A stretch of DNA of 64,000 nt from Pseudoalteromonas piscicida (GTDB lineage: Bacteria; Pseudomonadota; Gammaproteobacteria; Enterobacterales; Alteromonadaceae). The stretch is from positions 2,795,501-2,859,500 of the forward strand of contig NZ_CP011924.1 in assembly GCF_000238315.3 (NCBI RefSeq), written 5' to 3'. The notes below the pieces were generated by a model. It had not been told where the DNA came from, did no database searches, and saw only the letters and a program-made list of their open reading frames with translations. The position numbers and the translations under genes are program-made. Positions 1 to 64,000 of this stretch are shown here, piece after piece (position 1 is the first letter of the stretch; each line of letters begins with the position of its first letter).

Positions 1-1806
1 TCCGCCCAAGAAACTAAAACAACTAAAGCCGTTAGCCAATCGGATGACAATGCCGCGTCGTTATTTGCAAAGGCGCAGAGTAAAGAAGGCGTTGCCAAAA
101 TCCAATTGCTATATGCTGCCAGAGACGCTGCTATCTTAGAAAAAGACTGGCAAATATTAGAGCAAATTGGTTTAGCGATGGAAGCTAAAGCCAGTGTTGA
201 TCATATTCAAAACAAATTATACATCGCACTTGCTCGCAAAGAATTGTCGCAGTATGCCAATGCGTTAGCCATCCTGAACACGCTAGAGGGTAGGCTCAAC
301 ACCCCTGAACACCAAGCTTGGTATGAGTATTTACTGGGTAGTATTTATGCCTCTCAGCAACTACCAAAAAAAGCGTTGGTTGAGTACTTTAAAGCGGCTG
401 ATATTGCCAATGAACATAACTTAGCGGTGGCTGGGTTAAACGAAGAGATTTGGCTCGCGCTACAGCAGCTATCAAGTTACGCCCTAGAGCGCTTTGATTC
501 TGGCTCTGTTTTACAGCGTGGTTGGGTGACGCTGGCTAAATATCAACAAATTTATTTGGGTTCGAGCGTCCAGCTCGACCAAGCCATGAATAATTGGCGT
601 CGCCGTTTTACTAATCACCCTGCGGTTGCTTTGCTGCCTAAAGATTTACAAGGCGCCGTTGCGCTTGAACCTTACCAAGTTAAAAGACTTGCGGTGTTAT
701 TACCACAATCTGGTGCGAGCGAGCGACTCGGCACAGCCTTGAAAAATGGTTTTTTAGCTGCCACCGACGAAGGGGCGATTGAAGAAGTCTTCTTCATTGA
801 TGAAATGGCATCCGAGTCTGAAATCGTAACGCAACTTGCTGAGGCAAATGTCGATTTTGTCATTGGTCCATTATTAAAATCCAACGTTGAAAAACTACTC
901 GCAGATACAGGTTTTGCGGCTTACCCCACCTTATTTTTAAATGCTCGCGAAACCCTTACGCCTAGCAGTAGTGAACAGTACTTTTTTGCGCTTAATCCTG
1001 AGCATGAAGTCGAGCAAGCAATGAAGCACTTTCTTGCTAAAGGCTATAAAAAACCCATGTTACTGGCTCCAGCGAATGCTTCTGGTAAGCGTTTAATTGA
1101 GTATTTTGATCAAGGTTGGAAACGCTACAGTGAGGCCGCACCAGAAGTGGGTTATTATACCAATAGTACCAACATGGCGGATGTCATCACGGATATTTTA
1201 GAGGTCGATGCATCCAAAGCACGCACTAGCGTCATCAAAAGTCTATTTCGCAAAGAGGTCAAAAGCGAAACACGCTCTAGACGCGACATTGATGCCATCT
1301 ATATTTTAGGTGATGCAATGGAAACTAGACTGCTCAAACCTTATTTAGACGTCAATGTCAGTACATTTGCCGATAGGATCCCTTTATATGCAAGCTCTCG
1401 CAGCTATAGTAAACAAATTGATGTTACTGATAAGGGCGATTTAGAAGGACTTTATTTTACCGAGCAACCTTGGATGCTACCGGGTGCTGTTGAAAAAGCA
1501 CCGCTTCGAGATGCCTATCAATCTTTATGGCCTGAGCAGGCCGACTTAGAGCAGCGCTTGTTTGCAATGGCATATGACGCCACGAATTTAGTCCCCGAGC
1601 TGCGCCAACTGGCTTGGCTCTCGGGTAAAAGTTTTGATGGCTTAACCGGCCAACTCAGCATTCGCGGTGGTAGTGATGTTGTGCGAAAGCTCAGTTGGGC
1701 ACAGTATCATAATAAACAAATTCGTTTGGTGAGCTTAGATGAACAGCCTCCACTACCATTATTTATGCAACAAGAGAAACCTGCGGGAGACTCTTTGATC
1801 AGATAG
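1..1806 (+). CDS. lpoA: LpoA, outer-membrane lipoprotein activator of PBP1A (5' partial)
   Basis: LpoA (LppC/YraM family) sits in the outer membrane and reaches across the periplasm to stimulate the peptidoglycan synthase PBP1A. The frame is open from base 1, so the signal peptide and lipobox lie outside the window; 601 residues are visible, against about 680 in E. coli. The first 190 visible residues are helical and TPR-like. From about residue 220 (a segment reading RLAVLLPQSG) the protein takes the periplasmic-binding-protein-like LppC fold. A TTG at 106 is in frame but is unlikely to be the start, because coding continues upstream of it. It is followed at once by yraN, diaA and dolP, the same order as in E. 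coli, which supports the identity. Confidence 0.93.
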   Translation, partial: SAQETKTTKAVSQSDDNAASLFAKAQSKEGVAKIQLLYAARDAAILEKDWQILEQIGLAMEAKASVDHIQNKLYIALARKELSQYANALAILNTLEGRLNTPEHQAWYEYLLGSIYASQQLPKKALVEYFKAADIANEHNLAVAGLNEEIWLALQQLSSYALERFDSGSVLQRGWVTLAKYQQIYLGSSVQLDQAMNNWRRRFTNHPAVALLPKDLQGAVALEPYQVKRLAVLLPQSGASERLGTALKNGFLAATDEGAIEEVFFIDEMASESEIVTQLAEANVDFVIGPLLKSNVEKLLADTGFAAYPTLFLNARETLTPSSSEQYFFALNPEHEVEQAMKHFLAKGYKKPMLLAPANASGKRLIEYFDQGWKRYSEAAPEVGYYTNSTNMADVITDILEVDASKARTSVIKSLFRKEVKSETRSRRDIDAIYILGDAMETRLLKPYLDVNVSTFADRIPLYASSRSYSKQIDVTDKGDLEGLYFTEQPWMLPGAVEKAPLRDAYQSLWPEQADLEQRLFAMAYDATNLVPELRQLAWLSGKSFDGLTGQLSIRGGSDVVRKLSWAQYHNKQIRLVSLDEQPPLPLFMQQEKPAGDSLIR

Positions 1807-1815
1807 GATATCTGT

Positions 1816-2181
1816 ATGTTTAAAGGACTATTTAGCAATACACGAAGTAAGGGCGAGCATTTTGAGTTGATTGCGGAGCAATTCTTGGTAAAACAAGGAC
1901 TAACCCCCGTCACCAGAAACTATCTCTGTAAATACGGAGAGATAGATCTCATTATGCAAGAGTCGCAAACCTTAGTGTTTATTGAAGTAAAGTATCGCGA
2001 TAGCAGCCACTTTGGTGGCGCAATTAACGCACTATCAAAAACTAAGCTTCAAAGATTAAAGCGTAGTATTTATAATTATTTAGCACAGCAAAATTTGCAT
2101 AACACGCAACTTAGAGTCGACTTTGTTGCCATTCAAGGGGCCGATCCCCCTGAAATAAACTGGATTAGAAATATTTTTTAG
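1816..2181 (+). CDS. yraN: YraN family protein (UPF0102), nuclease-fold
   Basis: This 121-residue protein belongs to the UPF0102/YraN family, which has a restriction-endonuclease-like fold and no firmly established role. The family signatures are visible: GEIDLI at residues 41-46 and FIEVKYR at 55-61, which supply the acidic and lysine residues of a PD-(D/E)XK-type site. It starts with ATG nine bases after the lpoA stop and ends one base before diaA, so it is probably translated as part of an lpoA-yraN-diaA-dolP transcript. Length is normal for the family. The nuclease activity is inferred from the fold, not shown here. Confidence 0.92.
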   Translation: MFKGLFSNTRSKGEHFELIAEQFLVKQGLTPVTRNYLCKYGEIDLIMQESQTLVFIEVKYRDSSHFGGAINALSKTKLQRLKRSIYNYLAQQNLHNTQLRVDFVAIQGADPPEINWIRNIF

Positions 2182-2182
2182 C

Positions 2183-2770
2183 ATGCAAGAATCTATAAAG
2201 TCTATATTTACAGAGTCAATTCAAGCGCAGATAGCGGCGGGCGAAGTATTGCCTAAAGCGCTAGAAACCGCAGCTATGACTATGGCTCAGAGCCTGATCA
2301 ATGGCAATAAAATCATCTGCTGCGGCGCGCCAAGTAATCATATGTTGGCACACCACTTCGCAACCATCTTAAGCAACTTTTACGAAACCGAACGCCCGTG
2401 TCTGCCCGCGATTGCACTAACGAATGAGCAATATAATCTGGCGTCACCAGAAAATGGCAAAGCCAGAGAGCGCTTTGCCAAGCAAATACGCGCATTCGCG
2501 CAGCAAGGAGACTTGCTGGTGGCGTATGCCATAAACGGGCAAGAAAAGGCGGTTATTGGCGCAGTGGAAGCTGCCCTTACTAGAGATATGAAAGTCATCG
2601 CGTTAGTTGGCGATGATGGTGGTGAAATCACCGGCCTATTGGGCCCACAGGACGTAGAGATCCGGATCCCAAGTAAACGCCCAAGCAGGATAATCGAGTC
2701 ACAACTATTCAATACTCACTGTTTAAGTGAGCTAATCGACGCAATTTTATTCCCTCAGGACGAAGTATGA
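2183..2770 (+). CDS. diaA: DiaA, SIS-domain DnaA initiator-associating protein
   Basis: This 195-residue protein is a single SIS (sugar isomerase) domain, close in length to E. coli DiaA (196). DiaA forms a tetramer that binds DnaA and promotes timely initiation at oriC. The family is related to phosphoheptose isomerase GmhA, which is the alternative call. Position between yraN and dolP favours DiaA. A glycine-rich sugar-phosphate-like segment (IICCGAPSNHMLAHHFA, residues 45-61) and a second segment (DLLVAYAINGQEKAVI) are visible. The ATG begins two bases after the yraN stop, and the TGA overlaps the dolP start, so the genes are translationally linked. Confidence 0.88.
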   Translation: MQESIKSIFTESIQAQIAAGEVLPKALETAAMTMAQSLINGNKIICCGAPSNHMLAHHFATILSNFYETERPCLPAIALTNEQYNLASPENGKARERFAKQIRAFAQQGDLLVAYAINGQEKAVIGAVEAALTRDMKVIALVGDDGGEITGLLGPQDVEIRIPSKRPSRIIESQLFNTHCLSELIDAILFPQDEV

Positions 2771-3333
2771 TGATGAGAATAACCTCTTTACTTGCCGCCA
2801 TCTTGTTACTACAAGGGTGTGCTGCTGCGGTAGTTGCTGGTACAGCCGGTGCGGTGTCTGCTGCAAATGATAGACGCACTATCGGTGCACAAATTGACGA
2901 TAACAATATCGAGATCAAAGGCACGCTTGCCATCAAAGAGATTAAGCGCCTTGCAGACCATGCCAATATCACGCTAGTGAGTGTTAATGGCATAGTATTG
3001 ATGATTGGTCAAGTCACTAATCAAGAAATGAAAACGGAAGCTGAGCGTGCGCTACGGAACGTTGCTGGGATTAAGCAAGTACATAATCAGTTGAGAATAA
3101 GCTCAAACATCGGCATCACGACGCAAACACATGATACTTGGCTGACCTCTAAAGTTAAAACCAAATTACTCGCGGCCGACGAAGTCAATGGCGCAAATAT
3201 TAAGGTAGTTACCGAGAATGCCGAAGTGTTCTTAATGGGCTTAGTCTCTAAACAAGAAGCAAACTCAGCGGTAGAAATCGCCAGAAATATTAATGGTGTA
3301 AAACGTGTGATTAAAGCCTTTGAGTACATCTAA
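2767..3333 (+). CDS. dolP: DolP (YraP), double-BON-domain outer-membrane lipoprotein
   Basis: DolP helps keep the outer membrane intact and acts in the envelope stress network. The 188-residue protein opens with a short signal peptide and a lipobox, LLLQGC, giving a lipidated Cys18. Two BON domains follow, about residues 50-115 and 125-188, each with the family's conserved glycine and hydrophobic pattern. E. coli DolP has 191 residues. The start lies in an ATGATGATG run, so the exact first Met could be any of three; I use the first, which overlaps the diaA stop in an ATGA arrangement. A strong hairpin terminator follows 11 bases after the stop. Confidence 0.92.
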   Translation: MMMRITSLLAAILLLQGCAAAVVAGTAGAVSAANDRRTIGAQIDDNNIEIKGTLAIKEIKRLADHANITLVSVNGIVLMIGQVTNQEMKTEAERALRNVAGIKQVHNQLRISSNIGITTQTHDTWLTSKVKTKLLAADEVNGANIKVVTENAEVFLMGLVSKQEANSAVEIARNINGVKRVIKAFEYI

Positions 3334-3344
3334 ACAATAGCCAT

Positions 3345-3373
3345 AAAAAAACCTGCATCCGCAGGTTTTTTTA
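3345..3373. terminator. Bidirectional terminator between dolP and sspB
   Basis: A perfect stem (AAAAAACCTGC, loop ATCC, GCAGGTTTTTT) has A-runs on one side and T-runs on the other, so it can stop transcription from both dolP (plus) and sspB (minus). The two genes converge here. Confidence 0.9.
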
Positions 3374-3796
3374 TTTTATCACTCGAAGGTGAGAACCTTT
3401 TTTCTTTTCAGGTTCTGGCTTAGTCTCTGGCGATTGTGAGACGTCCGTCTCTTCTACCAAATCAAACTCTTCATCTTCAAAGATTTCTTCTTCAGGTGTA
3501 AATACCGTCCCTTCACCGTTTTCTCTTGCATAGATAGCCAATACTGCACCGTTAGGCACATATACCTGCATCGGTTGACCACCAAACCGAGCGTTAAAGC
3601 TCAGCGCTTGATTGTCCATAGAGAAATTCGTCACAGCAGACGGGCTTACGTTCAACACAATTTGCCCTTCTTGCACAAATTGTGTTGGAACCTGTACCGA
3701 GGGAAAGTCTGCGTTCACCACTAAATGCGGTGTACATTCGTTATCAACAATCCACTCGTAAAACGCGCGTAGTAAGTAAGGACGATTAGACGTCAT
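3371..3796 (-). CDS. sspB: SspB, ClpXP adaptor (stringent starvation protein B)
   Basis: SspB delivers ssrA-tagged proteins to the ClpXP protease. The 141-residue protein has the globular tag-binding domain at about residues 1-105 (opening RPYLLRAFYEWIVDN), then an acidic flexible linker (about 108-130), then a C-terminal tail, LRVIK, which matches the ClpX-docking module (LRVVK in E. coli). Its ATG overlaps the last base of sspA, so the two genes form the usual sspAB pair. It ends at a shared bidirectional terminator. Confidence 0.95.
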   Translation of the reverse strand: MTSNRPYLLRAFYEWIVDNECTPHLVVNADFPSVQVPTQFVQEGQIVLNVSPSAVTNFSMDNQALSFNARFGGQPMQVYVPNGAVLAIYARENGEGTVFTPEEEIFEDEEFDLVEETDVSQSPETKPEPEKKKGSHLRVIK

Positions 3797-4422
3797 TACG
3801 ATCTGATCTCACGCTCTGCATCCGTTAGCGATGCTTGGAATGAGTCACGCTCAAATAAACGCAGCATGTATTCTTTTAGCTCTTTGCTACCAGCACCATT
3901 CAGCTCAATACCAAGCTGTGGTAAACGCCAAAGTAGTGGAGCTAAATAACAATCAACTAAGCTGAACTCTTCACTCATGAAGTAAGGTGCTTCATTGAAG
4001 ATAGGTGCTACAGCTAATAGTGCTTCAGTTAACTCTTTACGAGCTAGTACAGCTTCATCACCACCCGAAGAGACCTTTTCAGCAAGTGAATACCAGTCAG
4101 TTTCAATGCGGTGCATCATTAAACGACTACGACCACGCATTACTGGATATACAGGCATCAGAGGAGGATGCGGGAAGCGCTCGTCTAGATACTCCATAAT
4201 GATATTCGCTTGGTACAAGCCAAGCTCACGATCGATTAGCGTAGGAACAGTGCCATACGGGTTAATCTCGTGTAGAGCTTCTGGTAAGTTGTCCTTTTCA
4301 GCCTGATGAATATCAACACTTACACCTTTCTCAGCAAGTACAATACGTACCTGGTGACTGTACATACAGTTTGACCCAGAAAAAAGTGTCATTACAGGGC
4401 GCTTATTGGCAGCAACGGCCAT
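3796..4422 (-). CDS. sspA: SspA, stringent starvation protein A
   Basis: SspA is a glutathione-S-transferase-fold protein that binds RNA polymerase and takes part in starvation and acid-stress gene control. The N-terminal thioredoxin-like part (about residues 10-85) contains TLFSGSNCMYSHQVRIVLAEKG, and an all-helical GST C-domain follows. I place the start at 4422 rather than at the upstream in-frame codon at 4434. GGAGGT lies just ahead of this ATG, and the protein then begins MAVAANKR exactly as in E. coli. It lies downstream of petABC, in the standard rplM-rpsI-petABC-sspAB order. Confidence 0.95.
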   Translation of the reverse strand: MAVAANKRPVMTLFSGSNCMYSHQVRIVLAEKGVSVDIHQAEKDNLPEALHEINPYGTVPTLIDRELGLYQANIIMEYLDERFPHPPLMPVYPVMRGRSRLMMHRIETDWYSLAEKVSSGGDEAVLARKELTEALLAVAPIFNEAPYFMSEEFSLVDCYLAPLLWRLPQLGIELNGAGSKELKEYMLRLFERDSFQASLTDAEREIRS

Positions 4423-4470
4423 GCCTACCTCCATTAAAAAACTAAAAGTAATTAAATCACTTTAAACAGC

Positions 4471-4489
4471 AAAAGGGGCGAACGCCCCT
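4471..4489 (-). terminator. Terminator after petC
   Basis: GGGGCG-TT-CGCCCC hairpin followed on the minus strand by TTTTGC, between the petC stop and the sspA start. It probably separates the petABC and sspAB transcripts, at least partly. Confidence 0.65.
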
Positions 4490-4518
4490 ATTGCAAAAAT
4501 TACCTTTGAATATTCAAA

Positions 4519-5256
4519 TTAATGAACATCTCTCCAGTATTCTTTCTTCAAGAAGAATGCCAGGATGAAGAAGATAACTAAGAAACCAATAACCTTAATA
4601 CCTAAAGCTTCTGACTCTAGGCGAGAAGGCTCACCTACATAAGCTAAGAAGTTTGTCAGGTCACGTGCTGCTTGGTCATATTCATCAACACTCATCTCAC
4701 CGGTACCATCTGTTTCAGTGCCGACAACTTTAGTCACTGTGTGACCGTGTTCTTCCACTTCTTCAGTGATCGGTGTTGGCAAGCCTTGTAACTCTTGTAG
4801 TACGTGAGGCATACCCACCAATGGGAAAACAACGTTGTTCACACCAAATGGGCGAGACTCATCTTTATAGAATGACTTCAAGTAAGTATAGATGTAGTCC
4901 GGAGACTTAACACGAGAGATAAGTGTTAAGTCCGGTGGCGCAGCACCAAACCATTTTGCTGCATCATCTTTAGCCATAGAGTTTTTAATATGGCTACCTA
5001 CTTTTGAACCATCGAAAATAAGCGTTTCTTGACCAATTTCAGTTGGAATACCGATGTCACGGAAAGTACGCTCATAACGCTGATATTGCATTTGGTGACA
5101 GCCAAGGCAGTAGTTCATAAATAACTTAGCGCCACGCTGTAAAGATGCTTTATCAGTTAAGTCGTTGTTTGCTTCCATCAAAGGTACTGATGGGCCCGCT
5201 GCCATCGATAACGTTGGCAACAATGCGAATAAACCGATTACTAGCTTTTTCATCAT
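4519..5256 (-). CDS. petC: Cytochrome c1 subunit of the bc1 complex
   Basis: Cytochrome c1 passes electrons from the Rieske protein to soluble cytochrome c at the periplasmic face. This 245-residue protein has a cleavable signal peptide (about residues 1-19, ending MAA), the haem-binding CLGCH at 50-54, and a methionine in VGMPHVL that can be the sixth haem ligand. A C-terminal membrane anchor (LGIKVIGFLVIFFILAFFL) ends in a basic tail. It overlaps the petB stop by four bases, so translation is coupled. A His/Glu-rich insertion (EEVEEHGHTVTKVV) lies before the anchor. Confidence 0.96.
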   Translation of the reverse strand: MMKKLVIGLFALLPTLSMAAGPSVPLMEANNDLTDKASLQRGAKLFMNYCLGCHQMQYQRYERTFRDIGIPTEIGQETLIFDGSKVGSHIKNSMAKDDAAKWFGAAPPDLTLISRVKSPDYIYTYLKSFYKDESRPFGVNNVVFPLVGMPHVLQELQGLPTPITEEVEEHGHTVTKVVGTETDGTGEMSVDEYDQAARDLTNFLAYVGEPSRLESEALGIKVIGFLVIFFILAFFLKKEYWRDVH

Positions 5257-6554
5257 TTCGTCAACCTCGTTGGTAGTGGCTTTGTCTTCTCGTTTTTACT
5301 GTAGAAGAATAGCAACACGAAGAACATAAAATAAGTTACTGTCGTAATTTGCGACAATAGCGTTTTAAAGTCAGTTTGTGGTGTTGCACCAATCCAACCA
5401 AGGATAACGAATGTGACAACAAACTGAGCAATGTTCAACTTATGGAAACCACAACGGTAGCGAATTGAACGAACCGAACCACGGTCAATCCAAGGCAGTA
5501 GTGCCAATGCTACGATTGAAGCGCCCATTGCTAGTACACCAATCAACTTATCAGGAATAGCACGAAGGATCGCGTAGAATGGCGTAAAGTACCAAACTGG
5601 GAAAATGTGCTCTGGCGTTTTTAGCGGGTTTGCAGCTTCAAAGTTTGGCGCTTCAAGGAAGAAACCATTCATTTCTGGTGCAAAGAACACAATTGCGCAG
5701 AAGAAAATTAAGAAGCCAGCAACACCTAAGACATCTTTTACTGTGTAGTAAGGGTGGAATGGAATTGCATCCACAATATCTTTTTTATCCGTGTAGTATT
5801 CATGGAATTTAAACTTAGGTTTATCTTCCTCAGCTACAGAGCCTTTCTTGCGCTTGATCTCAACACCGTCAGGGTTGTTTGAGCCTACTTCGTGCAGTGC
5901 GACAATATGAAGGAATACTAAGATAACCAGTACTAATGGTAGTGCAATAACGTGTAGTGCAAAGAAGCGGTTAAGCGTTGCACCAGAAATAACGTAGTCA
6001 CCACGGATCCAAAGCGTTAGGTCATCACCAATTACAGGGATTGCACCGAATAATGAAATGATTACCTGAGCACCCCAGAAAGACATCTGACCCCATGGCA
6101 ATAAGTAGCCCATGAAAGCTTCAGCCATTAGTGCTAGGAAGATAAACATACCGAACAACCACAGTAATTCACGTGGCTTTTGATAAGAACCGTAGATCAT
6201 ACCGCGGAACATGTGAAGATAGACCACGATAAAGAATGCGGATGCGCCGGTAGAGTGTAGGTATCGCAATAACCAACCATATTCAACATCACGCATGATG
6301 TATTCTACTGATGCAAATGCACCTTCAGCAGAAGGTACAAAGTTCATGGTTAGCCAGATACCCGTTACAATCTGGTTTACCAGTACTAGAATGGCGAGTG
6401 AACCAAACAAATACCAGAAGTTAAAGTTTTTTGGCGCTGGGTATTGAGCAATGTGCATATTCCAGACGCGAGTCATCGGAATACGAGCATCAATCCAATC
6501 AACAACTTTACCCACAACGCCCGTATTTGCTGCTTTATCTACATTAACAGACAT
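5253..6554 (-). CDS. petB: Cytochrome b subunit of the bc1 complex
   Basis: This is the membrane-embedded quinol-oxidising subunit, a full-length fused cytochrome b of 433 residues with about eight membrane spans. The four haem ligands are seen as H100, H114, H201 and H216. The Qo-site motif reads PVWY (in FPVWYFTPFYAILRAIP) rather than the mitochondrial PEWY; this variant is known in other proteobacteria. The loop between the haem-binding half and the C-terminal half is long and charged (about residues 225-265, rich in Lys and Asp). The gene shares its first base with the petA stop and overlaps petC. Confidence 0.97.
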   Translation of the reverse strand: MSVNVDKAANTGVVGKVVDWIDARIPMTRVWNMHIAQYPAPKNFNFWYLFGSLAILVLVNQIVTGIWLTMNFVPSAEGAFASVEYIMRDVEYGWLLRYLHSTGASAFFIVVYLHMFRGMIYGSYQKPRELLWLFGMFIFLALMAEAFMGYLLPWGQMSFWGAQVIISLFGAIPVIGDDLTLWIRGDYVISGATLNRFFALHVIALPLVLVILVFLHIVALHEVGSNNPDGVEIKRKKGSVAEEDKPKFKFHEYYTDKKDIVDAIPFHPYYTVKDVLGVAGFLIFFCAIVFFAPEMNGFFLEAPNFEAANPLKTPEHIFPVWYFTPFYAILRAIPDKLIGVLAMGASIVALALLPWIDRGSVRSIRYRCGFHKLNIAQFVVTFVILGWIGATPQTDFKTLLSQITTVTYFMFFVLLFFYSKNEKTKPLPTRLTK

Positions 6555-7144
6555 TATGCAACCCCTTCTTCTTCACCTACCAAAATGGTAGTGTCGTCAA
6601 TAAAGGTATACGGAGGGATCTCTAAGTTTAGAGGTGCAGGTACGTTTTGGAATACGCGCCCCGCCATATCAAACTTCGAACCGTGACAAGGACAGAAGAA
6701 ACCACTATCAGTGCCTTCTACTTTTTCACCAAAGCTTCCGTTAAGGAAAGATGGTGAACATCCTAAGTGAGTACAAATCCCAACTGCGACGAAAAGCTCA
6801 GGTCGCTTAGAACGGAAACCGTTCTGCGCAGATGCCAACTGCTGTGGCTCTTCAGAGTTAGGATCACGAAGTTGGTCTTCGTGTTGCTTCATTTGTTCTA
6901 GCATTTTTGGTGTACGATTAACAATCCAAACTGGTTTGCCTCGCCACTCAACACGAATAAGTTGTCCAGACTCAAGCTTGCTGATATCTACTTCTACAGG
7001 CGCACCTGCAGATTTAGCTCGCTCACTTGGATTCCAGGACGCAATAAAAGGAACAGCAGCTCCAACCGCACCAACGCCACCTACAACAGAGGTAGCGATA
7101 GTTAAAAAGCGACGTCGGCTGTTGTCTACAGGCGCATTGCTCAT
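6554..7144 (-). CDS. petA: Rieske iron-sulfur subunit of the bc1 complex
   Basis: This 196-residue protein carries the 2Fe-2S cluster that takes the first electron from quinol. Cluster ligands are in CTHLGC (C124, H126, C129) and CPCHG (C151, C153, H154), so the two cluster ligands of each type and the disulfide pair are all present. The N-terminus has a twin-arginine-type signal anchor, SRRRFLT (residues 9-15), followed by a hydrophobic, glycine-rich segment. It is the first gene of petABC, and a candidate promoter lies about 90-120 bases upstream. Confidence 0.97.
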   Translation of the reverse strand: MSNAPVDNSRRRFLTIATSVVGGVGAVGAAVPFIASWNPSERAKSAGAPVEVDISKLESGQLIRVEWRGKPVWIVNRTPKMLEQMKQHEDQLRDPNSEEPQQLASAQNGFRSKRPELFVAVGICTHLGCSPSFLNGSFGEKVEGTDSGFFCPCHGSKFDMAGRVFQNVPAPLNLEIPPYTFIDDTTILVGEEEGVA

Positions 7145-7232
7145 CCACTTATCTCCACTTGATTCCCAACACTTGCTATATTGAGAACATCAGTTACAGC
7201 AGGTTAATTTAAGAAATTACAAAATAGACGCG

Positions 7233-7261
7233 ATCATAAATAAATACCTTGATTAAAACAA
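7233..7261 (-). promoter_or_regulatory. petA: Candidate sigma-70 promoter for petABC
   Basis: Read on the minus strand, TTGTTT and TATGAT are separated by exactly 17 bases, about 90 bases ahead of the petA ATG. The -10 box is one base off consensus and the -35 box two to three. No operator was recognised. Confidence 0.45.
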
Positions 7262-7610
7262 GGTTATTCCAGATCCATGCCCGAATAAACCCGCAGAAAA
7301 TCATCTATGATTACTTCGAGCATGAAACCGAGTATTTATGATATCGCATCTGACACAACAATATACTGACTAAGATCAACCCCCCGACTAAGGATACGCA
7401 CCAAATCGCGTGACTGGATCTCAGGTCTTTCTACTTGCTTCGCCAATTGTAGCAAAAAAAACCGCCAAGTTACCGCTCGAATTGCACTAATTATTATATT
7501 TATTGAACTTTTTTAACTCGACGCGATATTTTTGAGCAAATAAGTAGGACAAAACGAATTAGATACCTCGTAAATACGAGAGATTGATGTACATAGGAGA
7601 AGCTAAAAAC

Positions 7611-7637
7611 AAAAAACCCAGCATAAGCTGGGTTTTT
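7611..7637 (-). terminator. Terminator after rpsI
   Basis: ACCCAGC-ATAA-GCTGGGT hairpin with A/T tracts on both sides, 22 bases beyond the rpsI stop. The minus-strand T-tract is the longer one. Confidence 0.88.
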
Positions 7638-7658
7638 GAATTCTTGAAACGTAATAAA

Positions 7659-8048
7659 TTAACGCTTAGAGAACTGTGTCTTCTTACGTGCTTTCTTAAG
7701 ACCAACTTTCTTACGCTCAACTTTACGAGCATCGCGAGTAACAAAGCCAGCTTTACGTAGAGCTGGACGTAGAGACTCGTCAAACTCCATTAGTGCACGT
7801 GTGATACCGTGACGGATAGCACCCGCTTGACCAGTTGTACCACCACCTGCAACAGTGATGTATAGGTCAAACTTTTCTGTCATTTCAACTAGCTCTAGAG
7901 GCTGACGAACAACCATGCGAGAAGTTTCACGACCGAAGAACTCTTCTAAAGAGCGCTTATTGATTACGATGTTGCCAGTGCCTGGGCGTAGGAATACGCG
8001 AGCACTTGAACTTTTACGACGACCTGTACCGTAGTATTGATTTGCCAT
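7659..8048 (-). CDS. rpsI: 30S ribosomal protein S9 (uS9)
   Basis: The 129-residue protein is full length. The conserved opening [14 protein letters not shown], the central [15 protein letters not shown] and the C-terminal tail ending SKR are all visible; in uS9 this tail reaches the P-site tRNA in the 30S subunit. It lies 11 bases downstream of rplM with a purine-rich AGGAGC ahead of its ATG, and the pair is one of the most conserved ribosomal operons. Confidence 0.98.
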
Positions 8049-8059
8049 GATAGTGCTCC

Positions 8060-8488
8060 TTAAATGTCTAGAACCTGAGGCTGCTGTGCAGCGTGGTTGT
8101 GCTCGTTACCAGCGTAAACTTTAAGTTTACGGAACATTTCACGACCTAGAGGACCGCGAGGTAACATGCCTTTAACCGCTTTCTCGATGATCATTTCAGG
8201 CTTTTTAGCTTGAAGTTTCTCAAAGTTGATAGACTTAAGGCCACCTGGGTAACCAGAGTGAGCATAATACATTTTGTCCTGAGTTTTGTTACCAGTTACA
8301 GTAACTTTCTCAGCGTTGATTACGATGATGTAATCACCAGTGTCAACGTGTGGAGTATACTCAGCTTTGTGCTTACCGCGAAGGCGACGAGCGATTTCAG
8401 TAGCGATGCGACCTAAAGTTTTACCTTCAGCGTCAACTACGTACCAGTCACGTTTTACAGTTTCTGGTTTAGCAACAAACGTTTTCAT
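8060..8488 (-). CDS. rplM: 50S ribosomal protein L13 (uL13)
   Basis: This 142-residue protein is the same length as E. coli L13, an early-assembly protein of the 50S subunit. The opening [20 protein letters not shown] and [19 protein letters not shown] are typical. In E. coli, L13 represses its own rplM-rpsI mRNA; the leader here is about 150 nucleotides from the candidate promoter, long enough for such control, but I could not identify a specific binding structure. Confidence 0.98.
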
Positions 8489-8843
8489 TATAAAAATCCA
8501 AAGTTTTCAATTTTAAAACCACAGGCAGTCCTTGGACTACCGCTCTACTTGTATTTGCTTTAACCCCTTCGAGTTTAAGACTTTTATGCCGCTCAAGTCA
8601 GTGGCTAAGCCGACGAGGGCAATAGAACGCAACGTGGCAGGCCGCGGATTATAGCAAGCCTTCTGGGTGAAAACCAGCGCTTGGTGCTTTTTTCTACAAG
8701 AAAATCTGAAGAATTTCGAAAAAAAATAGAAAAGGCAAAAAATCCAACGAAATGACGACGTGTGCGTGACAAGGACTCGTTCAAATAGGATATTTACAAA
8801 CACCCACACCGAACCAGTCCTCTTAACAAAAAAGTAATTGCCG
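8489..8843. other. Region between rplM and zapE
   Basis: Gene-free. It holds the rplM promoter and its roughly 150-base leader (8489-8641), then an A/T-rich stretch with runs of A (about 8690-8745) and the end of zapE. An open frame at 8537-8809 overlaps the promoter and looks like chance. Confidence 0.6.
8648..8676 (-). promoter_or_regulatory. rplM: Candidate strong promoter of rplM-rpsI
   Basis: On the minus strand there is a perfect TATAAT with an extended TGC just before it, and a weak -35 (TGGTTT) 17 bases upstream. The bases after the -10 box are CCGCGGCC, a GC-rich discriminator typical of promoters shut down by ppGpp. That fits a ribosomal protein operon. Confidence 0.7.
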
Positions 8844-9932
8844 TTAGGCTAAATGCTCTCTTGCTAAATATTCATGGGATTGCATTTCTTGCAAGCGGCT
8901 AATGCAGCGTTTGAACTCAAAATTCAGTGTACCTTCGGTATAAAGTTCAGTAATAGGCGCTGCAGCTGAGATGATAAGCGTCACATTACGCTCATAAAAC
9001 TCATCGACGAGCGCAATAAAGCGCCTTGCCGCATCATCGTTTTGCTGACCCATTTGCTTCACATTAGATAGAATCACTGTGTTATATAAGCGACTGATCT
9101 CCATGTAATCCACTTGCGAACGAGCGGTTTCACATAGCGCAGGGAAATCAAACATAACAATACAATCTGACACCATTCGAGTTTGGATCATTCGACCTTC
9201 AATCTCAATCGCTTGTCCGGCTTTACCCGGCTCCGGAGAGAGTTTGTTAAAGTAGTCGAATAAGTTTTCATCCGCTTGTTTATCAAGTGGGCTGTGAAAA
9301 ATTTCCGCTTGTTCCAACGTGCGCAAGCGATAGTCAATACCCGAGTCCACATTAACTACCTCAGTATTGGCTTTTACCAATTCAATGGCGGGTAAGAATC
9401 GTGCACGCTGCAAGCCATTTTTATACAAATCATCAGGCACAATATTCGATGTGACCACTAACACGATACCGCGCGCAAACAGCGCCTGCATTAATCCACC
9501 CAGTAACATGGCATCAGTGATGTCTTGAACGAAAAATTCATCGAAACAGATAATGTCAGTTTCAGATTTGAACGTATCAGCGATGCTTTCCAGAGGGTTT
9601 TTCACTTCATTAAGCTTTTTCAGCTCTGCGTGAACACGATGCATAAAGCGGTGAAAATGCACCCGCATTTTACGCTCCGTCGGCAACGCATCGTAAAAGG
9701 TATCAACCAGATAAGTTTTACCGCGCCCTACTCCACCCCAAAAGTACAACCCTTTCACTTTTGGCGGCTCAGCTTTACCAAACAAGCGCGAGAAGAAGTT
9801 TGGTTTGACCGGGGGCTGATTGATAAGGTCGTCATACAATCGCTGTAAATGCTTTACGGCATTTTCTTGCGCGCTGTCATATTGAAAATCATCACGTTGT
9901 AGATCTTGCTGATATTTTTCCCAAGGCGTCAT
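8844..9932 (-). CDS. zapE: ZapE, AFG1-family ATPase of cell division
   Basis: ZapE is a cytoplasmic ATPase that acts on the FtsZ ring during constriction in E. coli. The 362-residue protein has a Walker A motif, GGVGRGKT (residues 66-73), a Walker B segment, IICFDEFFV, and the AFG1-type LYFWGGVGRGKTYLVDTFY context. Length is close to the E. coli protein (375). It diverges from zapG over about 120 bases, as in many gammaproteobacteria. Confidence 0.94.
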   Translation of the reverse strand: MTPWEKYQQDLQRDDFQYDSAQENAVKHLQRLYDDLINQPPVKPNFFSRLFGKAEPPKVKGLYFWGGVGRGKTYLVDTFYDALPTERKMRVHFHRFMHRVHAELKKLNEVKNPLESIADTFKSETDIICFDEFFVQDITDAMLLGGLMQALFARGIVLVVTSNIVPDDLYKNGLQRARFLPAIELVKANTEVVNVDSGIDYRLRTLEQAEIFHSPLDKQADENLFDYFNKLSPEPGKAGQAIEIEGRMIQTRMVSDCIVMFDFPALCETARSQVDYMEISRLYNTVILSNVKQMGQQNDDAARRFIALVDEFYERNVTLIISAAAPITELYTEGTLNFEFKRCISRLQEMQSHEYLAREHLA

Positions 9933-10055
9933 CGACTTAAATATTTTTTTACGATTTGTTTGTAGGTTATATTAACACGACTGTATTCACAGCGTATATT
10001 TAACTCTAACAGAGTTTTAATTTTATTTGCCGTTGAGGCACACAGGGAGAAACCT

Positions 10056-10511
10056 ATGACTACCGTTACTTGGCTTGGATTACTGATCATTGTTGCCATT
10101 GCTGCATTCTTTTTAGGTGGCTTTGTAACGAAAAAGCAGTTCAAACACGACGAACTGGAAGTGCAAGCACAACAAGCTAAACACGACCTTGAGCAATATC
10201 GTCAAGACGTATCAGATCACCTAGCTAGCACCAAAAAGCTAGTAAATAAAATGCAGGATAGTTATCAACAACTGCTTACCCACGTGGAAGAAACCAACCA
10301 ACTACTGACACAGGATCGTCCATCTCATCCTGCGGATCCTTTTTTCTCGAAAGAAACCACAGAACAACTACAAGCTTCTCTTCAAGCGCGCCCAGAGAGA
10401 AGACGTAAGCAAGACCCAAGTTTTGAAGCTCCACCGAGTGACTATGCCGAAGGTGAAACTGGGTTATTTTCTGGTCAAAAAAAAGAAAGTGAGCAAATTA
10501 AAGCCTCTTGA
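10056..10511 (+). CDS. zapG: ZapG (YhcB/DUF1043), inner-membrane envelope-growth protein
   Basis: The 151-residue protein has one N-terminal membrane span (residues about 4-24, WLGLLIIVAIAAFFLGGFV) and then a cytoplasmic coiled coil (about 30-95) and a polar, disordered tail. This is the YhcB/ZapG layout. YhcB of E. coli contacts both elongation and division proteins; an exact biochemical role is not settled. The ATG follows a clear GGGAGAAA ribosome-binding site. It stands between zapE and degQ, its usual location. Confidence 0.9.
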   Translation: MTTVTWLGLLIIVAIAAFFLGGFVTKKQFKHDELEVQAQQAKHDLEQYRQDVSDHLASTKKLVNKMQDSYQQLLTHVEETNQLLTQDRPSHPADPFFSKETTEQLQASLQARPERRRKQDPSFEAPPSDYAEGETGLFSGQKKESEQIKAS

Positions 10512-10560
10512 TGAAACTTTTTGTTGACCCCATAGTCTTTAAAAGAAGTTATTGATTCTA

Positions 10561-10579
10561 GGGGCTTGTTAGCAGCCCC
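10561..10579 (+). terminator. Possible weak terminator after zapG
   Basis: GGGGCT-(7-base loop)-AGCCCC hairpin, but followed only by TTATGA instead of a real T-run. It could attenuate transcription between zapG and degQ. Confidence 0.35.
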
Positions 10580-10621
10580 TTATGACTTATATTAACGCTA
10601 ATAGCGGAGTACTTCACGACT

Positions 10622-11974
10622 ATGAAATTTAAACTATCTTTGTTATCGGCCGCTTTACTTTCTTCTAGCTTATTGCTGTTACCGCAGCAAAGCATGGCCA
10701 AACTTCCTGTTGCCGTAGACGGCCAACAACTACCAACGCTAGCACCTATGCTAGAAAAGGTCGCCCCGGGCGTTGTTAGTATCCAAGTAAAAGGTGCTAA
10801 AGAAGTGCGTCGCCGTGTCGACCCTTTCGACTTTTTCTTTGGACAACCGCAGCCTCGTAGCCAAAAGCGCCCTTTTAGTGGCCTCGGCTCAGGTGTCATC
10901 ATCGATGCAGATAAAGGCTATGTTGTTACAAACAATCACGTTATTGATGATGCAGACGAAATGCTTGTCACCTTAAAAGATGGCAGAGAATTTGAGGCTA
11001 AATTAATCGGTAGCGACGCCGAATCCGATATCGCATTGCTACAAATCGACGGCGAAGACCTAACAGAAATAAAACTCGCTAATTCAGACAAATTGAGAGT
11101 GGGTGATTTTTCCGTTGCTATTGGTAATCCATTTGGATTAAGTCATACCGTCACCTCAGGCATCATCAGTGCACTAGGCCGTAGCGGCTTAAATATCGAA
11201 GGCTATGAAGACTTCATCCAAACAGATGCGGCAATCAACCAAGGTAATTCAGGTGGTGCACTCGTTAACTTAAACGGCGAACTGATTGGTATCAACACTG
11301 CTATTTTAGGCGCGTCAGGCGGTAATGTCGGGATCGGCTTTGCTATTCCATCAAACATGATGAAAAACCTAGTGGATCAAATTGTTGAGTACGGAGAAGT
11401 TCGTCGCGGTTCATTGGGTATCTTGGGTCGTACTTTAGATGCTGGTCTTGCTAAAGCACAAGGTTTTGATGTTAAGCGCGGTGCTTATGTCATGCGCGTA
11501 GTTGAAGATTCAGCAGCAGACAAAGCGGGTCTGAAAGCCAATGATGTCATTGTCAGCCTAAACGGCGACGACATTGAAAGCTTTAATGAACTCCACGGTA
11601 AAGTGGCTACGATGGGTGAAGGTCGTGAGGTACGACTTGGTGTCTACCGTGATGGCAAAACCAAGTTTATCGACGTAGAGCTTGGTGGTAAACAAGAAGA
11701 ACAGGCGAATGCAGAGGATGTACATCCAAACCTACGAGGCGCGGTACTAGAGAGTGGCGAGCGCAATGGCAATGAAGGTGTCGTCATTACCTCAGTAGAA
11801 CCTCGCTCACCAGCTGCACGCGTTGGCCTTGAAGAAGGCGATGTGATCATGCAAGTGAATCGCCAACGTGTCACTAGTGTTAAAGATATGTCTAAACTCA
11901 TTAATGGTATTAAAGGTAATATCGTACTTGGGATTAAACGCGATCGCGAGACGGTTTTCTACCTCATTCAGTGA
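10622..11974 (+). CDS. degQ: DegQ/DegP-family periplasmic serine protease
   Basis: This is an HtrA protease of the periplasm that degrades misfolded envelope proteins. The 450-residue precursor has a signal peptide of about 26 residues (ending SMA), a trypsin-like domain with catalytic H106, D136 and S210 (in NQGNSGGAL), and two PDZ domains (about 255-345 and 360-450). The two PDZ domains separate it from DegS. The name DegQ is preferred because it stands next to degS and has a short LA loop; DegP is the alternative. A hairpin terminator follows. Confidence 0.9.
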   Translation: MKFKLSLLSAALLSSSLLLLPQQSMAKLPVAVDGQQLPTLAPMLEKVAPGVVSIQVKGAKEVRRRVDPFDFFFGQPQPRSQKRPFSGLGSGVIIDADKGYVVTNNHVIDDADEMLVTLKDGREFEAKLIGSDAESDIALLQIDGEDLTEIKLANSDKLRVGDFSVAIGNPFGLSHTVTSGIISALGRSGLNIEGYEDFIQTDAAINQGNSGGALVNLNGELIGINTAILGASGGNVGIGFAIPSNMMKNLVDQIVEYGEVRRGSLGILGRTLDAGLAKAQGFDVKRGAYVMRVVEDSAADKAGLKANDVIVSLNGDDIESFNELHGKVATMGEGREVRLGVYRDGKTKFIDVELGGKQEEQANAEDVHPNLRGAVLESGERNGNEGVVITSVEPRSPAARVGLEEGDVIMQVNRQRVTSVKDMSKLINGIKGNIVLGIKRDRETVFYLIQ

Positions 11975-11999
11975 CGAAATAGACAAATATTAAAAATGA

Positions 12000-12032
12000 A
12001 ACACAGCGAAACTTGTCGCTGTGTTTTTTTTT
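12000..12032 (+). terminator. Terminator between degQ and degS
   Basis: ACACAGCGA-(6-base loop)-TCGCTGTGT followed by nine T residues. It means that degS probably has its own promoter in the 45 bases after it or relies on readthrough. Confidence 0.9.
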
Positions 12033-12076
12033 GTGTCATTATTAGCAGTATTAGATAACGATAAATATAAGCTCTT

Positions 12077-13156
12077 GTGTTCAAATTAATTAAATTCATT
12101 TTTCCACCGCTGCTTGCCGGACTTGGGATCGCTTTTATCATCATTTGGTTTAATCCTGAGCTAAGGGATAACTTGCCAAAACTTGAGGCCCCACATATTC
12201 AGACCCATCATATGAGTTTTGCTGATGCTGTAGAAAAAACAGCTCCAGCGGTCGTGACGATTTTTTCCGAGGGCTTTAGCAATCAGCCAAGATATCAGCG
12301 CCAAAGCACGGTTAGAGAACTTGGCTCTGGCGTAATCATGAGCCGAGATGGCTACATACTGACAAACTATCATGTGGTGAACAATGCCGACCAAATCATT
12401 GTGCTTCTTCCTGATGGCCGCCAGTATAGCGATACGCAACTGATAGGCTTTGACACGATTACGGACTTAGCTTTATTAAAAATTCCAGCTGAGAATTTGC
12501 CTGTCATTCCTATCGATCACGACTACTCACCACGAGTTGGAGATATAGTGCTCGCAATTGGTAACCCATTGAACATTGGACAAACCATTACCCAAGGTAT
12601 TATCAGTGCAACGGGCAAACAGACTCTCACTGAAAGTCAGTTCAATAATTTGCTGCAAATGGATGCCGCGATTAATGTTGGTAACTCAGGTGGTGCCGTT
12701 GTCAATTCTAATGGCGCGCTAGTCGGCATTACCTCTGCACAATTTCGCACGCGCTTGAACATTGATATCCAAGGTATCTCGTTTGCTATCCCTTATGATC
12801 TTGCACTGGACGTCATGCATAAACTCATTATGGATGGTAGAGTGATCCGAGGCTATCTCGGCTTTAGAGGCACGCCAGTTGATAATACAGGTAAAAGCGT
12901 AACGGATCTTTACACACCTATTGTCGGCCTTGCTGTGAGTGAATTAGACCCCCTAGGTCCCGCATGGCAAGCTGGTATGAAAGAGCATGATATTGTGGTT
13001 AAAGTAGGTGGAGAGCCTGTGACTAATCCGCAAAAGACATTGAAGACGATAGGCAATACTGCGCCTGGTACTAAACTCGAGTTTGAAGTACTCAGAGGTG
13101 GTCAGCGCCTCACCATTACGGTGGAAGTCGCAGAACTCGAAACTGGACTATATTAG
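12077..13156 (+). CDS. degS: DegS, membrane-anchored sigma-E stress sensor protease
   Basis: DegS senses unfolded outer-membrane proteins through its PDZ domain and makes the first cut in RseA, releasing sigma-E. The 359-residue protein starts at GTG, has one N-terminal membrane anchor (residues about 7-24), a protease domain with H99, D130 and S204 (VGNSGGA), and a single PDZ domain (about 260-350). One anchor plus one PDZ is diagnostic compared with the two-PDZ DegQ upstream. The ribosome-binding site is weak. Confidence 0.94.
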   Translation: MFKLIKFIFPPLLAGLGIAFIIIWFNPELRDNLPKLEAPHIQTHHMSFADAVEKTAPAVVTIFSEGFSNQPRYQRQSTVRELGSGVIMSRDGYILTNYHVVNNADQIIVLLPDGRQYSDTQLIGFDTITDLALLKIPAENLPVIPIDHDYSPRVGDIVLAIGNPLNIGQTITQGIISATGKQTLTESQFNNLLQMDAAINVGNSGGAVVNSNGALVGITSAQFRTRLNIDIQGISFAIPYDLALDVMHKLIMDGRVIRGYLGFRGTPVDNTGKSVTDLYTPIVGLAVSELDPLGPAWQAGMKEHDIVVKVGGEPVTNPQKTLKTIGNTAPGTKLEFEVLRGGQRLTITVEVAELETGLY

Positions 13157-13173
13157 GACAAAAAGGTTAAGCA

Positions 13174-13205
13174 AAAAGCGTCCCGGAAGACGCTTTTCGT
13201 TTTTT
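13174..13205. terminator. Terminator between convergent degS and murA
   Basis: AAAAGCGTC-(6-base loop)-GACGCTTTT with a T-rich stretch after it on the plus strand and A-rich before it. It serves degS and possibly murA from the other side. Confidence 0.85.
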
Positions 13206-13225
13206 ACCAATTTGCTTAATTATGC

Positions 13226-14497
<1,272 letters not shown>

Positions 14498-14755
14498 TTA
14501 TTGTGGAAGAATAAATTTGCGCTCTTTTTGCCATTCATCAGGTGTGAATGCACGAATACTAACAGCATGCATAGTGCCGTCTTTAATAGTATCCATCAGT
14601 GGGCCGTAGATCAGCTGTTCTCTTTTCAGCCTTCTTAATCCGTCAAAACACGTTCCAACAGCAATGACTTCGTAGTGACTACCATTAGCTTTAACGATGA
14701 TCTCGTCAAGCGATAGTGCATCTCTCAATAAAGTTTCGACTTGATTTGTTTCCAT
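14498..14755 (-). CDS. ibaG: IbaG, BolA-family protein
   Basis: IbaG is a small BolA-like protein that works with monothiol glutaredoxins in iron-sulfur or acid-stress physiology. The 85-residue protein has the BolA core with VIAVGTCFDGLRRLKREQLIYGPL and HAVSIRAFTPDEW. I use the ATG at 14755, which lines up with the E. coli start region. A GTG at 14764 (three residues longer, overlapping the mlaB stop) is the alternative. A cysteine in the loop (GTCFDG) and the conserved His of HAVSI could bind a cluster. Confidence 0.9.
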   Translation of the reverse strand: METNQVETLLRDALSLDEIIVKANGSHYEVIAVGTCFDGLRRLKREQLIYGPLMDTIKDGTMHAVSIRAFTPDEWQKERKFILPQ

Positions 14756-14760
14756 TAGAC

Positions 14761-15069
14761 TCACTCAAATAGGGTTGTCACCTGTCCCAACTCCATTAAA
14801 TTTTGCAGTTGCTCAGGCGTATTTTTCAGCTCGAGACGAATGTCGCGCTGTTTCAATTGACCTAAAGAGTGAATTAACCAAGCTAAGCCCGCGGTGTCAA
14901 CCCTTGTCACCTCAGAAAGGTTAAAATAGACGGTTGATTGTGCATTTTTCAACACTTGAACGATGGTCGACTGTTTCAGTGCGCTTGGTAAACTCGCTCT
15001 CGTAAGTTCACCAGTTAACACGATTTCACCTTTACTTTCGGTGAATGAAATATTAGGCGTCACCATCAT
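14761..15069 (-). CDS. mlaB: MlaB, STAS-domain subunit of the Mla transporter
   Basis: MlaB is the cytoplasmic STAS protein that stabilises the MlaF ATPase in the MlaFEDB phospholipid transporter. The 102-residue protein shows the STAS pattern, with the conserved switch VTRVDTAGLAWLIHSL (about residues 53-68). The start overlaps the end of mlaC by 17 bases; ATG at 15066 is an equally possible start. Confidence 0.92.
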   Translation of the reverse strand: MMVTPNISFTESKGEIVLTGELTRASLPSALKQSTIVQVLKNAQSTVYFNLSEVTRVDTAGLAWLIHSLGQLKQRDIRLELKNTPEQLQNLMELGQVTTLFE

Positions 15070-15739
15070 CCCCTCTAAATTGCACCGGAAGCTTGCTCTT
15101 CTTATCTAACAGTTGGATCACATGTTCAATACCCTGCTGTCGTAAAATACCATGTAGCTCCGATTGTTTGGCATCAAGTAAACTAATGCCTTCCGCCATC
15201 ATGTCAAAAGCACGCCAGTCACCGTCTTGTCCGCGTCTAACTTTAAAATCGATTTTGATATCAGGCTTACCTGGCTCTACAATTTTGGTCTTAACAACCA
15301 CCACAGCTTCATTCTCAAATGGGCGATGCTCACCAAACTCTACCTTTTGGTCTTTATATTGAGTAAATACACCAGCATAAGTCGCTACCAAGTAATTTTT
15401 GAATACCTCAATAAATTCTCTAATATGCTCGACAGCAGCAGCTTTCTCCTCTTTACTTTCAATGTTGCGAACCTTTTGAATATAAGAACCTAATACACGA
15501 TACGCAGCATATTTGTAATCAATGTAAGGCAAGAGCTCTTCTTCTACGATAACGCGTAAGTGTTCTTTGTCTTTTTCAATGATGTTTTGCTCTTTCGTAA
15601 CACGCTGAAAAGTTTGCGCCGCAACTTGCTCCACCATTTTATAAGGATCGCTTGAGTCTACTTCTTTCGCCTGAACCAATGCGGTAGCCATCAATGCTAC
15701 AAACAAAGTCAGACATTTCGCATAGATGTTTTTTAACAT
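15053..15739 (-). CDS. mlaC: MlaC, periplasmic phospholipid-binding shuttle
   Basis: MlaC carries phospholipids between the outer-membrane MlaA complex and the inner-membrane MlaFEDB complex. The 228-residue precursor has a signal peptide of about 24 residues (ending LVQA) and the Tol_Tol_Ttg2 domain. Characteristic segments are LLPYIDYKYAAYRVLG and WRAFDMMAEGISLL. It starts two bases after the mlaD stop. Confidence 0.95.
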   Translation of the reverse strand: MLKNIYAKCLTLFVALMATALVQAKEVDSSDPYKMVEQVAAQTFQRVTKEQNIIEKDKEHLRVIVEEELLPYIDYKYAAYRVLGSYIQKVRNIESKEEKAAAVEHIREFIEVFKNYLVATYAGVFTQYKDQKVEFGEHRPFENEAVVVVKTKIVEPGKPDIKIDFKVRRGQDGDWRAFDMMAEGISLLDAKQSELHGILRQQGIEHVIQLLDKKSKLPVQFRGDDGDA

Positions 15740-15741
15740 AT

Positions 15742-16287
15742 TTACTCGCTCCCTTGATTAAATAGGAACTGACCAATTAGCTCTTCTAGTACCAGTGCCG
15801 ATTTTGTATCTGTGATCATGTCACCGTCTTTTAGCGCTTTTGTTTCCACACCAAAAAGAGACTCAAGATCAACGCTATCTTCACTCGTTACCTCCTGACC
15901 AAGACATTTTTGCTTCGCAGATTCAGCAGCAATAACCGGAGAAATACCTAAATACTGCTCACCCAAAATGCCCGAAGTCAAAATCGAAACCGACGACGTA
16001 TCGGAAAACTGACACTCGTAGTTTTTATCTAAACTCATTGAAACTACTGGCACGAACTCTTGTGGATGGATGTGAATTCCATCAACACGACCAATCACAA
16101 CCCCACCCACCTTAATTGGGGCGCGGGTTTTCAACGAACCTATATTTTCGAACTTAGCATGCAAAGTATAAGTTTCACCATTGCCGCTTAAGCCTGAATT
16201 AGCTACCTTTAGCGCCAACATAACAAATGCAGCAATGCCCAATGCCACGAACAACCCAACTAAAATTTCTATTTTCCGTGTATTCAT
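15742..16287 (-). CDS. mlaD: MlaD, MCE-domain subunit of the Mla transporter
   Basis: MlaD forms a hexameric ring on the periplasmic side of the MlaFEDB complex through which lipid passes. The 181-residue protein has an N-terminal anchor (about residues 8-27) and one MCE domain (about 38-115, with the signature RAPIKVGGVVIGRVDGI). E. coli MlaD has 183 residues. The C-terminal helix that lines the pore (ALVLEELIGQFLFNQG) is visible. Confidence 0.96.
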   Translation of the reverse strand: MNTRKIEILVGLFVALGIAAFVMLALKVANSGLSGNGETYTLHAKFENIGSLKTRAPIKVGGVVIGRVDGIHIHPQEFVPVVSMSLDKNYECQFSDTSSVSILTSGILGEQYLGISPVIAAESAKQKCLGQEVTSEDSVDLESLFGVETKALKDGDMITDTKSALVLEELIGQFLFNQGSE

Positions 16288-16299
16288 TTTTAAAACCTT

Positions 16300-17085
16300 T
16301 TAACTTGAGAACATAACCGCTGTTAATACAAAGTCAAAGCCAAGTACAGCCAGTGAAGAATGTACTACCGTCTCTGTCGTCGCTTTACTTATCCCTTCAG
16401 AAGTAGGAATACAGTCATAGCCTTTGTATAGCGCGATCCAAGTTACTAATAGTGCAAATACGAAACTCTTAATAAGACCATTTAAGATGTCTTGTTGAAA
16501 CGACACTTGCGATTGCATAATTGACCAGAAGCTACCTGAATCTACGCCTAACCAATCAACACCCACCAAGTGTGCGCCTAAAATAGCGATCGCAGAGAAT
16601 ATCAATGCGAGTAACGGCATACTAATAAAACCGGCCCAAAAACGAGGGGCAACCACGCGCTTAAGCGGGTCTATCGCCATCATTTCTAAACTAGATAATT
16701 GCTCCGTAGCCTTCATCAAACCGATTTCTGCAGTTAACGCACTGCCTGCACGCCCTGCAAATAAGAGTGCAGTCACCACGGGGCCCAACTCCCTGAGTAA
16801 ACTCAAAGCAACCAAAGGTCCAAGGCTATCTTCAGCGCCATACCCAACTAACACGGTATAGCCTTGTAATGCCAATACCATGCCGATAAATAAACCAGAC
16901 ACCATGATAATCAACAATGATTGATGACCAACCATGTAAAGTTGCTTTATCAACAGCGGCGTGCCTTTTCGGAAATTGGGTAAGCTACATAGCGCCCCAA
17001 AAAGCATTGTTGTGGCACGGCCAAGTGCAGCAAAACGGCTGAGGGTTTTGTGGCCTAGTTTTTGTAAAAAGTCGACCATACTCAC
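16300..17085 (-). CDS. mlaE: MlaE, permease subunit of the Mla transporter
   Basis: MlaE is the membrane permease of the phospholipid ABC transporter. The 261-residue length matches E. coli (260). It has about five to six hydrophobic segments and the family motif around [31 protein letters not shown], which contains the coupling helix that contacts MlaF. Its start overlaps the mlaF stop by four bases. Confidence 0.97.
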
Positions 17086-17882
17086 TCTCCTTGCAACAGC
17101 GCTTGCTGATAATCAGGCGCTTTAAAGTGGAATGGCACAGGTCCATCCGCAAGGCCCTGTAAGAACTGCTGTACTAATGGCGATTCGTGTTCAAGCATCT
17201 GCTCAGGGGTTCCTGTACCAATCACACCTTGCTCTGCAATAATAACGACGTGGTCGGCAATACTCAGCACTTCCGTAACATCATGAGTGACTATCAGTGA
17301 CGATAACCCCAATACTTCATTAAGGGACTTAATCAGCCGAACTAGAACGCCCATGGAGATCGGGTCCTGACCTGCAAACGGCTCATCGTACATAATTAAT
17401 TCAGGATCAAGTGCAATAGAACGTGCTAAAGCCGCGCGTCTTGCCATACCACCAGAAAGCTCTGCCGGCATTAAATCTTTTGCACCACGAAGACCAACCG
17501 CTTGAAGCTTCATCAGCACCACTAAACGGATTAATTCTTCAGATAATTCGGTATGCTCGCGTAGAGGAAAAGCCACATTGTCGAACACGCTCATATCGGT
17601 AAACAAAGCACCGCTTTGAAATAACATACTCATCCGCGTTCGAGCTTGATACAAAGCTGCTCGTGACATGTTAGGGATACTGTTTCCAGCAAAAAGAATA
17701 TCACCGCTATCAGGTTTAAGCTGACCACCGATTAATCGCAACATGGTAGTTTTACCAATGCCACTCGGCCCCATTATTGCGGTAATTTTGCCCTTTGGTA
17801 CGGAAAAGCTCATGTTTTTGTAGATGATCCTTTCACCCCGAGAGAAGGTTACATCCTTGATTTCTACAATTGACTGCGACAA
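17082..17882 (-). CDS. mlaF: MlaF, ATPase subunit of the Mla transporter
   Basis: MlaF powers phospholipid transport between the two membranes. It shows Walker A GPSGIGKT, the ABC signature [14 protein letters not shown] and Walker B ELIMYDEP. The frame reaches up to 17939, but I choose a TTG at 17882. It has GGAG six bases upstream, gives 266 residues beginning [13 protein letters not shown], and so agrees with the length of E. coli MlaF (269). No ATG is available in frame before the conserved domain, so a non-ATG start is unavoidable. Confidence 0.93.
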
Positions 17883-18056
17883 GTCGCTCTCCAGATCCAG
17901 ACTATATTCATCCAAGTATGATACTTTTTTTTCAAACAAGATGGAAAATCGTTTTGGTAAAATTTTGTAAGTAGTGAAATGTAACGGTTTGCTTATACTT
18001 TCCAGAGCGCTTTTGGTAGTATCTATCGAAATTTTAATCCTATTGGCTAGAGGTTC

Positions 18057-19016
18057 ATGGTTTTATCGTTTGTTATTCTCATTCTTGGCTTTATTGCACT
18101 GGTTTGGAGTGCTGACCGCTTTGTTTTTGGTGCGGCCGCTCTTGCACGAAACTTTGGTGTGCCAACATTAATTGTTGGTTTAACTATCGTGGCCATGGGT
18201 TCTTCAGCACCAGAAATGATGGTTGCTGCGCAAGCCGCTCTTGCAGATAAAACAGACACCGCCGTGGGCAATGCCATAGGTTCTAACATCGCCAATATCT
18301 TACTCGTTTTGGGTCTCACCGCGTTATTAAGGCCACTCTCCGTTGGCTCTGGTATTTTGCGCCGCGAAATGCCGCTGTTAGTCATCGTTTCATTGGCAGC
18401 TTGGTATATCGTTAGTGATAACCACTTTAGTTTCGTAGAAGGTGTTTTGTTATTAGTCGGTTTCGCCGCTTTTCTTCTTGCACTTATCATTATCACCAAG
18501 CGTGGTGGTGGAGATAATGATGACCCATTTGTCAGTGAAGCCTGTGAAGAAGTGCCAAATAATATTCCAACTCAAAAAGCCGTTTTCTGGTTAATCGTGG
18601 GTATGATTTTACTGCCTATTAGCGCGGACTATCTCGTTGGCGCCGCGGTTGACATCGCCAAATATTTTGGCATGAGTGACCTGCTAATAGGATTAACCAT
18701 TATCGCCGTTGGTACTAGTTTACCCGAGCTTGCGGCATGTGTTGCTGGCGTACTTAAAAAAGAAGACGATCTAGCGCTTGGCAATATTATTGGCTCGAAT
18801 ATCTTTAATATATTGGCAGTGCTATCGATTGCTGGGATTATTAACCCATCTGTCCTCGACGCCAATATTGCGTCACGTGATATCTTTATTATGCTTGGCG
18901 CGACACTGCTGCTTATCCTAATGAGCCTCAGCCTAACAGGTCAGCGCCGCATCAACCGCTTGGAAGGTGGCATACTTGTCGCAAGCTTCGTCGGTTATAT
19001 TTACTACATCATTTAA
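18057..19016 (+). CDS. yrbG: YrbG-type calcium/sodium antiporter (CaCA family)
   Basis: This 319-residue inner-membrane protein belongs to the Na+/Ca2+ exchanger superfamily. It has about ten membrane spans in two inverted halves, each with the alpha-repeat motif: GSSAPEM (about residue 56) with GNAIGSNIANI, and GTSLPEL (about 221) with GNIIGSNIFNI. Calcium specificity is inferred from the family. It diverges from mlaF across about 170 bases and leads into kdsD after nine bases, as in E. coli. Confidence 0.94.
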   Translation: MVLSFVILILGFIALVWSADRFVFGAAALARNFGVPTLIVGLTIVAMGSSAPEMMVAAQAALADKTDTAVGNAIGSNIANILLVLGLTALLRPLSVGSGILRREMPLLVIVSLAAWYIVSDNHFSFVEGVLLLVGFAAFLLALIIITKRGGGDNDDPFVSEACEEVPNNIPTQKAVFWLIVGMILLPISADYLVGAAVDIAKYFGMSDLLIGLTIIAVGTSLPELAACVAGVLKKEDDLALGNIIGSNIFNILAVLSIAGIINPSVLDANIASRDIFIMLGATLLLILMSLSLTGQRRINRLEGGILVASFVGYIYYII

Positions 19017-19025
19017 GGAAGCCTT

Positions 19026-19997
19026 GTGACAACGAACCCATTTATTGATTCTGCAAATCAAGTTTTTGCTACTGAACTTGCAGCAATAGAAGAAGTGCAA
19101 CAGTTTGTTGATCAACAATTTGTAAAAGCCTGTGAAATTATGTTTGGCTGCCAAGGTCGCATCATCGTGATTGGCATGGGTAAGTCCGGCCACATCGGAA
19201 ACAAAATCGCAGCGACACTCGCAAGTACTGGCAGCCCTGCATTTTTTGTTCATCCAGGAGAAGCAAGTCACGGCGACTTGGGTATGATCACCAAAGATGA
19301 TGTGGTTTTGATGATCTCCAACTCAGGGGAAACCCAAGAGGTGATCTCAATCCTGCCTGTGATAAAGCGCTTAGGGGCCCCCGTTATTTCTATGACAGGC
19401 AACCCGAGCTCTACAATGGCTCGTAATGCGACGGTTCACCTTTGTGTTAAGGTATCAAAAGAAGCCTGCCCATTAGGACTTGCACCCACGGCGAGCACCA
19501 CAGCTACGCTAGTGATGGGCGATGCACTCGCGGTTGCGCTACTTGAAGCCAGAGGCTTTACGGCTGATGATTTTGCACTTTCCCATCCAGGTGGTAGTTT
19601 AGGAAGACGTCTACTACTAACCGTTGCTGATGTCATGCATCAAGGGGATGCAATCCCTATGGTTAAAAGTCATTGCACAGTTAAAGAAGCTTTATTTGAA
19701 ATGTCAGCTAAAAGTTTAGGTATGACGGCAATCGTAGATGAAAGCTCGCAATTGCAAGGTATTTTTACCGATGGCGACTTGCGCCGTATTATCGAACAAA
19801 AGATCGATATTCACACCACCCCAATCACGCAAGTTATGACGGCTAAAAGTACGACGGCACGCGCCGATATGCTCGCAGCAGAGGTACTCAATATCATGGA
19901 AACCAAACGAATTAATGGCTTGATTGTGGTAAACAAAAACAACATACCGGTTGGCGCCTTGAATACGCAAGATTTACTTAGAGCGGGGGTGCTGTAA
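19026..19997 (+). CDS. kdsD: KdsD, D-arabinose 5-phosphate isomerase
   Basis: KdsD converts ribulose 5-phosphate to arabinose 5-phosphate, the first step to Kdo for lipopolysaccharide. The 323-residue protein has an N-terminal SIS domain (about 40-170, with GMGKSGHIGNKIAATLASTGSPAFF and SNSGETQEV) and two CBS domains (about 205-320). The start is GTG with AAGG about nine bases upstream. Its stop shares one base with the kdsC ATG. Confidence 0.96.
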   Translation: MTTNPFIDSANQVFATELAAIEEVQQFVDQQFVKACEIMFGCQGRIIVIGMGKSGHIGNKIAATLASTGSPAFFVHPGEASHGDLGMITKDDVVLMISNSGETQEVISILPVIKRLGAPVISMTGNPSSTMARNATVHLCVKVSKEACPLGLAPTASTTATLVMGDALAVALLEARGFTADDFALSHPGGSLGRRLLLTVADVMHQGDAIPMVKSHCTVKEALFEMSAKSLGMTAIVDESSQLQGIFTDGDLRRIIEQKIDIHTTPITQVMTAKSTTARADMLAAEVLNIMETKRINGLIVVNKNNIPVGALNTQDLLRAGVL

Positions 19998-20548
19998 TGC
20001 AATTTGAAGATTTATATCAGACGATTTCAACTGAAGCTTGGGAAAAAGCAAAACAAATCAAATTATTGATTTGCGATATTGATGGCGTATTCTCAGATGG
20101 ACGTATATACCTTGGTAACAATGGTGAAGAACTGAAAGCATTTAATACCAAAGACGGGTTTGGTATTAAAGCCTTGATTGATAGTGGTATCGAAGTCGCC
20201 GTTATCACAGGTAGACATTCACAAATAGTTCAGCAACGCATGACTAGTTTAAATGTAACTTATATTTACCAAGGCCAAGAAAACAAGTTAGTGGCATATG
20301 ATGAATTGAAGACTAAGCTCAACCTTAGTGATGACGAAATTGCATATATTGGTGATGATGGTCCAGACCTACCCGTAATGGAGCAGGTCGGTTTTGCCGT
20401 TGCCGTCAATGATGCACATCCTCTTGTCAAACGTATCGCCCACTACACCACTTTGATGCCTGGTGGTTTTGGTGCTGTGAGAGAACTGACTGATCTTCTA
20501 ATGCTCAGCCAAAATCACTTATTGACTTCCAAAGGATCAAGTACATGA
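19997..20548 (+). CDS. kdsC: KdsC, Kdo 8-phosphate phosphatase
   Basis: KdsC removes phosphate from Kdo 8-phosphate. The 183-residue protein is a small C0-cap HAD phosphatase with the nucleophile motif DIDGVFSDG (D27, D29), the second motif ITGRHS, and GDDGPDLPVM in motif IV. Both magnesium-binding aspartates are present. It overlaps lptC by four bases. Confidence 0.96.
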   Translation: MQFEDLYQTISTEAWEKAKQIKLLICDIDGVFSDGRIYLGNNGEELKAFNTKDGFGIKALIDSGIEVAVITGRHSQIVQQRMTSLNVTYIYQGQENKLVAYDELKTKLNLSDDEIAYIGDDGPDLPVMEQVGFAVAVNDAHPLVKRIAHYTTLMPGGFGAVRELTDLLMLSQNHLLTSKGSST

Positions 20549-21099
20549 CCGTATTGCGTGTCATCTTACTCATTGTTTTCGCTTCAATAATGGTATGGAT
20601 GTGGTCGCCCATGTTTAATCCATCAGAGGCGGACTCAGCAAAAGAAGATGAACCGTTAGCTAAGCCCGATTATGTTGCAACCACACTTCAGCAAACGACC
20701 TATAGTGAAAATGGCTTATTAAACTATCAGGTAACTGCTGATAAGATGGAGTTGTATCAAGATCTTGGCTTTAGTCACTTTGAAAAGCCCATTTTCACCT
20801 TATATAACGGTGAGCAAAATTGGCAAATAAGTGCATTAGAAGCAACACTATACGAAAATAATACCTTGATATTAGAGGGCAATGTGCTGGCAAAGAATTT
20901 AACGCCTAACGCCATGATCACCGATATCAATGCCGATAATGTAAGAGTTGAAATTAAGCAAAAATTGATGAAGTCGGAACACCCTGTCGTTATCACGGGT
21001 CCTAGTCTTAGGATCACGGGTAAAGGACTGCATGCGGATCTACAAAAGCAAGTGATCGAACTCATCAACCACACAAAGACAATTTATTATGACCAGTAA
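20545..21099 (+). CDS. lptC: LptC, inner-membrane LPS transport protein
   Basis: LptC receives LPS from the LptB2FG extractor and passes it to LptA. The 184-residue protein has one N-terminal membrane anchor (about residues 3-21) and a beta-jellyroll domain with the typical FSHFEKPIFTLYN. E. coli LptC has 191 residues. It overlaps lptA by 11 bases. Confidence 0.95.
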   Translation: MTVLRVILLIVFASIMVWMWSPMFNPSEADSAKEDEPLAKPDYVATTLQQTTYSENGLLNYQVTADKMELYQDLGFSHFEKPIFTLYNGEQNWQISALEATLYENNTLILEGNVLAKNLTPNAMITDINADNVRVEIKQKLMKSEHPVVITGPSLRITGKGLHADLQKQVIELINHTKTIYYDQ

Positions 21100-21631
21100 A
21101 ATCATTAACAAACTAGTTTTCATCGGCTTGCTTGCAAGTTCTACTCTAGTAATTGCTGCAGAACAAAATGAAGTCATTATTGATGCTGGCCGTCAGCAAG
21201 CTCAACTGCAAAGCAACATCGGTATTTTTGAACAGAATGTTGTTATTATTCATGGCAACAGAAAAATAAATGCCGATCGCCTAGAAGTCCATCGCCGCGC
21301 GGAGCTTGGTACTAACAAGCAACTGCTTGTTGCAACTGGCAGCCCAGCTATTTTCAGCGAACGTCAACCTGATGGTAATTTGCTAGAAGCCAAAGCAAAC
21401 GAAATTCGCTACGACGTTGCGAAAGGCACCTTAGTCATTTCTGGCGATGCGGAAATCAATCAAACTGGGCAAAAAATCAATGCTCAGGTCATCACCTATG
21501 ACATTGAAAAGCAACTGATCAGTGCTGAGCGCTCAGACCAAGAAGATTCCCGTGTAAGAACCATCCTTGTTCCTGTTGATGACAAAAAAGACGCAAAAGA
21601 TAAAAAAGCGCAGGAAGAAGGTAACAATTAA
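21089..21631 (+). CDS. lptA: LptA, periplasmic LPS bridge protein
   Basis: LptA polymerises into the beta-jellyroll bridge that carries LPS across the periplasm. The 180-residue precursor has a signal peptide of about 23 residues (cleavage after VIAA) and the OstA fold with [23 protein letters not shown]. The C-terminal tail is unusually charged ([15 protein letters not shown]), probably disordered. The stop overlaps the lptB start by one base. Confidence 0.94.
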
Positions 21632-22356
21632 TGAGCGAGCTCAAAGCAACTGGTCTAGCAAAGAGTTATAAAGGCCGCCAGGTCGTCAAAAATGTTGGCT
21701 TAAGTGTTCAAGCTGGCAGCATTGTAGGCTTATTGGGCCCGAATGGCGCAGGTAAAACCACGACCTTTTATATGATTGTAGGGTTAGTACCAAGCGACAA
21801 AGGTTTTATTCAGATTGATGACGAAGATATCACTTTGCTACCAATGCACAGCCGCGCGCGACTTGGTATTGGTTATCTACCGCAAGAGTCTTCGATCTTT
21901 AGAAAACTCACGGTCTATCAAAATTTGATGGCGATTTTAGAAACTCGAAAAGACTTATCTAAAGTTGAAAGAGAAGCTGAACTAAACGAGTTACTGGATG
22001 AGTTTAATATCCAACACATTCGCGACTCACAGGGCATGGCATTGTCGGGAGGCGAAAGAAGACGCGTAGAAATTGCTCGCGCTTTAGCCGCTAACCCTAA
22101 GTTTATCCTGTTAGATGAACCTTTTGCTGGTGTTGATCCTATTTCGGTGTTAGATATAAAGACAATCATAGAGCACCTAAAAAACCGCGGTATCGGTGTG
22201 CTAATCACCGATCATAACGTTAGAGAAACACTGGACGTATGTGAAAAAGCCTACATCGTTTCACATGGTGAGTTAATCGCTGCAGGCACGCCAGAACATG
22301 TTTTGGCAGATCAAACCGTAAGAGATGTCTACCTAGGCGAACAATTCAAGCTATAG
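21631..22356 (+). CDS. lptB: LptB, ATPase of the LPS exporter
   Basis: LptB is the ATPase of LptB2FG, which extracts LPS from the inner membrane. The 241-residue length equals E. coli LptB. Walker A is GPNGAGKT (residues 36-43), the signature is [15 protein letters not shown], and Walker B is [13 protein letters not shown]. It is the last LPS gene before rpoN, the order found in most gammaproteobacteria. Confidence 0.98.
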
Positions 22357-22402
22357 TTAAGACGTAGTATTAATAACTGTTAAAAAGGATTGTTAGAGAT
22401 AC

Positions 22403-23902
22403 ATGAGGCAATCATTACAGCTGCGCATGGGGCAGCAACTTACAATGACTCCACAACTGCAACAAGCCATTCGCTTGCTGCAGCTTAGTACATTGGATCT
22501 GCAACAAGAAATACAAAAAGCATTAGACAGCAATCCATTGTTGGAAGTGGAAGAAGGTGATAATACTGACGGCGAAAACACTGACCAACACAGTCAAGAA
22601 AAGAGCAGTGCTGACGACAATCAAGATTCAAGCGATGAAGTGCAGGTTAGTGACTATGAGATAGACTCAGATACAGCCATGAGCAAAGACACGGTGAGCG
22701 ATGACCTCGCCATGGATGTCACTTGGGACGAGTATATGAGTGCAGCGCCCGCTGCAAGCTCAGGCCCACTTCCCGATGACGATAATGTTTATCAAGGGGA
22801 AACCTCTGAATCTCTCCACGACTATCTCATGTGGCAACTTGAGCTGACACCATTTAGTCCAACAGATAGAGCGATTGCGATTGCGATTATTGAAGCGGTC
22901 GACCTGTCAGGCATTTTAACACTGTCTTGCGAAGACATTTTAGAAAGCATTAATGATGAGAGTAGCGAAGAGCCTGTTGAGCTGGATGAAGTCGAAGCCG
23001 TGCTCAAACGTATTCAGCTTTTCGATCCTGTCGGTATCGCAGCGCGTAGTTTACAAGAATGCTTGTGTATTCAGCTAAATCAATTCGCCCCAGATACGCC
23101 ATGGATTGCCGAAACGAAAATGATCCTGACAGAGCATATCGACTTGCTTGCCAGCCGTGACTATCGAACTTTGGCTAAGAAAACACGCCTTAAAGAAGCC
23201 GATCTCAAAGAGGTCATGACGTTAATTCATAGTCTTAACCCAAAACCAGCGGCAAGCATTATTCATGAAGAGCCTGAATATGTGATCCCTGACGTATCGG
23301 TGAAAAAAGTAAAAGGTCGTTGGGTCGTAGAGCTAAATCCTGATGCTATGCCTAAAATAAGAGTAAACGACCATTATGCTGCGATGTCTAGAACAGCGAA
23401 ATCCAGTACAGATAGTCAGTTTATTCGCTCACATTTACAAGAAGCGAAGTGGTTTATTAAAAGCTTAGAAAGCCGAAATGATACTTTATTAAAAGTTACC
23501 AATTGCATTGTGCAACAACAACAGGCATTCTTTGAATATGGCCCCGAAGCAATGCGCCCTATGGTGCTAAATGATGTTGCTGAAATGGTTGAGATGCATG
23601 AGTCCACAATTTCCCGTGTGACAACACAAAAATACATGCATACACCTCGGGGAATATTTGAGCTGAAGTACTTCTTCTCTAGCCATGTAAGTACAGAAAA
23701 TGGAGGTGAGTGCTCTTCTACAGCAATTAGAGCACTTATCAAAAAGCTGATAGCTGCAGAAAATACCGCGAAACCATTGAGTGACAGCAAAATTGCAGAT
23801 ATCTTAGCTGAGCAAGGAATTAAGGTAGCGAGACGTACGATTGCAAAATATCGTGAATCCCTAGCCATTCCACCGTCAAATCAGCGTAAAAGCTTGATAT
23901 AA
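22403..23902 (+). CDS. rpoN: RpoN, RNA polymerase sigma-54 factor
   Basis: Sigma-54 directs transcription of nitrogen, flagellar and other genes under enhancer-binding activators. The 499-residue protein has the glutamine/leucine-rich region I (residues 1-50, [29 protein letters not shown]), an acidic region II (about 55-115), the core-binding region, and the RpoN box [10 protein letters not shown] (476-485) that reads the -24 element. It starts with ATG after an AAGGA site. No sigma-54 site is needed for its own expression, and none was found. Confidence 0.98.
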
Positions 23903-23931
23903 GACGTAAAAACCAAGAAGGAAAAATGCTT

Positions 23932-24219
23932 ATGCAACTAAATCTAACTGGTCGCCATGTAGAAATTACTGACTCATTAAGAGACTATGTCACCAACAAG
24001 TTTGCGAAGCTAGAAAGGCACTTTGATCATATCAATAACGTGCATGTGATCCTTGATGTCGAGAAGCTAGTACAAAAAGCAGAAGCAACATTACACGTAA
24101 ACGGCGGCGAGCTATTTGCATCAACAGAGCATCAAGATATGTATGCCGCAATTGATGGCCTTATCGACAAGCTAGATCGTCAAGTTATTAAACACAAAGA
24201 GAAGCTCACTCGACACTAA
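23932..24219 (+). CDS. hpf: HPF, short-form ribosome hibernation factor
   Basis: HPF binds the 30S decoding region and converts ribosomes into inactive 100S dimers in stationary phase. Two ATGs are six bases apart. The second (23932) is chosen because AAGGA stands nine bases ahead of it and the product then begins MQLNLTGRHVEI, as in E. coli. The 95-residue product has the S30AE fold with ATLHVNGGELFAS and DMYAAIDGLIDKLDRQV. It lacks the C-terminal dimer domain of long HPF, so it is the short form. Confidence 0.96.
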   Translation: MQLNLTGRHVEITDSLRDYVTNKFAKLERHFDHINNVHVILDVEKLVQKAEATLHVNGGELFASTEHQDMYAAIDGLIDKLDRQVIKHKEKLTRH

Positions 24220-24220
24220 G

Positions 24221-24679
24221 ATGAAATTAAGTGAATTGGTGAACAAGGACTGCAGTAAAGCTGCGGTCCTTTTTAATAGCAAAAAACGTATTTTAGAATA
24301 CATCAGCGAACTGGCTCATAGCCAAATTCCAAATACTAGTCAGCATGCTATCTTAGACGCTTTAATGGCCCGAGAGAAATTAGGCAGCACAGGGATCGGT
24401 AAAGGTATTGCCATTCCTCATGGTCGACTTGAAGGTTTGGATAAAATCCTTGCAATGGTGCTTGTTAGCGAGCAAGGGATCCAGTTTGAAGCCATAGATA
24501 AGCAGCCTGTCGATATTTTTGTCGCGTTCATCGTACCCGAAGGTGATAATCAACAGCACCTGAAGACCTTAGCGGCGATTGCTGATACACTCAAAGACAA
24601 GTCTTTTTGCAAAATGCTTAGGCAAGCAAAAAGTGATAACGAGTTATATGCAGTGATCCAAGGTGAACTTGATGAGTGA
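24221..24679 (+). CDS. ptsN: PtsN, EIIA-Ntr of the nitrogen PTS
   Basis: PtsN is the terminal phospho-acceptor of the regulatory nitrogen phosphotransferase system and controls potassium and other functions. The 152-residue protein shows the EIIA fold with the phosphorylated histidine H67 in AIPHGRL. It begins one base after hpf and its TGA overlaps the rapZ start. NPr, its phosphoryl donor, is encoded two genes downstream and, here, again further on. Confidence 0.96.
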   Translation: MKLSELVNKDCSKAAVLFNSKKRILEYISELAHSQIPNTSQHAILDALMAREKLGSTGIGKGIAIPHGRLEGLDKILAMVLVSEQGIQFEAIDKQPVDIFVAFIVPEGDNQQHLKTLAAIADTLKDKSFCKMLRQAKSDNELYAVIQGELDE

Positions 24680-25538
24680 TGAAGAAAAAGGACTCGAGCT
24701 TATCATTATCAGTGGCCGCTCAGGCTCTGGTAAATCTGTAGCGCTTCGAGTATTGGAAGACTTAGGCTACTATTGTGTAGATAACATTCCAGTCAATTTA
24801 CTGCCGTCTTTAGTCCGCAGCGTTTCCGACAATTATAATAAAATTGCAGTCAGTATTGATGTTAGAAACTTGCCTAAAGAACAGGACGAGTTTAATGACA
24901 TTCTTGAATACTTGCCTGGTTTCGCCAAACCTACCCTGTTTTATTTAGACAGTGACGATCAAACCCTGATAAAACGCTTCTCAGAAACACGCCGTTTGCA
25001 CCCTCTTTCACTACATAATCTTCCATTAGATGTTGCGATAAAGAAAGAACGGGAATTGTTAGACGTGTTGATCACACGCGCTGATTTTCTCATTGATACT
25101 GCAGGCCTGAGCGTTCATCAACTTGCGGAAGATATCCGCGAAAAAATCTTAGGTAAGAAAGACAAACAACTCATTATTACCTTTGAATCTTTCGGCTTTA
25201 AACACGGCATCCCAAAACAAGCGGATTACGTTTTTGATGCGCGCTTTTTGCCCAACCCACATTGGGAGCCTGAGCTTAAGCCGCTAACTGGCCTAGATCA
25301 GCCAGTCAAAGACTATTTGTCGAGTCACAGCATCGTGCAAAAGTTTACTTGGCAGATCCAAACCTTTGTACAAACTTGGTTACCACACTTAGAGCGTAAT
25401 AATCGCAGTTATCTAACGATCGCAATAGGATGTACTGGTGGACAACATCGCTCGGTATACTTAGCGCAAACCATTGGCGAGCGATTTGCAAAAACCCATC
25501 CCAACGTCAAAATTCGCCACCGTGAGCAAGAGGGTTAA
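24672..25538 (+). CDS. rapZ: RapZ, RNase adapter (complete copy)
   Basis: RapZ binds the GlmZ/GlmY small RNAs and guides RNase E to GlmZ, so it sets GlmS and thus glucosamine 6-phosphate levels. The 288-residue product has Walker A GRSGSGKS at 15-22 in an N-terminal kinase-like domain (about 1-155), and the C-terminal RNA-binding domain with the TGGQHRSVYL loop. ATG at 24672 is chosen over a GTG at 24663. Bases from 24845 onward (from codon 59) are repeated exactly at 26102. Whether GlmY/GlmZ exist in this organism cannot be judged from the window. Confidence 0.95.
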   Translation: MSDEEKGLELIIISGRSGSGKSVALRVLEDLGYYCVDNIPVNLLPSLVRSVSDNYNKIAVSIDVRNLPKEQDEFNDILEYLPGFAKPTLFYLDSDDQTLIKRFSETRRLHPLSLHNLPLDVAIKKERELLDVLITRADFLIDTAGLSVHQLAEDIREKILGKKDKQLIITFESFGFKHGIPKQADYVFDARFLPNPHWEPELKPLTGLDQPVKDYLSSHSIVQKFTWQIQTFVQTWLPHLERNNRSYLTIAIGCTGGQHRSVYLAQTIGERFAKTHPNVKIRHREQEG

Positions 25539-26101
25539 ATGTTAGAAGATACGTTTTTAATCCAGAACAAGCTCGGCCTGCACGCTCGAGCAGCGACGGT
25601 TCTTGCGCAATTAGCGACCCAATTTGATGCCGAAGTGACCTTATATCAAGGAGACAAAAGTGCTGCTGCTGACAGCGTACTAGCGCTGTTGTTACTTGAA
25701 AGCAGCCAAGGAAAAGAAGTACGAGTGGTTTGTGAAGGTCCCGATGCTCAGTATGCACTAGACGCCATTGGTGGACTAATAGAAAATAAATTTAATGAAT
25801 CCGAGTAACTTGGGTTACTAGCGCCCAGATAGCACTAAGGCCCGATTCATTTATTCCCTGCTAATCTCCCCCTCCGTAACCAGACTGGTATAATACCAAT
25901 TAGTCTTAATACTTGCTCAATTTGAAGGAGCAAATCTGACGCTGACTGTGTTAAAAATTTTTCATTTAGAACAACTAAATAACCTGAGCTGCGGATAATT
26001 AATGCCTTTCTAGCAGCCAGTTTCAACGCAGTTAGCGCTAAAACTTGCTGGCTAGACAAGGAAAAAACTAAGTTGTGCTTTAGCAACAATGAGTTGGAAC
26101 A
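24845..26101 (+). repeat. Tandem duplication unit 1 (1257 bp)
   Basis: First copy of a 1257-bp direct repeat. It covers codons 59-288 of rapZ, complete ptsO, and 293 bases of non-coding DNA. By eye it is identical to unit 2 throughout, including non-coding DNA. Only one base (T) is shared at the two breakpoints, so there is no long homology to explain the event. Confidence 0.97.
25539..25808 (+). CDS. ptsO: NPr (PtsO), HPr-like phosphocarrier, copy 1
   Basis: NPr carries phosphate from EI-Ntr (PtsP) to PtsN. The 89-residue protein is an HPr-fold protein with the phosphorylated H15 in LGLHARAAT and the regulatory-loop region DKSAAADSVLALLLLESSQGKEVRVVCEG. It begins one base after the rapZ stop. 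An identical gene lies at 26796-27065. Confidence 0.95.
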   Translation: MLEDTFLIQNKLGLHARAATVLAQLATQFDAEVTLYQGDKSAAADSVLALLLLESSQGKEVRVVCEGPDAQYALDAIGGLIENKFNESE

Positions 26102-26795
26102 TGCAGTCAGTATTGATGTTAGAAACTTGCCTAAAGAACAGGACGAGTTTAATGACATTCTTGAATACTTGCCTGGTTTCGCCAAACCTACCCTGTTTTA
26201 TTTAGACAGTGACGATCAAACCCTGATAAAACGCTTCTCAGAAACACGCCGTTTGCACCCTCTTTCACTACATAATCTTCCATTAGATGTTGCGATAAAG
26301 AAAGAACGGGAATTGTTAGACGTGTTGATCACACGCGCTGATTTTCTCATTGATACTGCAGGCCTGAGCGTTCATCAACTTGCGGAAGATATCCGCGAAA
26401 AAATCTTAGGTAAGAAAGACAAACAACTCATTATTACCTTTGAATCTTTCGGCTTTAAACACGGCATCCCAAAACAAGCGGATTACGTTTTTGATGCGCG
26501 CTTTTTGCCCAACCCACATTGGGAGCCTGAGCTTAAGCCGCTAACTGGCCTAGATCAGCCAGTCAAAGACTATTTGTCGAGTCACAGCATCGTGCAAAAG
26601 TTTACTTGGCAGATCCAAACCTTTGTACAAACTTGGTTACCACACTTAGAGCGTAATAATCGCAGTTATCTAACGATCGCAATAGGATGTACTGGTGGAC
26701 AACATCGCTCGGTATACTTAGCGCAAACCATTGGCGAGCGATTTGCAAAAACCCATCCCAACGTCAAAATTCGCCACCGTGAGCAAGAGGGTTAA
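26073..26795 (+). pseudogene. rapZ: Truncated rapZ copy joined to a new start
   Basis: This second copy keeps rapZ codons 59-288 unchanged but lacks codons 1-58, including the whole Walker A motif. At the junction it is fused in frame to ten codons of non-coding DNA that start with TTG at 26073. AAGGA at 26058-26062 lies ten bases ahead of that TTG, so a 240-residue protein could be made. The C-terminal domain, which in E. coli RapZ is sufficient for RNA binding, is intact. Without the N-terminal half it could not work as a normal adapter, but it might compete for RNA. Expression is unknown. Confidence 0.85.
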
Positions 26796-27358
26796 ATGTT
26801 AGAAGATACGTTTTTAATCCAGAACAAGCTCGGCCTGCACGCTCGAGCAGCGACGGTTCTTGCGCAATTAGCGACCCAATTTGATGCCGAAGTGACCTTA
26901 TATCAAGGAGACAAAAGTGCTGCTGCTGACAGCGTACTAGCGCTGTTGTTACTTGAAAGCAGCCAAGGAAAAGAAGTACGAGTGGTTTGTGAAGGTCCCG
27001 ATGCTCAGTATGCACTAGACGCCATTGGTGGACTAATAGAAAATAAATTTAATGAATCCGAGTAACTTGGGTTACTAGCGCCCAGATAGCACTAAGGCCC
27101 GATTCATTTATTCCCTGCTAATCTCCCCCTCCGTAACCAGACTGGTATAATACCAATTAGTCTTAATACTTGCTCAATTTGAAGGAGCAAATCTGACGCT
27201 GACTGTGTTAAAAATTTTTCATTTAGAACAACTAAATAACCTGAGCTGCGGATAATTAATGCCTTTCTAGCAGCCAGTTTCAACGCAGTTAGCGCTAAAA
27301 CTTGCTGGCTAGACAAGGAAAAAACTAAGTTGTGCTTTAGCAACAATGAGTTGGAACA
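26102..27358 (+). repeat. Tandem duplication unit 2 (1257 bp)
   Basis: Second copy of the 1257-bp direct repeat, abutting unit 1 with no spacer. Sequence diverges from unit 1 at 27360 (T here, G at 26103). The absence of any difference I can see implies a very recent event, or an error of assembly. Confidence 0.97.
26796..27065 (+). CDS. ptsO: NPr (PtsO), HPr-like phosphocarrier, copy 2
   Basis: Identical at the protein level to the copy at 25539-25808, with H15 intact in LGLHARAAT, and a complete frame with start and stop. It begins one base after the stop of the truncated rapZ copy, so translation coupling could carry over if that frame is translated. No terminator that I can see separates it from the upstream operon, so it may be co-transcribed and double the NPr dose. 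Confidence 0.9.
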   Translation: MLEDTFLIQNKLGLHARAATVLAQLATQFDAEVTLYQGDKSAAADSVLALLLLESSQGKEVRVVCEGPDAQYALDAIGGLIENKFNESE

Positions 27359-27381
27359 TTCCTTATCCAAACCTCAGGTTA
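27237..27381. repeat. Inverted-repeat element, 145 bp, at the duplication breakpoint
   Basis: Two 20-base arms (27237-27256 and 27362-27381) are inverted copies matching at 16 of 20 positions (core ACCTGAG/CTCAGGT with TTATCC). The left arm is also present in unit 1 at 25980-25999, but there the right arm is missing, cut off by the junction. This shows that the intact form is the downstream one. Confidence 0.5.
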
Positions 27382-27412
27382 AATAGCAAAATTTTCGCCG
27401 TGTTATCGACAA

Positions 27413-27570
27413 GATTTTCTCGCTTCAAAATAGATCACTTAATTAAGCGAATTGGTATAATAAGTCTCTCATAATTAAGCGTAAACCTTGGTAGTTCCCA
27501 ATAAACTGAGTTACACTGTAATACCAATTTAGGTTTCTTTCGTGCAGTAAAGCGAGTTGCCGAGAAAATC
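27413..27570. repeat. Nested inverted-repeat element, 158 bp
   Basis: Outer arms GATTTTCTCG (27413-27422) and CGAGAAAATC (27561-27570) are a perfect inverted pair. Inside them, AATTGGTAT (27450-27458) and ATACCAATT (27521-27529) are a second perfect pair. This nested layout resembles a MITE or other short palindromic genome repeat. A related string, TGGTATAATACCA, occurs at 25886-25898 and in the duplicate. Confidence 0.45.
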
Positions 27571-27734
27571 CTATTTTATCGTTGTGTACACCTTTAACGT
27601 GTATTAACGATAGCAACCCACCAGCAGAAACAACACGAATAAAATTCAAATTAAGAAATTGATTTCTGCGATAAAGTAAATGAATTGGGTTAACTTCATC
27701 ACGTTAGCCAACATTATTATCAAAAAGGATGCCT

Positions 27735-29093
27735 ATGCCTGAAGTATTTGAACAAGACTACACACTGGAACAACTCCAAAAGGTAACCAAAGCCTTAAAC
27801 AGTGGTCAGTTTGTTCAAGTTAGGCGTATGCTCGCAGAAACAGCTCCTTGTGATACAGCACTGCTTTTAGAATCATCTCCTCATAAAGTTCGCTCTATGC
27901 TGTGGCAGCTCGTTGACCCAGATATCCAAGGGGATGTTTTAGAGGAACTGTCAGAGGACGTAAGACTTGGGATCATCGCCCAGATGGAGCCGGAGCTAAT
28001 TGCTGCCGCTACAGAAGACATGGACGACGATGACCTTGGTGATGTCCTGAGAAGCCTGCCTGATACCGTCTACCAAGATGTTATTGGTGCGATGGATAGC
28101 CAAGATAGAGAACGTGCGACACAAGCATTGTCCTACAAGGAGCACTCGGCCGGTGCGCTAATGAGCACCGACACGGTCACTATTCGACCCGATGTTACCT
28201 TAGAAGTTGTATTTAGATATCTACGTCTTAAAGGCGAATTGCCAGACGGTACGGACGAGTTGTATGTAGTTGATAAAGACAACTGCTTTTTAGGTACGCT
28301 GCCAGTCAATACCTTATTAACTAAGTCTCCTGACAGTATGGTTCGAGACTTGATGGATGAAGATAAGGAAACGATCCCTATCTCCATGGATGAATCTGAA
28401 GTGGCGCAGCTTTTTGAGCGTCATAACTGGATCTCAGCTCCTGTAGTTGACGATAACGCCCATTTGCTTGGTCGTGTCACCATTGATGACGTTGTTGACG
28501 TCATCCGTGAAGATGCTGAGCACAGCTTGTTAAGTATGGCAGGTCTTGAAGATGAAGAAGACACCTTTGCGCCAGTTCTAAAAAGTAGCCAGCGCCGCTC
28601 TATTTGGCTTGGGATTAACCTGTTAACCGCCTTAATGGCAGCGTTTGTTGCAAGCTTCTTCGAAGGTACTCTGGATATTTTACCTATTCTCGCGGTGTTA
28701 AATGGCATAGTACCAAGTATGGGTGGCGTTGCCGGTAGCCAAACGCTAACCTTAGTGATCCGTGGTATTGCCCTTGGTCATATTAACCAGACTAACCAAA
28801 AGTTTTTAATGGGTAAAGAGCTGGCGATAGGTGCCTTAAATGGCGTGCTGTGGTCTGTCTTGATCGCAGGGGTTATTGCTATATGGCAGTGGGATTTTAC
28901 ACTCGGTGCTGTAATTGCCTTCGCGATGTTTATGAACTTAGTCGCTGCAGGTATCGCGGGAGCCAGTATTCCAATTATGTTAAAGAAAATGAATATCGAT
29001 CCAGCGCTAGCTGGTAGTGTGGTACTAACAACGGTTACTGATATTGTCGGGATCTTTGCATTCCTTGGCACCGCCACTTGGTTATTAGTGTAG
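27735..29093 (+). CDS. mgtE: MgtE-family magnesium transporter
   Basis: MgtE is a magnesium-gated inner-membrane channel. The 452-residue protein has a superhelical N-domain (about 25-130), a CBS pair (about 135-255), a linking helix and five membrane spans from about residue 285, with PSMGGVAGSQTLTLVIRGIALG in the pore region. I choose the second of two ATGs (27735), because AAGGA at 27725-27729 overlaps the first (27729) and is well placed for the second. This gene is not part of the rpoN operon in E. coli. Confidence 0.93.
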   Translation: MPEVFEQDYTLEQLQKVTKALNSGQFVQVRRMLAETAPCDTALLLESSPHKVRSMLWQLVDPDIQGDVLEELSEDVRLGIIAQMEPELIAAATEDMDDDDLGDVLRSLPDTVYQDVIGAMDSQDRERATQALSYKEHSAGALMSTDTVTIRPDVTLEVVFRYLRLKGELPDGTDELYVVDKDNCFLGTLPVNTLLTKSPDSMVRDLMDEDKETIPISMDESEVAQLFERHNWISAPVVDDNAHLLGRVTIDDVVDVIREDAEHSLLSMAGLEDEEDTFAPVLKSSQRRSIWLGINLLTALMAAFVASFFEGTLDILPILAVLNGIVPSMGGVAGSQTLTLVIRGIALGHINQTNQKFLMGKELAIGALNGVLWSVLIAGVIAIWQWDFTLGAVIAFAMFMNLVAAGIAGASIPIMLKKMNIDPALAGSVVLTTVTDIVGIFAFLGTATWLLV

Positions 29094-29116
29094 CAGTAAC
29101 ATAGTCTACATAGTGG

Positions 29117-29142
29117 GAAATGCTGGTCAAAACCAGCATTTC
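29117..29142. terminator. Bidirectional terminator between mgtE and pmbA
   Basis: GAAATGCTGGT-CAAA-ACCAGCATTTC hairpin between the two convergent stops. T-runs are short on both sides. Confidence 0.7.
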
Positions 29143-29161
29143 TTGAGCTGAGGAGGGAGAG

Positions 29162-30511
29162 TTATTCGCCCGCTATTTGCATCGTATTGAGTAATATTGA
29201 GCCGGTTTGTACTGCGCCTCGACATTCAATATCACCGCCAATCCCTTCAATCCCCATAAACATATCTTTTAAATTACCAGCAATCGTAATTTCACTTACA
29301 GGATATTGAAGTTCTCCATTTTCAACCCAAAAACCAGCAGCGCCCCTTGAGTAATCACCAGTTACCGTATTAACACCTTGTCCCATTAGTTCAGTGACTA
29401 ACAAGCCAGTGCCCATCGACGCAAGTAGGCTGGTTAAATCGTCGTGTGTTGGTTTTACTAACCAGTTATGGATCCCACCTGCGTGACCTGTCGCTTGCAT
29501 ATTCATTCTACGTGCGGCATAGCTTGCCAATAAATAAGTATTAAGCACGCCATCTGTGATAATTTCTCGGTCGATGGTTTTTACACCTTCACTATCAAAA
29601 GGACTAGAAGCAAGTCCTCTTAGTAAATGTGGCTTCTCTTCAATGTTTACGCAGCGATTAAAAATCTGTGTGTCTAAAGAATCCAATAAGAAGCTAGACT
29701 TGCGATATAGCGCGCCACCACCGATACCTGATACTAAGTGTCCAAATAAGCTGTTAGCAATATCCGCTCGAAAGATAACTGGCACTTTACGCGTTGATAC
29801 CTTACGACTGCCTAATTTTGCCAGCGTTGATTGCGCCGCTTCTAAACCAACTTCTTCGGGGGATTTTAGCTCCGAGTGCACGCGAGATAACGTATATGCA
29901 GAGTCCCGTTGCATTTGCTCACCTTCTTTACCAATCACCATAGTACTCAGGCTGTGTCTGGTACGTGGGAACCCTGCAATTAAGCCATGGCTATTGCCAT
30001 ATACACGGATCCCTTGGTGGCTCGATAAGCTCGCGCCATCAGAATTCACGATTCGAGGATCGAATTCTAACGCTGCTTTTTCAGCAGCTATACATTGCTC
30101 AATGGCTTCATCGGGAGAAACTTGCCAAGGATGGAAAAGATCTAAATCTGTTGGTGACATCTCTAGCAAGGCTTTATCCGCCACACCATTACAGGGATCA
30201 TCCGAGGTAAATCGAGCGATATCTATGGCTTTTTCAACCACAGAGCGCAGAGCTTCAGGACTCAGATCCGCTGTTGATGCTGAGCCTTTATGGTTACCCA
30301 CATAAACGCTGATACCAAGACCACCGTCTTGATTAAACTCAATGGTTTCAACCTCTCCCATTCGTGTACTTACAGACAGACCAGAGGTGCTAGACATCGC
30401 CGCTTCTGCCGAAGTTGCACCTAGTTTTTTAGCATGCGCTAACACATCGGCAACTGCATTTTTCACATCATCAATTTGATTATATATTGGGTGTTGTTGA
30501 GGTTGAGTCAT
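29162..30511 (-). CDS. pmbA: PmbA (TldE), metalloprotease-complex subunit
   Basis: PmbA and TldD form a heterodimeric protease that in E. coli matures microcin B17 and degrades CcdA; its usual housekeeping substrate is not clear. The 449-residue protein has the TldD/PmbA fold but no HExxxH motif, as expected for the non-catalytic partner. Typical segments are GLGISVYVGNHKGSASTADLS and GDYSRGAAGFWVENGE. Its partner tldD is 1 kb away on the same strand, with darP on the other strand between them. Confidence 0.95.
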   Translation of the reverse strand: MTQPQQHPIYNQIDDVKNAVADVLAHAKKLGATSAEAAMSSTSGLSVSTRMGEVETIEFNQDGGLGISVYVGNHKGSASTADLSPEALRSVVEKAIDIARFTSDDPCNGVADKALLEMSPTDLDLFHPWQVSPDEAIEQCIAAEKAALEFDPRIVNSDGASLSSHQGIRVYGNSHGLIAGFPRTRHSLSTMVIGKEGEQMQRDSAYTLSRVHSELKSPEEVGLEAAQSTLAKLGSRKVSTRKVPVIFRADIANSLFGHLVSGIGGGALYRKSSFLLDSLDTQIFNRCVNIEEKPHLLRGLASSPFDSEGVKTIDREIITDGVLNTYLLASYAARRMNMQATGHAGGIHNWLVKPTHDDLTSLLASMGTGLLVTELMGQGVNTVTGDYSRGAAGFWVENGELQYPVSEITIAGNLKDMFMGIEGIGGDIECRGAVQTGSILLNTMQIAGE

Positions 30512-30647
30512 AGATACCTTATCCGCTCGCTCGTCTAACTAAAACATATTAGTTAATATGCTATCACAGCTACTAACTATTGTAGTGATCAATTGTGGTA
30601 TACTCTAATGTTAGAGACCTTAATATTTACTAGTATAGACAAGACCA

Positions 30648-31166
30648 ATGGCTAAACACGAGCAAACGACCGAAGAAGAGATTATTTACGTTTCAAAAAG
30701 CGAGCTTAAGCGCGAGGCGCTAGAGTTGCATGAACTAGGCTGTGAAATTGCAGGGCTTGCCAAGAAGCAGCGTGAGAAGTTACCTCTAACGGACGAGCTT
30801 AAAGAGGCCATGACTGTTGCGGATAGGATACGTGCTAAAACAGATGCTTACCGTCGTCATATGAACTATATTGCGAAGACATTGCGTAGTACTCCAAATG
30901 TCGAAGAGATTCAGGCTGCGATGGATTTGATGCTAAATAAGAACAATAAAGCAGACGTATTGCTGAACAAGATTGAGCTTATTCGCGATGAAGTGATTGC
31001 CAAAGGAGATAGCAAGATTAATGAGCTATTGGATAAGTATCCTGAACTTGAGCGTCAAAAAATGCGCCAGATGGCGCGCCAAGCAAGTAAAGAAGTAAAA
31101 GCTGAGAAGCCAGGCAAAGCCTACAAAGAGCTGTTTCAGTATTTAAAAGAAGCAATTATGCCGTAA
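30648..31166 (+). CDS. darP: DarP (YjgA), 50S assembly factor
   Basis: DarP is a 50S-subunit maturation factor (DUF615). The 172-residue protein is almost all helical, with the typical SKSELKREALELHELG and a second charged helical half. E. coli YjgA has 183 residues. It diverges from pmbA, the same arrangement as in many gammaproteobacteria. A terminator hairpin follows 27 bases after the stop. Confidence 0.93.
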   Translation: MAKHEQTTEEEIIYVSKSELKREALELHELGCEIAGLAKKQREKLPLTDELKEAMTVADRIRAKTDAYRRHMNYIAKTLRSTPNVEEIQAAMDLMLNKNNKADVLLNKIELIRDEVIAKGDSKINELLDKYPELERQKMRQMARQASKEVKAEKPGKAYKELFQYLKEAIMP

Positions 31167-31193
31167 CGCAGTGTTGTGGCTCTGATACAACAT

Positions 31194-31217
31194 AAAAAGG
31201 CGCTGATGTGCCTTTTT
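31194..31217 (+). terminator. Terminator after darP
   Basis: AAAAAGGC-(8-base loop)-GCCTTTTT, a clean hairpin with a T-run inside the 3' arm. Confidence 0.85.
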
Positions 31218-31228
31218 GCTTATGATTA

Positions 31229-31491
31229 GGGCCTGTTTATCTTTCAAGTTTGTTTTTGCAGCAGTTTGATTGGTATTTGTACAAGGCAGAGCCTGCGTAG
31301 CATAGTTATTCTATGTGAGTCAGGCGAGAACAGAGTAGAAATACTAATCAAGCGCTGCCCTTTGGGTTCACCTGAGTGCGCTTTGTTCATTGTTGCTCAA
31401 CTTTTGCCTAGATTACTAGGCGGCAAGTCGAGCGTCGCGACCAAAACACACTCAGGAGAACAAAAATCAAACAGCAAAGATCAACAGGCCC
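31229..31491. mobile_element. MITE-like element (263 bp) with TA target duplication
   Basis: The ends are inverted repeats, GGGCCTGTTTATCTTT at the left and AAGATCAACAGGCCC at the right, with one clear mismatch over about 15 bases. A TA dinucleotide flanks each end (31227-31228 and 31492-31493), as in IS630/Tc1-mariner insertions. No transposase frame is present; the open frame at 31266-31532 runs out of the element and looks like chance. The interior has its own palindromes (for example CCTAG-ATTA-CTAGG). A related short inverted repeat is found at 55452. Confidence 0.7.
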
Positions 31492-31509
31492 TAGTTATCG
31501 CAGGTAGTA

Positions 31510-32949
31510 TTACGCTGTACCACCGACAGTAATTTCGTCAATCTTCAAACTCGGTTGGCCGACTCCCACAGGGACGCTTTGACCATCTTTACCACATACT
31601 CCAACGCCTCTATCAAGTGCAAGGTCATTGCCTACCATAGAGACCTTTTTCATCACCTCTGGACCATTGCCAATCAGCGTTGCGCCTTTAATTGGTTGGG
31701 TTATCTTACCATTTTCTATTAAGTAGGCTTCAGACGCTGAGAATACAAATTTGCCGGAGGTAATATCCACTTGACCACCGCCAAAGTTACTAGCAAAAAT
31801 GCCTTTATCTACACTACGAATGATCTCTTCTTGACTGTGCTCACCCGCAAGCATGTAGGTATTTGTCATTCTCGGCATCGGTAAATGGGCATAAGACTCA
31901 CGACGCGCATTACCTGTAGGCGCCACGCCCATTAAGCTTGCGTTTTGCTTGTCTTGCATATAGCCTTTCAAAATACCGTTTTCAATCAGTACATTGTATG
32001 CCGCTGGCGTACCTTCATCGTCCACATTCAAAGAGCCGCGACGGTCGGCTATCGTGCCATCATCCACCACAGTACAAAGACTCGAAGCGACTTGTTCACC
32101 TATTTTGCCACTGAATGCAGAGGCTCCTTTACGATTAAAATCACCTTCTAGGCCATGTCCAACAGCTTCGTGTAACAAAACCCCCGGCCAACCAGAACCA
32201 AGCACCACAGGCATCGCACCTGCCGGAGCATCAATGGCGTCAAGATTCACGCGTGCTTGGCGTACAGCTTCTTTGGCAAACTGCACCCATCTCGGTGCAC
32301 CGTCTACTAACTCTTTAAAGTAACCATAATCTAAACGCGCCCCCCCACCGGCACTGCCACGCTCTCTGCGACCATTTTTCTCAAGTAGTACCGAGCAATT
32401 TAAACGTATTAGCGGGCGAATGTCGGTTGCAAATGTGCCGTCGCTTGCGGCAATTAACACTTCTTCATATACCGCAGACAGCGAACTGACCACTTGCTGC
32501 GCCTCAGGCGCTAAATCGCGAATACACTGTTCAATCTCTCTAAGTAAAGCCACTTTATCCGCATCACTCATGCTGGTAATTGGCTGTGCTGGTTGAAATT
32601 GAATGGGTGCTTTTACATCGCTAAATACTTGGACTTTACTGCTTTCGCCAGCTTGCGCGATGCTACGCGCAGCTTCTGCAGCTTTGGTTAAGGCTTCAAT
32701 ATTGATGGCATCAGAATAACTAAAGCCTGTCTTCTCACCACTCACTGCACGTACACCAACACCACGTTCGATGTTGTAGCTGCCGTCTTTGACTATGCCG
32801 TCTTCCAGCACCCAAGTTTCATGGTAGCTTGATTGAAAGTACAGATCGGCATAATTTACTTTGTGCTGATGAATATACTCGAGAGTTTGTGATAATTGCT
32901 CACGTGTCAGCTGGCTATTGGTCAGTAAATTCTGCTCTACATTACTCAT
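31510..32949 (-). CDS. tldD: TldD, metalloprotease-complex catalytic subunit
   Basis: TldD is the zinc-bearing partner of PmbA. The 479-residue protein contains the metal-binding HEAVGH motif (H260, E261, H265), with the conserved [16 protein letters not shown] after it and a further cysteine ([10 protein letters not shown]) near the C-terminus that may complete the zinc site. E. coli TldD has 481 residues. Its start overlaps the stop of the upstream nitrilase-family gene by four bases, so the two are translated together. Confidence 0.96.
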
Positions 32950-33761
32950 AAAAACTCACTTTTAAATCGGTTATGATCCGCAACCGGCATTTTTTGCCGG
33001 ATCGAATCAAGAAACGCGCTATCTAGCTGCTGTGAAATGGGTTCTAAACTCGCACCAGAGTCAATTAAGACTTCACCCCAAGGCGATACAATTAAACTGT
33101 GCCCATAGGTTTCTCGGCCATTTTCATGACAACCTACTTGCGCGGCTGCAACAACATAGCATTGGTTTTCTATCGCCCTCGCCTGTAATAATGGCTGCCA
33201 GTGTGCCTTGCCCGTTGCACAGGTAAAAGCACTCGGGACTAAAAATAGCTCAGCTCCCTTCACTCTCATCATTTGGAACAAACCGGGAAAGCGCAGATCA
33301 TAGCACACGCTTAATCCAATTCTGCCAAATGGACTATCCACTACCACGACATCCTTCCCAGGCTCTGTTCGCTCAGATTCTCGGTATTGTTTAGTTTTGT
33401 CACTCACATCGGCGTCAAACAGATGGATCTTATTATAGCGTGCTACGATTTCACCACTCGAGTTAAATAAGTAACTCGCAGCCAGATATTTATCGCTCTG
33501 GCTTGGTATCGCGATGGTACCTGCCGCCAACCAAATGTTATGTTGTTGACAAAGCGCTGAGAGCTCTTGGAGCAGTGCTTCGTTATGCTGCGCGTATTCC
33601 CAAGCCTGTTGCGCATTGTCGCAAAACGCCAGCCAAGTTTCAGGTAAACAAACTAAGGTTGGCTCTTCCACCACTAACTTAACCAGCTGACTTTTAAGGT
33701 AATCTATATTTGTTTGGGGTGCTTTAGCCGAGCACATTGGCAATGCAATCACCTTAGCCAT
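32946..33761 (-). CDS. Carbon-nitrogen hydrolase (nitrilase superfamily)
   Basis: This 271-residue enzyme has the Glu-Lys-Cys triad of the superfamily: E41 (CLPETW), K111 (YNKIHLFD) and C153 ([10 protein letters not shown]). It is closest to the Nit1/Nit2 group, of which some members are deaminated-glutathione or omega-amidases, but the substrate cannot be set from sequence. The start at 33761 is chosen for its AAGGA site and the opening [12 protein letters not shown] frame extension to 33818 is inside yhdP. The gene stands between yhdP and tldD, a frequent arrangement. Confidence 0.9.
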
Positions 33762-36700
33762 TACCACTTTCCTTATTTTGCGACACAAGAGGTTGCTCAC
33801 TATGCTTAAGTGTAGCACTTGGATGTGATTCTGAATTCATTGCTGGTGCTTCTTTACTGGTATTCTCATCAGCTCCATCTGGCATAGCTTCTTCACTAAG
33901 AGGCACAACCGGTTTGGGTAACTCAATTTCTTTACTCTTACGATCAACCTCGGTAACCACCGGCTCTTGCATCGTTCCGGTGATTTTAAAATTAATCTCA
34001 GAGATCACTCGCGCCGAGTGGATAACCTTATCTAATGCCAGTGCAGCTAACCCCGTCACAGGGTTCACCGCCCATGCCATAATCACAGGTAAGCTCGACG
34101 TGACTTGTGGTGCGACGGCTAAATCATAATTAATTTCGTGAGTATTGAGATCGGCATAGCCACGTATCGTTAGATCCGCAGGCACGCCATCGAGCTTTGA
34201 ATCTTCAGTGATCGCAATACCATTCGTTAGTTGTACCGAACCACTCATACTGTTATAGAAAAAACCTTTAGAAAACACATCCCTAAAGTCCAAGCGTAAC
34301 TTTCTGATCAAAGAGTCCAAACTCAGTAGCGAAAAGACACGTGCTCCTTTGTCGCTTATTTCTGCCAAGTGGCCCTCTCCTAAGCGCCAAGTCAACTCGC
34401 CACCTAGGCTAGGTAAATCCATTTCGTATGGCGCGCCTTGCCAATTGAGGACAAAATCTATGTTGGCGCGGGAGTCTTTAATTGTCGAAGTAATATCAAA
34501 CTCATCCGTTAGTTCACCAAAGTCATTGCTGTTTAACGCGCCGCTTAGCGTCGTTTCACCTTGCTCAAACCGGCCACTGGCATTGAGTTTATGATCTTTT
34601 TTGTCAATCACTAACTCTGAAATATTGAGTCTATTACCATCCCCAAACAACGACATATTGACCTGATCTAACTGATATTCATCAACTTTACAGTCACCGC
34701 ACACAAATTCGGTTGCAGGTAAGCTCAACAACCAATCTAATGAGTGAACGTCTTTTTCCACTGTCTCTTGCGCTTGCGGCTCCGACTTAGGTAAATTTAG
34801 ACGTAAATAATCACTATTAATGTGAATAGGCCGGCTTGAGTTTGACGCTGGAATAGCCACTTGTGAGCGCATTTCTTTACTATTGATTTTAAGCTGCATC
34901 GCGCCGTCAATCGCGGCCATAGTAAAGTCAACATCATGGAAAGGGATCTCAGAGAATGTTACTTTTGAGAAAGAGCCATTTACCTGATTCAGCGCTGGTA
35001 GAAATGCAGGGTCGGAACCTGAACTTGGTGCTTTGATAATACGGTTGATCAGTGGTAACCAAGGCAACAGCTCGACTTCTTGTTGTTTGATTGTGATATC
35101 AAAACCGGATGCATTTAAGCCTTCATCTTTACTGCCAATTATCAGGTGTGCATTACGCATCGCACCGGATCCATTTTCAATGATGCCATTAAAATACAAT
35201 TGATTATCTAGGCTTGCCGTCACAAGATTCGAAATATCATCCCCTAATACAGTGCCGCTTAGCAGTTTAGCTTGATCAGCAGGTTTAGCGAATTGATCGG
35301 GTAAGTGACTTGCAATCCCCCGTAAATCACTCGCAAATTTGGCTTTATAGTTAAATCCAGCATCGGCAAAATTAAGGATAAGCTCAGTGCTCAGCACGCT
35401 ATTGCCTTCAAAGTAGCCGTCAATAATTCCATTTGCGTGCGGTTGCAATTGCTCAATCCCTGCTTCAAGACTGACCTTGCTCGTGACTTGATAATTTTGC
35501 TTATCTCCGCTTCCTGATAAGTCTAACGAAAGGGGCATGTCCAGCCACTTAGCAGACAAATTATTCACTTTGATAGTGTCATCATCGAAGCTAACCACAC
35601 CTTTCACTTGCTGTAATTGCATCCCAGGCTTTGCCAAAAAAACAGGATTGTTGTCTAGGTAGATGTCACCTTTAGCATGTACGGCACCTGAGTGCAGGTC
35701 GACGGCCAATTGCACATCCCCTTTTGCATCACCTTTACCTTGAACAATATCTAATATATTCGCGAGCGGATCTGCGAGCGGTGTTGCCGCAAAGAAAGGC
35801 TGTAACGTGCTCGCTTCTGTGGAGTGACTAATATCAACAGTCAGCACATCAGCGTGATTTAGATCCGCAATACTCACAACGACACCCTCATCAATACTTT
35901 GATTAACAAGTTCTCCACGGTGTGCGTAGATATCCATTCTTTCGTTTTCGAAGTGTAGTGTGACATCCCCTGAAGTAACGCTAGGCCAATCCGGTGCAAA
36001 ACCAAAAGTAACATCATTCAAACGTGATTTAACTTCAAACTGACCTTGCTTATCAGCGAATGGAAATTGTGAAAGCGCCCCACTCAGTAAGACTTGAGTC
36101 TGCAAGTGCTGACCACCTTGGATCCCTGCTTCTAAATAATCGACTAAGCTTTTACGCATAATACTGACAGGAAAGTACTGTGAAGCGATTTCACCACGCC
36201 CACCGAGTAGCTCCGCATATAAATCAAGCCGAGGGTCATCTGATAACTGCAAGGAAAACTCTGTGGCTAACGCTACATCTTGATTACTAAGCCAAAAGTT
36301 GGGACTGGAAACTTGCCAGCCTTGCGTTTGTTGATTGCGAATATAGACATCACCACTGAGCTGCTGGAGCTTAATATTATCTTTGAAGGTCTCTTTTGAT
36401 AGCAATTCAGTTTGTTCAGCACTTAAATTGAGCCTAATTTGCTCATCAGTTGCACTCACCTCTAATCTGGTACCATAAATGCCTGGGATCCCATGAAATG
36501 GCTCAAAAGCTATCTCTTCAATGACCCCCCATGCCGAAAAAGCATTATTAGTACCTAGACTGAATTTCGCTGCGCTCAGTTGACCATTGGGATTCATACC
36601 ATACAACAAATCTCGTCCAGGGAATTTAGCAAGTTGTGCTAACTCAGCTAAAAAGTTGGCGTTAATATCCTTTAGCCAAAAGGTCTTGTTATCTTTATGC

Positions 36701-37683
36701 CATTTCGCTTCAAATAAAATAGGAGCAAGCGCTTCTTGATTGCGACTAAACTGGATACCACTACTTTGCACCCACCAACCTTGCTGATCTGGCTTTAACA
36801 GAAATTGCGCATCGTCTAATGCTAACGTGCGCTGACTTTCATCTTCTTGCCAAGTCAACGTACTGGGTTTGATATCTACTGTGATATCTTGCAATGTACC
36901 TTGTTCAAAGCCTAACCATAGCTGAGCATTGATGTCTGCTTTTAGGTCTGGATGCGCTAAGGTGATAAGCTCTTCTAGCCAATCGACCGGGTTAACCTTA
37001 TCCGCAGATACATAGATATTCCCCGCCAATTCACGTAGCTTTCGCCCTGACAAAGAAAGACGAGCGTTAAACTGGCCTTGAGAAAACCCAGGTAATGCGA
37101 TTTCTCCCGCACCTTCATGTAATGCGCTAGAGTTTTGCCACACTAAATCTTTCAATAATAAACTGTGAGTCTTACCACTAGAAAAGGTGATATTTAGACG
37201 ACTGTTTTGCACCGCAAAATGCCCAACATCACCTAAGAAAAGGCTTTCAATTAATGCTTGCTGCTCAAAAGCACCTTGATCTTGAGCCGCGTTTAACTTA
37301 CTCAGATCTATATCGGCTTCAAACCCTTCCAGTACAAAATAATTAGATGCGATCTGCATTTGTCGTACAGACTCAAATACATTGAGCTGCAATGAGGTTT
37401 TGGCGATATTAATGGAAATTGGCGAGTCTTTATTATCTTTAAAAGAGAGCGATTCCAACACTAGGGCAGGCCCATTGCCCTCCCAACTCGCACTGATCTG
37501 GCCAATACTAATATCAACATTCAGTTGCTTTTGGATCAGCGCTTCGATGTTACTTCTATAATCATTAGCATAGGGCAAGGCATACTTTAGCGCAGACACC
37601 AGCACCGCGAGTGTCACTAAAGTGATCGCAAAGATTTGCCACGCTTTACGCAGGCAGAAAAAACAGACGGCCTTAGCCTGCAT
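33754..37683 (-). CDS. yhdP: YhdP, AsmA-like envelope phospholipid transport protein
   Basis: YhdP is a very long inner-membrane protein of the AsmA family. With TamB and YdbH it supports the flow of phospholipids to the outer membrane in E. coli. The 1309-residue protein has an N-terminal membrane anchor (about residues 14-34), then a mostly beta-stranded periplasmic body that fits a groove-like bridge, and a C-terminal AsmA-like domain. It ends in a Pro/Glu/Ser-rich disordered tail (about 1240-1309). E. coli YhdP has 1266 residues. It lies 14 bases after rng. Confidence 0.93.
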   Translation of the reverse strand: MQAKAVCFFCLRKAWQIFAITLVTLAVLVSALKYALPYANDYRSNIEALIQKQLNVDISIGQISASWEGNGPALVLESLSFKDNKDSPISINIAKTSLQLNVFESVRQMQIASNYFVLEGFEADIDLSKLNAAQDQGAFEQQALIESLFLGDVGHFAVQNSRLNITFSSGKTHSLLLKDLVWQNSSALHEGAGEIALPGFSQGQFNARLSLSGRKLRELAGNIYVSADKVNPVDWLEELITLAHPDLKADINAQLWLGFEQGTLQDITVDIKPSTLTWQEDESQRTLALDDAQFLLKPDQQGWWVQSSGIQFSRNQEALAPILFEAKWHKDNKTFWLKDINANFLAELAQLAKFPGRDLLYGMNPNGQLSAAKFSLGTNNAFSAWGVIEEIAFEPFHGIPGIYGTRLEVSATDEQIRLNLSAEQTELLSKETFKDNIKLQQLSGDVYIRNQQTQGWQVSSPNFWLSNQDVALATEFSLQLSDDPRLDLYAELLGGRGEIASQYFPVSIMRKSLVDYLEAGIQGGQHLQTQVLLSGALSQFPFADKQGQFEVKSRLNDVTFGFAPDWPSVTSGDVTLHFENERMDIYAHRGELVNQSIDEGVVVSIADLNHADVLTVDISHSTEASTLQPFFAATPLADPLANILDIVQGKGDAKGDVQLAVDLHSGAVHAKGDIYLDNNPVFLAKPGMQLQQVKGVVSFDDDTIKVNNLSAKWLDMPLSLDLSGSGDKQNYQVTSKVSLEAGIEQLQPHANGIIDGYFEGNSVLSTELILNFADAGFNYKAKFASDLRGIASHLPDQFAKPADQAKLLSGTVLGDDISNLVTASLDNQLYFNGIIENGSGAMRNAHLIIGSKDEGLNASGFDITIKQQEVELLPWLPLINRIIKAPSSGSDPAFLPALNQVNGSFSKVTFSEIPFHDVDFTMAAIDGAMQLKINSKEMRSQVAIPASNSSRPIHINSDYLRLNLPKSEPQAQETVEKDVHSLDWLLSLPATEFVCGDCKVDEYQLDQVNMSLFGDGNRLNISELVIDKKDHKLNASGRFEQGETTLSGALNSNDFGELTDEFDITSTIKDSRANIDFVLNWQGAPYEMDLPSLGGELTWRLGEGHLAEISDKGARVFSLLSLDSLIRKLRLDFRDVFSKGFFYNSMSGSVQLTNGIAITEDSKLDGVPADLTIRGYADLNTHEINYDLAVAPQVTSSLPVIMAWAVNPVTGLAALALDKVIHSARVISEINFKITGTMQEPVVTEVDRKSKEIELPKPVVPLSEEAMPDGADENTSKEAPAMNSESHPSATLKHSEQPLVSQNKESGNG

Positions 37684-37697
37684 GTACCGCTACCCTA

Positions 37698-39170
37698 TTA
37701 CATCATTACTACGTCAAACTGCTCTTGGCTATATAAGCTCTCAGTTTGAATGCTAACCTGCTTACCAATAAATAATTCAAGCTCAGCTAAATTATGATAC
37801 TCATCGTTGATCAAGGCTTCGCTCACCGCTGGCGAGGCGTAAACCATAAACTTGTCAGCGTCATATGCACGATTCACACGCACGATTTCTCGTAGGATCT
37901 CATAGCAAACGGTTTCGACCGTTTTTAGTGAACCACGACCTGAACAGGATGGACACACATCACAAAGAATATGTTCTAGGCTCTCGCGCGTGCGCTTGCG
38001 GGTCATTTCTACAAGCCCAAGTGCAGAGAGTCCATTGATATTGGCTTTCGCTCGGTCTTTAGACAACGCAGTTTCTAAAGAGTGCAATACTCGGCGTTTA
38101 TGCTCGTCAGATACCATGTCAATAAAGTCGATAATAATGATACCACCAAGGTTTCGTAACCTTAGTTGCCTCGCAATTGCTGACGTCGCTTCAACATTGG
38201 TATTAAAAATCGTCTCTTCGAGATTACGATGGCCAACAAATGCGCCTGTATTAACATCAACCGTTGTCATTGCTTCCGTTTGGTCAATGATAAGGTAGCC
38301 ACCAGACTTTAACTCAACCTTGCGATGTAGTGCTTTTTGGATCTCAGTTTCAACATCAAACAAGTCAAAAATGGGGCGTTCACCTGGGTAATACTCAAGT
38401 GCACTTGCGAGTTGGGGAACAAACTCTTCAGTGAAAAGCTTTAGCTCTTGGTAAGTTAACTTTGAGTCAACACGGATACGCTCCATGTCCTCACCAACAT
38501 AATCACGCAAGGTGCGAAATGCTAAGGTAAGATCCTCGTGCAAAATTTTTGCTTTGCTCGTTTTACGGCGGCGAGTCACAATTTTTTGCCAAAGCTTTTT
38601 CAAAAACTCCGCATCATGCTGTAACTCTGCTTCCGAAGCGCCTTCAGCAGCGGTACGAACGATAAAACCACCGTTTTCGTCATTATATTGTGCAACGATC
38701 TCTTTTAACCGGTCACGCTCTTGTTCGGTTTCAATACGTTGACTCACTCCCACATGCGTCGCATCAGGCATAAACACCAAATAACGTGAGGGAATAGTGA
38801 TATCCGTTGTCAGTCTAGCGCCTTTTGTGCCAAGCGGATCTTTGACTACTTGTACCATAATGAACTGGCCTTGTTTCACCAGCTCACGAATGTCCTGCAC
38901 TTTCTTAACTGGGGACTCGGCCACCCCCTCTTCGATCGAAGCGCTGTTCACGATATCTGACGCATGTAGAAATGCCGCTTTTTCCAAGCCGATGTCCACA
39001 AAAGCAGCCTGCATACCAGGAAGAACTCGGCTTACTTTGCCAAGATAAATATTACCGACGATGCCTAGGTTACCGATCCGTTCAACTTGAACTTCTTGCA
39101 GCACCCCATTTTCGATTAAGGCTACGCGACTTTCACTTGGGGTGACATTGATTAGTAGTTCGCTACTCAT
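37698..39170 (-). CDS. rng: RNase G
   Basis: RNase G processes 16S rRNA 5' ends and degrades some mRNAs. The 490-residue protein has an S1 domain at about 38-128, the catalytic DNase-I-like region with aspartates in TTVDVNTGAF and IIIIDFIDM, and the zinc-link cysteines in CDVCPSCSGRG. It lacks the long C-terminal scaffold of RNase E. The position between yhdE and yhdP is standard. Confidence 0.97.
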   Translation of the reverse strand: MSSELLINVTPSESRVALIENGVLQEVQVERIGNLGIVGNIYLGKVSRVLPGMQAAFVDIGLEKAAFLHASDIVNSASIEEGVAESPVKKVQDIRELVKQGQFIMVQVVKDPLGTKGARLTTDITIPSRYLVFMPDATHVGVSQRIETEQERDRLKEIVAQYNDENGGFIVRTAAEGASEAELQHDAEFLKKLWQKIVTRRRKTSKAKILHEDLTLAFRTLRDYVGEDMERIRVDSKLTYQELKLFTEEFVPQLASALEYYPGERPIFDLFDVETEIQKALHRKVELKSGGYLIIDQTEAMTTVDVNTGAFVGHRNLEETIFNTNVEATSAIARQLRLRNLGGIIIIDFIDMVSDEHKRRVLHSLETALSKDRAKANINGLSALGLVEMTRKRTRESLEHILCDVCPSCSGRGSLKTVETVCYEILREIVRVNRAYDADKFMVYASPAVSEALINDEYHNLAELELFIGKQVSIQTESLYSQEQFDVVMM

Positions 39171-39173
39171 ATT

Positions 39174-39740
39174 TTATTTTAAAAACCGTTGAATTAATTC
39201 GTCTGTCTCATATAAAGGTAAGCCGACAACTGCAAAATAGCTACCTTGGATCTCAGTTACAAAGCGTCCACCTACCCCTTGGATCCCGTAACCACCCGCT
39301 TTATCTTGCGGCTCGTTGGTGTCCCAGTAGGCATCAATTTCAGTTTCGCTCAGCGTTTTAAAAGTCACATTGGTCACAATCACATCGCTCAGTACTTTGC
39401 TTGTATCTGCAAGTGCAATCGCCGTCACCACCTGATGCGTATGACCAGAAAGACGCTGCATCATCGCTTTGAAATCCGCTTTATCACGAGGCTTACCAAG
39501 CGCTTCTCCGTCAATGACAACCACTGTGTCACTGCCAAGAACTGGCTTGTCGGTATACCCTAGCGCCACACCTGATTGCGCTTTTAAACACGCCAAACGC
39601 TCCACAAGCTGTAATGCGCTTTCATCGTCTAGCGGACTTTCATCTGCATCAACACTAAATTGCTCGAACGAATAGCCAAGCTGAGAAAGTAGCGCTTTGC
39701 GACGCGGAGAAGCCGAAGCTAAATATAAAGAAATAGACAT
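39174..39740 (-). CDS. yhdE: Maf-family nucleotide pyrophosphatase (YhdE type)
   Basis: YhdE removes pyrophosphate from dTTP and UTP and modified forms. The 188-residue protein has the Maf signature LASASPRRKALLSQLG (residues 7-22), then VLGSDTVVV and KPRDKADFKAMMQRLSGH. It begins one base into the mreD stop, and precedes rng by three bases, so it is in an mreBCD-yhdE-rng operon. Confidence 0.95.
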   Translation of the reverse strand: MSISLYLASASPRRKALLSQLGYSFEQFSVDADESPLDDESALQLVERLACLKAQSGVALGYTDKPVLGSDTVVVIDGEALGKPRDKADFKAMMQRLSGHTHQVVTAIALADTSKVLSDVIVTNVTFKTLSETEIDAYWDTNEPQDKAGGYGIQGVGGRFVTEIQGSYFAVVGLPLYETDELIQRFLK

Positions 39741-40219
39741 TATCTGATCCTAAACTGTCTACGATATTTTCTCAGCAGTGGGAATATCCACAGCCAGCAC
39801 ACCATGCCCGTAACTGCAGGCCAGAGATAATGCGGGTTAAAGTAGATATCAAGCAAGAAATGATTAAGCCAAAATTGTAACAAATGATAGAGCGCGAGAA
39901 ATAGCCCGATCAGCACTGCTTGCTGCCAGATGGAGAAATTACGAATTTTCTGAAAGTTGCTGGCGGTAATATAAATACAAATGGAATAGGTCAATGAGTT
40001 CACCCCGAGTGGCGCGCCCATCGCTAAATCTATTATCAGGCCAGTCATCCAAGCCCAACCAATATTCACACGGTGAGGAACGGCCAAAGACCAGTACATC
40101 AGCACCAATAATACCCAGTCAGGACGAAATGGTTCAAGTGAAAAAGGCAACGGCATAAGTGCCATGATTAACGCAACAAAGACACTCAATGCAATCAATA
40201 AGTTGCTATGTTTACTCAT
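39740..40219 (-). CDS. mreD: MreD, rod-shape membrane protein
   Basis: MreD is a small inner-membrane partner of MreB, MreC and RodZ in the elongasome. The 159-residue protein has about five or six membrane spans, as expected. Its start lies eight bases inside the end of mreC. Confidence 0.94.
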   Translation of the reverse strand: MSKHSNLLIALSVFVALIMALMPLPFSLEPFRPDWVLLVLMYWSLAVPHRVNIGWAWMTGLIIDLAMGAPLGVNSLTYSICIYITASNFQKIRNFSIWQQAVLIGLFLALYHLLQFWLNHFLLDIYFNPHYLWPAVTGMVCWLWIFPLLRKYRRQFRIR

Positions 40220-41053
40220 GATTTATTGCCTCTTGGCTGCGTTTACCTAACACCACGAGTAAGCGAATGCGATCTAGTTGTGCAATCGGCTCTGCCTGTA
40301 CTTGTGCAAATGGTAGGCCTTCGTCTCGGTCTATCTCAGTAACTACAGCCACCGGATAGCCTTCAGGGAAAGTACCACCAAGCCCGGAAGTGACCAACAC
40401 ATCACCAATGCGAATATCCATGCTATGCGGAACATGAGCAAGGCGAACATTATTGATTTTACCCGTCCCCTCTACCACAGTGCGAACGTCATTACGCAAT
40501 ATTCTGACCGGTGTCGCATGGGTGGTATCTGTCATAAGCAGCACTCTTGAGGTCGTTGTACCGACTTGAGTTAGCTGCCCAACAATACCCATTTCGTCAA
40601 TAACAGCCTGCCCTTCGCTGATCCCATCAATAGTACCGCGATTAATCACCACCTGATGACTATAAGGGTTCGAATGAACAGACAACACTTGAGATATTAA
40701 ACGTTGATTGGTTTCCCTAGCTGACGCACCTAATAAGGCGCGCAATTCTTGATTTTCTTTTTGCAAAAACTGAAGCTGCTGTAATTGCTCACTCTGTATT
40801 AATTGTTTTTCTCTGAGTGCTTGGTTTTCTTGTTGCAGCTTTTCTCTGGTATTGAGACTTTTCAGGCCCAAGTTGAACGCTTCATAGGGAATGTTAGCGA
40901 CGTACAGTAGTGGACTGACCAAAGTGTTTAAACTAGTTCGCACCATAGTCCCACCAACCGTGTAGCGGTCACCAATGATCAGAATAATACTAAGCACAAC
41001 TGCGACAGTAAGTCGCAGTTGTAAAGGAACGGTTCGGCCAAATAATAAATTCA

Positions 41054-41054
<1 letters not shown>
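40212..41054 (-). CDS. mreC: MreC, rod-shape periplasmic scaffold protein
   Basis: MreC has one membrane anchor (about residues 12-30), a leucine-rich coiled coil (about 65-108, RKLQQENQALREKQ and beyond) and two beta domains in the periplasm with the typical SVHSNPYSHQVVINRGT and GLGGTFPEGYPVAVVTEI. It activates PBP2-RodA in elongating cells. The 280-residue protein shares one base with the mreB stop. Confidence 0.96.
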
Positions 41055-42124
<1,070 letters not shown>

Positions 42125-42126
42125 TC

Positions 42127-42151
42127 AAACAAAGCAGCATCACCTGCTGCT
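42127..42151 (-). terminator. Terminator between the PEGA/FGE-fold gene and mreB
   Basis: On the minus strand, AGCAGCA-GGTGA-TGCTGCT followed by TTGTTTG, in the 67-base gap. It would stop transcription of the upstream gene before mreB. Confidence 0.6.
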
Positions 42152-42164
42152 CTTAATTTACTAC

Positions 42165-44177
42165 TTATCGCTCTCGAACAAGTCGAAAACCTATATAATT
42201 CGCTCTAAAATCTGGCGCTAACGCTAAGCGAGTTGACACTCGAGCCAAACTCGGCGCGAAGTTCCATGCACCGCCACGCACTGTAACATCGCTCTGAGAA
42301 GCACGCTTTTGCGTCCACTCCCAGACGTTTCCTACAGTATCATATAAGCCATAGCTATTCGGTGAAAATTGGGCAACTGGTGAAGGACTTTTATTAGACC
42401 ACTCACTGCCACACCAACCACAATTAGCTAGGTTTCTTCCGATTTCATTACCCCATGGGTACTCAGATGCAGTGCCTGCACGCGCCGCATATTCCCATTC
42501 AACTTCATTGGGTAATCTAAATTGTTGTCCTTTTTCGCCAGATAACCAGTTGGCATACGCTTTGGCATCATCATAAGCAACACAAACAACGGGAAAATTA
42601 TCTGATTGCTCGTAACCGGGGTTTTCCCAATTATATTCAAGCTCCCAAACCGGTTCGCCATTTTTATAGTATGCGCAGCCTTTACCTTGTTCTGCTAAGG
42701 TTTTATATCCAGTGCTTTGTGCAAAACGGCGAAAAGCCGCCACTGTAACCTCTGTGCTCTGCATGGCATATGAATGACTCAACACTTTTTCAACAATGGG
42801 ACGCTCATTTGGTAAGCCATTACCCGTCAGGTCGCCCATTTTAAAAGTGCCTGCAGGGATAATAGCTAGCTCATTTTCGGTGGTTGCTACGGCGACCACT
42901 TGTGCTTGTTGCGCTTCAGGCTCAGGCTTTTTCGTTACAACAGACGTTACCGATTGGCGTTTCTTCACCAATTTCGCATTAATGGTTTGTGCCGCTCGTA
43001 GGTTAATGCGCGCTTTATAAGGTTCATAACCTAATTTACGGATCTCAACATCATAAAATCCGGCAGGAATTGCTACTGTCGTTTTTGTCGCGCCGTAGCT
43101 GACTCCATTAATAAATACTTCGTCGTCGTAAACATTTGATCTTAAAGTTAACTCGACTGTTTTATCAGCCGTTTGTGACTTTTTTACAAGAGGGGTCTCC
43201 ACGACTGGCTGCTTTGTAATAGTCGCAACTTCAACCGGATCACTTTGCTCGTCCGAAAAAGTCAGTTGATTATCACTGTAGACGGTCGAGTAGTTCGACT
43301 GGTAATTTACGGCAAGTGGAGTGCCATACTCAGCACAATAACGATTGTCTAAGCTCAACAGGTTACATAAGCGGCTGCTATTTACATCACCACGCATCGT
43401 TACGCTGAGATTAACGTTGTAGTTGCCTTGTCCACTAAATCCACTATTTACAACATGGCTGCTTACCACTTGAACCTGCGCGCCAGCCATATTGCGTTTT
43501 GGCTCGACAACACGGCTCTCGGTTAGGTTTGCAAAAATCTGATCAATAAAGCGCTTAGTTGCTTTTTGAAGCCCCATTTGCTGACCACGCTGTTCACAAG
43601 CCGCCAAGGTTTCTGTGCGCTTACAGTTAATCGTGTGGTCTACCTCTAGCGTACCTTCACGAGTAAACTCATTACGTAGTCGCTCTACTCGCGCGGTGCC
43701 AAGCTGATCTTTTAAGTTTTCAAGCGTATTTACTAAGGTGTGCTTAGTTACACGGACCTGCTCAATATCTTTACGCTGTGATGCAATCGCCGCAATCTGC
43801 ATCGCAATGTCTTCTTTATTCTGCTTGTGATCTGCCACTGCTTGCTGATAACGCGTTTGCGCAGAAGAAATATCAATGGAAGGATCATCAATTAGCCGAC
43901 GATACAACTCATTCATTGCATCTAAGGCCTGATTTTTTTCTTTGTCTAACTCACCTGAACGTTTTCTCAATAACTCAAGTTGAGACTGCAGACGCGTTTC
44001 CTCAGCGAGGTGTTTTTCTAAAACGACCGAGTATCTGTCTAATTCGCTTTGCTTATTAGACAATTCAGACTCGATGGCAGTGACCGTCGCAGTATCTTGC
44101 GCCATAGCGCTTTGAGCAACAGTACCCATGGCCAGGATCGAGGCCGAGACAATAAAAGTTAAAGGAGCAATTCGCAT
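42165..44177 (-). CDS. Coiled-coil / PEGA / FGE-sulfatase-fold protein
   Basis: Exported protein of about 670 residues that I cannot name. In order it has a signal peptide (about 1-27, ending AMA), a long coiled coil (about 30-180), a middle region with four cysteines (about 190-325), a PEGA-type beta repeat (about 340-405, DEVFINGVSYGATKTTVAIPAG) and a C-terminal FGE/SUMF1 fold (about 435-670, IPAGTFKMGD, NEVEWEYAARAG, GNVWEWT, GFRLVRE). The final RGGAWNF segment has no cysteines where formylglycine-generating enzymes have two, so catalysis is unlikely. I use ATG 44177; starts at 44186 and 44201 are possible. Confidence 0.85.
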   Translation of the reverse strand: MRIAPLTFIVSASILAMGTVAQSAMAQDTATVTAIESELSNKQSELDRYSVVLEKHLAEETRLQSQLELLRKRSGELDKEKNQALDAMNELYRRLIDDPSIDISSAQTRYQQAVADHKQNKEDIAMQIAAIASQRKDIEQVRVTKHTLVNTLENLKDQLGTARVERLRNEFTREGTLEVDHTINCKRTETLAACEQRGQQMGLQKATKRFIDQIFANLTESRVVEPKRNMAGAQVQVVSSHVVNSGFSGQGNYNVNLSVTMRGDVNSSRLCNLLSLDNRYCAEYGTPLAVNYQSNYSTVYSDNQLTFSDEQSDPVEVATITKQPVVETPLVKKSQTADKTVELTLRSNVYDDEVFINGVSYGATKTTVAIPAGFYDVEIRKLGYEPYKARINLRAAQTINAKLVKKRQSVTSVVTKKPEPEAQQAQVVAVATTENELAIIPAGTFKMGDLTGNGLPNERPIVEKVLSHSYAMQSTEVTVAAFRRFAQSTGYKTLAEQGKGCAYYKNGEPVWELEYNWENPGYEQSDNFPVVCVAYDDAKAYANWLSGEKGQQFRLPNEVEWEYAARAGTASEYPWGNEIGRNLANCGWCGSEWSNKSPSPVAQFSPNSYGLYDTVGNVWEWTQKRASQSDVTVRGGAWNFAPSLARVSTRLALAPDFRANYIGFRLVRER

Positions 44178-44422
44178 ATGTTCCATTCCCAACAGCGGCA
44201 ATTGTTTGGTCTTGTTATTTCTTATAGTTAGGGCTCTATGCTATGTACTTACAAAGTAAAACACAAGCTTTGCACAATTAATATCTGAGTTTACAACTAT
44301 TAACCAGCGTCTTGCCAGTTTTTAGCTGAGATTTTGTCTATTTTTCTCTAACATCTCGATGTGTTACTCATTCGAGTCCAAAATAGCAGATAGGTAATCA
44401 AGGATGTATGATAACCTCTGGA

Positions 44423-44450
44423 GTGAAACGCTTAGGTTATTTATTATAGT
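44423..44450 (+). promoter_or_regulatory. Candidate promoter for the PLP-enzyme gene
   Basis: GTGAAA and TATAGT are spaced by 16 bases, 26 bases upstream of the ATG. Both boxes are imperfect. Confidence 0.3.
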
Positions 44451-44476
44451 GTGCAAAATATCAGACTGATTTCATC

Positions 44477-45388
44477 ATGCAAACCATCACCAATATCACC
44501 GAGTCGCCAATCCAAACAATTCACCACCCGACATTAGATAAATACGGTTTAACGTTGCAGGTTAAGCGTGATGATTTGCTCCATCCTGTGATCCAAGGAA
44601 ACAAATGGCGTAAGCTAAAATACAATATACTCCACCTCAAGCAAGTTGGCCTTGAAGAGTTAGTCACTTTTGGCGGGGCATTTTCCAATCACTTATATGC
44701 TACCAGCATGGCATGCAAACTTTTCGCAATCAAAGGTCACTTAATTGTTAGAGGCCCAGAGATTGACCGGCACAACCCAACGCTAAAAATGGCAAACGCT
44801 TGCGGGCTAACACTTCATCCAGTGAGTCGAATCGAATATCGACAAAGAAATCAACCTGAATACATTCAAACTCTGCAAGCCAAGTTTAATAATGCTTATC
44901 TCATACCTGAAGGCGGCACTAATGCACTTGCACTCCAAGGCGTTGAAGAGTTAGCGCATTCCTTGCCGCAAAGTGATTATGTCATGACGGCTGTGGGCAG
45001 TGGTGGCACAGTGGCAGGACTAATCTCGGGATTACCTAACCACACGCAGGTTTTAGGTGTTACGGTACTAAAAGGTGCTGAATATCTAGCACAGGAAATA
45101 CATGAATTAATCACAGTTCAGCGCCGCGCGCCATGGCAGCTACTCCATGATTTTCACCACGGAGGTTACGCCAAGACTACACCTGAATTGCTGAGTTTTT
45201 GTCATCAAATGAAGGTGAAATATCGTTTACCTCTTGAGCCTATTTACACGGGTAAACTGTTTTACGCTATTTTCACTTTGGCTAAGCAAGGATACTTCAA
45301 AAAAGGCAGTGTGATCACCGCAATCCATACCGGCGGTTTACAAGGATTAGATGGTTTGAGATATCTGGCAAATAAAAAGTCGACCTAA
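44477..45388 (+). CDS. PLP-dependent enzyme, D-cysteine desulfhydrase / ACC deaminase family
   Basis: This 303-residue protein belongs to the fold-type II PLP enzymes, in the group of 1-aminocyclopropane-1-carboxylate deaminase and D-cysteine desulfhydrase. The PLP-binding lysine is in QGNKWRKLKYN (about residue 43), the substrate loop is FGGAFSNHLYATS, and the phosphate-binding loop is GSGGTVAGL. It is rather short and lacks clear signature residues to choose between the two activities. In marine gammaproteobacteria D-cysteine desulfhydrase is more common, but this is inference. It diverges from the PEGA/FGE gene. Confidence 0.82.
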   Translation: MQTITNITESPIQTIHHPTLDKYGLTLQVKRDDLLHPVIQGNKWRKLKYNILHLKQVGLEELVTFGGAFSNHLYATSMACKLFAIKGHLIVRGPEIDRHNPTLKMANACGLTLHPVSRIEYRQRNQPEYIQTLQAKFNNAYLIPEGGTNALALQGVEELAHSLPQSDYVMTAVGSGGTVAGLISGLPNHTQVLGVTVLKGAEYLAQEIHELITVQRRAPWQLLHDFHHGGYAKTTPELLSFCHQMKVKYRLPLEPIYTGKLFYAIFTLAKQGYFKKGSVITAIHTGGLQGLDGLRYLANKKST

Positions 45389-45409
45389 CCAGCTCATGCG
45401 GTTAGCGTT

Positions 45410-46996
45410 TTAGTGAATATCAGCGAGCTGTTGTAATGGTGCGGAGAAATAATGCCCTTGGGCCCCTTTCACTCCAAGCCCTTTGATGCAACTCAGTTCA
45501 GCAACGGTTTCAACCCCCACGGCATACACGGGAATACCCAAGCTTCTCGCTTGAGCGACTATTTGCTTTACTGTGCGTTTACGATATGCAGACTTTTCAA
45601 TGCCATGTACTAGCTCATAGCTAAGCTTGACAGCTTTTACCAACTCGGCAAGCGGTGAGCGCCCTAGCGTCAGAGCCTGCGTAACATTATCCAAATAAAT
45701 ATCGCATCCAAGTCGGTTCAACCTATCAAAAACTGCTAGCAAACGCTCTCCATGTTGATAGACCTCTTCTATGCTAAGTTCAAACCCAATTGCCGCACCA
45801 CTATGAGACGCAATGAGCTGCCCCTCTAGCCACTCAATAAACTGACTATCCACCCAACTCGAAATATGTAAGTTAATACTTACCTTACCAAAACTCCTTT
45901 CCTGCTCATAAACAGACAACACCTGCTTAACTATCGCTCTATCCAGAAACTGAAATTGCTCTGGAGTATAAAGGTGTTGCATCACCTGCTTGGCCGAAAT
46001 GCGCCCCATTTCTTTGTGAGTCACTCTCAGTAGCGCTTCGCTTACAATGACGTCTTCGGCTAAAAAGTCGAATAACGGCTGGAAGAATAAGGAAAACTGT
46101 CCGGCTTTCAGATAACTCAGCAAAGCTTCACCGTCTTCGTTAAGGCGTTTTGCCAATAACTCTGTAAGATGAACTAGATGAGTATGTTGCCACACTTGAT
46201 TTTGCGCAATTGAGAGCGCTGATTTTGCGCTTTGATAAACCTGTGTCTGTTGTTTATTTTCCTGATAAAAACACGCGCCAAGCTTCACTTTGCTGCGAGA
46301 TAAATCCCCCCGAAACTCTAGCAGTACTCGATAAACGATTTCGTGCATTTGCTTTGCCAAATCCATACCTTTAGTCGCCCCTATCTGCTTTACTGTCACG
46401 GCCAATGCCCCTGAAGTTAGATATTTAACTGCCACCGTCCCAAACTCTCCAACGCCTTTAACTAGCGCAAGCTGAAAATGTAACTGCAGATCAACTTCTT
46501 TAGGTGTACTGCACTGCCAATGGATTAACGCAAATAATGCATACTGCCCTTCAGAAGCAGGGGCTGGCAAAGCCACAGGCTTTTGCGCATTTGAGGTAGA
46601 CTCAGTCATACCGTATAAAAACCACCACCGATGTACGAATAATACGAGCCCAATCGACAACAAATTGAAAAATATCAATATATATCCATGACTTATCCAT
46701 ATGGATTCATGGTACAAGGTAACCGCTTGGTCATTGACAACAAATTGATGTTCTTCTGCATTCGCCACAGGTAACAACGAAAAACCATACTTCGTAGCTA
46801 TTTCACTTACTCCCGCAGCTAAAGCTTCCGGTGATAACTGAGAAATTTCAGCAGCCGCTTCTTCGCCTTGCGTGTGGACCTGAAGGTGCAGTAAATGATT
46901 AAGAAGGAAATTTAGACACAACAACACCGCCAAACTTACCGCGACTAGCTTTTTTTGATACTGACGACTAAATCCATCTAACAGCTGAACTGGCAT
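45410..46996 (-). CDS. csrD: CsrD/MshH-like degenerate EAL-domain membrane protein
   Basis: This protein has two membrane spans (about residues 20-37 and 105-125 from the ATG at 46996), a degenerate GGDEF-like region and a C-terminal EAL domain. E. coli CsrD has the same type of layout and targets CsrB/CsrC RNAs for RNase E decay. The EAL domain keeps EALLR, but the usual DDFGTG is LDNVTQ, KIDR is KLSY and AEGVE is AVGVE, so c-di-GMP hydrolysis is unlikely. At 528 residues it is shorter than E. coli CsrD (646). A TTG at 47038 could extend it by 14 residues. It sits beside ssb as in Vibrio mshH. Confidence 0.75.
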   Translation of the reverse strand: MPVQLLDGFSRQYQKKLVAVSLAVLLCLNFLLNHLLHLQVHTQGEEAAAEISQLSPEALAAGVSEIATKYGFSLLPVANAEEHQFVVNDQAVTLYHESIWISHGYILIFFNLLSIGLVLFVHRWWFLYGMTESTSNAQKPVALPAPASEGQYALFALIHWQCSTPKEVDLQLHFQLALVKGVGEFGTVAVKYLTSGALAVTVKQIGATKGMDLAKQMHEIVYRVLLEFRGDLSRSKVKLGACFYQENKQQTQVYQSAKSALSIAQNQVWQHTHLVHLTELLAKRLNEDGEALLSYLKAGQFSLFFQPLFDFLAEDVIVSEALLRVTHKEMGRISAKQVMQHLYTPEQFQFLDRAIVKQVLSVYEQERSFGKVSINLHISSWVDSQFIEWLEGQLIASHSGAAIGFELSIEEVYQHGERLLAVFDRLNRLGCDIYLDNVTQALTLGRSPLAELVKAVKLSYELVHGIEKSAYRKRTVKQIVAQARSLGIPVYAVGVETVAELSCIKGLGVKGAQGHYFSAPLQQLADIH

Positions 46997-47204
46997 AATG
47001 TTTTGATTGGGTGGAAAGATAACTGAAGTGTTGTTCAAAATAGTGCAAAACTCAAGCGAGATGCGGCTTTTAATTGTGCAGAAAGGATAAGCAACTGAGC
47101 CAAAACTAGAAATGCGTTAAGTTTATTAATCGTACAAGATGGTAAGCTTTATCTAAGCTTACTTGTCACCATTTTCTTAGAGATATTTATACCGGTAAAA
47201 AACA

Positions 47205-47232
47205 AAAACCCCAGCATGATGCTAGGGTTTTC
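47205..47232 (-). terminator. Terminator after ssb
   Basis: AACCCTAGCAT-C-ATGCTGGGGTT on the minus strand with one internal mismatch, then TTTTGTTTTT. It follows the ssb stop by about 20 bases. Confidence 0.85.
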
Positions 47233-47251
47233 GTAGATGCTATACCACCAT

Positions 47252-47905
47252 TTAGAACGGAATATCATCATCAAAGTCAATTGGTGGCTCCATAGGGTTT
47301 GAGCTGCCGCCTGATTGACCATTGTTTTGGTTCTGTTGTGGTGCAAAGCCGCCTTGAGACTGGCCACCAAATCCAGAAGACTGCTGAGAATTCTGTTGCG
47401 ATTGCTGTGGTGCGAATCCACCTTGCTGTTGGTTTGACTGGCTTTGCTGTGGCTGCGAATATTGCTGCTGAGGCGCTTGATTATAGCTTTGTTGGCCATA
47501 ATTATTTTGCTGCTGTTGACCACCTTGGTACTGGCCACCACCTTGACCCTGCTGCTCGCCACGACCACCTAGCATTTGCATTTGGCCACCCATGTCCACA
47601 ACGATTTCTGTTGTGTACTTTTCTTGACCGCTTTGATCTGTCCACTTACGAGTTTGTAGACGACCTTCAATGTACACCTGCGAGCCTTTTCTTAAATACT
47701 CACCCGCAACTTCCGCAAGTTTGCCAAACAACACCACACGGTGCCATTCTGTACGCTCTTGCAATTGACCGGTGTTTTTATCTTTCCAGCTATCCGTAGT
47801 TGCAATGCTGATGTTAGCCACGCCGTTACCGTTTGGCATATAGCGAACTTCAGGATCTTGGCCCAGATTACCTACCAAAATTACTTTATTAACACCACGT
47901 GCCAT
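47252..47905 (-). CDS. ssb: Single-stranded DNA-binding protein
   Basis: SSB coats single-stranded DNA and recruits repair and replication proteins. The 217-residue protein has an OB fold (residues 1-110, [21 protein letters not shown]) and a long, low-complexity Gln/Gly/Ser linker (about 118-205). It ends in the acidic tip DFDDDIPF that other proteins bind. The linker is longer than in E. coli SSB (178 residues in all). It follows the YajR-like gene by 17 bases. I saw no LexA box in that gap. Confidence 0.97.
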
Positions 47906-47922
47906 GGCATTGTCTCCTCACA

Positions 47923-49290
47923 CTATGACAAGCCCAACACTTGCTTGGCTTGCTTCAAATCAAAAATTTTATCATCTACTTTTAGGTAGCTACGATTCTC
48001 ATCTCTTACTACCGTGGCCTCAAGTACCCCAGGTAATGAAACCAATTGATCTGCCAATTCCGTCGCTTGTTGCTCATTTTCTACAGCAGAAACTAAGCTG
48101 ATCGCTTTGCTCTTAGGTGGTACTTGCATACCCCATGCGATAACAAACCATATTACCCCAATAATGGCCGTTGCGGCAAATATCGTATCGACCGCAAAAT
48201 TTTGTGCCAAAATACCACCCAAAGCACCGCCTATAAATGCACCAAGAAACTGGCCAGATGAAAACACTCCCATCGCCGATCCCTTTTGGTTTGCTGGAGC
48301 TATGCGAGAAACCAACGCAGGCATAGTTGCTTCGAGAAAATTAAAGGCAATAAAATAGACCAGCATTGCACCTGCGATCACCCAGAGCGAATCTACAAAG
48401 CAATACAAAGTAATTGAGCTTACCACTAGCATTGCAATAGACAGCAAGAATGTCTGCTTTTCTTTTTGTTTGCGGATCGCCACTATCATCATCGGTGCCA
48501 TCAAAATAAAGGCGAGTAAAAATACCGGAATATAGAGTTGCCAGTGCCTGTCAGCAGCAAGACCATCACGGATCAACTGACCTGGCAAGGCTACAAAAAT
48601 TGTAGTCAGCGTCAAATGCAATAGCAACACCCCAAGATCAAGCCTCAGTAACTGTGGGTTTTGCACCAAGCGACGAATATCTGCAAAACTTGCAATTGTG
48701 TCACCTTTTGGGGCTTTATTTACCGCATTTGGCACCATAAAGGTAATGATAGCGATACCTACAATTGCCAATACCGCCGTCAGCCAGAAGATCCCTGCGA
48801 TACCAAAAGACGCCGCAATCATTGGTCCTAATAACATGGCTACAGCAAAGCTCATACCAATGCACATGCCAATGACCGCCATTACCTTGGAACGCTGCTC
48901 GTCACGGCTCAAATCCGCAGCAAGCGCAAGTAAAGCACTTGCAATCGCGCCCATGCCCTGTAGGGCTCTACCAAATGTCACCCAATAGATTGAATCCGCT
49001 AATGCTGCGATAACAGATCCTAATGCAAATACCAACAACCCACCAATGATGATTGGCTTACGGCCAAACTTATCAGACAACCAACCCATAGGTATCTGCA
49101 GTACAGCTTGAGTCAAACCATAAGCACCAATAGCCAAACCAATCCACAGTGGCGAGACATCCTGTAAAGACTGGCCGTAAACAGCTAACACTGGCATCAG
49201 CATGAACAAACCAAGCATGCGGAAAGCGAAAACGCCAGCAAGAGAAATCGCGGCGCGCTTTTCAGTTGGATTTAAAGAGTCATTAGACAT
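47923..49290 (-). CDS. yajR: YajR-like MFS transporter with C-terminal YAM domain
   Basis: Major-facilitator transporter of 455 residues with 12 expected membrane spans and the motif A GWLSDKFGRKPIII after the second span. A soluble C-terminal domain of about 60 residues (ATELADQLVSLPGVLEATVVRDENRSYLKVDDKIFDLKQAKQVLG) looks like the ferredoxin-fold YAM domain that marks YajR; E. coli YajR has 454 residues. The substrate of YajR is unknown. I use the ATG at 49290 (MSNDSLN), because the upstream TTG at 49335 gives an atypical extension. Confidence 0.85.
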   Translation of the reverse strand: MSNDSLNPTEKRAAISLAGVFAFRMLGLFMLMPVLAVYGQSLQDVSPLWIGLAIGAYGLTQAVLQIPMGWLSDKFGRKPIIIGGLLVFALGSVIAALADSIYWVTFGRALQGMGAIASALLALAADLSRDEQRSKVMAVIGMCIGMSFAVAMLLGPMIAASFGIAGIFWLTAVLAIVGIAIITFMVPNAVNKAPKGDTIASFADIRRLVQNPQLLRLDLGVLLLHLTLTTIFVALPGQLIRDGLAADRHWQLYIPVFLLAFILMAPMMIVAIRKQKEKQTFLLSIAMLVVSSITLYCFVDSLWVIAGAMLVYFIAFNFLEATMPALVSRIAPANQKGSAMGVFSSGQFLGAFIGGALGGILAQNFAVDTIFAATAIIGVIWFVIAWGMQVPPKSKAISLVSAVENEQQATELADQLVSLPGVLEATVVRDENRSYLKVDDKIFDLKQAKQVLGLS

Positions 49291-49429
49291 AAGGCGGTAT
49301 TCATCACTATCGAAAATCACGCGCAAGTTTAACAAACTCTTTTCTTAACTTACACTAGCGCGAACGGATCTTTGCAATGCGATTGTTACCATCATAAATT
49401 TGAGCGATTTACTTCGAAAGAAAAAAGCG

Positions 49430-50176
49430 CTAGTTGACGCCGTACTTGGCCGTGATCTGATCTAATTTTCCGCTACGTTTAACCCGTTCAAATGCTTGAC
49501 TTAAACGCTGCAAACGCTCGCTCGAGGTGCGTGCCTTGCTAAAGGCAAAATATACTGGGTTTTCGTTAATAACCAACGGGCTAATTGCAAACTTTTCAAA
49601 ATCAGGGTTATTTTTACTTTGATACAGGATGTTGAATTTTTCTTCTAAAAACCCTGCGATCCGTCCTTTTTTGAGCAAATTCAATTTTACCTGATTGTCG
49701 GGTACATAAATAAATTGCGTTTCACTGTCGGTACGACGCGCAAGGCGAGCTGTAAATGCCTCACCGTAATAAGCATTACGCTGAATAGCGATTGGCTTTG
49801 ACAGATGGAATAACGACTCAAGTGAGTCAAGCTGGTGAGGTTCGCCTGAGTTCATTGCAAAAACAATGGTTTCCATGCGTTGGGGACCAATAAAATACGC
49901 AAACTGTTCACGTACTGGTGTTTTTGTAACGCTCAAAATAAGATCGATATCACCTTCCTCTAAAAGCTTCAGCGCCCGACCCCAAGGAATACTTACGAAA
50001 CGATAGCTACACCCCGCTTCATCTAACAAGGCTTTAGCGAAATCAACGTCCATACCGTGCCAAACAAGGTCGTCATTTAACTTAGACTGCGCCGCATAAT
50101 TCTCAAACCGCACTACCAGCTCACAGGCGAAGACATTTTGGCAAAGCAGCGCCAAAAGCAATAAAAGTCGATACAA
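49430..50176 (-). CDS. Periplasmic solute-binding protein (SBP family 3-like)
   Basis: About 248 residues with a signal peptide (LLLLLALLCQNVFA) and the fold of family-3 solute-binding proteins (DFAKALLDEAGC, IDLILSVTKTPVREQFAYF). It is short for a complete amino-acid-binding protein and has no ABC transporter genes beside it, so it may be an orphan sensor-type or an extracellular binding protein. The start is not certain: TTG at 50176 has GGGA eight bases upstream, and TTG at 50182 is too close to it. The ligand cannot be assigned. Confidence 0.8.
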   Translation of the reverse strand: MYRLLLLLALLCQNVFACELVVRFENYAAQSKLNDDLVWHGMDVDFAKALLDEAGCSYRFVSIPWGRALKLLEEGDIDLILSVTKTPVREQFAYFIGPQRMETIVFAMNSGEPHQLDSLESLFHLSKPIAIQRNAYYGEAFTARLARRTDSETQFIYVPDNQVKLNLLKKGRIAGFLEEKFNILYQSKNNPDFEKFAISPLVINENPVYFAFSKARTSSERLQRLSQAFERVKRSGKLDQITAKYGVN

Positions 50177-50356
50177 AATCAATATCCCAAGTTGATCGGT
50201 TTAATAAGTTTAGTTCGTTTAGCAGAGATAACTTAATTTTGTATTCGGGATGCGGTAATCTGTTCACTTCACATCATGCTTTGACTGATCCAGATTTCAA
50301 TTTAGTGGATTAGTATCGCGTACTCAGTACAGCGCACGAAAAAACACAAGGGTCGT

Positions 50357-53179
50357 ATGGATAAAATAGAAGTTAGGGGTGCCCGCACCCACAATTTAAA
50401 AGACATTTCACTCACCATTCCAAGAGACAAATTGATAGTGATCACGGGTCTTTCTGGTTCAGGGAAGTCGTCTTTAGCATTTGACACCTTATACGCAGAA
50501 GGCCAGCGTCGTTATGTTGAGTCTTTATCTGCGTACGCGAGGCAATTTTTATCGCTGATGGAAAAACCAGATGTGGATCACATTGAGGGCTTGTCTCCCG
50601 CGATTTCCATTGAGCAGAAGTCGACTTCTCACAATCCACGTTCAACCGTGGGCACCATTACCGAAATATACGACTATTTAAGATTACTCTTTGCCCGAGT
50701 GGGTGAACCGAGATGCCCTACCCATGATTTACCGTTAGCCGCACAAACTATCAGTCAAATGGTTGATACTGTATTGGCACTACCTGAGGGTAGCAAACTC
50801 ATGCTACTTGCACCGGTGGTGAAAAACCGTAAAGGTGAGCACGTAAAACTGTTAGAAGAGCTTGCGAGCCAAGGTTTTATTCGTGCACGTATTGATGGCG
50901 AGGTATGCGATCTCTCAGATCCACCGACACTAGAGTTACAGAAAAAACATACCATAGAAGTTGTGGTGGACCGTTTCAAAGTCAAAGCAGGGCTTGAGCA
51001 ACGGTTAGCCGAATCTTTTGAAACCGCGCTTGATTTGGCTGATGGCATTGCGCAAATCGCCTATATGGATGATAGTGAAGCAGACGAACTGATCTTCTCG
51101 GCCAATTTTGCCTGTCCAACTTGTGGCTATGCCATGAGCGAACTTGAACCAAGATTGTTTTCTTTCAATAACCCAGCAGGTGCCTGCCAAAGCTGTGATG
51201 GCTTGGGGGTAAAGCAGTATTTTGATCCCAAACGTGTAGTGCAAAACCCAGAACTAAGCTTATCTGGCGGTGCAATCAAAGGGTGGGATAAACGCAGTTT
51301 TTACTATTTTCAGATGCTAAGCTCAGTTGCCGAGCAATATGGATTTGACTTAGAAACGCCATTTCAGGATCTGCCGAGTAAATTTCAAAAAGTGGTATTA
51401 GAAGGCTCAGGCAAAACTAAAATCGCGTTTAAGTATCGTAATGACAGAGGCGATCTTATCACCCGCAATCACGAGTTTGAAGGCGTGTTAAACAATATGA
51501 ATCGCCGTTATCGGGAAACGGAGTCCAGTTCAGTAAGAGAAGAGCTCGCCAAATATCAAACCAGCCAAGCGTGTCCAAGTTGCCATGGCTCACGCCTGCG
51601 CGAAGAAGCTCGCCATGTGTTTATCGGCTCAACCAACCTGCCAACTGTAACAACGATGAGTATCGGCGAAGCCAGTCAATTTTTTATCGACTTAGCACTC
51701 ACAGGCCAAAAAGCACAAATTGCGGACAAAATACTCAAAGAGATCCGCGACCGTTTATCTTTCTTGATCAATGTAGGCCTAAATTACCTCTCTTTGGAGC
51801 GTAGTGCTGATACTTTATCTGGCGGTGAAGCTCAGCGGATCCGTCTTGCAAGCCAAATTGGCGCTGGTCTCGTGGGGGTAATGTACGTACTAGATGAGCC
51901 TTCAATTGGTCTACATCAGCGCGATAACGATCGTTTACTTAAAACACTCACGCACCTAAGAGATCTTGGCAACACCGTGATTGTGGTAGAGCACGACGAA
52001 GATGCTATTCGCGCAGCCGATCACATCATCGATATCGGTCCAGGCGCCGGTGTACACGGCGGCTATGTCGTCGCTGAGGGAACTCGCGATGAGATAATGC
52101 AAAGTAAAGACTCATTAACGGGTCAATATCTCAGTGGCGAGAAATGTATTGAAGTTCCAGCGCAACGCCATCAATGTGATGACAAATGGCTTGAGCTTAA
52201 AGGCGCAACGGGCAACAACCTAAAAAGTGTCGACTTAAAAGTGCCTGTTGGGCTCATGACCTGCGTAACTGGGGTATCTGGTTCGGGTAAATCTACCCTC
52301 ATTAATGACACGCTATTCAAACTTGCCCACCAGGAATTAAACGGTGCAACAACGCAAGAAGCTGCACCATATGAATCAGTTCATGGGCTAGATCACTTCG
52401 ATAAAGTTATCGATATTGATCAAAGTCCTATCGGTCGCACACCACGTTCAAACCCAGCAACTTATACAGGGATCTTTACTGCTATCCGTGAACTATTTGC
52501 GGGGACGCAAGAATCGCGTTCACGCGGTTATAAGGTTGGCCGCTTTAGTTTTAATGTTAAAGGCGGTCGCTGTGAAGCCTGTCAAGGCGATGGCGTTATC
52601 AAGGTAGAAATGCACTTCCTGCCGGATGTCTACGTTCCTTGTGATGTCTGTACCGGTAAGCGCTATAACCGTGAAACACTAGAAGTGCTGTACAAAGGTA
52701 AAAATATCCACGAAGTGTTGGAAATGACCGTTGAGGACGCTAGAGAATTTTTTGATAAAATTCCCGCAATCAATCGCAAACTACAAACTTTAATGGACGT
52801 TGGCCTTTCATACATACGCCTAGGGCAAGCAGCCACGACGTTATCCGGTGGTGAAGCGCAGCGTGTTAAGCTCGCTCGTGAACTATCAAAACGAGATACT
52901 GGCAAAACGCTCTACATTCTGGATGAGCCGACCACAGGTCTGCACTTCCATGATATTCAACAGCTACTCGCCGTACTGCATCGTCTGCGCGATCATGGTA
53001 ATACGGTATTAGTTATCGAGCATAACCTGGATGTTATCAAAACCGCGGATTGGATCGTGGACTTAGGTCCAGAGGGGGGAGCTGGAGGAGGTCAAATACT
53101 CGTCTCAGGTACACCTGAAACGGTGGCTAACTTTGCGGCTTCGCATACAGGTAAGTACCTTAAGCCTTTATTGTCTTAA
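50357..53179 (+). CDS. uvrA: UvrA, excinuclease ABC damage-recognition subunit
   Basis: UvrA dimerises and loads UvrB at DNA damage in nucleotide-excision repair. The 940-residue length equals E. coli. Walker A motifs are GLSGSGKS (31-38) and GVSGSGKS (about 640); two zinc modules (CPTC...CQSC and CEAC...CDVC) are present, and both ABC signatures ([14 protein letters not shown] and [14 protein letters not shown]). It is divergent from the solute-binding protein gene. The 175-base upstream region shows no full LexA box. Confidence 0.98.
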
Positions 53180-53202
53180 TTTCTAAAAGTCTCTATTATT
53201 GG

Positions 53203-53234
53203 TGCATAATAATTACAAATTCATTTATTATGCA
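53203..53234 (+). promoter_or_regulatory. Inverted repeat covering the start codon of the next gene
   Basis: TGCATAATAA (53203-53212) and TTATTATGCA (53225-53234) are exact inverted copies with a 12-base loop. The ATG at 53230 lies in the 3' arm. It could be an operator or an mRNA hairpin that hides the start, or simply a weak uvrA terminator without a T-run. Confidence 0.45.
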
Positions 53235-54324
53235 TCAACTTCTCGCACCAAAAAACTTAACCGCGTACCTAGCAAGACTGCGCTTTTCCATCGGCCAATT
53301 TTGGCAAAGTCTAACGCTGGCTCAACGTTATTATTTAATCAGTTTTATCATTTTTATGTTCAGCTTGAGTGAAACTGAAGATAATAATTTCATCGGCTTT
53401 TTGATCTTAATAACCACAGTAACGGCGCTATGTTATGAATTCTGGCCGAGGATCATGACCTTTTGGGAAAGTGTGCCTGGCAAAGCACTAATACTGTTAT
53501 TTTACGCCTTTATCGCGAACTTTGTGTTGGTTCAAGCTGATGGTCGTATTAATGATTTAACTGGCGTCAGCACAGATAATTTCCCTTACACACATAATTT
53601 GAGTGTGTTGCTGTCGTTACCTACTTGGTTCTTTATTACCAGTACCTTCTTGTTAATTCTCGCGCAGCTCTTTATGACCTGCTATGTCGTTGTGCTTTTC
53701 CTACTTAAGCCATTGCGTATAAAGCCTTTTTGGCACCAGAATCACTATCGCTACCCGGCAACAACAGCAATCATCAGGCTGATCATGTGTTTTGTTTTAT
53801 TAGCTTTTTTGGTGCTTGGCATCGCTAAATCAGGTGCTTCAACCGCATTTACTGAGTTTTCTTCTGATTTCAAAATAGATGAGGACGGAATTTCTTTCCA
53901 AGCCAACGCGAAAGAATCACGCACCTCTGACTCCACAGAAGAAAACGAAGGAGCATCGGAAACTCAACCACAACAGGCCAACATGAGTAGCGATACTCCA
54001 CAACAAGATGAAGCACAGCCCACGGAAGATGAGCCGGAGTCGTTAACGGTATCTATTAATAACGATCCCAACCCGGATTTGCACGAGCAAGGTAAAAACT
54101 ATAACGATGTGCTTAATCAAATACTGGCTTACTTTATCTTTCGCTTTGAGTCTGACGGAAACTCACGCTGTGAACATAGCGAAGGCAGTAATATTGTTGA
54201 ATTAAACGATTATGAGATCTTAGAGATCATGCCGGATAACGCCGCGGAATACGGCTACACCTATACAGTAAAGCCTTGTATTTCAGCGGCAATTGGCCAT
54301 CAGTTTAAGCCGCAGCAACCATAA
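53230..54324 (+). CDS. Membrane protein of unknown function with acidic periplasmic-type tail
   Basis: I do not recognise this 364-residue protein. It has about five hydrophobic segments (about residues 32-50, 54-72, 84-103, 125-160 and 178-198), then a Glu/Gln/Ser-rich, probably disordered stretch (about 225-282) and a C-terminal piece of 80 residues with two cysteines. With five spans and the tail on the other side from the N-terminus, the two cysteines could be outside the cytoplasm and form a disulfide; this is inference. It follows uvrA by 50 bases and overlaps the convergent thioesterase gene by 20 bases. The start codon lies in an inverted repeat. Confidence 0.75.
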   Translation: MHQLLAPKNLTAYLARLRFSIGQFWQSLTLAQRYYLISFIIFMFSLSETEDNNFIGFLILITTVTALCYEFWPRIMTFWESVPGKALILLFYAFIANFVLVQADGRINDLTGVSTDNFPYTHNLSVLLSLPTWFFITSTFLLILAQLFMTCYVVVLFLLKPLRIKPFWHQNHYRYPATTAIIRLIMCFVLLAFLVLGIAKSGASTAFTEFSSDFKIDEDGISFQANAKESRTSDSTEENEGASETQPQQANMSSDTPQQDEAQPTEDEPESLTVSINNDPNPDLHEQGKNYNDVLNQILAYFIFRFESDGNSRCEHSEGSNIVELNDYEILEIMPDNAAEYGYTYTVKPCISAAIGHQFKPQQP

Positions 54325-54703
54325 AAGTACCTAGCGCATCGCGCTCTTGCTGACTCAGCGGTTGGGATTGCTTAACCGCAAAGTCATATCGCACCATAAT
54401 GGTTTTACCTTCAGCACAGCATTCTCCATGCTGCCAAGCCTGCTGCAAAATCACAAATGAGCTGTTGCCGATATGTTCAACAGCCGTTTTTATTTCGACT
54501 TCCTGACCATAAAATAGCTCCCCTTTAAAAGTAACTTCGACTTTAGCAACAATCAATTTCCACTCTTTTGGATTTAAATCTGGTGTAAATATTTTGAAAA
54601 TAGGTGTGCGCGCGGCTTCAAACCACACAGGGAGTACGGTATTGTTGATATGTCCAAGCACGTCTGTTTCACAAAAACGCGGCATAAGCTTTTCAGACAG
54701 CAT
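54305..54703 (-). CDS. Acyl-CoA thioesterase (4HBT, YbgC-like)
   Basis: A hotdog-fold thioesterase of 132 residues. The 4HBT signature PRFCETDVLGHINNTVLPVWFEAAR (about residues 8-32) has the catalytic Asp and HxxN typical of the YbgC/FadM type. The substrate is probably an acyl-CoA, but chain length cannot be told. It ends inside the convergent membrane-protein gene and diverges from the oxygenase gene. Confidence 0.87.
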   Translation of the reverse strand: MLSEKLMPRFCETDVLGHINNTVLPVWFEAARTPIFKIFTPDLNPKEWKLIVAKVEVTFKGELFYGQEVEIKTAVEHIGNSSFVILQQAWQHGECCAEGKTIMVRYDFAVKQSQPLSQQERDALGTFMVAAA

Positions 54704-54732
54704 AATAACTCCAATAAAAACTAGGGAAAAAC

Positions 54733-55434
54733 ATGAGTGATTTTATTCGCGTTTACGATAACGCACTCAGTTCAGACTTTTGCGATGAATTCGTAAAGAC
54801 CTTCGATCAAAGCCCACATTTAAAACAGGGGACTACGTCTGGTGGTGTCGACTTGAGTAAAAAAGTCAGTCACGACCTTTATTTAAATTCCTATCCTGAC
54901 TATGCCAAACAGTTGCAACACATTCAACAGGTTACGGCAAAGCACTTATTTGAATACCTTGAAGAACATTTCTTTATGATCATCGGTGCATTTGGACTTA
55001 AAGTGTATCACCCCAAAACAGGTGAGCCTGTCGACCTCACTGTGGATAACTTTGAAGAAGTCGGCAAGCCACAACTCCCGGTCCTTGCTCAACAGCTGTT
55101 TCGTTTGGGTGCTATCCAAGCTCAACGCTATCAAATAAATAAAGGCGGCTACCCCTACTGGCACAGCGAAGTCTACCCTCAACATGACCATAATGAAGCC
55201 TTACACCGAGTGCTGTTATTTATGTTCTACCTTAACGATGTCGAGAAAGGTGGCGAGACCGAGTTTTATTATCAAAAGCGTAAAATTGCCCCAGTAAAAG
55301 GCTCTATGGTGATAGCACCAGGATATTTTACACATACACATAGAGGTAATATTCCGGTTTCTAACGATAAGTATATACTCACTTCGTGGGTGTTATTTAA
55401 TAGAGCAGAGCAACTCTATGGTACACCCAAATAA
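54733..55434 (+). CDS. 2-oxoglutarate/Fe(II)-dependent oxygenase (prolyl-4-hydroxylase-like)
   Basis: This 233-residue protein shows the double-stranded beta-helix oxygenase pattern of the 2OG-Fe(II) family. The iron site can be read as H144-S-E146 (in YWHSEVYP) and H201 or H203 (in FTHTHRG), with K213 (NDKYILTSW) placed where the 2-oxoglutarate-binding basic residue lies. The second ligand is Glu instead of the usual Asp. A segment typical of the family, VLLFMFYLNDVEKGGETEF, lies in between. GGGA precedes the ATG. The substrate is unknown. Confidence 0.82.
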   Translation: MSDFIRVYDNALSSDFCDEFVKTFDQSPHLKQGTTSGGVDLSKKVSHDLYLNSYPDYAKQLQHIQQVTAKHLFEYLEEHFFMIIGAFGLKVYHPKTGEPVDLTVDNFEEVGKPQLPVLAQQLFRLGAIQAQRYQINKGGYPYWHSEVYPQHDHNEALHRVLLFMFYLNDVEKGGETEFYYQKRKIAPVKGSMVIAPGYFTHTHRGNIPVSNDKYILTSWVLFNRAEQLYGTPK

Positions 55435-55451
55435 GCTACCTCTACACTTCA

Positions 55452-55490
55452 GGGGCTGTTGAACTCAAGCATGCAAGATCAACAGACCCC
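55452..55490. repeat. Short inverted repeat like the ends of the 31229 MITE
   Basis: GGGGCTGTTGA and TCAACAGACCCC face each other with a short interior. The right arm CAAGATCAACAGACCCC closely matches the right end of the MITE at 31229-31491. It may be a remnant reduced to its ends. It can also act as a terminator between the convergent oxygenase and yacL genes. Confidence 0.4.
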
Positions 55491-55497
55491 ACAGAAC

Positions 55498-55866
55498 TTA
55501 TTTAGCTTTGGTAAATTCAGCCCACTCTATCAGCATGGGTAAAAAGTCTTCATAGCCACACACCGCCATCATACCCGACTCATCTAAAGCCAGCGCGTCT
55601 TCTTGATACTGCGCTATGTCATCACTTTCATGAAATAATGCGTGGCTTTCAAATAATGCTTCTTGCGGCGTGAACGTGGCGCGGATCTCTTTTCCGGCCA
55701 ATACAAGCTCTTCTTTTTGATTTGGCAGGTTTTCAAGCTGTGTCAGCAGACTGACAATGCGCTCATGTGCAAGCTCCTCGCTTAGCCACCGACCTATCAA
55801 CGCATGCTCGTCATTTAAGCGAGCACGAAACCCAGAAAGTGGGTCACGAATAAACTGGTATTCCAT
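55498..55866 (-). CDS. yacL: YacL family protein (UPF0231)
   Basis: A 122-residue soluble protein matching the UPF0231/YacL family: the start MEYQFIRDPLSGFRARL compares with MDYEFLRDITG in E. coli YacL (120 residues), and the C-terminal CGYEDFLPML with CGVEDFL. The function is unknown. It is acidic, with no signal peptide or membrane segment. Confidence 0.85.
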   Translation of the reverse strand: MEYQFIRDPLSGFRARLNDEHALIGRWLSEELAHERIVSLLTQLENLPNQKEELVLAGKEIRATFTPQEALFESHALFHESDDIAQYQEDALALDESGMMAVCGYEDFLPMLIEWAEFTKAK

Positions 55867-55970
55867 CTTTACTTCTTAACTAAATCACCTTCTTTTATTA
55901 TACCTAAGTGGCGTCCGCTAAGCATTCATTGATAGAATTACCTTTTAACCACTCGATTGTTGGTCAATGC

Positions 55971-56873
55971 ATGTCGCCTGTTGAGATCTTATTTCCTCTC
56001 ATCTTTATCGTTATTTCTGGGTTTTTGAGTGCAAAGATAGGCTTTATCGCCATCAATCAGCTTGATGGCTTGCGTACTTTTATCTTTAATTTGTGTATTC
56101 CTGTGCTGTTATTTAGCAGTATGGTGCAAGCAGATCTGGAAAGCCTTACAACGGGTCCCTTGTTATTATCCTTTTATCTCCCAGTCGCTCTGACTTATGT
56201 AGGCTTATACCTATTTCTCTTTAAAGCGCAATATCGTTCAAAAGCAGACAGTGCAGCATTGGCATTAAGTGGCACCTACTCTAATACCGTGTTAGTCGGA
56301 TTACCGATAATCTTAATGGCACTCGGTGAGCAAGCCGCTGCCATGGTATTTATGATTATTACATTCCACAGTGCGATGCTGTTTTTTATGACTTTTTTAC
56401 TGGCAGCAAGACACAAAAATAAGGTAGATATTGTGAAACCCCTGCTGTTAAATCCAATAGTGATAAGTATTTCAAGTGGTTTGATATTGAACGTTGCTGG
56501 GTTAAAACTACCAAGTTTAATACTTGAAAGCTTTAGTTGGTTGGCAAAACCTGCTATTCCTGGGGCGCTATTTATTTTGGGTGCAAGCTTGGTGCAGTAT
56601 GGTGTACGAGGAAAGTTACACGGTGCAATATGGCTAAGTGCAGTAAAACTGATGCTACTACCGGGATTGGTTTATCTCTTTGCCACTTATTTAGGATTAT
56701 CAACTCAACAAGTTCAGGTAGTGACTCTAATGAGTGCCTCTCCTTTAGGCATTAATGCCTATCTTGTTGCTAGACAGCTCGACAGCCAACAAGCAACGCT
56801 TGCGGCTACCGTTGTGCTGTCTACTGTGCTGAGTATGGTCAGCCTGACTGGGTGGTTATACTTTTTGGTATAA
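55971..56873 (+). CDS. AEC-family transporter (auxin-efflux-carrier type)
   Basis: A 300-residue membrane protein with about ten hydrophobic segments in two halves, the AEC pattern. The typical segment LSGTYSNTVLVGLPI is in the fourth span region, and ASPLGINAYLVARQ, the paired motif, is near the end. Members export malonate, auxin or other organic acids; the substrate here is not known. I choose the ATG at 55971 (MSPVEILFPLIFIV), as a GTG at 55908 adds a polar extension not typical of the family. Confidence 0.85.
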   Translation: MSPVEILFPLIFIVISGFLSAKIGFIAINQLDGLRTFIFNLCIPVLLFSSMVQADLESLTTGPLLLSFYLPVALTYVGLYLFLFKAQYRSKADSAALALSGTYSNTVLVGLPIILMALGEQAAAMVFMIITFHSAMLFFMTFLLAARHKNKVDIVKPLLLNPIVISISSGLILNVAGLKLPSLILESFSWLAKPAIPGALFILGASLVQYGVRGKLHGAIWLSAVKLMLLPGLVYLFATYLGLSTQQVQVVTLMSASPLGINAYLVARQLDSQQATLAATVVLSTVLSMVSLTGWLYFLV

Positions 56874-56876
56874 CCG

Positions 56877-57104
56877 TTAATACCTAGGCGGCGTATACTT
56901 AGCAGCATCAATAATAGCCCACAAATGGAAAACGGCGGCAATCACGGGTGGAACCAATAAAAACCACAGCGCATACCCACCTACAACAACAATTGCGAAG
57001 ATTAAAGCCGCCAATATACGACCTTGAACCAACTGACCAAGGCCAGGGAAAAAGACGTTACAAATCGCTGCAATTACATTACCACCAGAACCTTGTCCAG
57101 ACAT
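56877..57104 (-). CDS. Small TM2-like membrane protein
   Basis: This 75-residue protein has two hydrophobic segments (about residues 9-30 and 32-60) and the motif FFPGLGQLVQGR between them, the pattern of small TM2-like membrane proteins. A good AGAGG ribosome-binding site lies ahead of its ATG. The tail ends KYTPPRY. The function is unknown. It faces the AEC gene with only three bases between the stops. Confidence 0.75.
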   Translation of the reverse strand: MSGQGSGGNVIAAICNVFFPGLGQLVQGRILAALIFAIVVVGGYALWFLLVPPVIAAVFHLWAIIDAAKYTPPRY

Positions 57105-57324
57105 AGTTACCTCTCTTAGTTACTTAAAGTCTTTCTTTTTAATATATCAGATTTCATGCCAACCCTAACACTTTGATTTTAAAAGGAAACAATGAAACTC
57201 AATATTTTCTGTTCACTATAAGTTAGCCTAAACCACTAACTTTTAGCTTAAAGTTTAGCTATATTATGATGCGTAATTCAATCACTTTGATTTACATAAA
57301 ATAATAATGAAAACAGGATGTCTT

Positions 57325-58638
57325 ATGCTTAGCAAGTTTACCACCCCGCTAACAAAATTAGTCGACAAGTATCTACCCGATCCATTTGTGATTGTACTTT
57401 TACTCACTTTTTTGGTGATGATACTCGCTGCACTATTTACTCCAGCAACGCCTGTCATGGTGCTTGAGGCATGGGGTAGTGGTTTTTGGAAGCTGCTTAC
57501 TTTTGCGATGCAAATGTTGTTAGTTTTATTATGTGGTCACATGCTTGCCGTGACCCCTCCAATAGCGAAAGCACTAGACCGTATAGCTGGCCTAGCTAAG
57601 ACTCACTCTCAAGCAATTATACTCACTACCTTTGTTGCGATGAGCGCCAGCTGGCTAAATTGGGGGTTTGGCTTAGTTGTCGGAGCTTTGTTTGCAAAGG
57701 CCATCGCTCGAAAAGTGAAAGTCGATTATCGCCTGTTAGTGGCCAGTGCTTACTCTGGTTTTGTTGTTTGGCACGCTGGTCTATCAGGCTCAGTCCCTCT
57801 AACTATCGCAACCCTGGGCCACTTTAGTGAAAAGAGCATCGGTATTGTTACCACTTCAGAGACAATCTTTGCACCTTTTAACCTGCTCATCGTACTCAGT
57901 ATTTTTATCGTTTTACCACTTATAAATAAACTGATGCTTCCCAAAGATGATGACGCAGTTATTGTTGATAAAGAAAAGCTCATTGAACAAAGTAATGATA
58001 TCAGTACCCACAATACTCCGGCTGCAAAATTAGAAAATGCCTCATGGCTTGGTATGTTAGGAGGAGCAATCGGTCTTAGCTATCTAGGCTTTTACTTTAT
58101 ATTTAATGCAGGCACATTGACATTGAATATCGTCATAGCCCTGTTTTTGTTCTTAGCCATGCTGCTACACAAAACCCCTGCGAATATTCTCAATGGTCTA
58201 CAACAAGCAATTCAAGGTGGTGCCGGTATCGTGATCCAGTTTCCTTTTTATGCTGGGATCATGGCTATGATGGTAGAAACAGGACTTGCGCAACAAATAT
58301 CTCAAGGATTTGTTTCTATTAGCAGTCAATGGACATTACCACTGTGGAGCTTTTTAAGCGCAGGCCTTGTAAATATATTTGTGCCTTCAGGTGGCGGTCA
58401 GTGGGCGGTACAAGCACCAATTATCATTCCCGCAGCAGAAGCACTTAATGCAGACATAGCCAGAGTCGCGATGGCCGTTGCTTGGGGTGATGCTTGGACT
58501 AACCTGATCCAGCCATTTTGGGCACTCCCGGTACTTGCAATTGCAGGCCTTAAAGCCAAAGATATTATGGGATTTTGCCTAGTACAATTGCTGGTAACGG
58601 GTGTAATTATCGCAACTTTATTGTTGCTGCCTCTGTAA
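57325..58638 (+). CDS. atoE: Short-chain fatty acid transporter, AtoE family
   Basis: The 437-residue protein has about 11 membrane spans and matches E. coli AtoE along its length: KYLPDPFVIVLLLTFL, NWGFGLVVGALFA, FPFYAGIMAMM and VPSGGGQWAVQAP are shared blocks. AtoE takes up short-chain fatty acids such as butyrate or acetoacetate. There are no atoDAB genes beside it. The start at 57325 is chosen for its AGGA site; the ATG at 57307 adds six residues. Confidence 0.9.
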   Translation: MLSKFTTPLTKLVDKYLPDPFVIVLLLTFLVMILAALFTPATPVMVLEAWGSGFWKLLTFAMQMLLVLLCGHMLAVTPPIAKALDRIAGLAKTHSQAIILTTFVAMSASWLNWGFGLVVGALFAKAIARKVKVDYRLLVASAYSGFVVWHAGLSGSVPLTIATLGHFSEKSIGIVTTSETIFAPFNLLIVLSIFIVLPLINKLMLPKDDDAVIVDKEKLIEQSNDISTHNTPAAKLENASWLGMLGGAIGLSYLGFYFIFNAGTLTLNIVIALFLFLAMLLHKTPANILNGLQQAIQGGAGIVIQFPFYAGIMAMMVETGLAQQISQGFVSISSQWTLPLWSFLSAGLVNIFVPSGGGQWAVQAPIIIPAAEALNADIARVAMAVAWGDAWTNLIQPFWALPVLAIAGLKAKDIMGFCLVQLLVTGVIIATLLLLPL

Positions 58639-58661
58639 GAAGGTGCGTAACGCACCTTCTT
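58637..58661. terminator. Hairpin between convergent atoE and the M50 peptidase gene
   Basis: AAGAAGGTGCG-TAA-CGCACCTTCTT, a perfect 11-base stem that includes the last base of the atoE stop codon. T-runs are poor, but the stem is strong and central to the two convergent genes. Confidence 0.65.
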
Positions 58662-58668
58662 ACACAGA

Positions 58669-59679
58669 TTAACTTGATAAAATTTTCATTGGTAAGCTTA
58701 GGATTGGATTCTCTGAATCAGCAAAATGCATCATTACCGCAACATGACCTGTAATAACAACTATATACATAATGGCGCTGACCACTTGCCCATATCGGTC
58801 AAGGGGTAATAAGTGACTGTAATTACGGCCACGCCACTCAATCAGGATTTCAAAACTACCAATCAATATGAATATCACCAGTAGGATTAAGCCAAAGGTG
58901 TAACTTATCCAGAGGCCGAATAATACTCCTGCCATACACGCTAATAACCCCACCCAAGAGCGCATTGAAAAGCTTATACTTTTTAGAACATGCCCACCAT
59001 CTAACGGCAAAATGGGTAGTAAATTGAATAAGTTCAACAGCGCACTTAATACAGCAACACCAGCAAAGATTTCCATCTCTGTCGCGTAATACAACACCAC
59101 TCCAAGGACTGAGGTTATTAAACCAAATGCCGGTCCCATCAACGAAATAACCACATCTTGCCAGCGGGTCGTGATCTTATCGTCACTTACAGCCAGACCA
59201 CCAACGAAAGGGATCAAATAGATACCTTTTGTTTTAATCCCAAAATAGCGCATAGCGCGGACGTGGCCATATTCATGAACGACTAAGCAAGCCACAAGCA
59301 TAAGCGCAAACTGCCAAGAAAATAGCCATGCGTATCCAGCCACGGATGCGCCAGCCAACGCAGCTTTAACCACCTTTACACTTTTAAATAACTTTAAGCC
59401 CAATGCTGCCAAACCAAATAAGCTGCGTTTTTCTTTAGGTGTTTCAGTGCTCACTTCAAGCCACTGAAGTTCAGCTCCATTGACTGCAATACCAAGTAAC
59501 CCCTGAGGTAACTGCTCTGTATTTACCGCCAGTGCTTGTCCATCAATGGTCGCGAAAATGCCATTATGTTGCTCTTCAAAGGTAATCGCTTGTTGCTCGA
59601 CAAAAAGCTGTACTACTTGTTGTTGGTTAAAAAAGATAGATACCGCTTTGTCCGCTAGTGAAAACTCGACTCTATTCAT
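58669..59679 (-). CDS. Site-2-protease-like M50 metalloprotease
   Basis: An intramembrane zinc protease of 336 residues. The HExxH motif is HEYGH (about residues 135-139), in a membrane span, and the third ligand is in LLPILPLDGGH (about 228-238). A soluble N-terminal domain of about 85 residues comes before the first span. The substrate cannot be told, and no anti-sigma factor gene is near. I use ATG 59679 with GGAT ten bases upstream, instead of a TTG at 59691. Confidence 0.88.
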   Translation of the reverse strand: MNRVEFSLADKAVSIFFNQQQVVQLFVEQQAITFEEQHNGIFATIDGQALAVNTEQLPQGLLGIAVNGAELQWLEVSTETPKEKRSLFGLAALGLKLFKSVKVVKAALAGASVAGYAWLFSWQFALMLVACLVVHEYGHVRAMRYFGIKTKGIYLIPFVGGLAVSDDKITTRWQDVVISLMGPAFGLITSVLGVVLYYATEMEIFAGVAVLSALLNLFNLLPILPLDGGHVLKSISFSMRSWVGLLACMAGVLFGLWISYTFGLILLVIFILIGSFEILIEWRGRNYSHLLPLDRYGQVVSAIMYIVVITGHVAVMMHFADSENPILSLPMKILSS

Positions 59680-59889
59680 ATTCAGATCCAAAGGTCATTT
59701 GGGGCATTATCGCTAAAAGCGTCCGCTTCATAAAGTGCTGCCGAAATCTGAATTAGAAAAATGCAGGTAAAGTGTCATTATTGTGCATCAAATTGAGTAA
59801 AAATCACCTTTTAAAGCGTTTTGAGATTTGAGCACTTTAAATTATTTGTACTAGACTTTAAGGAGGTAAGGTATACGAAGGAATTGTTA

Positions 59890-61098
59890 ATGTCATTAGC
59901 AAAACATCGGATAATGGTAGTAGATGATTCACCCGCGATCCTCGTCGTAATGCAAGCTATTATGACTGAACTTGGCATTGAGCATGTCACAACCTGCTCA
60001 AGTGCGGTGAATGCTGTAGAAAAAATACGGCAGACTCCTCATCAATTTGACGCCATTTTTACAGATCTCAATATGCCCGAAATGGATGGTATGGAGTTTA
60101 TTCGCCAACTGGGAGAGCTAAGGTTCTCTGGCGGCATTATTATTATTTCCGAAATGGACGAAAAGATTATTGATCTAGCAACCAACCTTGCTAGACAGTC
60201 CAATGCACATCTTATCGGCAATATTTCTAAGCCCGTACAATTGGTTGATGTCGAGCGCATGCTCAAAAAAATGGAGACGTATACCACTGTTAAACGTAGC
60301 CGCATTGAAAAGGTGACCGAAAGCGATCTTTTGCACGCCATTAGTCACAATGAAATTACGCCTTACTATCAGCCAAAGGTTCACCGTGGTGACAAAAAGA
60401 TTAAAAGTGTCGAAGTGCTTGCCCGTATTGTGCCTAAAAATACCGAGCAGGTTATTTTACCGGATCATTTCATTGGCGTGGCCGAAGATACCGATCTAAT
60501 CAACATCATTACTTTCCAGCTTTTTGAAAAGGCAACGGACGAGTTTAAAGCAATCAAATCTGAGCTAAATTACCCAATTAAACTGGCTTTTAATCTATCA
60601 CCAGTGCAATTAAATGATCTGAGCTGCCCAGATAAACTGGCACTTATTCTAGAAATAAACCGTTTAAAGCCTAGTGATATCATTTTAGAAATTACTGAAA
60701 ACCAACCGATGAATCAGTCTATTCAATTGGAAACAATGAACCGTTTACGGATCCGGGGGTTTGATATTTCGTTAGATGACTTTGGTACTGGATTTACCAA
60801 TATTCAGCAGTTAAAGTCTTTGCCGTTTACTGAGATCAAAATCGACCGCTCTTTGATAACCCATGTGGAATCCGATCGCTTTTCACAGGTACTTATCGAC
60901 AGCTTAATCGATATCGCACAAAATCAACAATTAGACATAGTAGCTGAAGGTATAGAGCGGATTGAAGAGCTACAATACCTTGACCGCTACAAGCATAGCC
61001 TATTAATGCAGGGTTTTTTAATCAGCAAACCTAAACCACTAACAGACCTAGTCGGGTGGATACACTCTTGGCAGCGCATGATTAATTCGAACCCTTAA
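59890..61098 (+). CDS. Response regulator with EAL c-di-GMP phosphodiesterase domain
   Basis: A 402-residue REC-EAL protein of the PvrR/VieA type. The receiver has the acidic pair VVDDS, the phosphoacceptor Asp in FTDLNMPEMDG and the Lys of ISKPVQ. The EAL domain has EVLAR (for EALLR), FNLSP, LEITE, DDFGTGF, KIDRS, AEGIE and QGFLISKP, so all main catalytic residues are kept and it is probably active. No DNA-binding domain follows. ATG 59890 has AAGGA seven bases upstream; an upstream TTG at 59821 is not used. No sensor kinase is beside it. Confidence 0.9.
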   Translation: MSLAKHRIMVVDDSPAILVVMQAIMTELGIEHVTTCSSAVNAVEKIRQTPHQFDAIFTDLNMPEMDGMEFIRQLGELRFSGGIIIISEMDEKIIDLATNLARQSNAHLIGNISKPVQLVDVERMLKKMETYTTVKRSRIEKVTESDLLHAISHNEITPYYQPKVHRGDKKIKSVEVLARIVPKNTEQVILPDHFIGVAEDTDLINIITFQLFEKATDEFKAIKSELNYPIKLAFNLSPVQLNDLSCPDKLALILEINRLKPSDIILEITENQPMNQSIQLETMNRLRIRGFDISLDDFGTGFTNIQQLKSLPFTEIKIDRSLITHVESDRFSQVLIDSLIDIAQNQQLDIVAEGIERIEELQYLDRYKHSLLMQGFLISKPKPLTDLVGWIHSWQRMINSNP

Positions 61099-62209
61099 CC
61101 TCAGGAGAGGCAGTTTCCTCTCCGTCGCTTTGCGTTTCAGACACATCTTCAGCTTCGTCGCTGTCTTCAATCAAATTATCATGATTATCAACGCGCTCTC
61201 GCCACTTTTGCTTAGCAGCAGCTTGCATATTGGTGGTTTGCTCTCGCTCATCAACAATATCCATTCCCATTAATGATTCAAGCAAATCTTCTAATGTCAC
61301 TATGCCTTGTACATCGCCATACTCATCAATGACAAGCGCAATGTGTAGACGCTTTGCCAGTAACGCTTTGAATAACTCTGGCGCAGCTAGCGTTTCCGGT
61401 ACGGTATAAAGAGGGCGAGATAGCTTACCAATTTTATATTCTTCTCCAAGCCTATGATAAGCAAGCATAATGTCATTTTTGTGCACAAAGCCGATGATGT
61501 CATCTGTGTTTTTATCGAATACCAACACCCGAGAAAAAGCAACCGAACCATGCTCAGACAAATACTCGTGTACTGTCATATCTTTATGCACCTTAAACAG
61601 TACCGTTCTTGGTGTCATAATGCTTTCGAGCTTGGCGTGGCGAAAGCGCAACAAGCTGCGAATGGTTTCAGTTTCGTCTTGATGTAATGCGCCTGCTTCA
61701 GAGCCAATCTCCGCCATCGCTTCGATTTCTTGACGAATATAGTGAGCCTCATCTTCTTTACGGCCTATCACTTTTGTTAACTGATCAGACATCCACACAA
61801 AAGGCTTCAATATTCGAACTAACCATACCAACACACTGGAAACGATAGGTGTTAATCCGCGCCAATAAGTCGCTCCTAAAGTCTTTGGAATGATTTCTGA
61901 CAGTACCAAAACCAGTAGCGTCATCACTGCAGACGCAATACCAACAGCTGCATCTGAAAATACCACAGCAGCTTGTGCACCAACCCCTGCTGCACCGGCG
62001 GTATGCGCAACGGTATTTAACGTTAGAATGGCAGATAAAGGCTGATCAATGTTGTCTTTAAGGCGTTGAACTCGCGATGCTAATGCATCATTGTCTTGCT
62101 TTAAGATCCCTATATGGCTTGGCGTAATACTAAGTAGCACCGCTTCCATCACCGAACAGATAAAAGAGATAGCTATTGCCAAAAACATGTAGGTTAATAA
62201 TAAAACCAA
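61082..62209 (-). CDS. CNNM/CorB-family membrane protein with CBS pair
   Basis: A DUF21/CNNM protein of 375 residues: four hydrophobic segments in the first 155 residues, then a CBS pair (about 195-325, SIMTPRTVLF and LHIALVIDEYGDVQGIVTLEDLLESLMG) and an acidic tail. It lacks the usual C-terminal CorC/HlyC domain. Related proteins take part in magnesium or cobalt export. The start is TTG at 62209, supported by GGAG seven bases ahead. It overlaps the 3' end of the convergent REC-EAL gene by 17 bases. Confidence 0.88.
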   Translation of the reverse strand: MVLLLTYMFLAIAISFICSVMEAVLLSITPSHIGILKQDNDALASRVQRLKDNIDQPLSAILTLNTVAHTAGAAGVGAQAAVVFSDAAVGIASAVMTLLVLVLSEIIPKTLGATYWRGLTPIVSSVLVWLVRILKPFVWMSDQLTKVIGRKEDEAHYIRQEIEAMAEIGSEAGALHQDETETIRSLLRFRHAKLESIMTPRTVLFKVHKDMTVHEYLSEHGSVAFSRVLVFDKNTDDIIGFVHKNDIMLAYHRLGEEYKIGKLSRPLYTVPETLAAPELFKALLAKRLHIALVIDEYGDVQGIVTLEDLLESLMGMDIVDEREQTTNMQAAAKQKWRERVDNHDNLIEDSDEAEDVSETQSDGEETASPEVKGSN

Positions 62210-62330
62210 GTAAATTCTCCTCTTTATTCAACGCTAAGTATTTGCTTAACTGCATACGTTATGTTGCTCATCAACACAGACTATTAAATTTAGGACGTCT
62301 ATCGCAGCAATACAACCGGTTCAAAATACT

Positions 62331-62353
62331 ATGATATAGTTTTATCATATAAT
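62331..62353 (+). promoter_or_regulatory. Palindrome overlapping a -10 box before the S9 peptidase gene
   Basis: ATGATA (62331-62336) and TATCAT (62343-62348) are an inverted pair, and TATAAT (62348-62353) overlaps the right arm. This looks like an operator on a promoter, but no good -35 box is visible. Confidence 0.35.
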
Positions 62354-62375
62354 TACCTACAATAGGCGCAAATAA

Positions 62376-64000
62376 ATGAAATTACGTACAGCCGTCACTC
62401 TACTATTTACGGCAGTCTCAGCACAACTTTCAGCAAGCCCATTAGACGAATCAAAAATACAATTTTTGGGTCCCATCGCAGGCGAATCCACAATAAAGCC
62501 AGCTGACACAGCTCATCGTGATGCAATTATTGAAAACTTGCTACCATCATTACAACAAGACGCCAAACAGGTAACGCTATTCAATAATGAAAGCAAATGG
62601 CAACCACTGAATAAAATATCTCAATTAACGATACCAGGACTGCAGGCTCTGAAGTTTAATTTCACTACTGAACGTTTTGTCTCAGGTAAACTCAAGCTTG
62701 AGGGCGTCGAGAAGGCCAAAGTATTTCTAAATGGAGAGCCTGTCTCCGGTGTTAAAGAGGTTCAGCTTGATGTAGTCAAGGGCGATCATCAAATCCTCGT
62801 TATCGCTGAACAGGTGAATGACTGGAATAAGGTTGATCTTAGCTTTGAAGGCGAAGCAGCACATGACGTTATCACGCTAACAGAAAAACAAACCAAAGCG
62901 CTGTCTGCAAAGCAATTGTTTGATGCTCCAACAGTGAGTGCTATCTCACTTGCACCTAACGGCGAATATTACATTTCTACCGTACGCCACTACGATGATG
63001 AAAAAGGCAACGCAGCAATCACCGAAACAGCTTTATACAATGAAGATGGTGACATGCTTTACAGTTTCGATGGCATGAGCGCAAATAGCTTTGCGTGGCG
63101 TGATGACAGCAGCAAACTCACTTATTTAAAAGATAATAAAGCTTACGTCCTTGATGTAAAAACCTTTAAACGTACTCAAGTTGCTACTAAGCTCAATGGC
63201 GCTAATAGTATCGAGTTTTTTGATAATGACACGCTTATTTTTGCTTGGACCAACAGCGGCAAAGAAGAAGGCAAACTGACTAAACATTATCAAGGTTTAG
63301 AAGATAGATGGTCATATGCTCGCACTCAATCGCAAATCTTCTTATTCGATATAAAAAGTGGGCTACTTAATCCTGTGACCGTTGGCGCACAAAGCCACAA
63401 CTTGGCCGACTTTGACGCACAAGCAAACACGGTTTTAGCAACGCGTAATAAGCAAGACTACGCGCAACCTCCTCACATGTTGACAGAGCTAATAGAAATC
63501 GATCTATCAAACAATCAGCAAAGTGTTATTGGTCAGTATCGTACATTTAGCGGCGCGCAATACACTAAAAATGGTATTTATGTAACTGCAGGTCCTGATT
63601 TTGCAGAAGGTGCGGGGCGCAACTTACCTGAAGGTATGCTCGCGAATAACTATGATGGCCAACTCTATTGGTTAGCTCGCAAAGGCAACAATGTAAAAGC
63701 ACTGAGTAAAAACTTTGACCCAGCCATAGGCAGCTTTACCGTACTCAGTAATGGCGATGTGGTGCTAAAAGCGACTGACCAAGATCGTCAACAGCTTTTC
63801 CTCTTTGACGAAAGTAAGTCTACTTTCAAACGCTTAAACACTGGGCTGGATGTTGTCGCTAATTATTCAGTGTCTAGTGAACGTAATCCAGAGATCTTAT
63901 TCACAGGAACTACAGCATCAACTCCACAACAGTTAAAAACCATGTCAACCTCAGATAAGCGAGCTGACACGCTCTGGGACTCAACAAATATCGCATACCA
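62376..64000 (+). CDS. S9-type (prolyl-oligopeptidase-like) exported peptidase, 3' partial
   Basis: The frame opens with ATG at 62376 and is open to the right edge of the window, giving 541 codons. The first 21 residues form a signal peptide (TAVTLLFTAVSAQLSAS), so the protein is exported. An N-terminal domain with beta strands is followed from about residue 190 by repeated propeller-like blades (ISLAPNGEYYIS, FAWRDDSSKLTYL, DIKSGLLNP). This is the layout of the beta-propeller part of S9 peptidases; the catalytic alpha/beta-hydrolase domain would be beyond the window. The call depends on the propeller only, so it is given with reserve. Confidence 0.65.
   Translation, partial: MKLRTAVTLLFTAVSAQLSASPLDESKIQFLGPIAGESTIKPADTAHRDAIIENLLPSLQQDAKQVTLFNNESKWQPLNKISQLTIPGLQALKFNFTTERFVSGKLKLEGVEKAKVFLNGEPVSGVKEVQLDVVKGDHQILVIAEQVNDWNKVDLSFEGEAAHDVITLTEKQTKALSAKQLFDAPTVSAISLAPNGEYYISTVRHYDDEKGNAAITETALYNEDGDMLYSFDGMSANSFAWRDDSSKLTYLKDNKAYVLDVKTFKRTQVATKLNGANSIEFFDNDTLIFAWTNSGKEEGKLTKHYQGLEDRWSYARTQSQIFLFDIKSGLLNPVTVGAQSHNLADFDAQANTVLATRNKQDYAQPPHMLTELIEIDLSNNQQSVIGQYRTFSGAQYTKNGIYVTAGPDFAEGAGRNLPEGMLANNYDGQLYWLARKGNNVKALSKNFDPAIGSFTVLSNGDVVLKATDQDRQQLFLFDESKSTFKRLNTGLDVVANYSVSSERNPEILFTGTTASTPQQLKTMSTSDKRADTLWDSTNIAY

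Follow-up and report, generated by a model that had tools for sequence, protein, structure and literature searches.

The 1257-bp tandem repeat at the rapZ-ptsO locus is very probably an artefact of assembly, an overlap between two pieces that was left unmerged; the assembly step itself we infer from the pattern of the sequence alone. The cell itself most likely has one copy each of rapZ and ptsO. The exactness of the copies, the repeat at the breakpoint, the recurrence of such duplications along the contig, the common side of the repeat and the absence of the second copy from relatives all point to this reading. Specifically, one assembled stretch would have ended just past ptsO, within a palindromic repeat that exists in multiple copies (element B, which sits inside element A). 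The next piece, be it a patch, an amplicon, a read or a contig, would have started 1257 bp upstream, within rapZ, and continued through the repeat. An end-to-end join without trimming would then have written the common 1257 bp twice. Elsewhere on the contig, pieces overlapping by about 1 to 1.6 kb would likewise have been joined untrimmed where the sequence stopped in repeats.

In the window (the whole 64-kb stretch of DNA analyzed here), positions 24845 to 26101 and 26102 to 27358 are identical at 1257 of 1257 bases by direct sequence comparison, with no spacer between them, an exact match far beyond chance. Identity at a lag of 1257 runs over 24845 to 26102 (1258 bases); thus a single base (T) is common to both breakpoints. 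The initial annotation had described two direct, abutting, identical copies sharing one base and had excluded homologous recombination as their origin, and this anatomy and exclusion stand. All features named at the locus lie on the + strand. The unit comprises the 3′ part of rapZ, ptsO, the left half of element A, and the first 122 bp of element B. The complete rapZ (24672 to 25538; RapZ-like_N and C-terminal domain) extends across the left boundary of the first unit copy, i.e., the left breakpoint is inside rapZ, and is followed by the first ptsO (25539 to 25808), which encodes NPr. In the second copy, the rapZ open frame is 5′-truncated (26073 to 26795), its RapZ-like_N match running from profile position 50 of 158 onward, while ptsO (26796 to 27065) is again complete. 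Both NPr frames match PF00381 with 88.4 bits each, so that the second NPr gene is indeed intact in the assembled sequence, as had been claimed. A search of the window for further direct repeats with an exact 30-mer found none besides the 1257-bp pair, and Rfam gave no match with E up to 0.1 over 24000 to 28000. Tandem Repeats Finder returned no row for the repeat; the longest period it handles is 500, and the unit is 1257 bp.

Past the end of ptsO, two dispersed, MITE-like repeats are nested: element A (left half 27148 to 27238, right half 27380 to 27463) is split by element B (27237 to 27381), a 145-bp insertion with inverted terminal repeats. The right breakpoint (27358/27359) falls inside element B, 23 bases short of its right end, a feature that the initial annotation had not noticed. 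A piece of the same element (25980 to 26101) is cut off at the middle junction. The B of the window is a 145-bp variant of a usual 198-bp form, in which about 22 bases of the element's own arm, inverted, take the place of the center, as if by hairpin template switching. A third dispersed family, C (about 268 or 316 bp; C1:3493658-3493925, C1:1782947-1783262, and others), also occurs in the related genomes G028 and G014, and one C copy is interrupted by B (C1:1526895-1527414).

Searches with A and B in the genome itself revealed truncated and complete copies about 1 to 1.5 kb apart at several places. The contig carrying the window (C1) has 4,253,375 bp, and a second contig (C2), a chromid, has 1,234,804 bp. 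The start (1 to 9300) and end (from ~4251729) of C1 are the same repetitive region; a simple exact overlap of more than 20 bases between the two ends was not found. We scanned for repeats of at least 200 bases at a lag of at least 300 in a targeted set of A/B loci from these searches (33 stretches of C1 and 18 of C2) and in a systematic set, which covered 220 kb of C2 and, with the window counted in, 1.174 Mb of C1, of which 8 kb was N. In total, 1.46 Mb of C1 was read, about a third of the contig. Set aside before counting were a 450-bp array with variants (L063), a short-period array (L183), a non-abutting pair with lag 1044 and one mismatch (L218), and cases in which the repeat was shorter than the lag (L187 and L201; in G028, L289 and L296). 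The 450-bp array (C1 ~3563286-3565100; L063:4287-6108) consists of about four slightly differing copies that each contain an A element, and it may be a real array.

The 1.46 Mb contained 22 exact tandem duplications, including that of the window, and a 23rd with one mismatch; in other words, the window's duplication is accompanied by 22 others, 21 of them exact, which the initial annotation had likewise missed. Thirteen of the exact ones came from stretches picked for A or B and nine, including the window's, from the systematic set. Their units measure 568, 962, 1004, 1017, 1084, 1085, 1091, 1096, 1097, 1118, 1121, 1130, 1157, 1245, 1254, 1257, 1274, 1357, 1393, 1493, 1546, and 1617 bp (median 1125.5; 21 of 22 within 962 to 1617 bp) and sum to 25,966 bp. 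The other units start at C1 positions 58258, 187586, 680277, 933852, 1123397, 1252774, 1305076, 1407348, 1780924, 1920139, ~2139372, 2321560, 2464243, 2659843, 2780579, 2985786, 3149530, 3337028, 3377390, 3491167, 4209390, and 4214112. The 23rd duplication (981 bp, ~C1:2139372) came from the systematic sample, and its repeat is a C element; the sole mismatch is located in the repeat, no more than 35 bases from the repeat-side end of the unit, as might arise if the end of a contig had picked up bases of a different repeat copy. Three more duplications, at about 426, 2429, and 3069 kb of C1, are suggested by C elements that occur there in pairs, one truncated and one complete. Outside the window, the systematic sample held nine duplications in 1.11 Mb, which extrapolates to about 34 for the whole of C1. 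The 22 further duplications probably reflect the same assembly fault as that proposed for the window.

Of the 22 exact cases, 10 have no base in common at the breakpoints, 11 have one, and one has two. Judged by an unsupervised copy count in the sampled genome, 16 of the 22 right junctions are crossed by a repeat, compared with 0 of the 22 left junctions and 11 of 400 random points. Probes for A, B, and C, the last derived from two of the duplicated loci, gave 17 of 22 right junctions (one abutting) and 0 of 22 left ones. Because 13 of the 22 lay in stretches selected for A or B, the systematic sample is the fairer one, and there the repeat lies at the right junction in five of nine and at the left in none (p 5e-6 versus random points); with the 23rd duplication added, the tally is five right, one left, and four neither. 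Right junctions outside the three families number five of 22. One adjoins a perfect microsatellite of about 76 7-bp units (ACTTCTT; C1:681413-681946) standing right behind the duplication, and another is exactly at the edge of the second tRNA-Ser gene (L245:19210); both are plausible places for a contig to end. This tRNA-Ser (gct) occurs twice (L245:18008-18100 and 19099-19191) only through the 1091-bp duplication. The right junctions of the units at C1:2321560, 3149530, and 4214112 show no nameable feature. Predicted folding at right versus left junctions differed little, with a nonsignificant p of 0.27 (paired) for 120 nt and a modest p of 0.025 for 220 nt. Therefore, "repeat" is a better predictor of the breakpoint than "hairpin".

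These properties could also be read as a real genome-wide process, in which palindromic repeats stall replication or get nicked and short exact tandem duplications ending at the repeat result. The chromosome, perhaps not the chromid, would then have recently gained some 34 real short exact duplications, their ends set by palindromic interspersed repeats and with no homology needed. Such a process would account for right junctions in repeats, several of them palindromic, for the 0 to 2 bp shared at the breakpoints, and, judged by identity, for the recent date of every duplication. However, the side of the repeat argues against it. Of the 17 repeat-spanned duplications, 16 have the repeat at the high-coordinate end, and only that at ~C1:2139372 has it at the low end (p 0.0003). 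With dnaA at C1:3286122 and GC skew switching sign at about 3.25 and 1.25 Mb, the 16 right-side cases fall on both replichores, six on one and ten on the other, one of the ten (1252774) being near the terminus. A stalled fork would make the side of the unit follow the direction of replication, but the side was constant on both replichores. It was the same, too, for both orientations of B, which at the junctions is forward in five cases and reverse in six. The side is thus tied neither to replication nor to the element, as either would switch sides. Untrimmed joins at repeats, in contrast, would predict one-sided repeats, which replication or transposition would not, since a left-to-right joining of pieces would leave the repeat side unchanged along the contig.

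The second contig and a sister-species genome (G028) also speak against a genome-wide process. No tandem duplication was found in the 388 kb of C2 scanned. A duplication at A or B was present in 10 of 33 A/B stretches of C1 versus 0 of 18 in C2 (p 0.007); the systematic C2 sample, for which 1.8 were expected (P of none 0.17), makes the absence weak if taken on its own. The scan of 537 kb of G028 likewise found no tandem duplication, against 4.4 predicted from the rate in C1 (P 0.013); 20 of its stretches were systematic and 15 chosen, 14 of the latter around B-like ends or other repeat hits and the last at a contig end. Yet both C2 and G028 carry the same elements. Of three further duplicated loci sought in G028 and G014, two (L077 and L247) have the unit as a single copy; at the third (L228), the unit region is without a counterpart in either genome, and only the 3′ flank and the repeats match. 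Furthermore, bacterial tandem duplications are generally unstable, so that about 34 coexisting ones would be odd. We therefore regard a real process of this kind as very unlikely.

Slightly less credible still is a single real and recent duplication of rapZ-ptsO, either segregating or selected for NPr dosage, which is the biological reading that the initial annotation had offered. Its second NPr gene is intact and identical to the first, as such a duplication would have it. However, the 22 similarly built duplications at unrelated sites on C1 make a locus-specific cause unnecessary, and a second NPr was seen in none of 80 related loci. In each of these 80, a search for the single-copy state proposed in the initial annotation found one match to NPr and one to the RapZ C-terminal domain, against two of each in the window. 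In seven comparisons with six genomes, a single rapZ-ptsO stretch matched both window copies every time. The insertion site itself varies: neither A nor B is present in the genomes of two relatives, A is present and B absent in two others (one being Pseudoalteromonas flavipulchra), and two more differ in the intergenic stretch, one of them with a diverged A-like match (77%) there. The suggestion of a recent, segregating, or dosage-selected event finds no support. A by-product of transposition of element B, one-ended or aberrant and copying the flank, would explain a breakpoint inside a B that is itself nested in A, but it merits hardly any credence, as the right breakpoints are scattered over many B positions rather than its ends, the same pattern occurs at families A and C, a microsatellite, and a tRNA gene, and the side is independent of the orientation of the element.

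An assembly error, which the initial annotation had named as its last alternative, is the reading that the evidence favors. The copies are exact in 22 of 22 cases and lack homology at their breakpoints; the breaks fall mostly in repeats, where contigs would be expected to end, with some junctions unexplained; and the duplications recur irrespective of gene content and are absent from relatives. Several observations weigh on the other side. The duplication at ~C1:2139372 has its repeat on the left, three of the five right junctions outside A, B, and C are featureless, and the local folding at right junctions is just weakly stronger. Exact identity, moreover, fits very recent real events too.

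The reading of an unmerged overlap averts a false claim of NPr duplication. By extrapolation, the false duplications on C1 probably number about 34 and total some 40 kb; they would surface as paralogues, as genes cut short, and as an additional tRNA. An exact tandem copy with one end in a dispersed repeat, and mostly on the same side along the contig, thus constitutes a cheap test for such errors that needs nothing but the sequence. If the duplications were real, the whole set would need a homology-free duplication process, which would be very interesting.

The elements at the breakpoint resemble prokaryotic MITEs. Element B is short, dispersed, and non-coding and has inverted terminal repeats, and element A shares the dispersal; both are short and occur at this site in some relatives only. 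Here, A and B mark the breakpoint. False duplications are a known assembly fault (PMC9516828), and tandem insertions in bacterial assemblies have been tabulated (PMC2397507). The false ("homotype") duplications described in the former resemble ours in that extra copies of single-copy sequence pass as gene gain. As that account presents them, they concern vertebrate assemblies and were recognized by reads and k-mers, whereas here the genome is bacterial and the copies are exact and abutting. In the portion of PMC2397507 concerned with mis-assembly by tandem insertion or expansion, diagnosis is by mate pairs and depth; relative to both sources, our case is made from sequence pattern. With the cases of PMC2397507, the duplication reported here shares its essential form, an extra tandem copy in a bacterial assembly.
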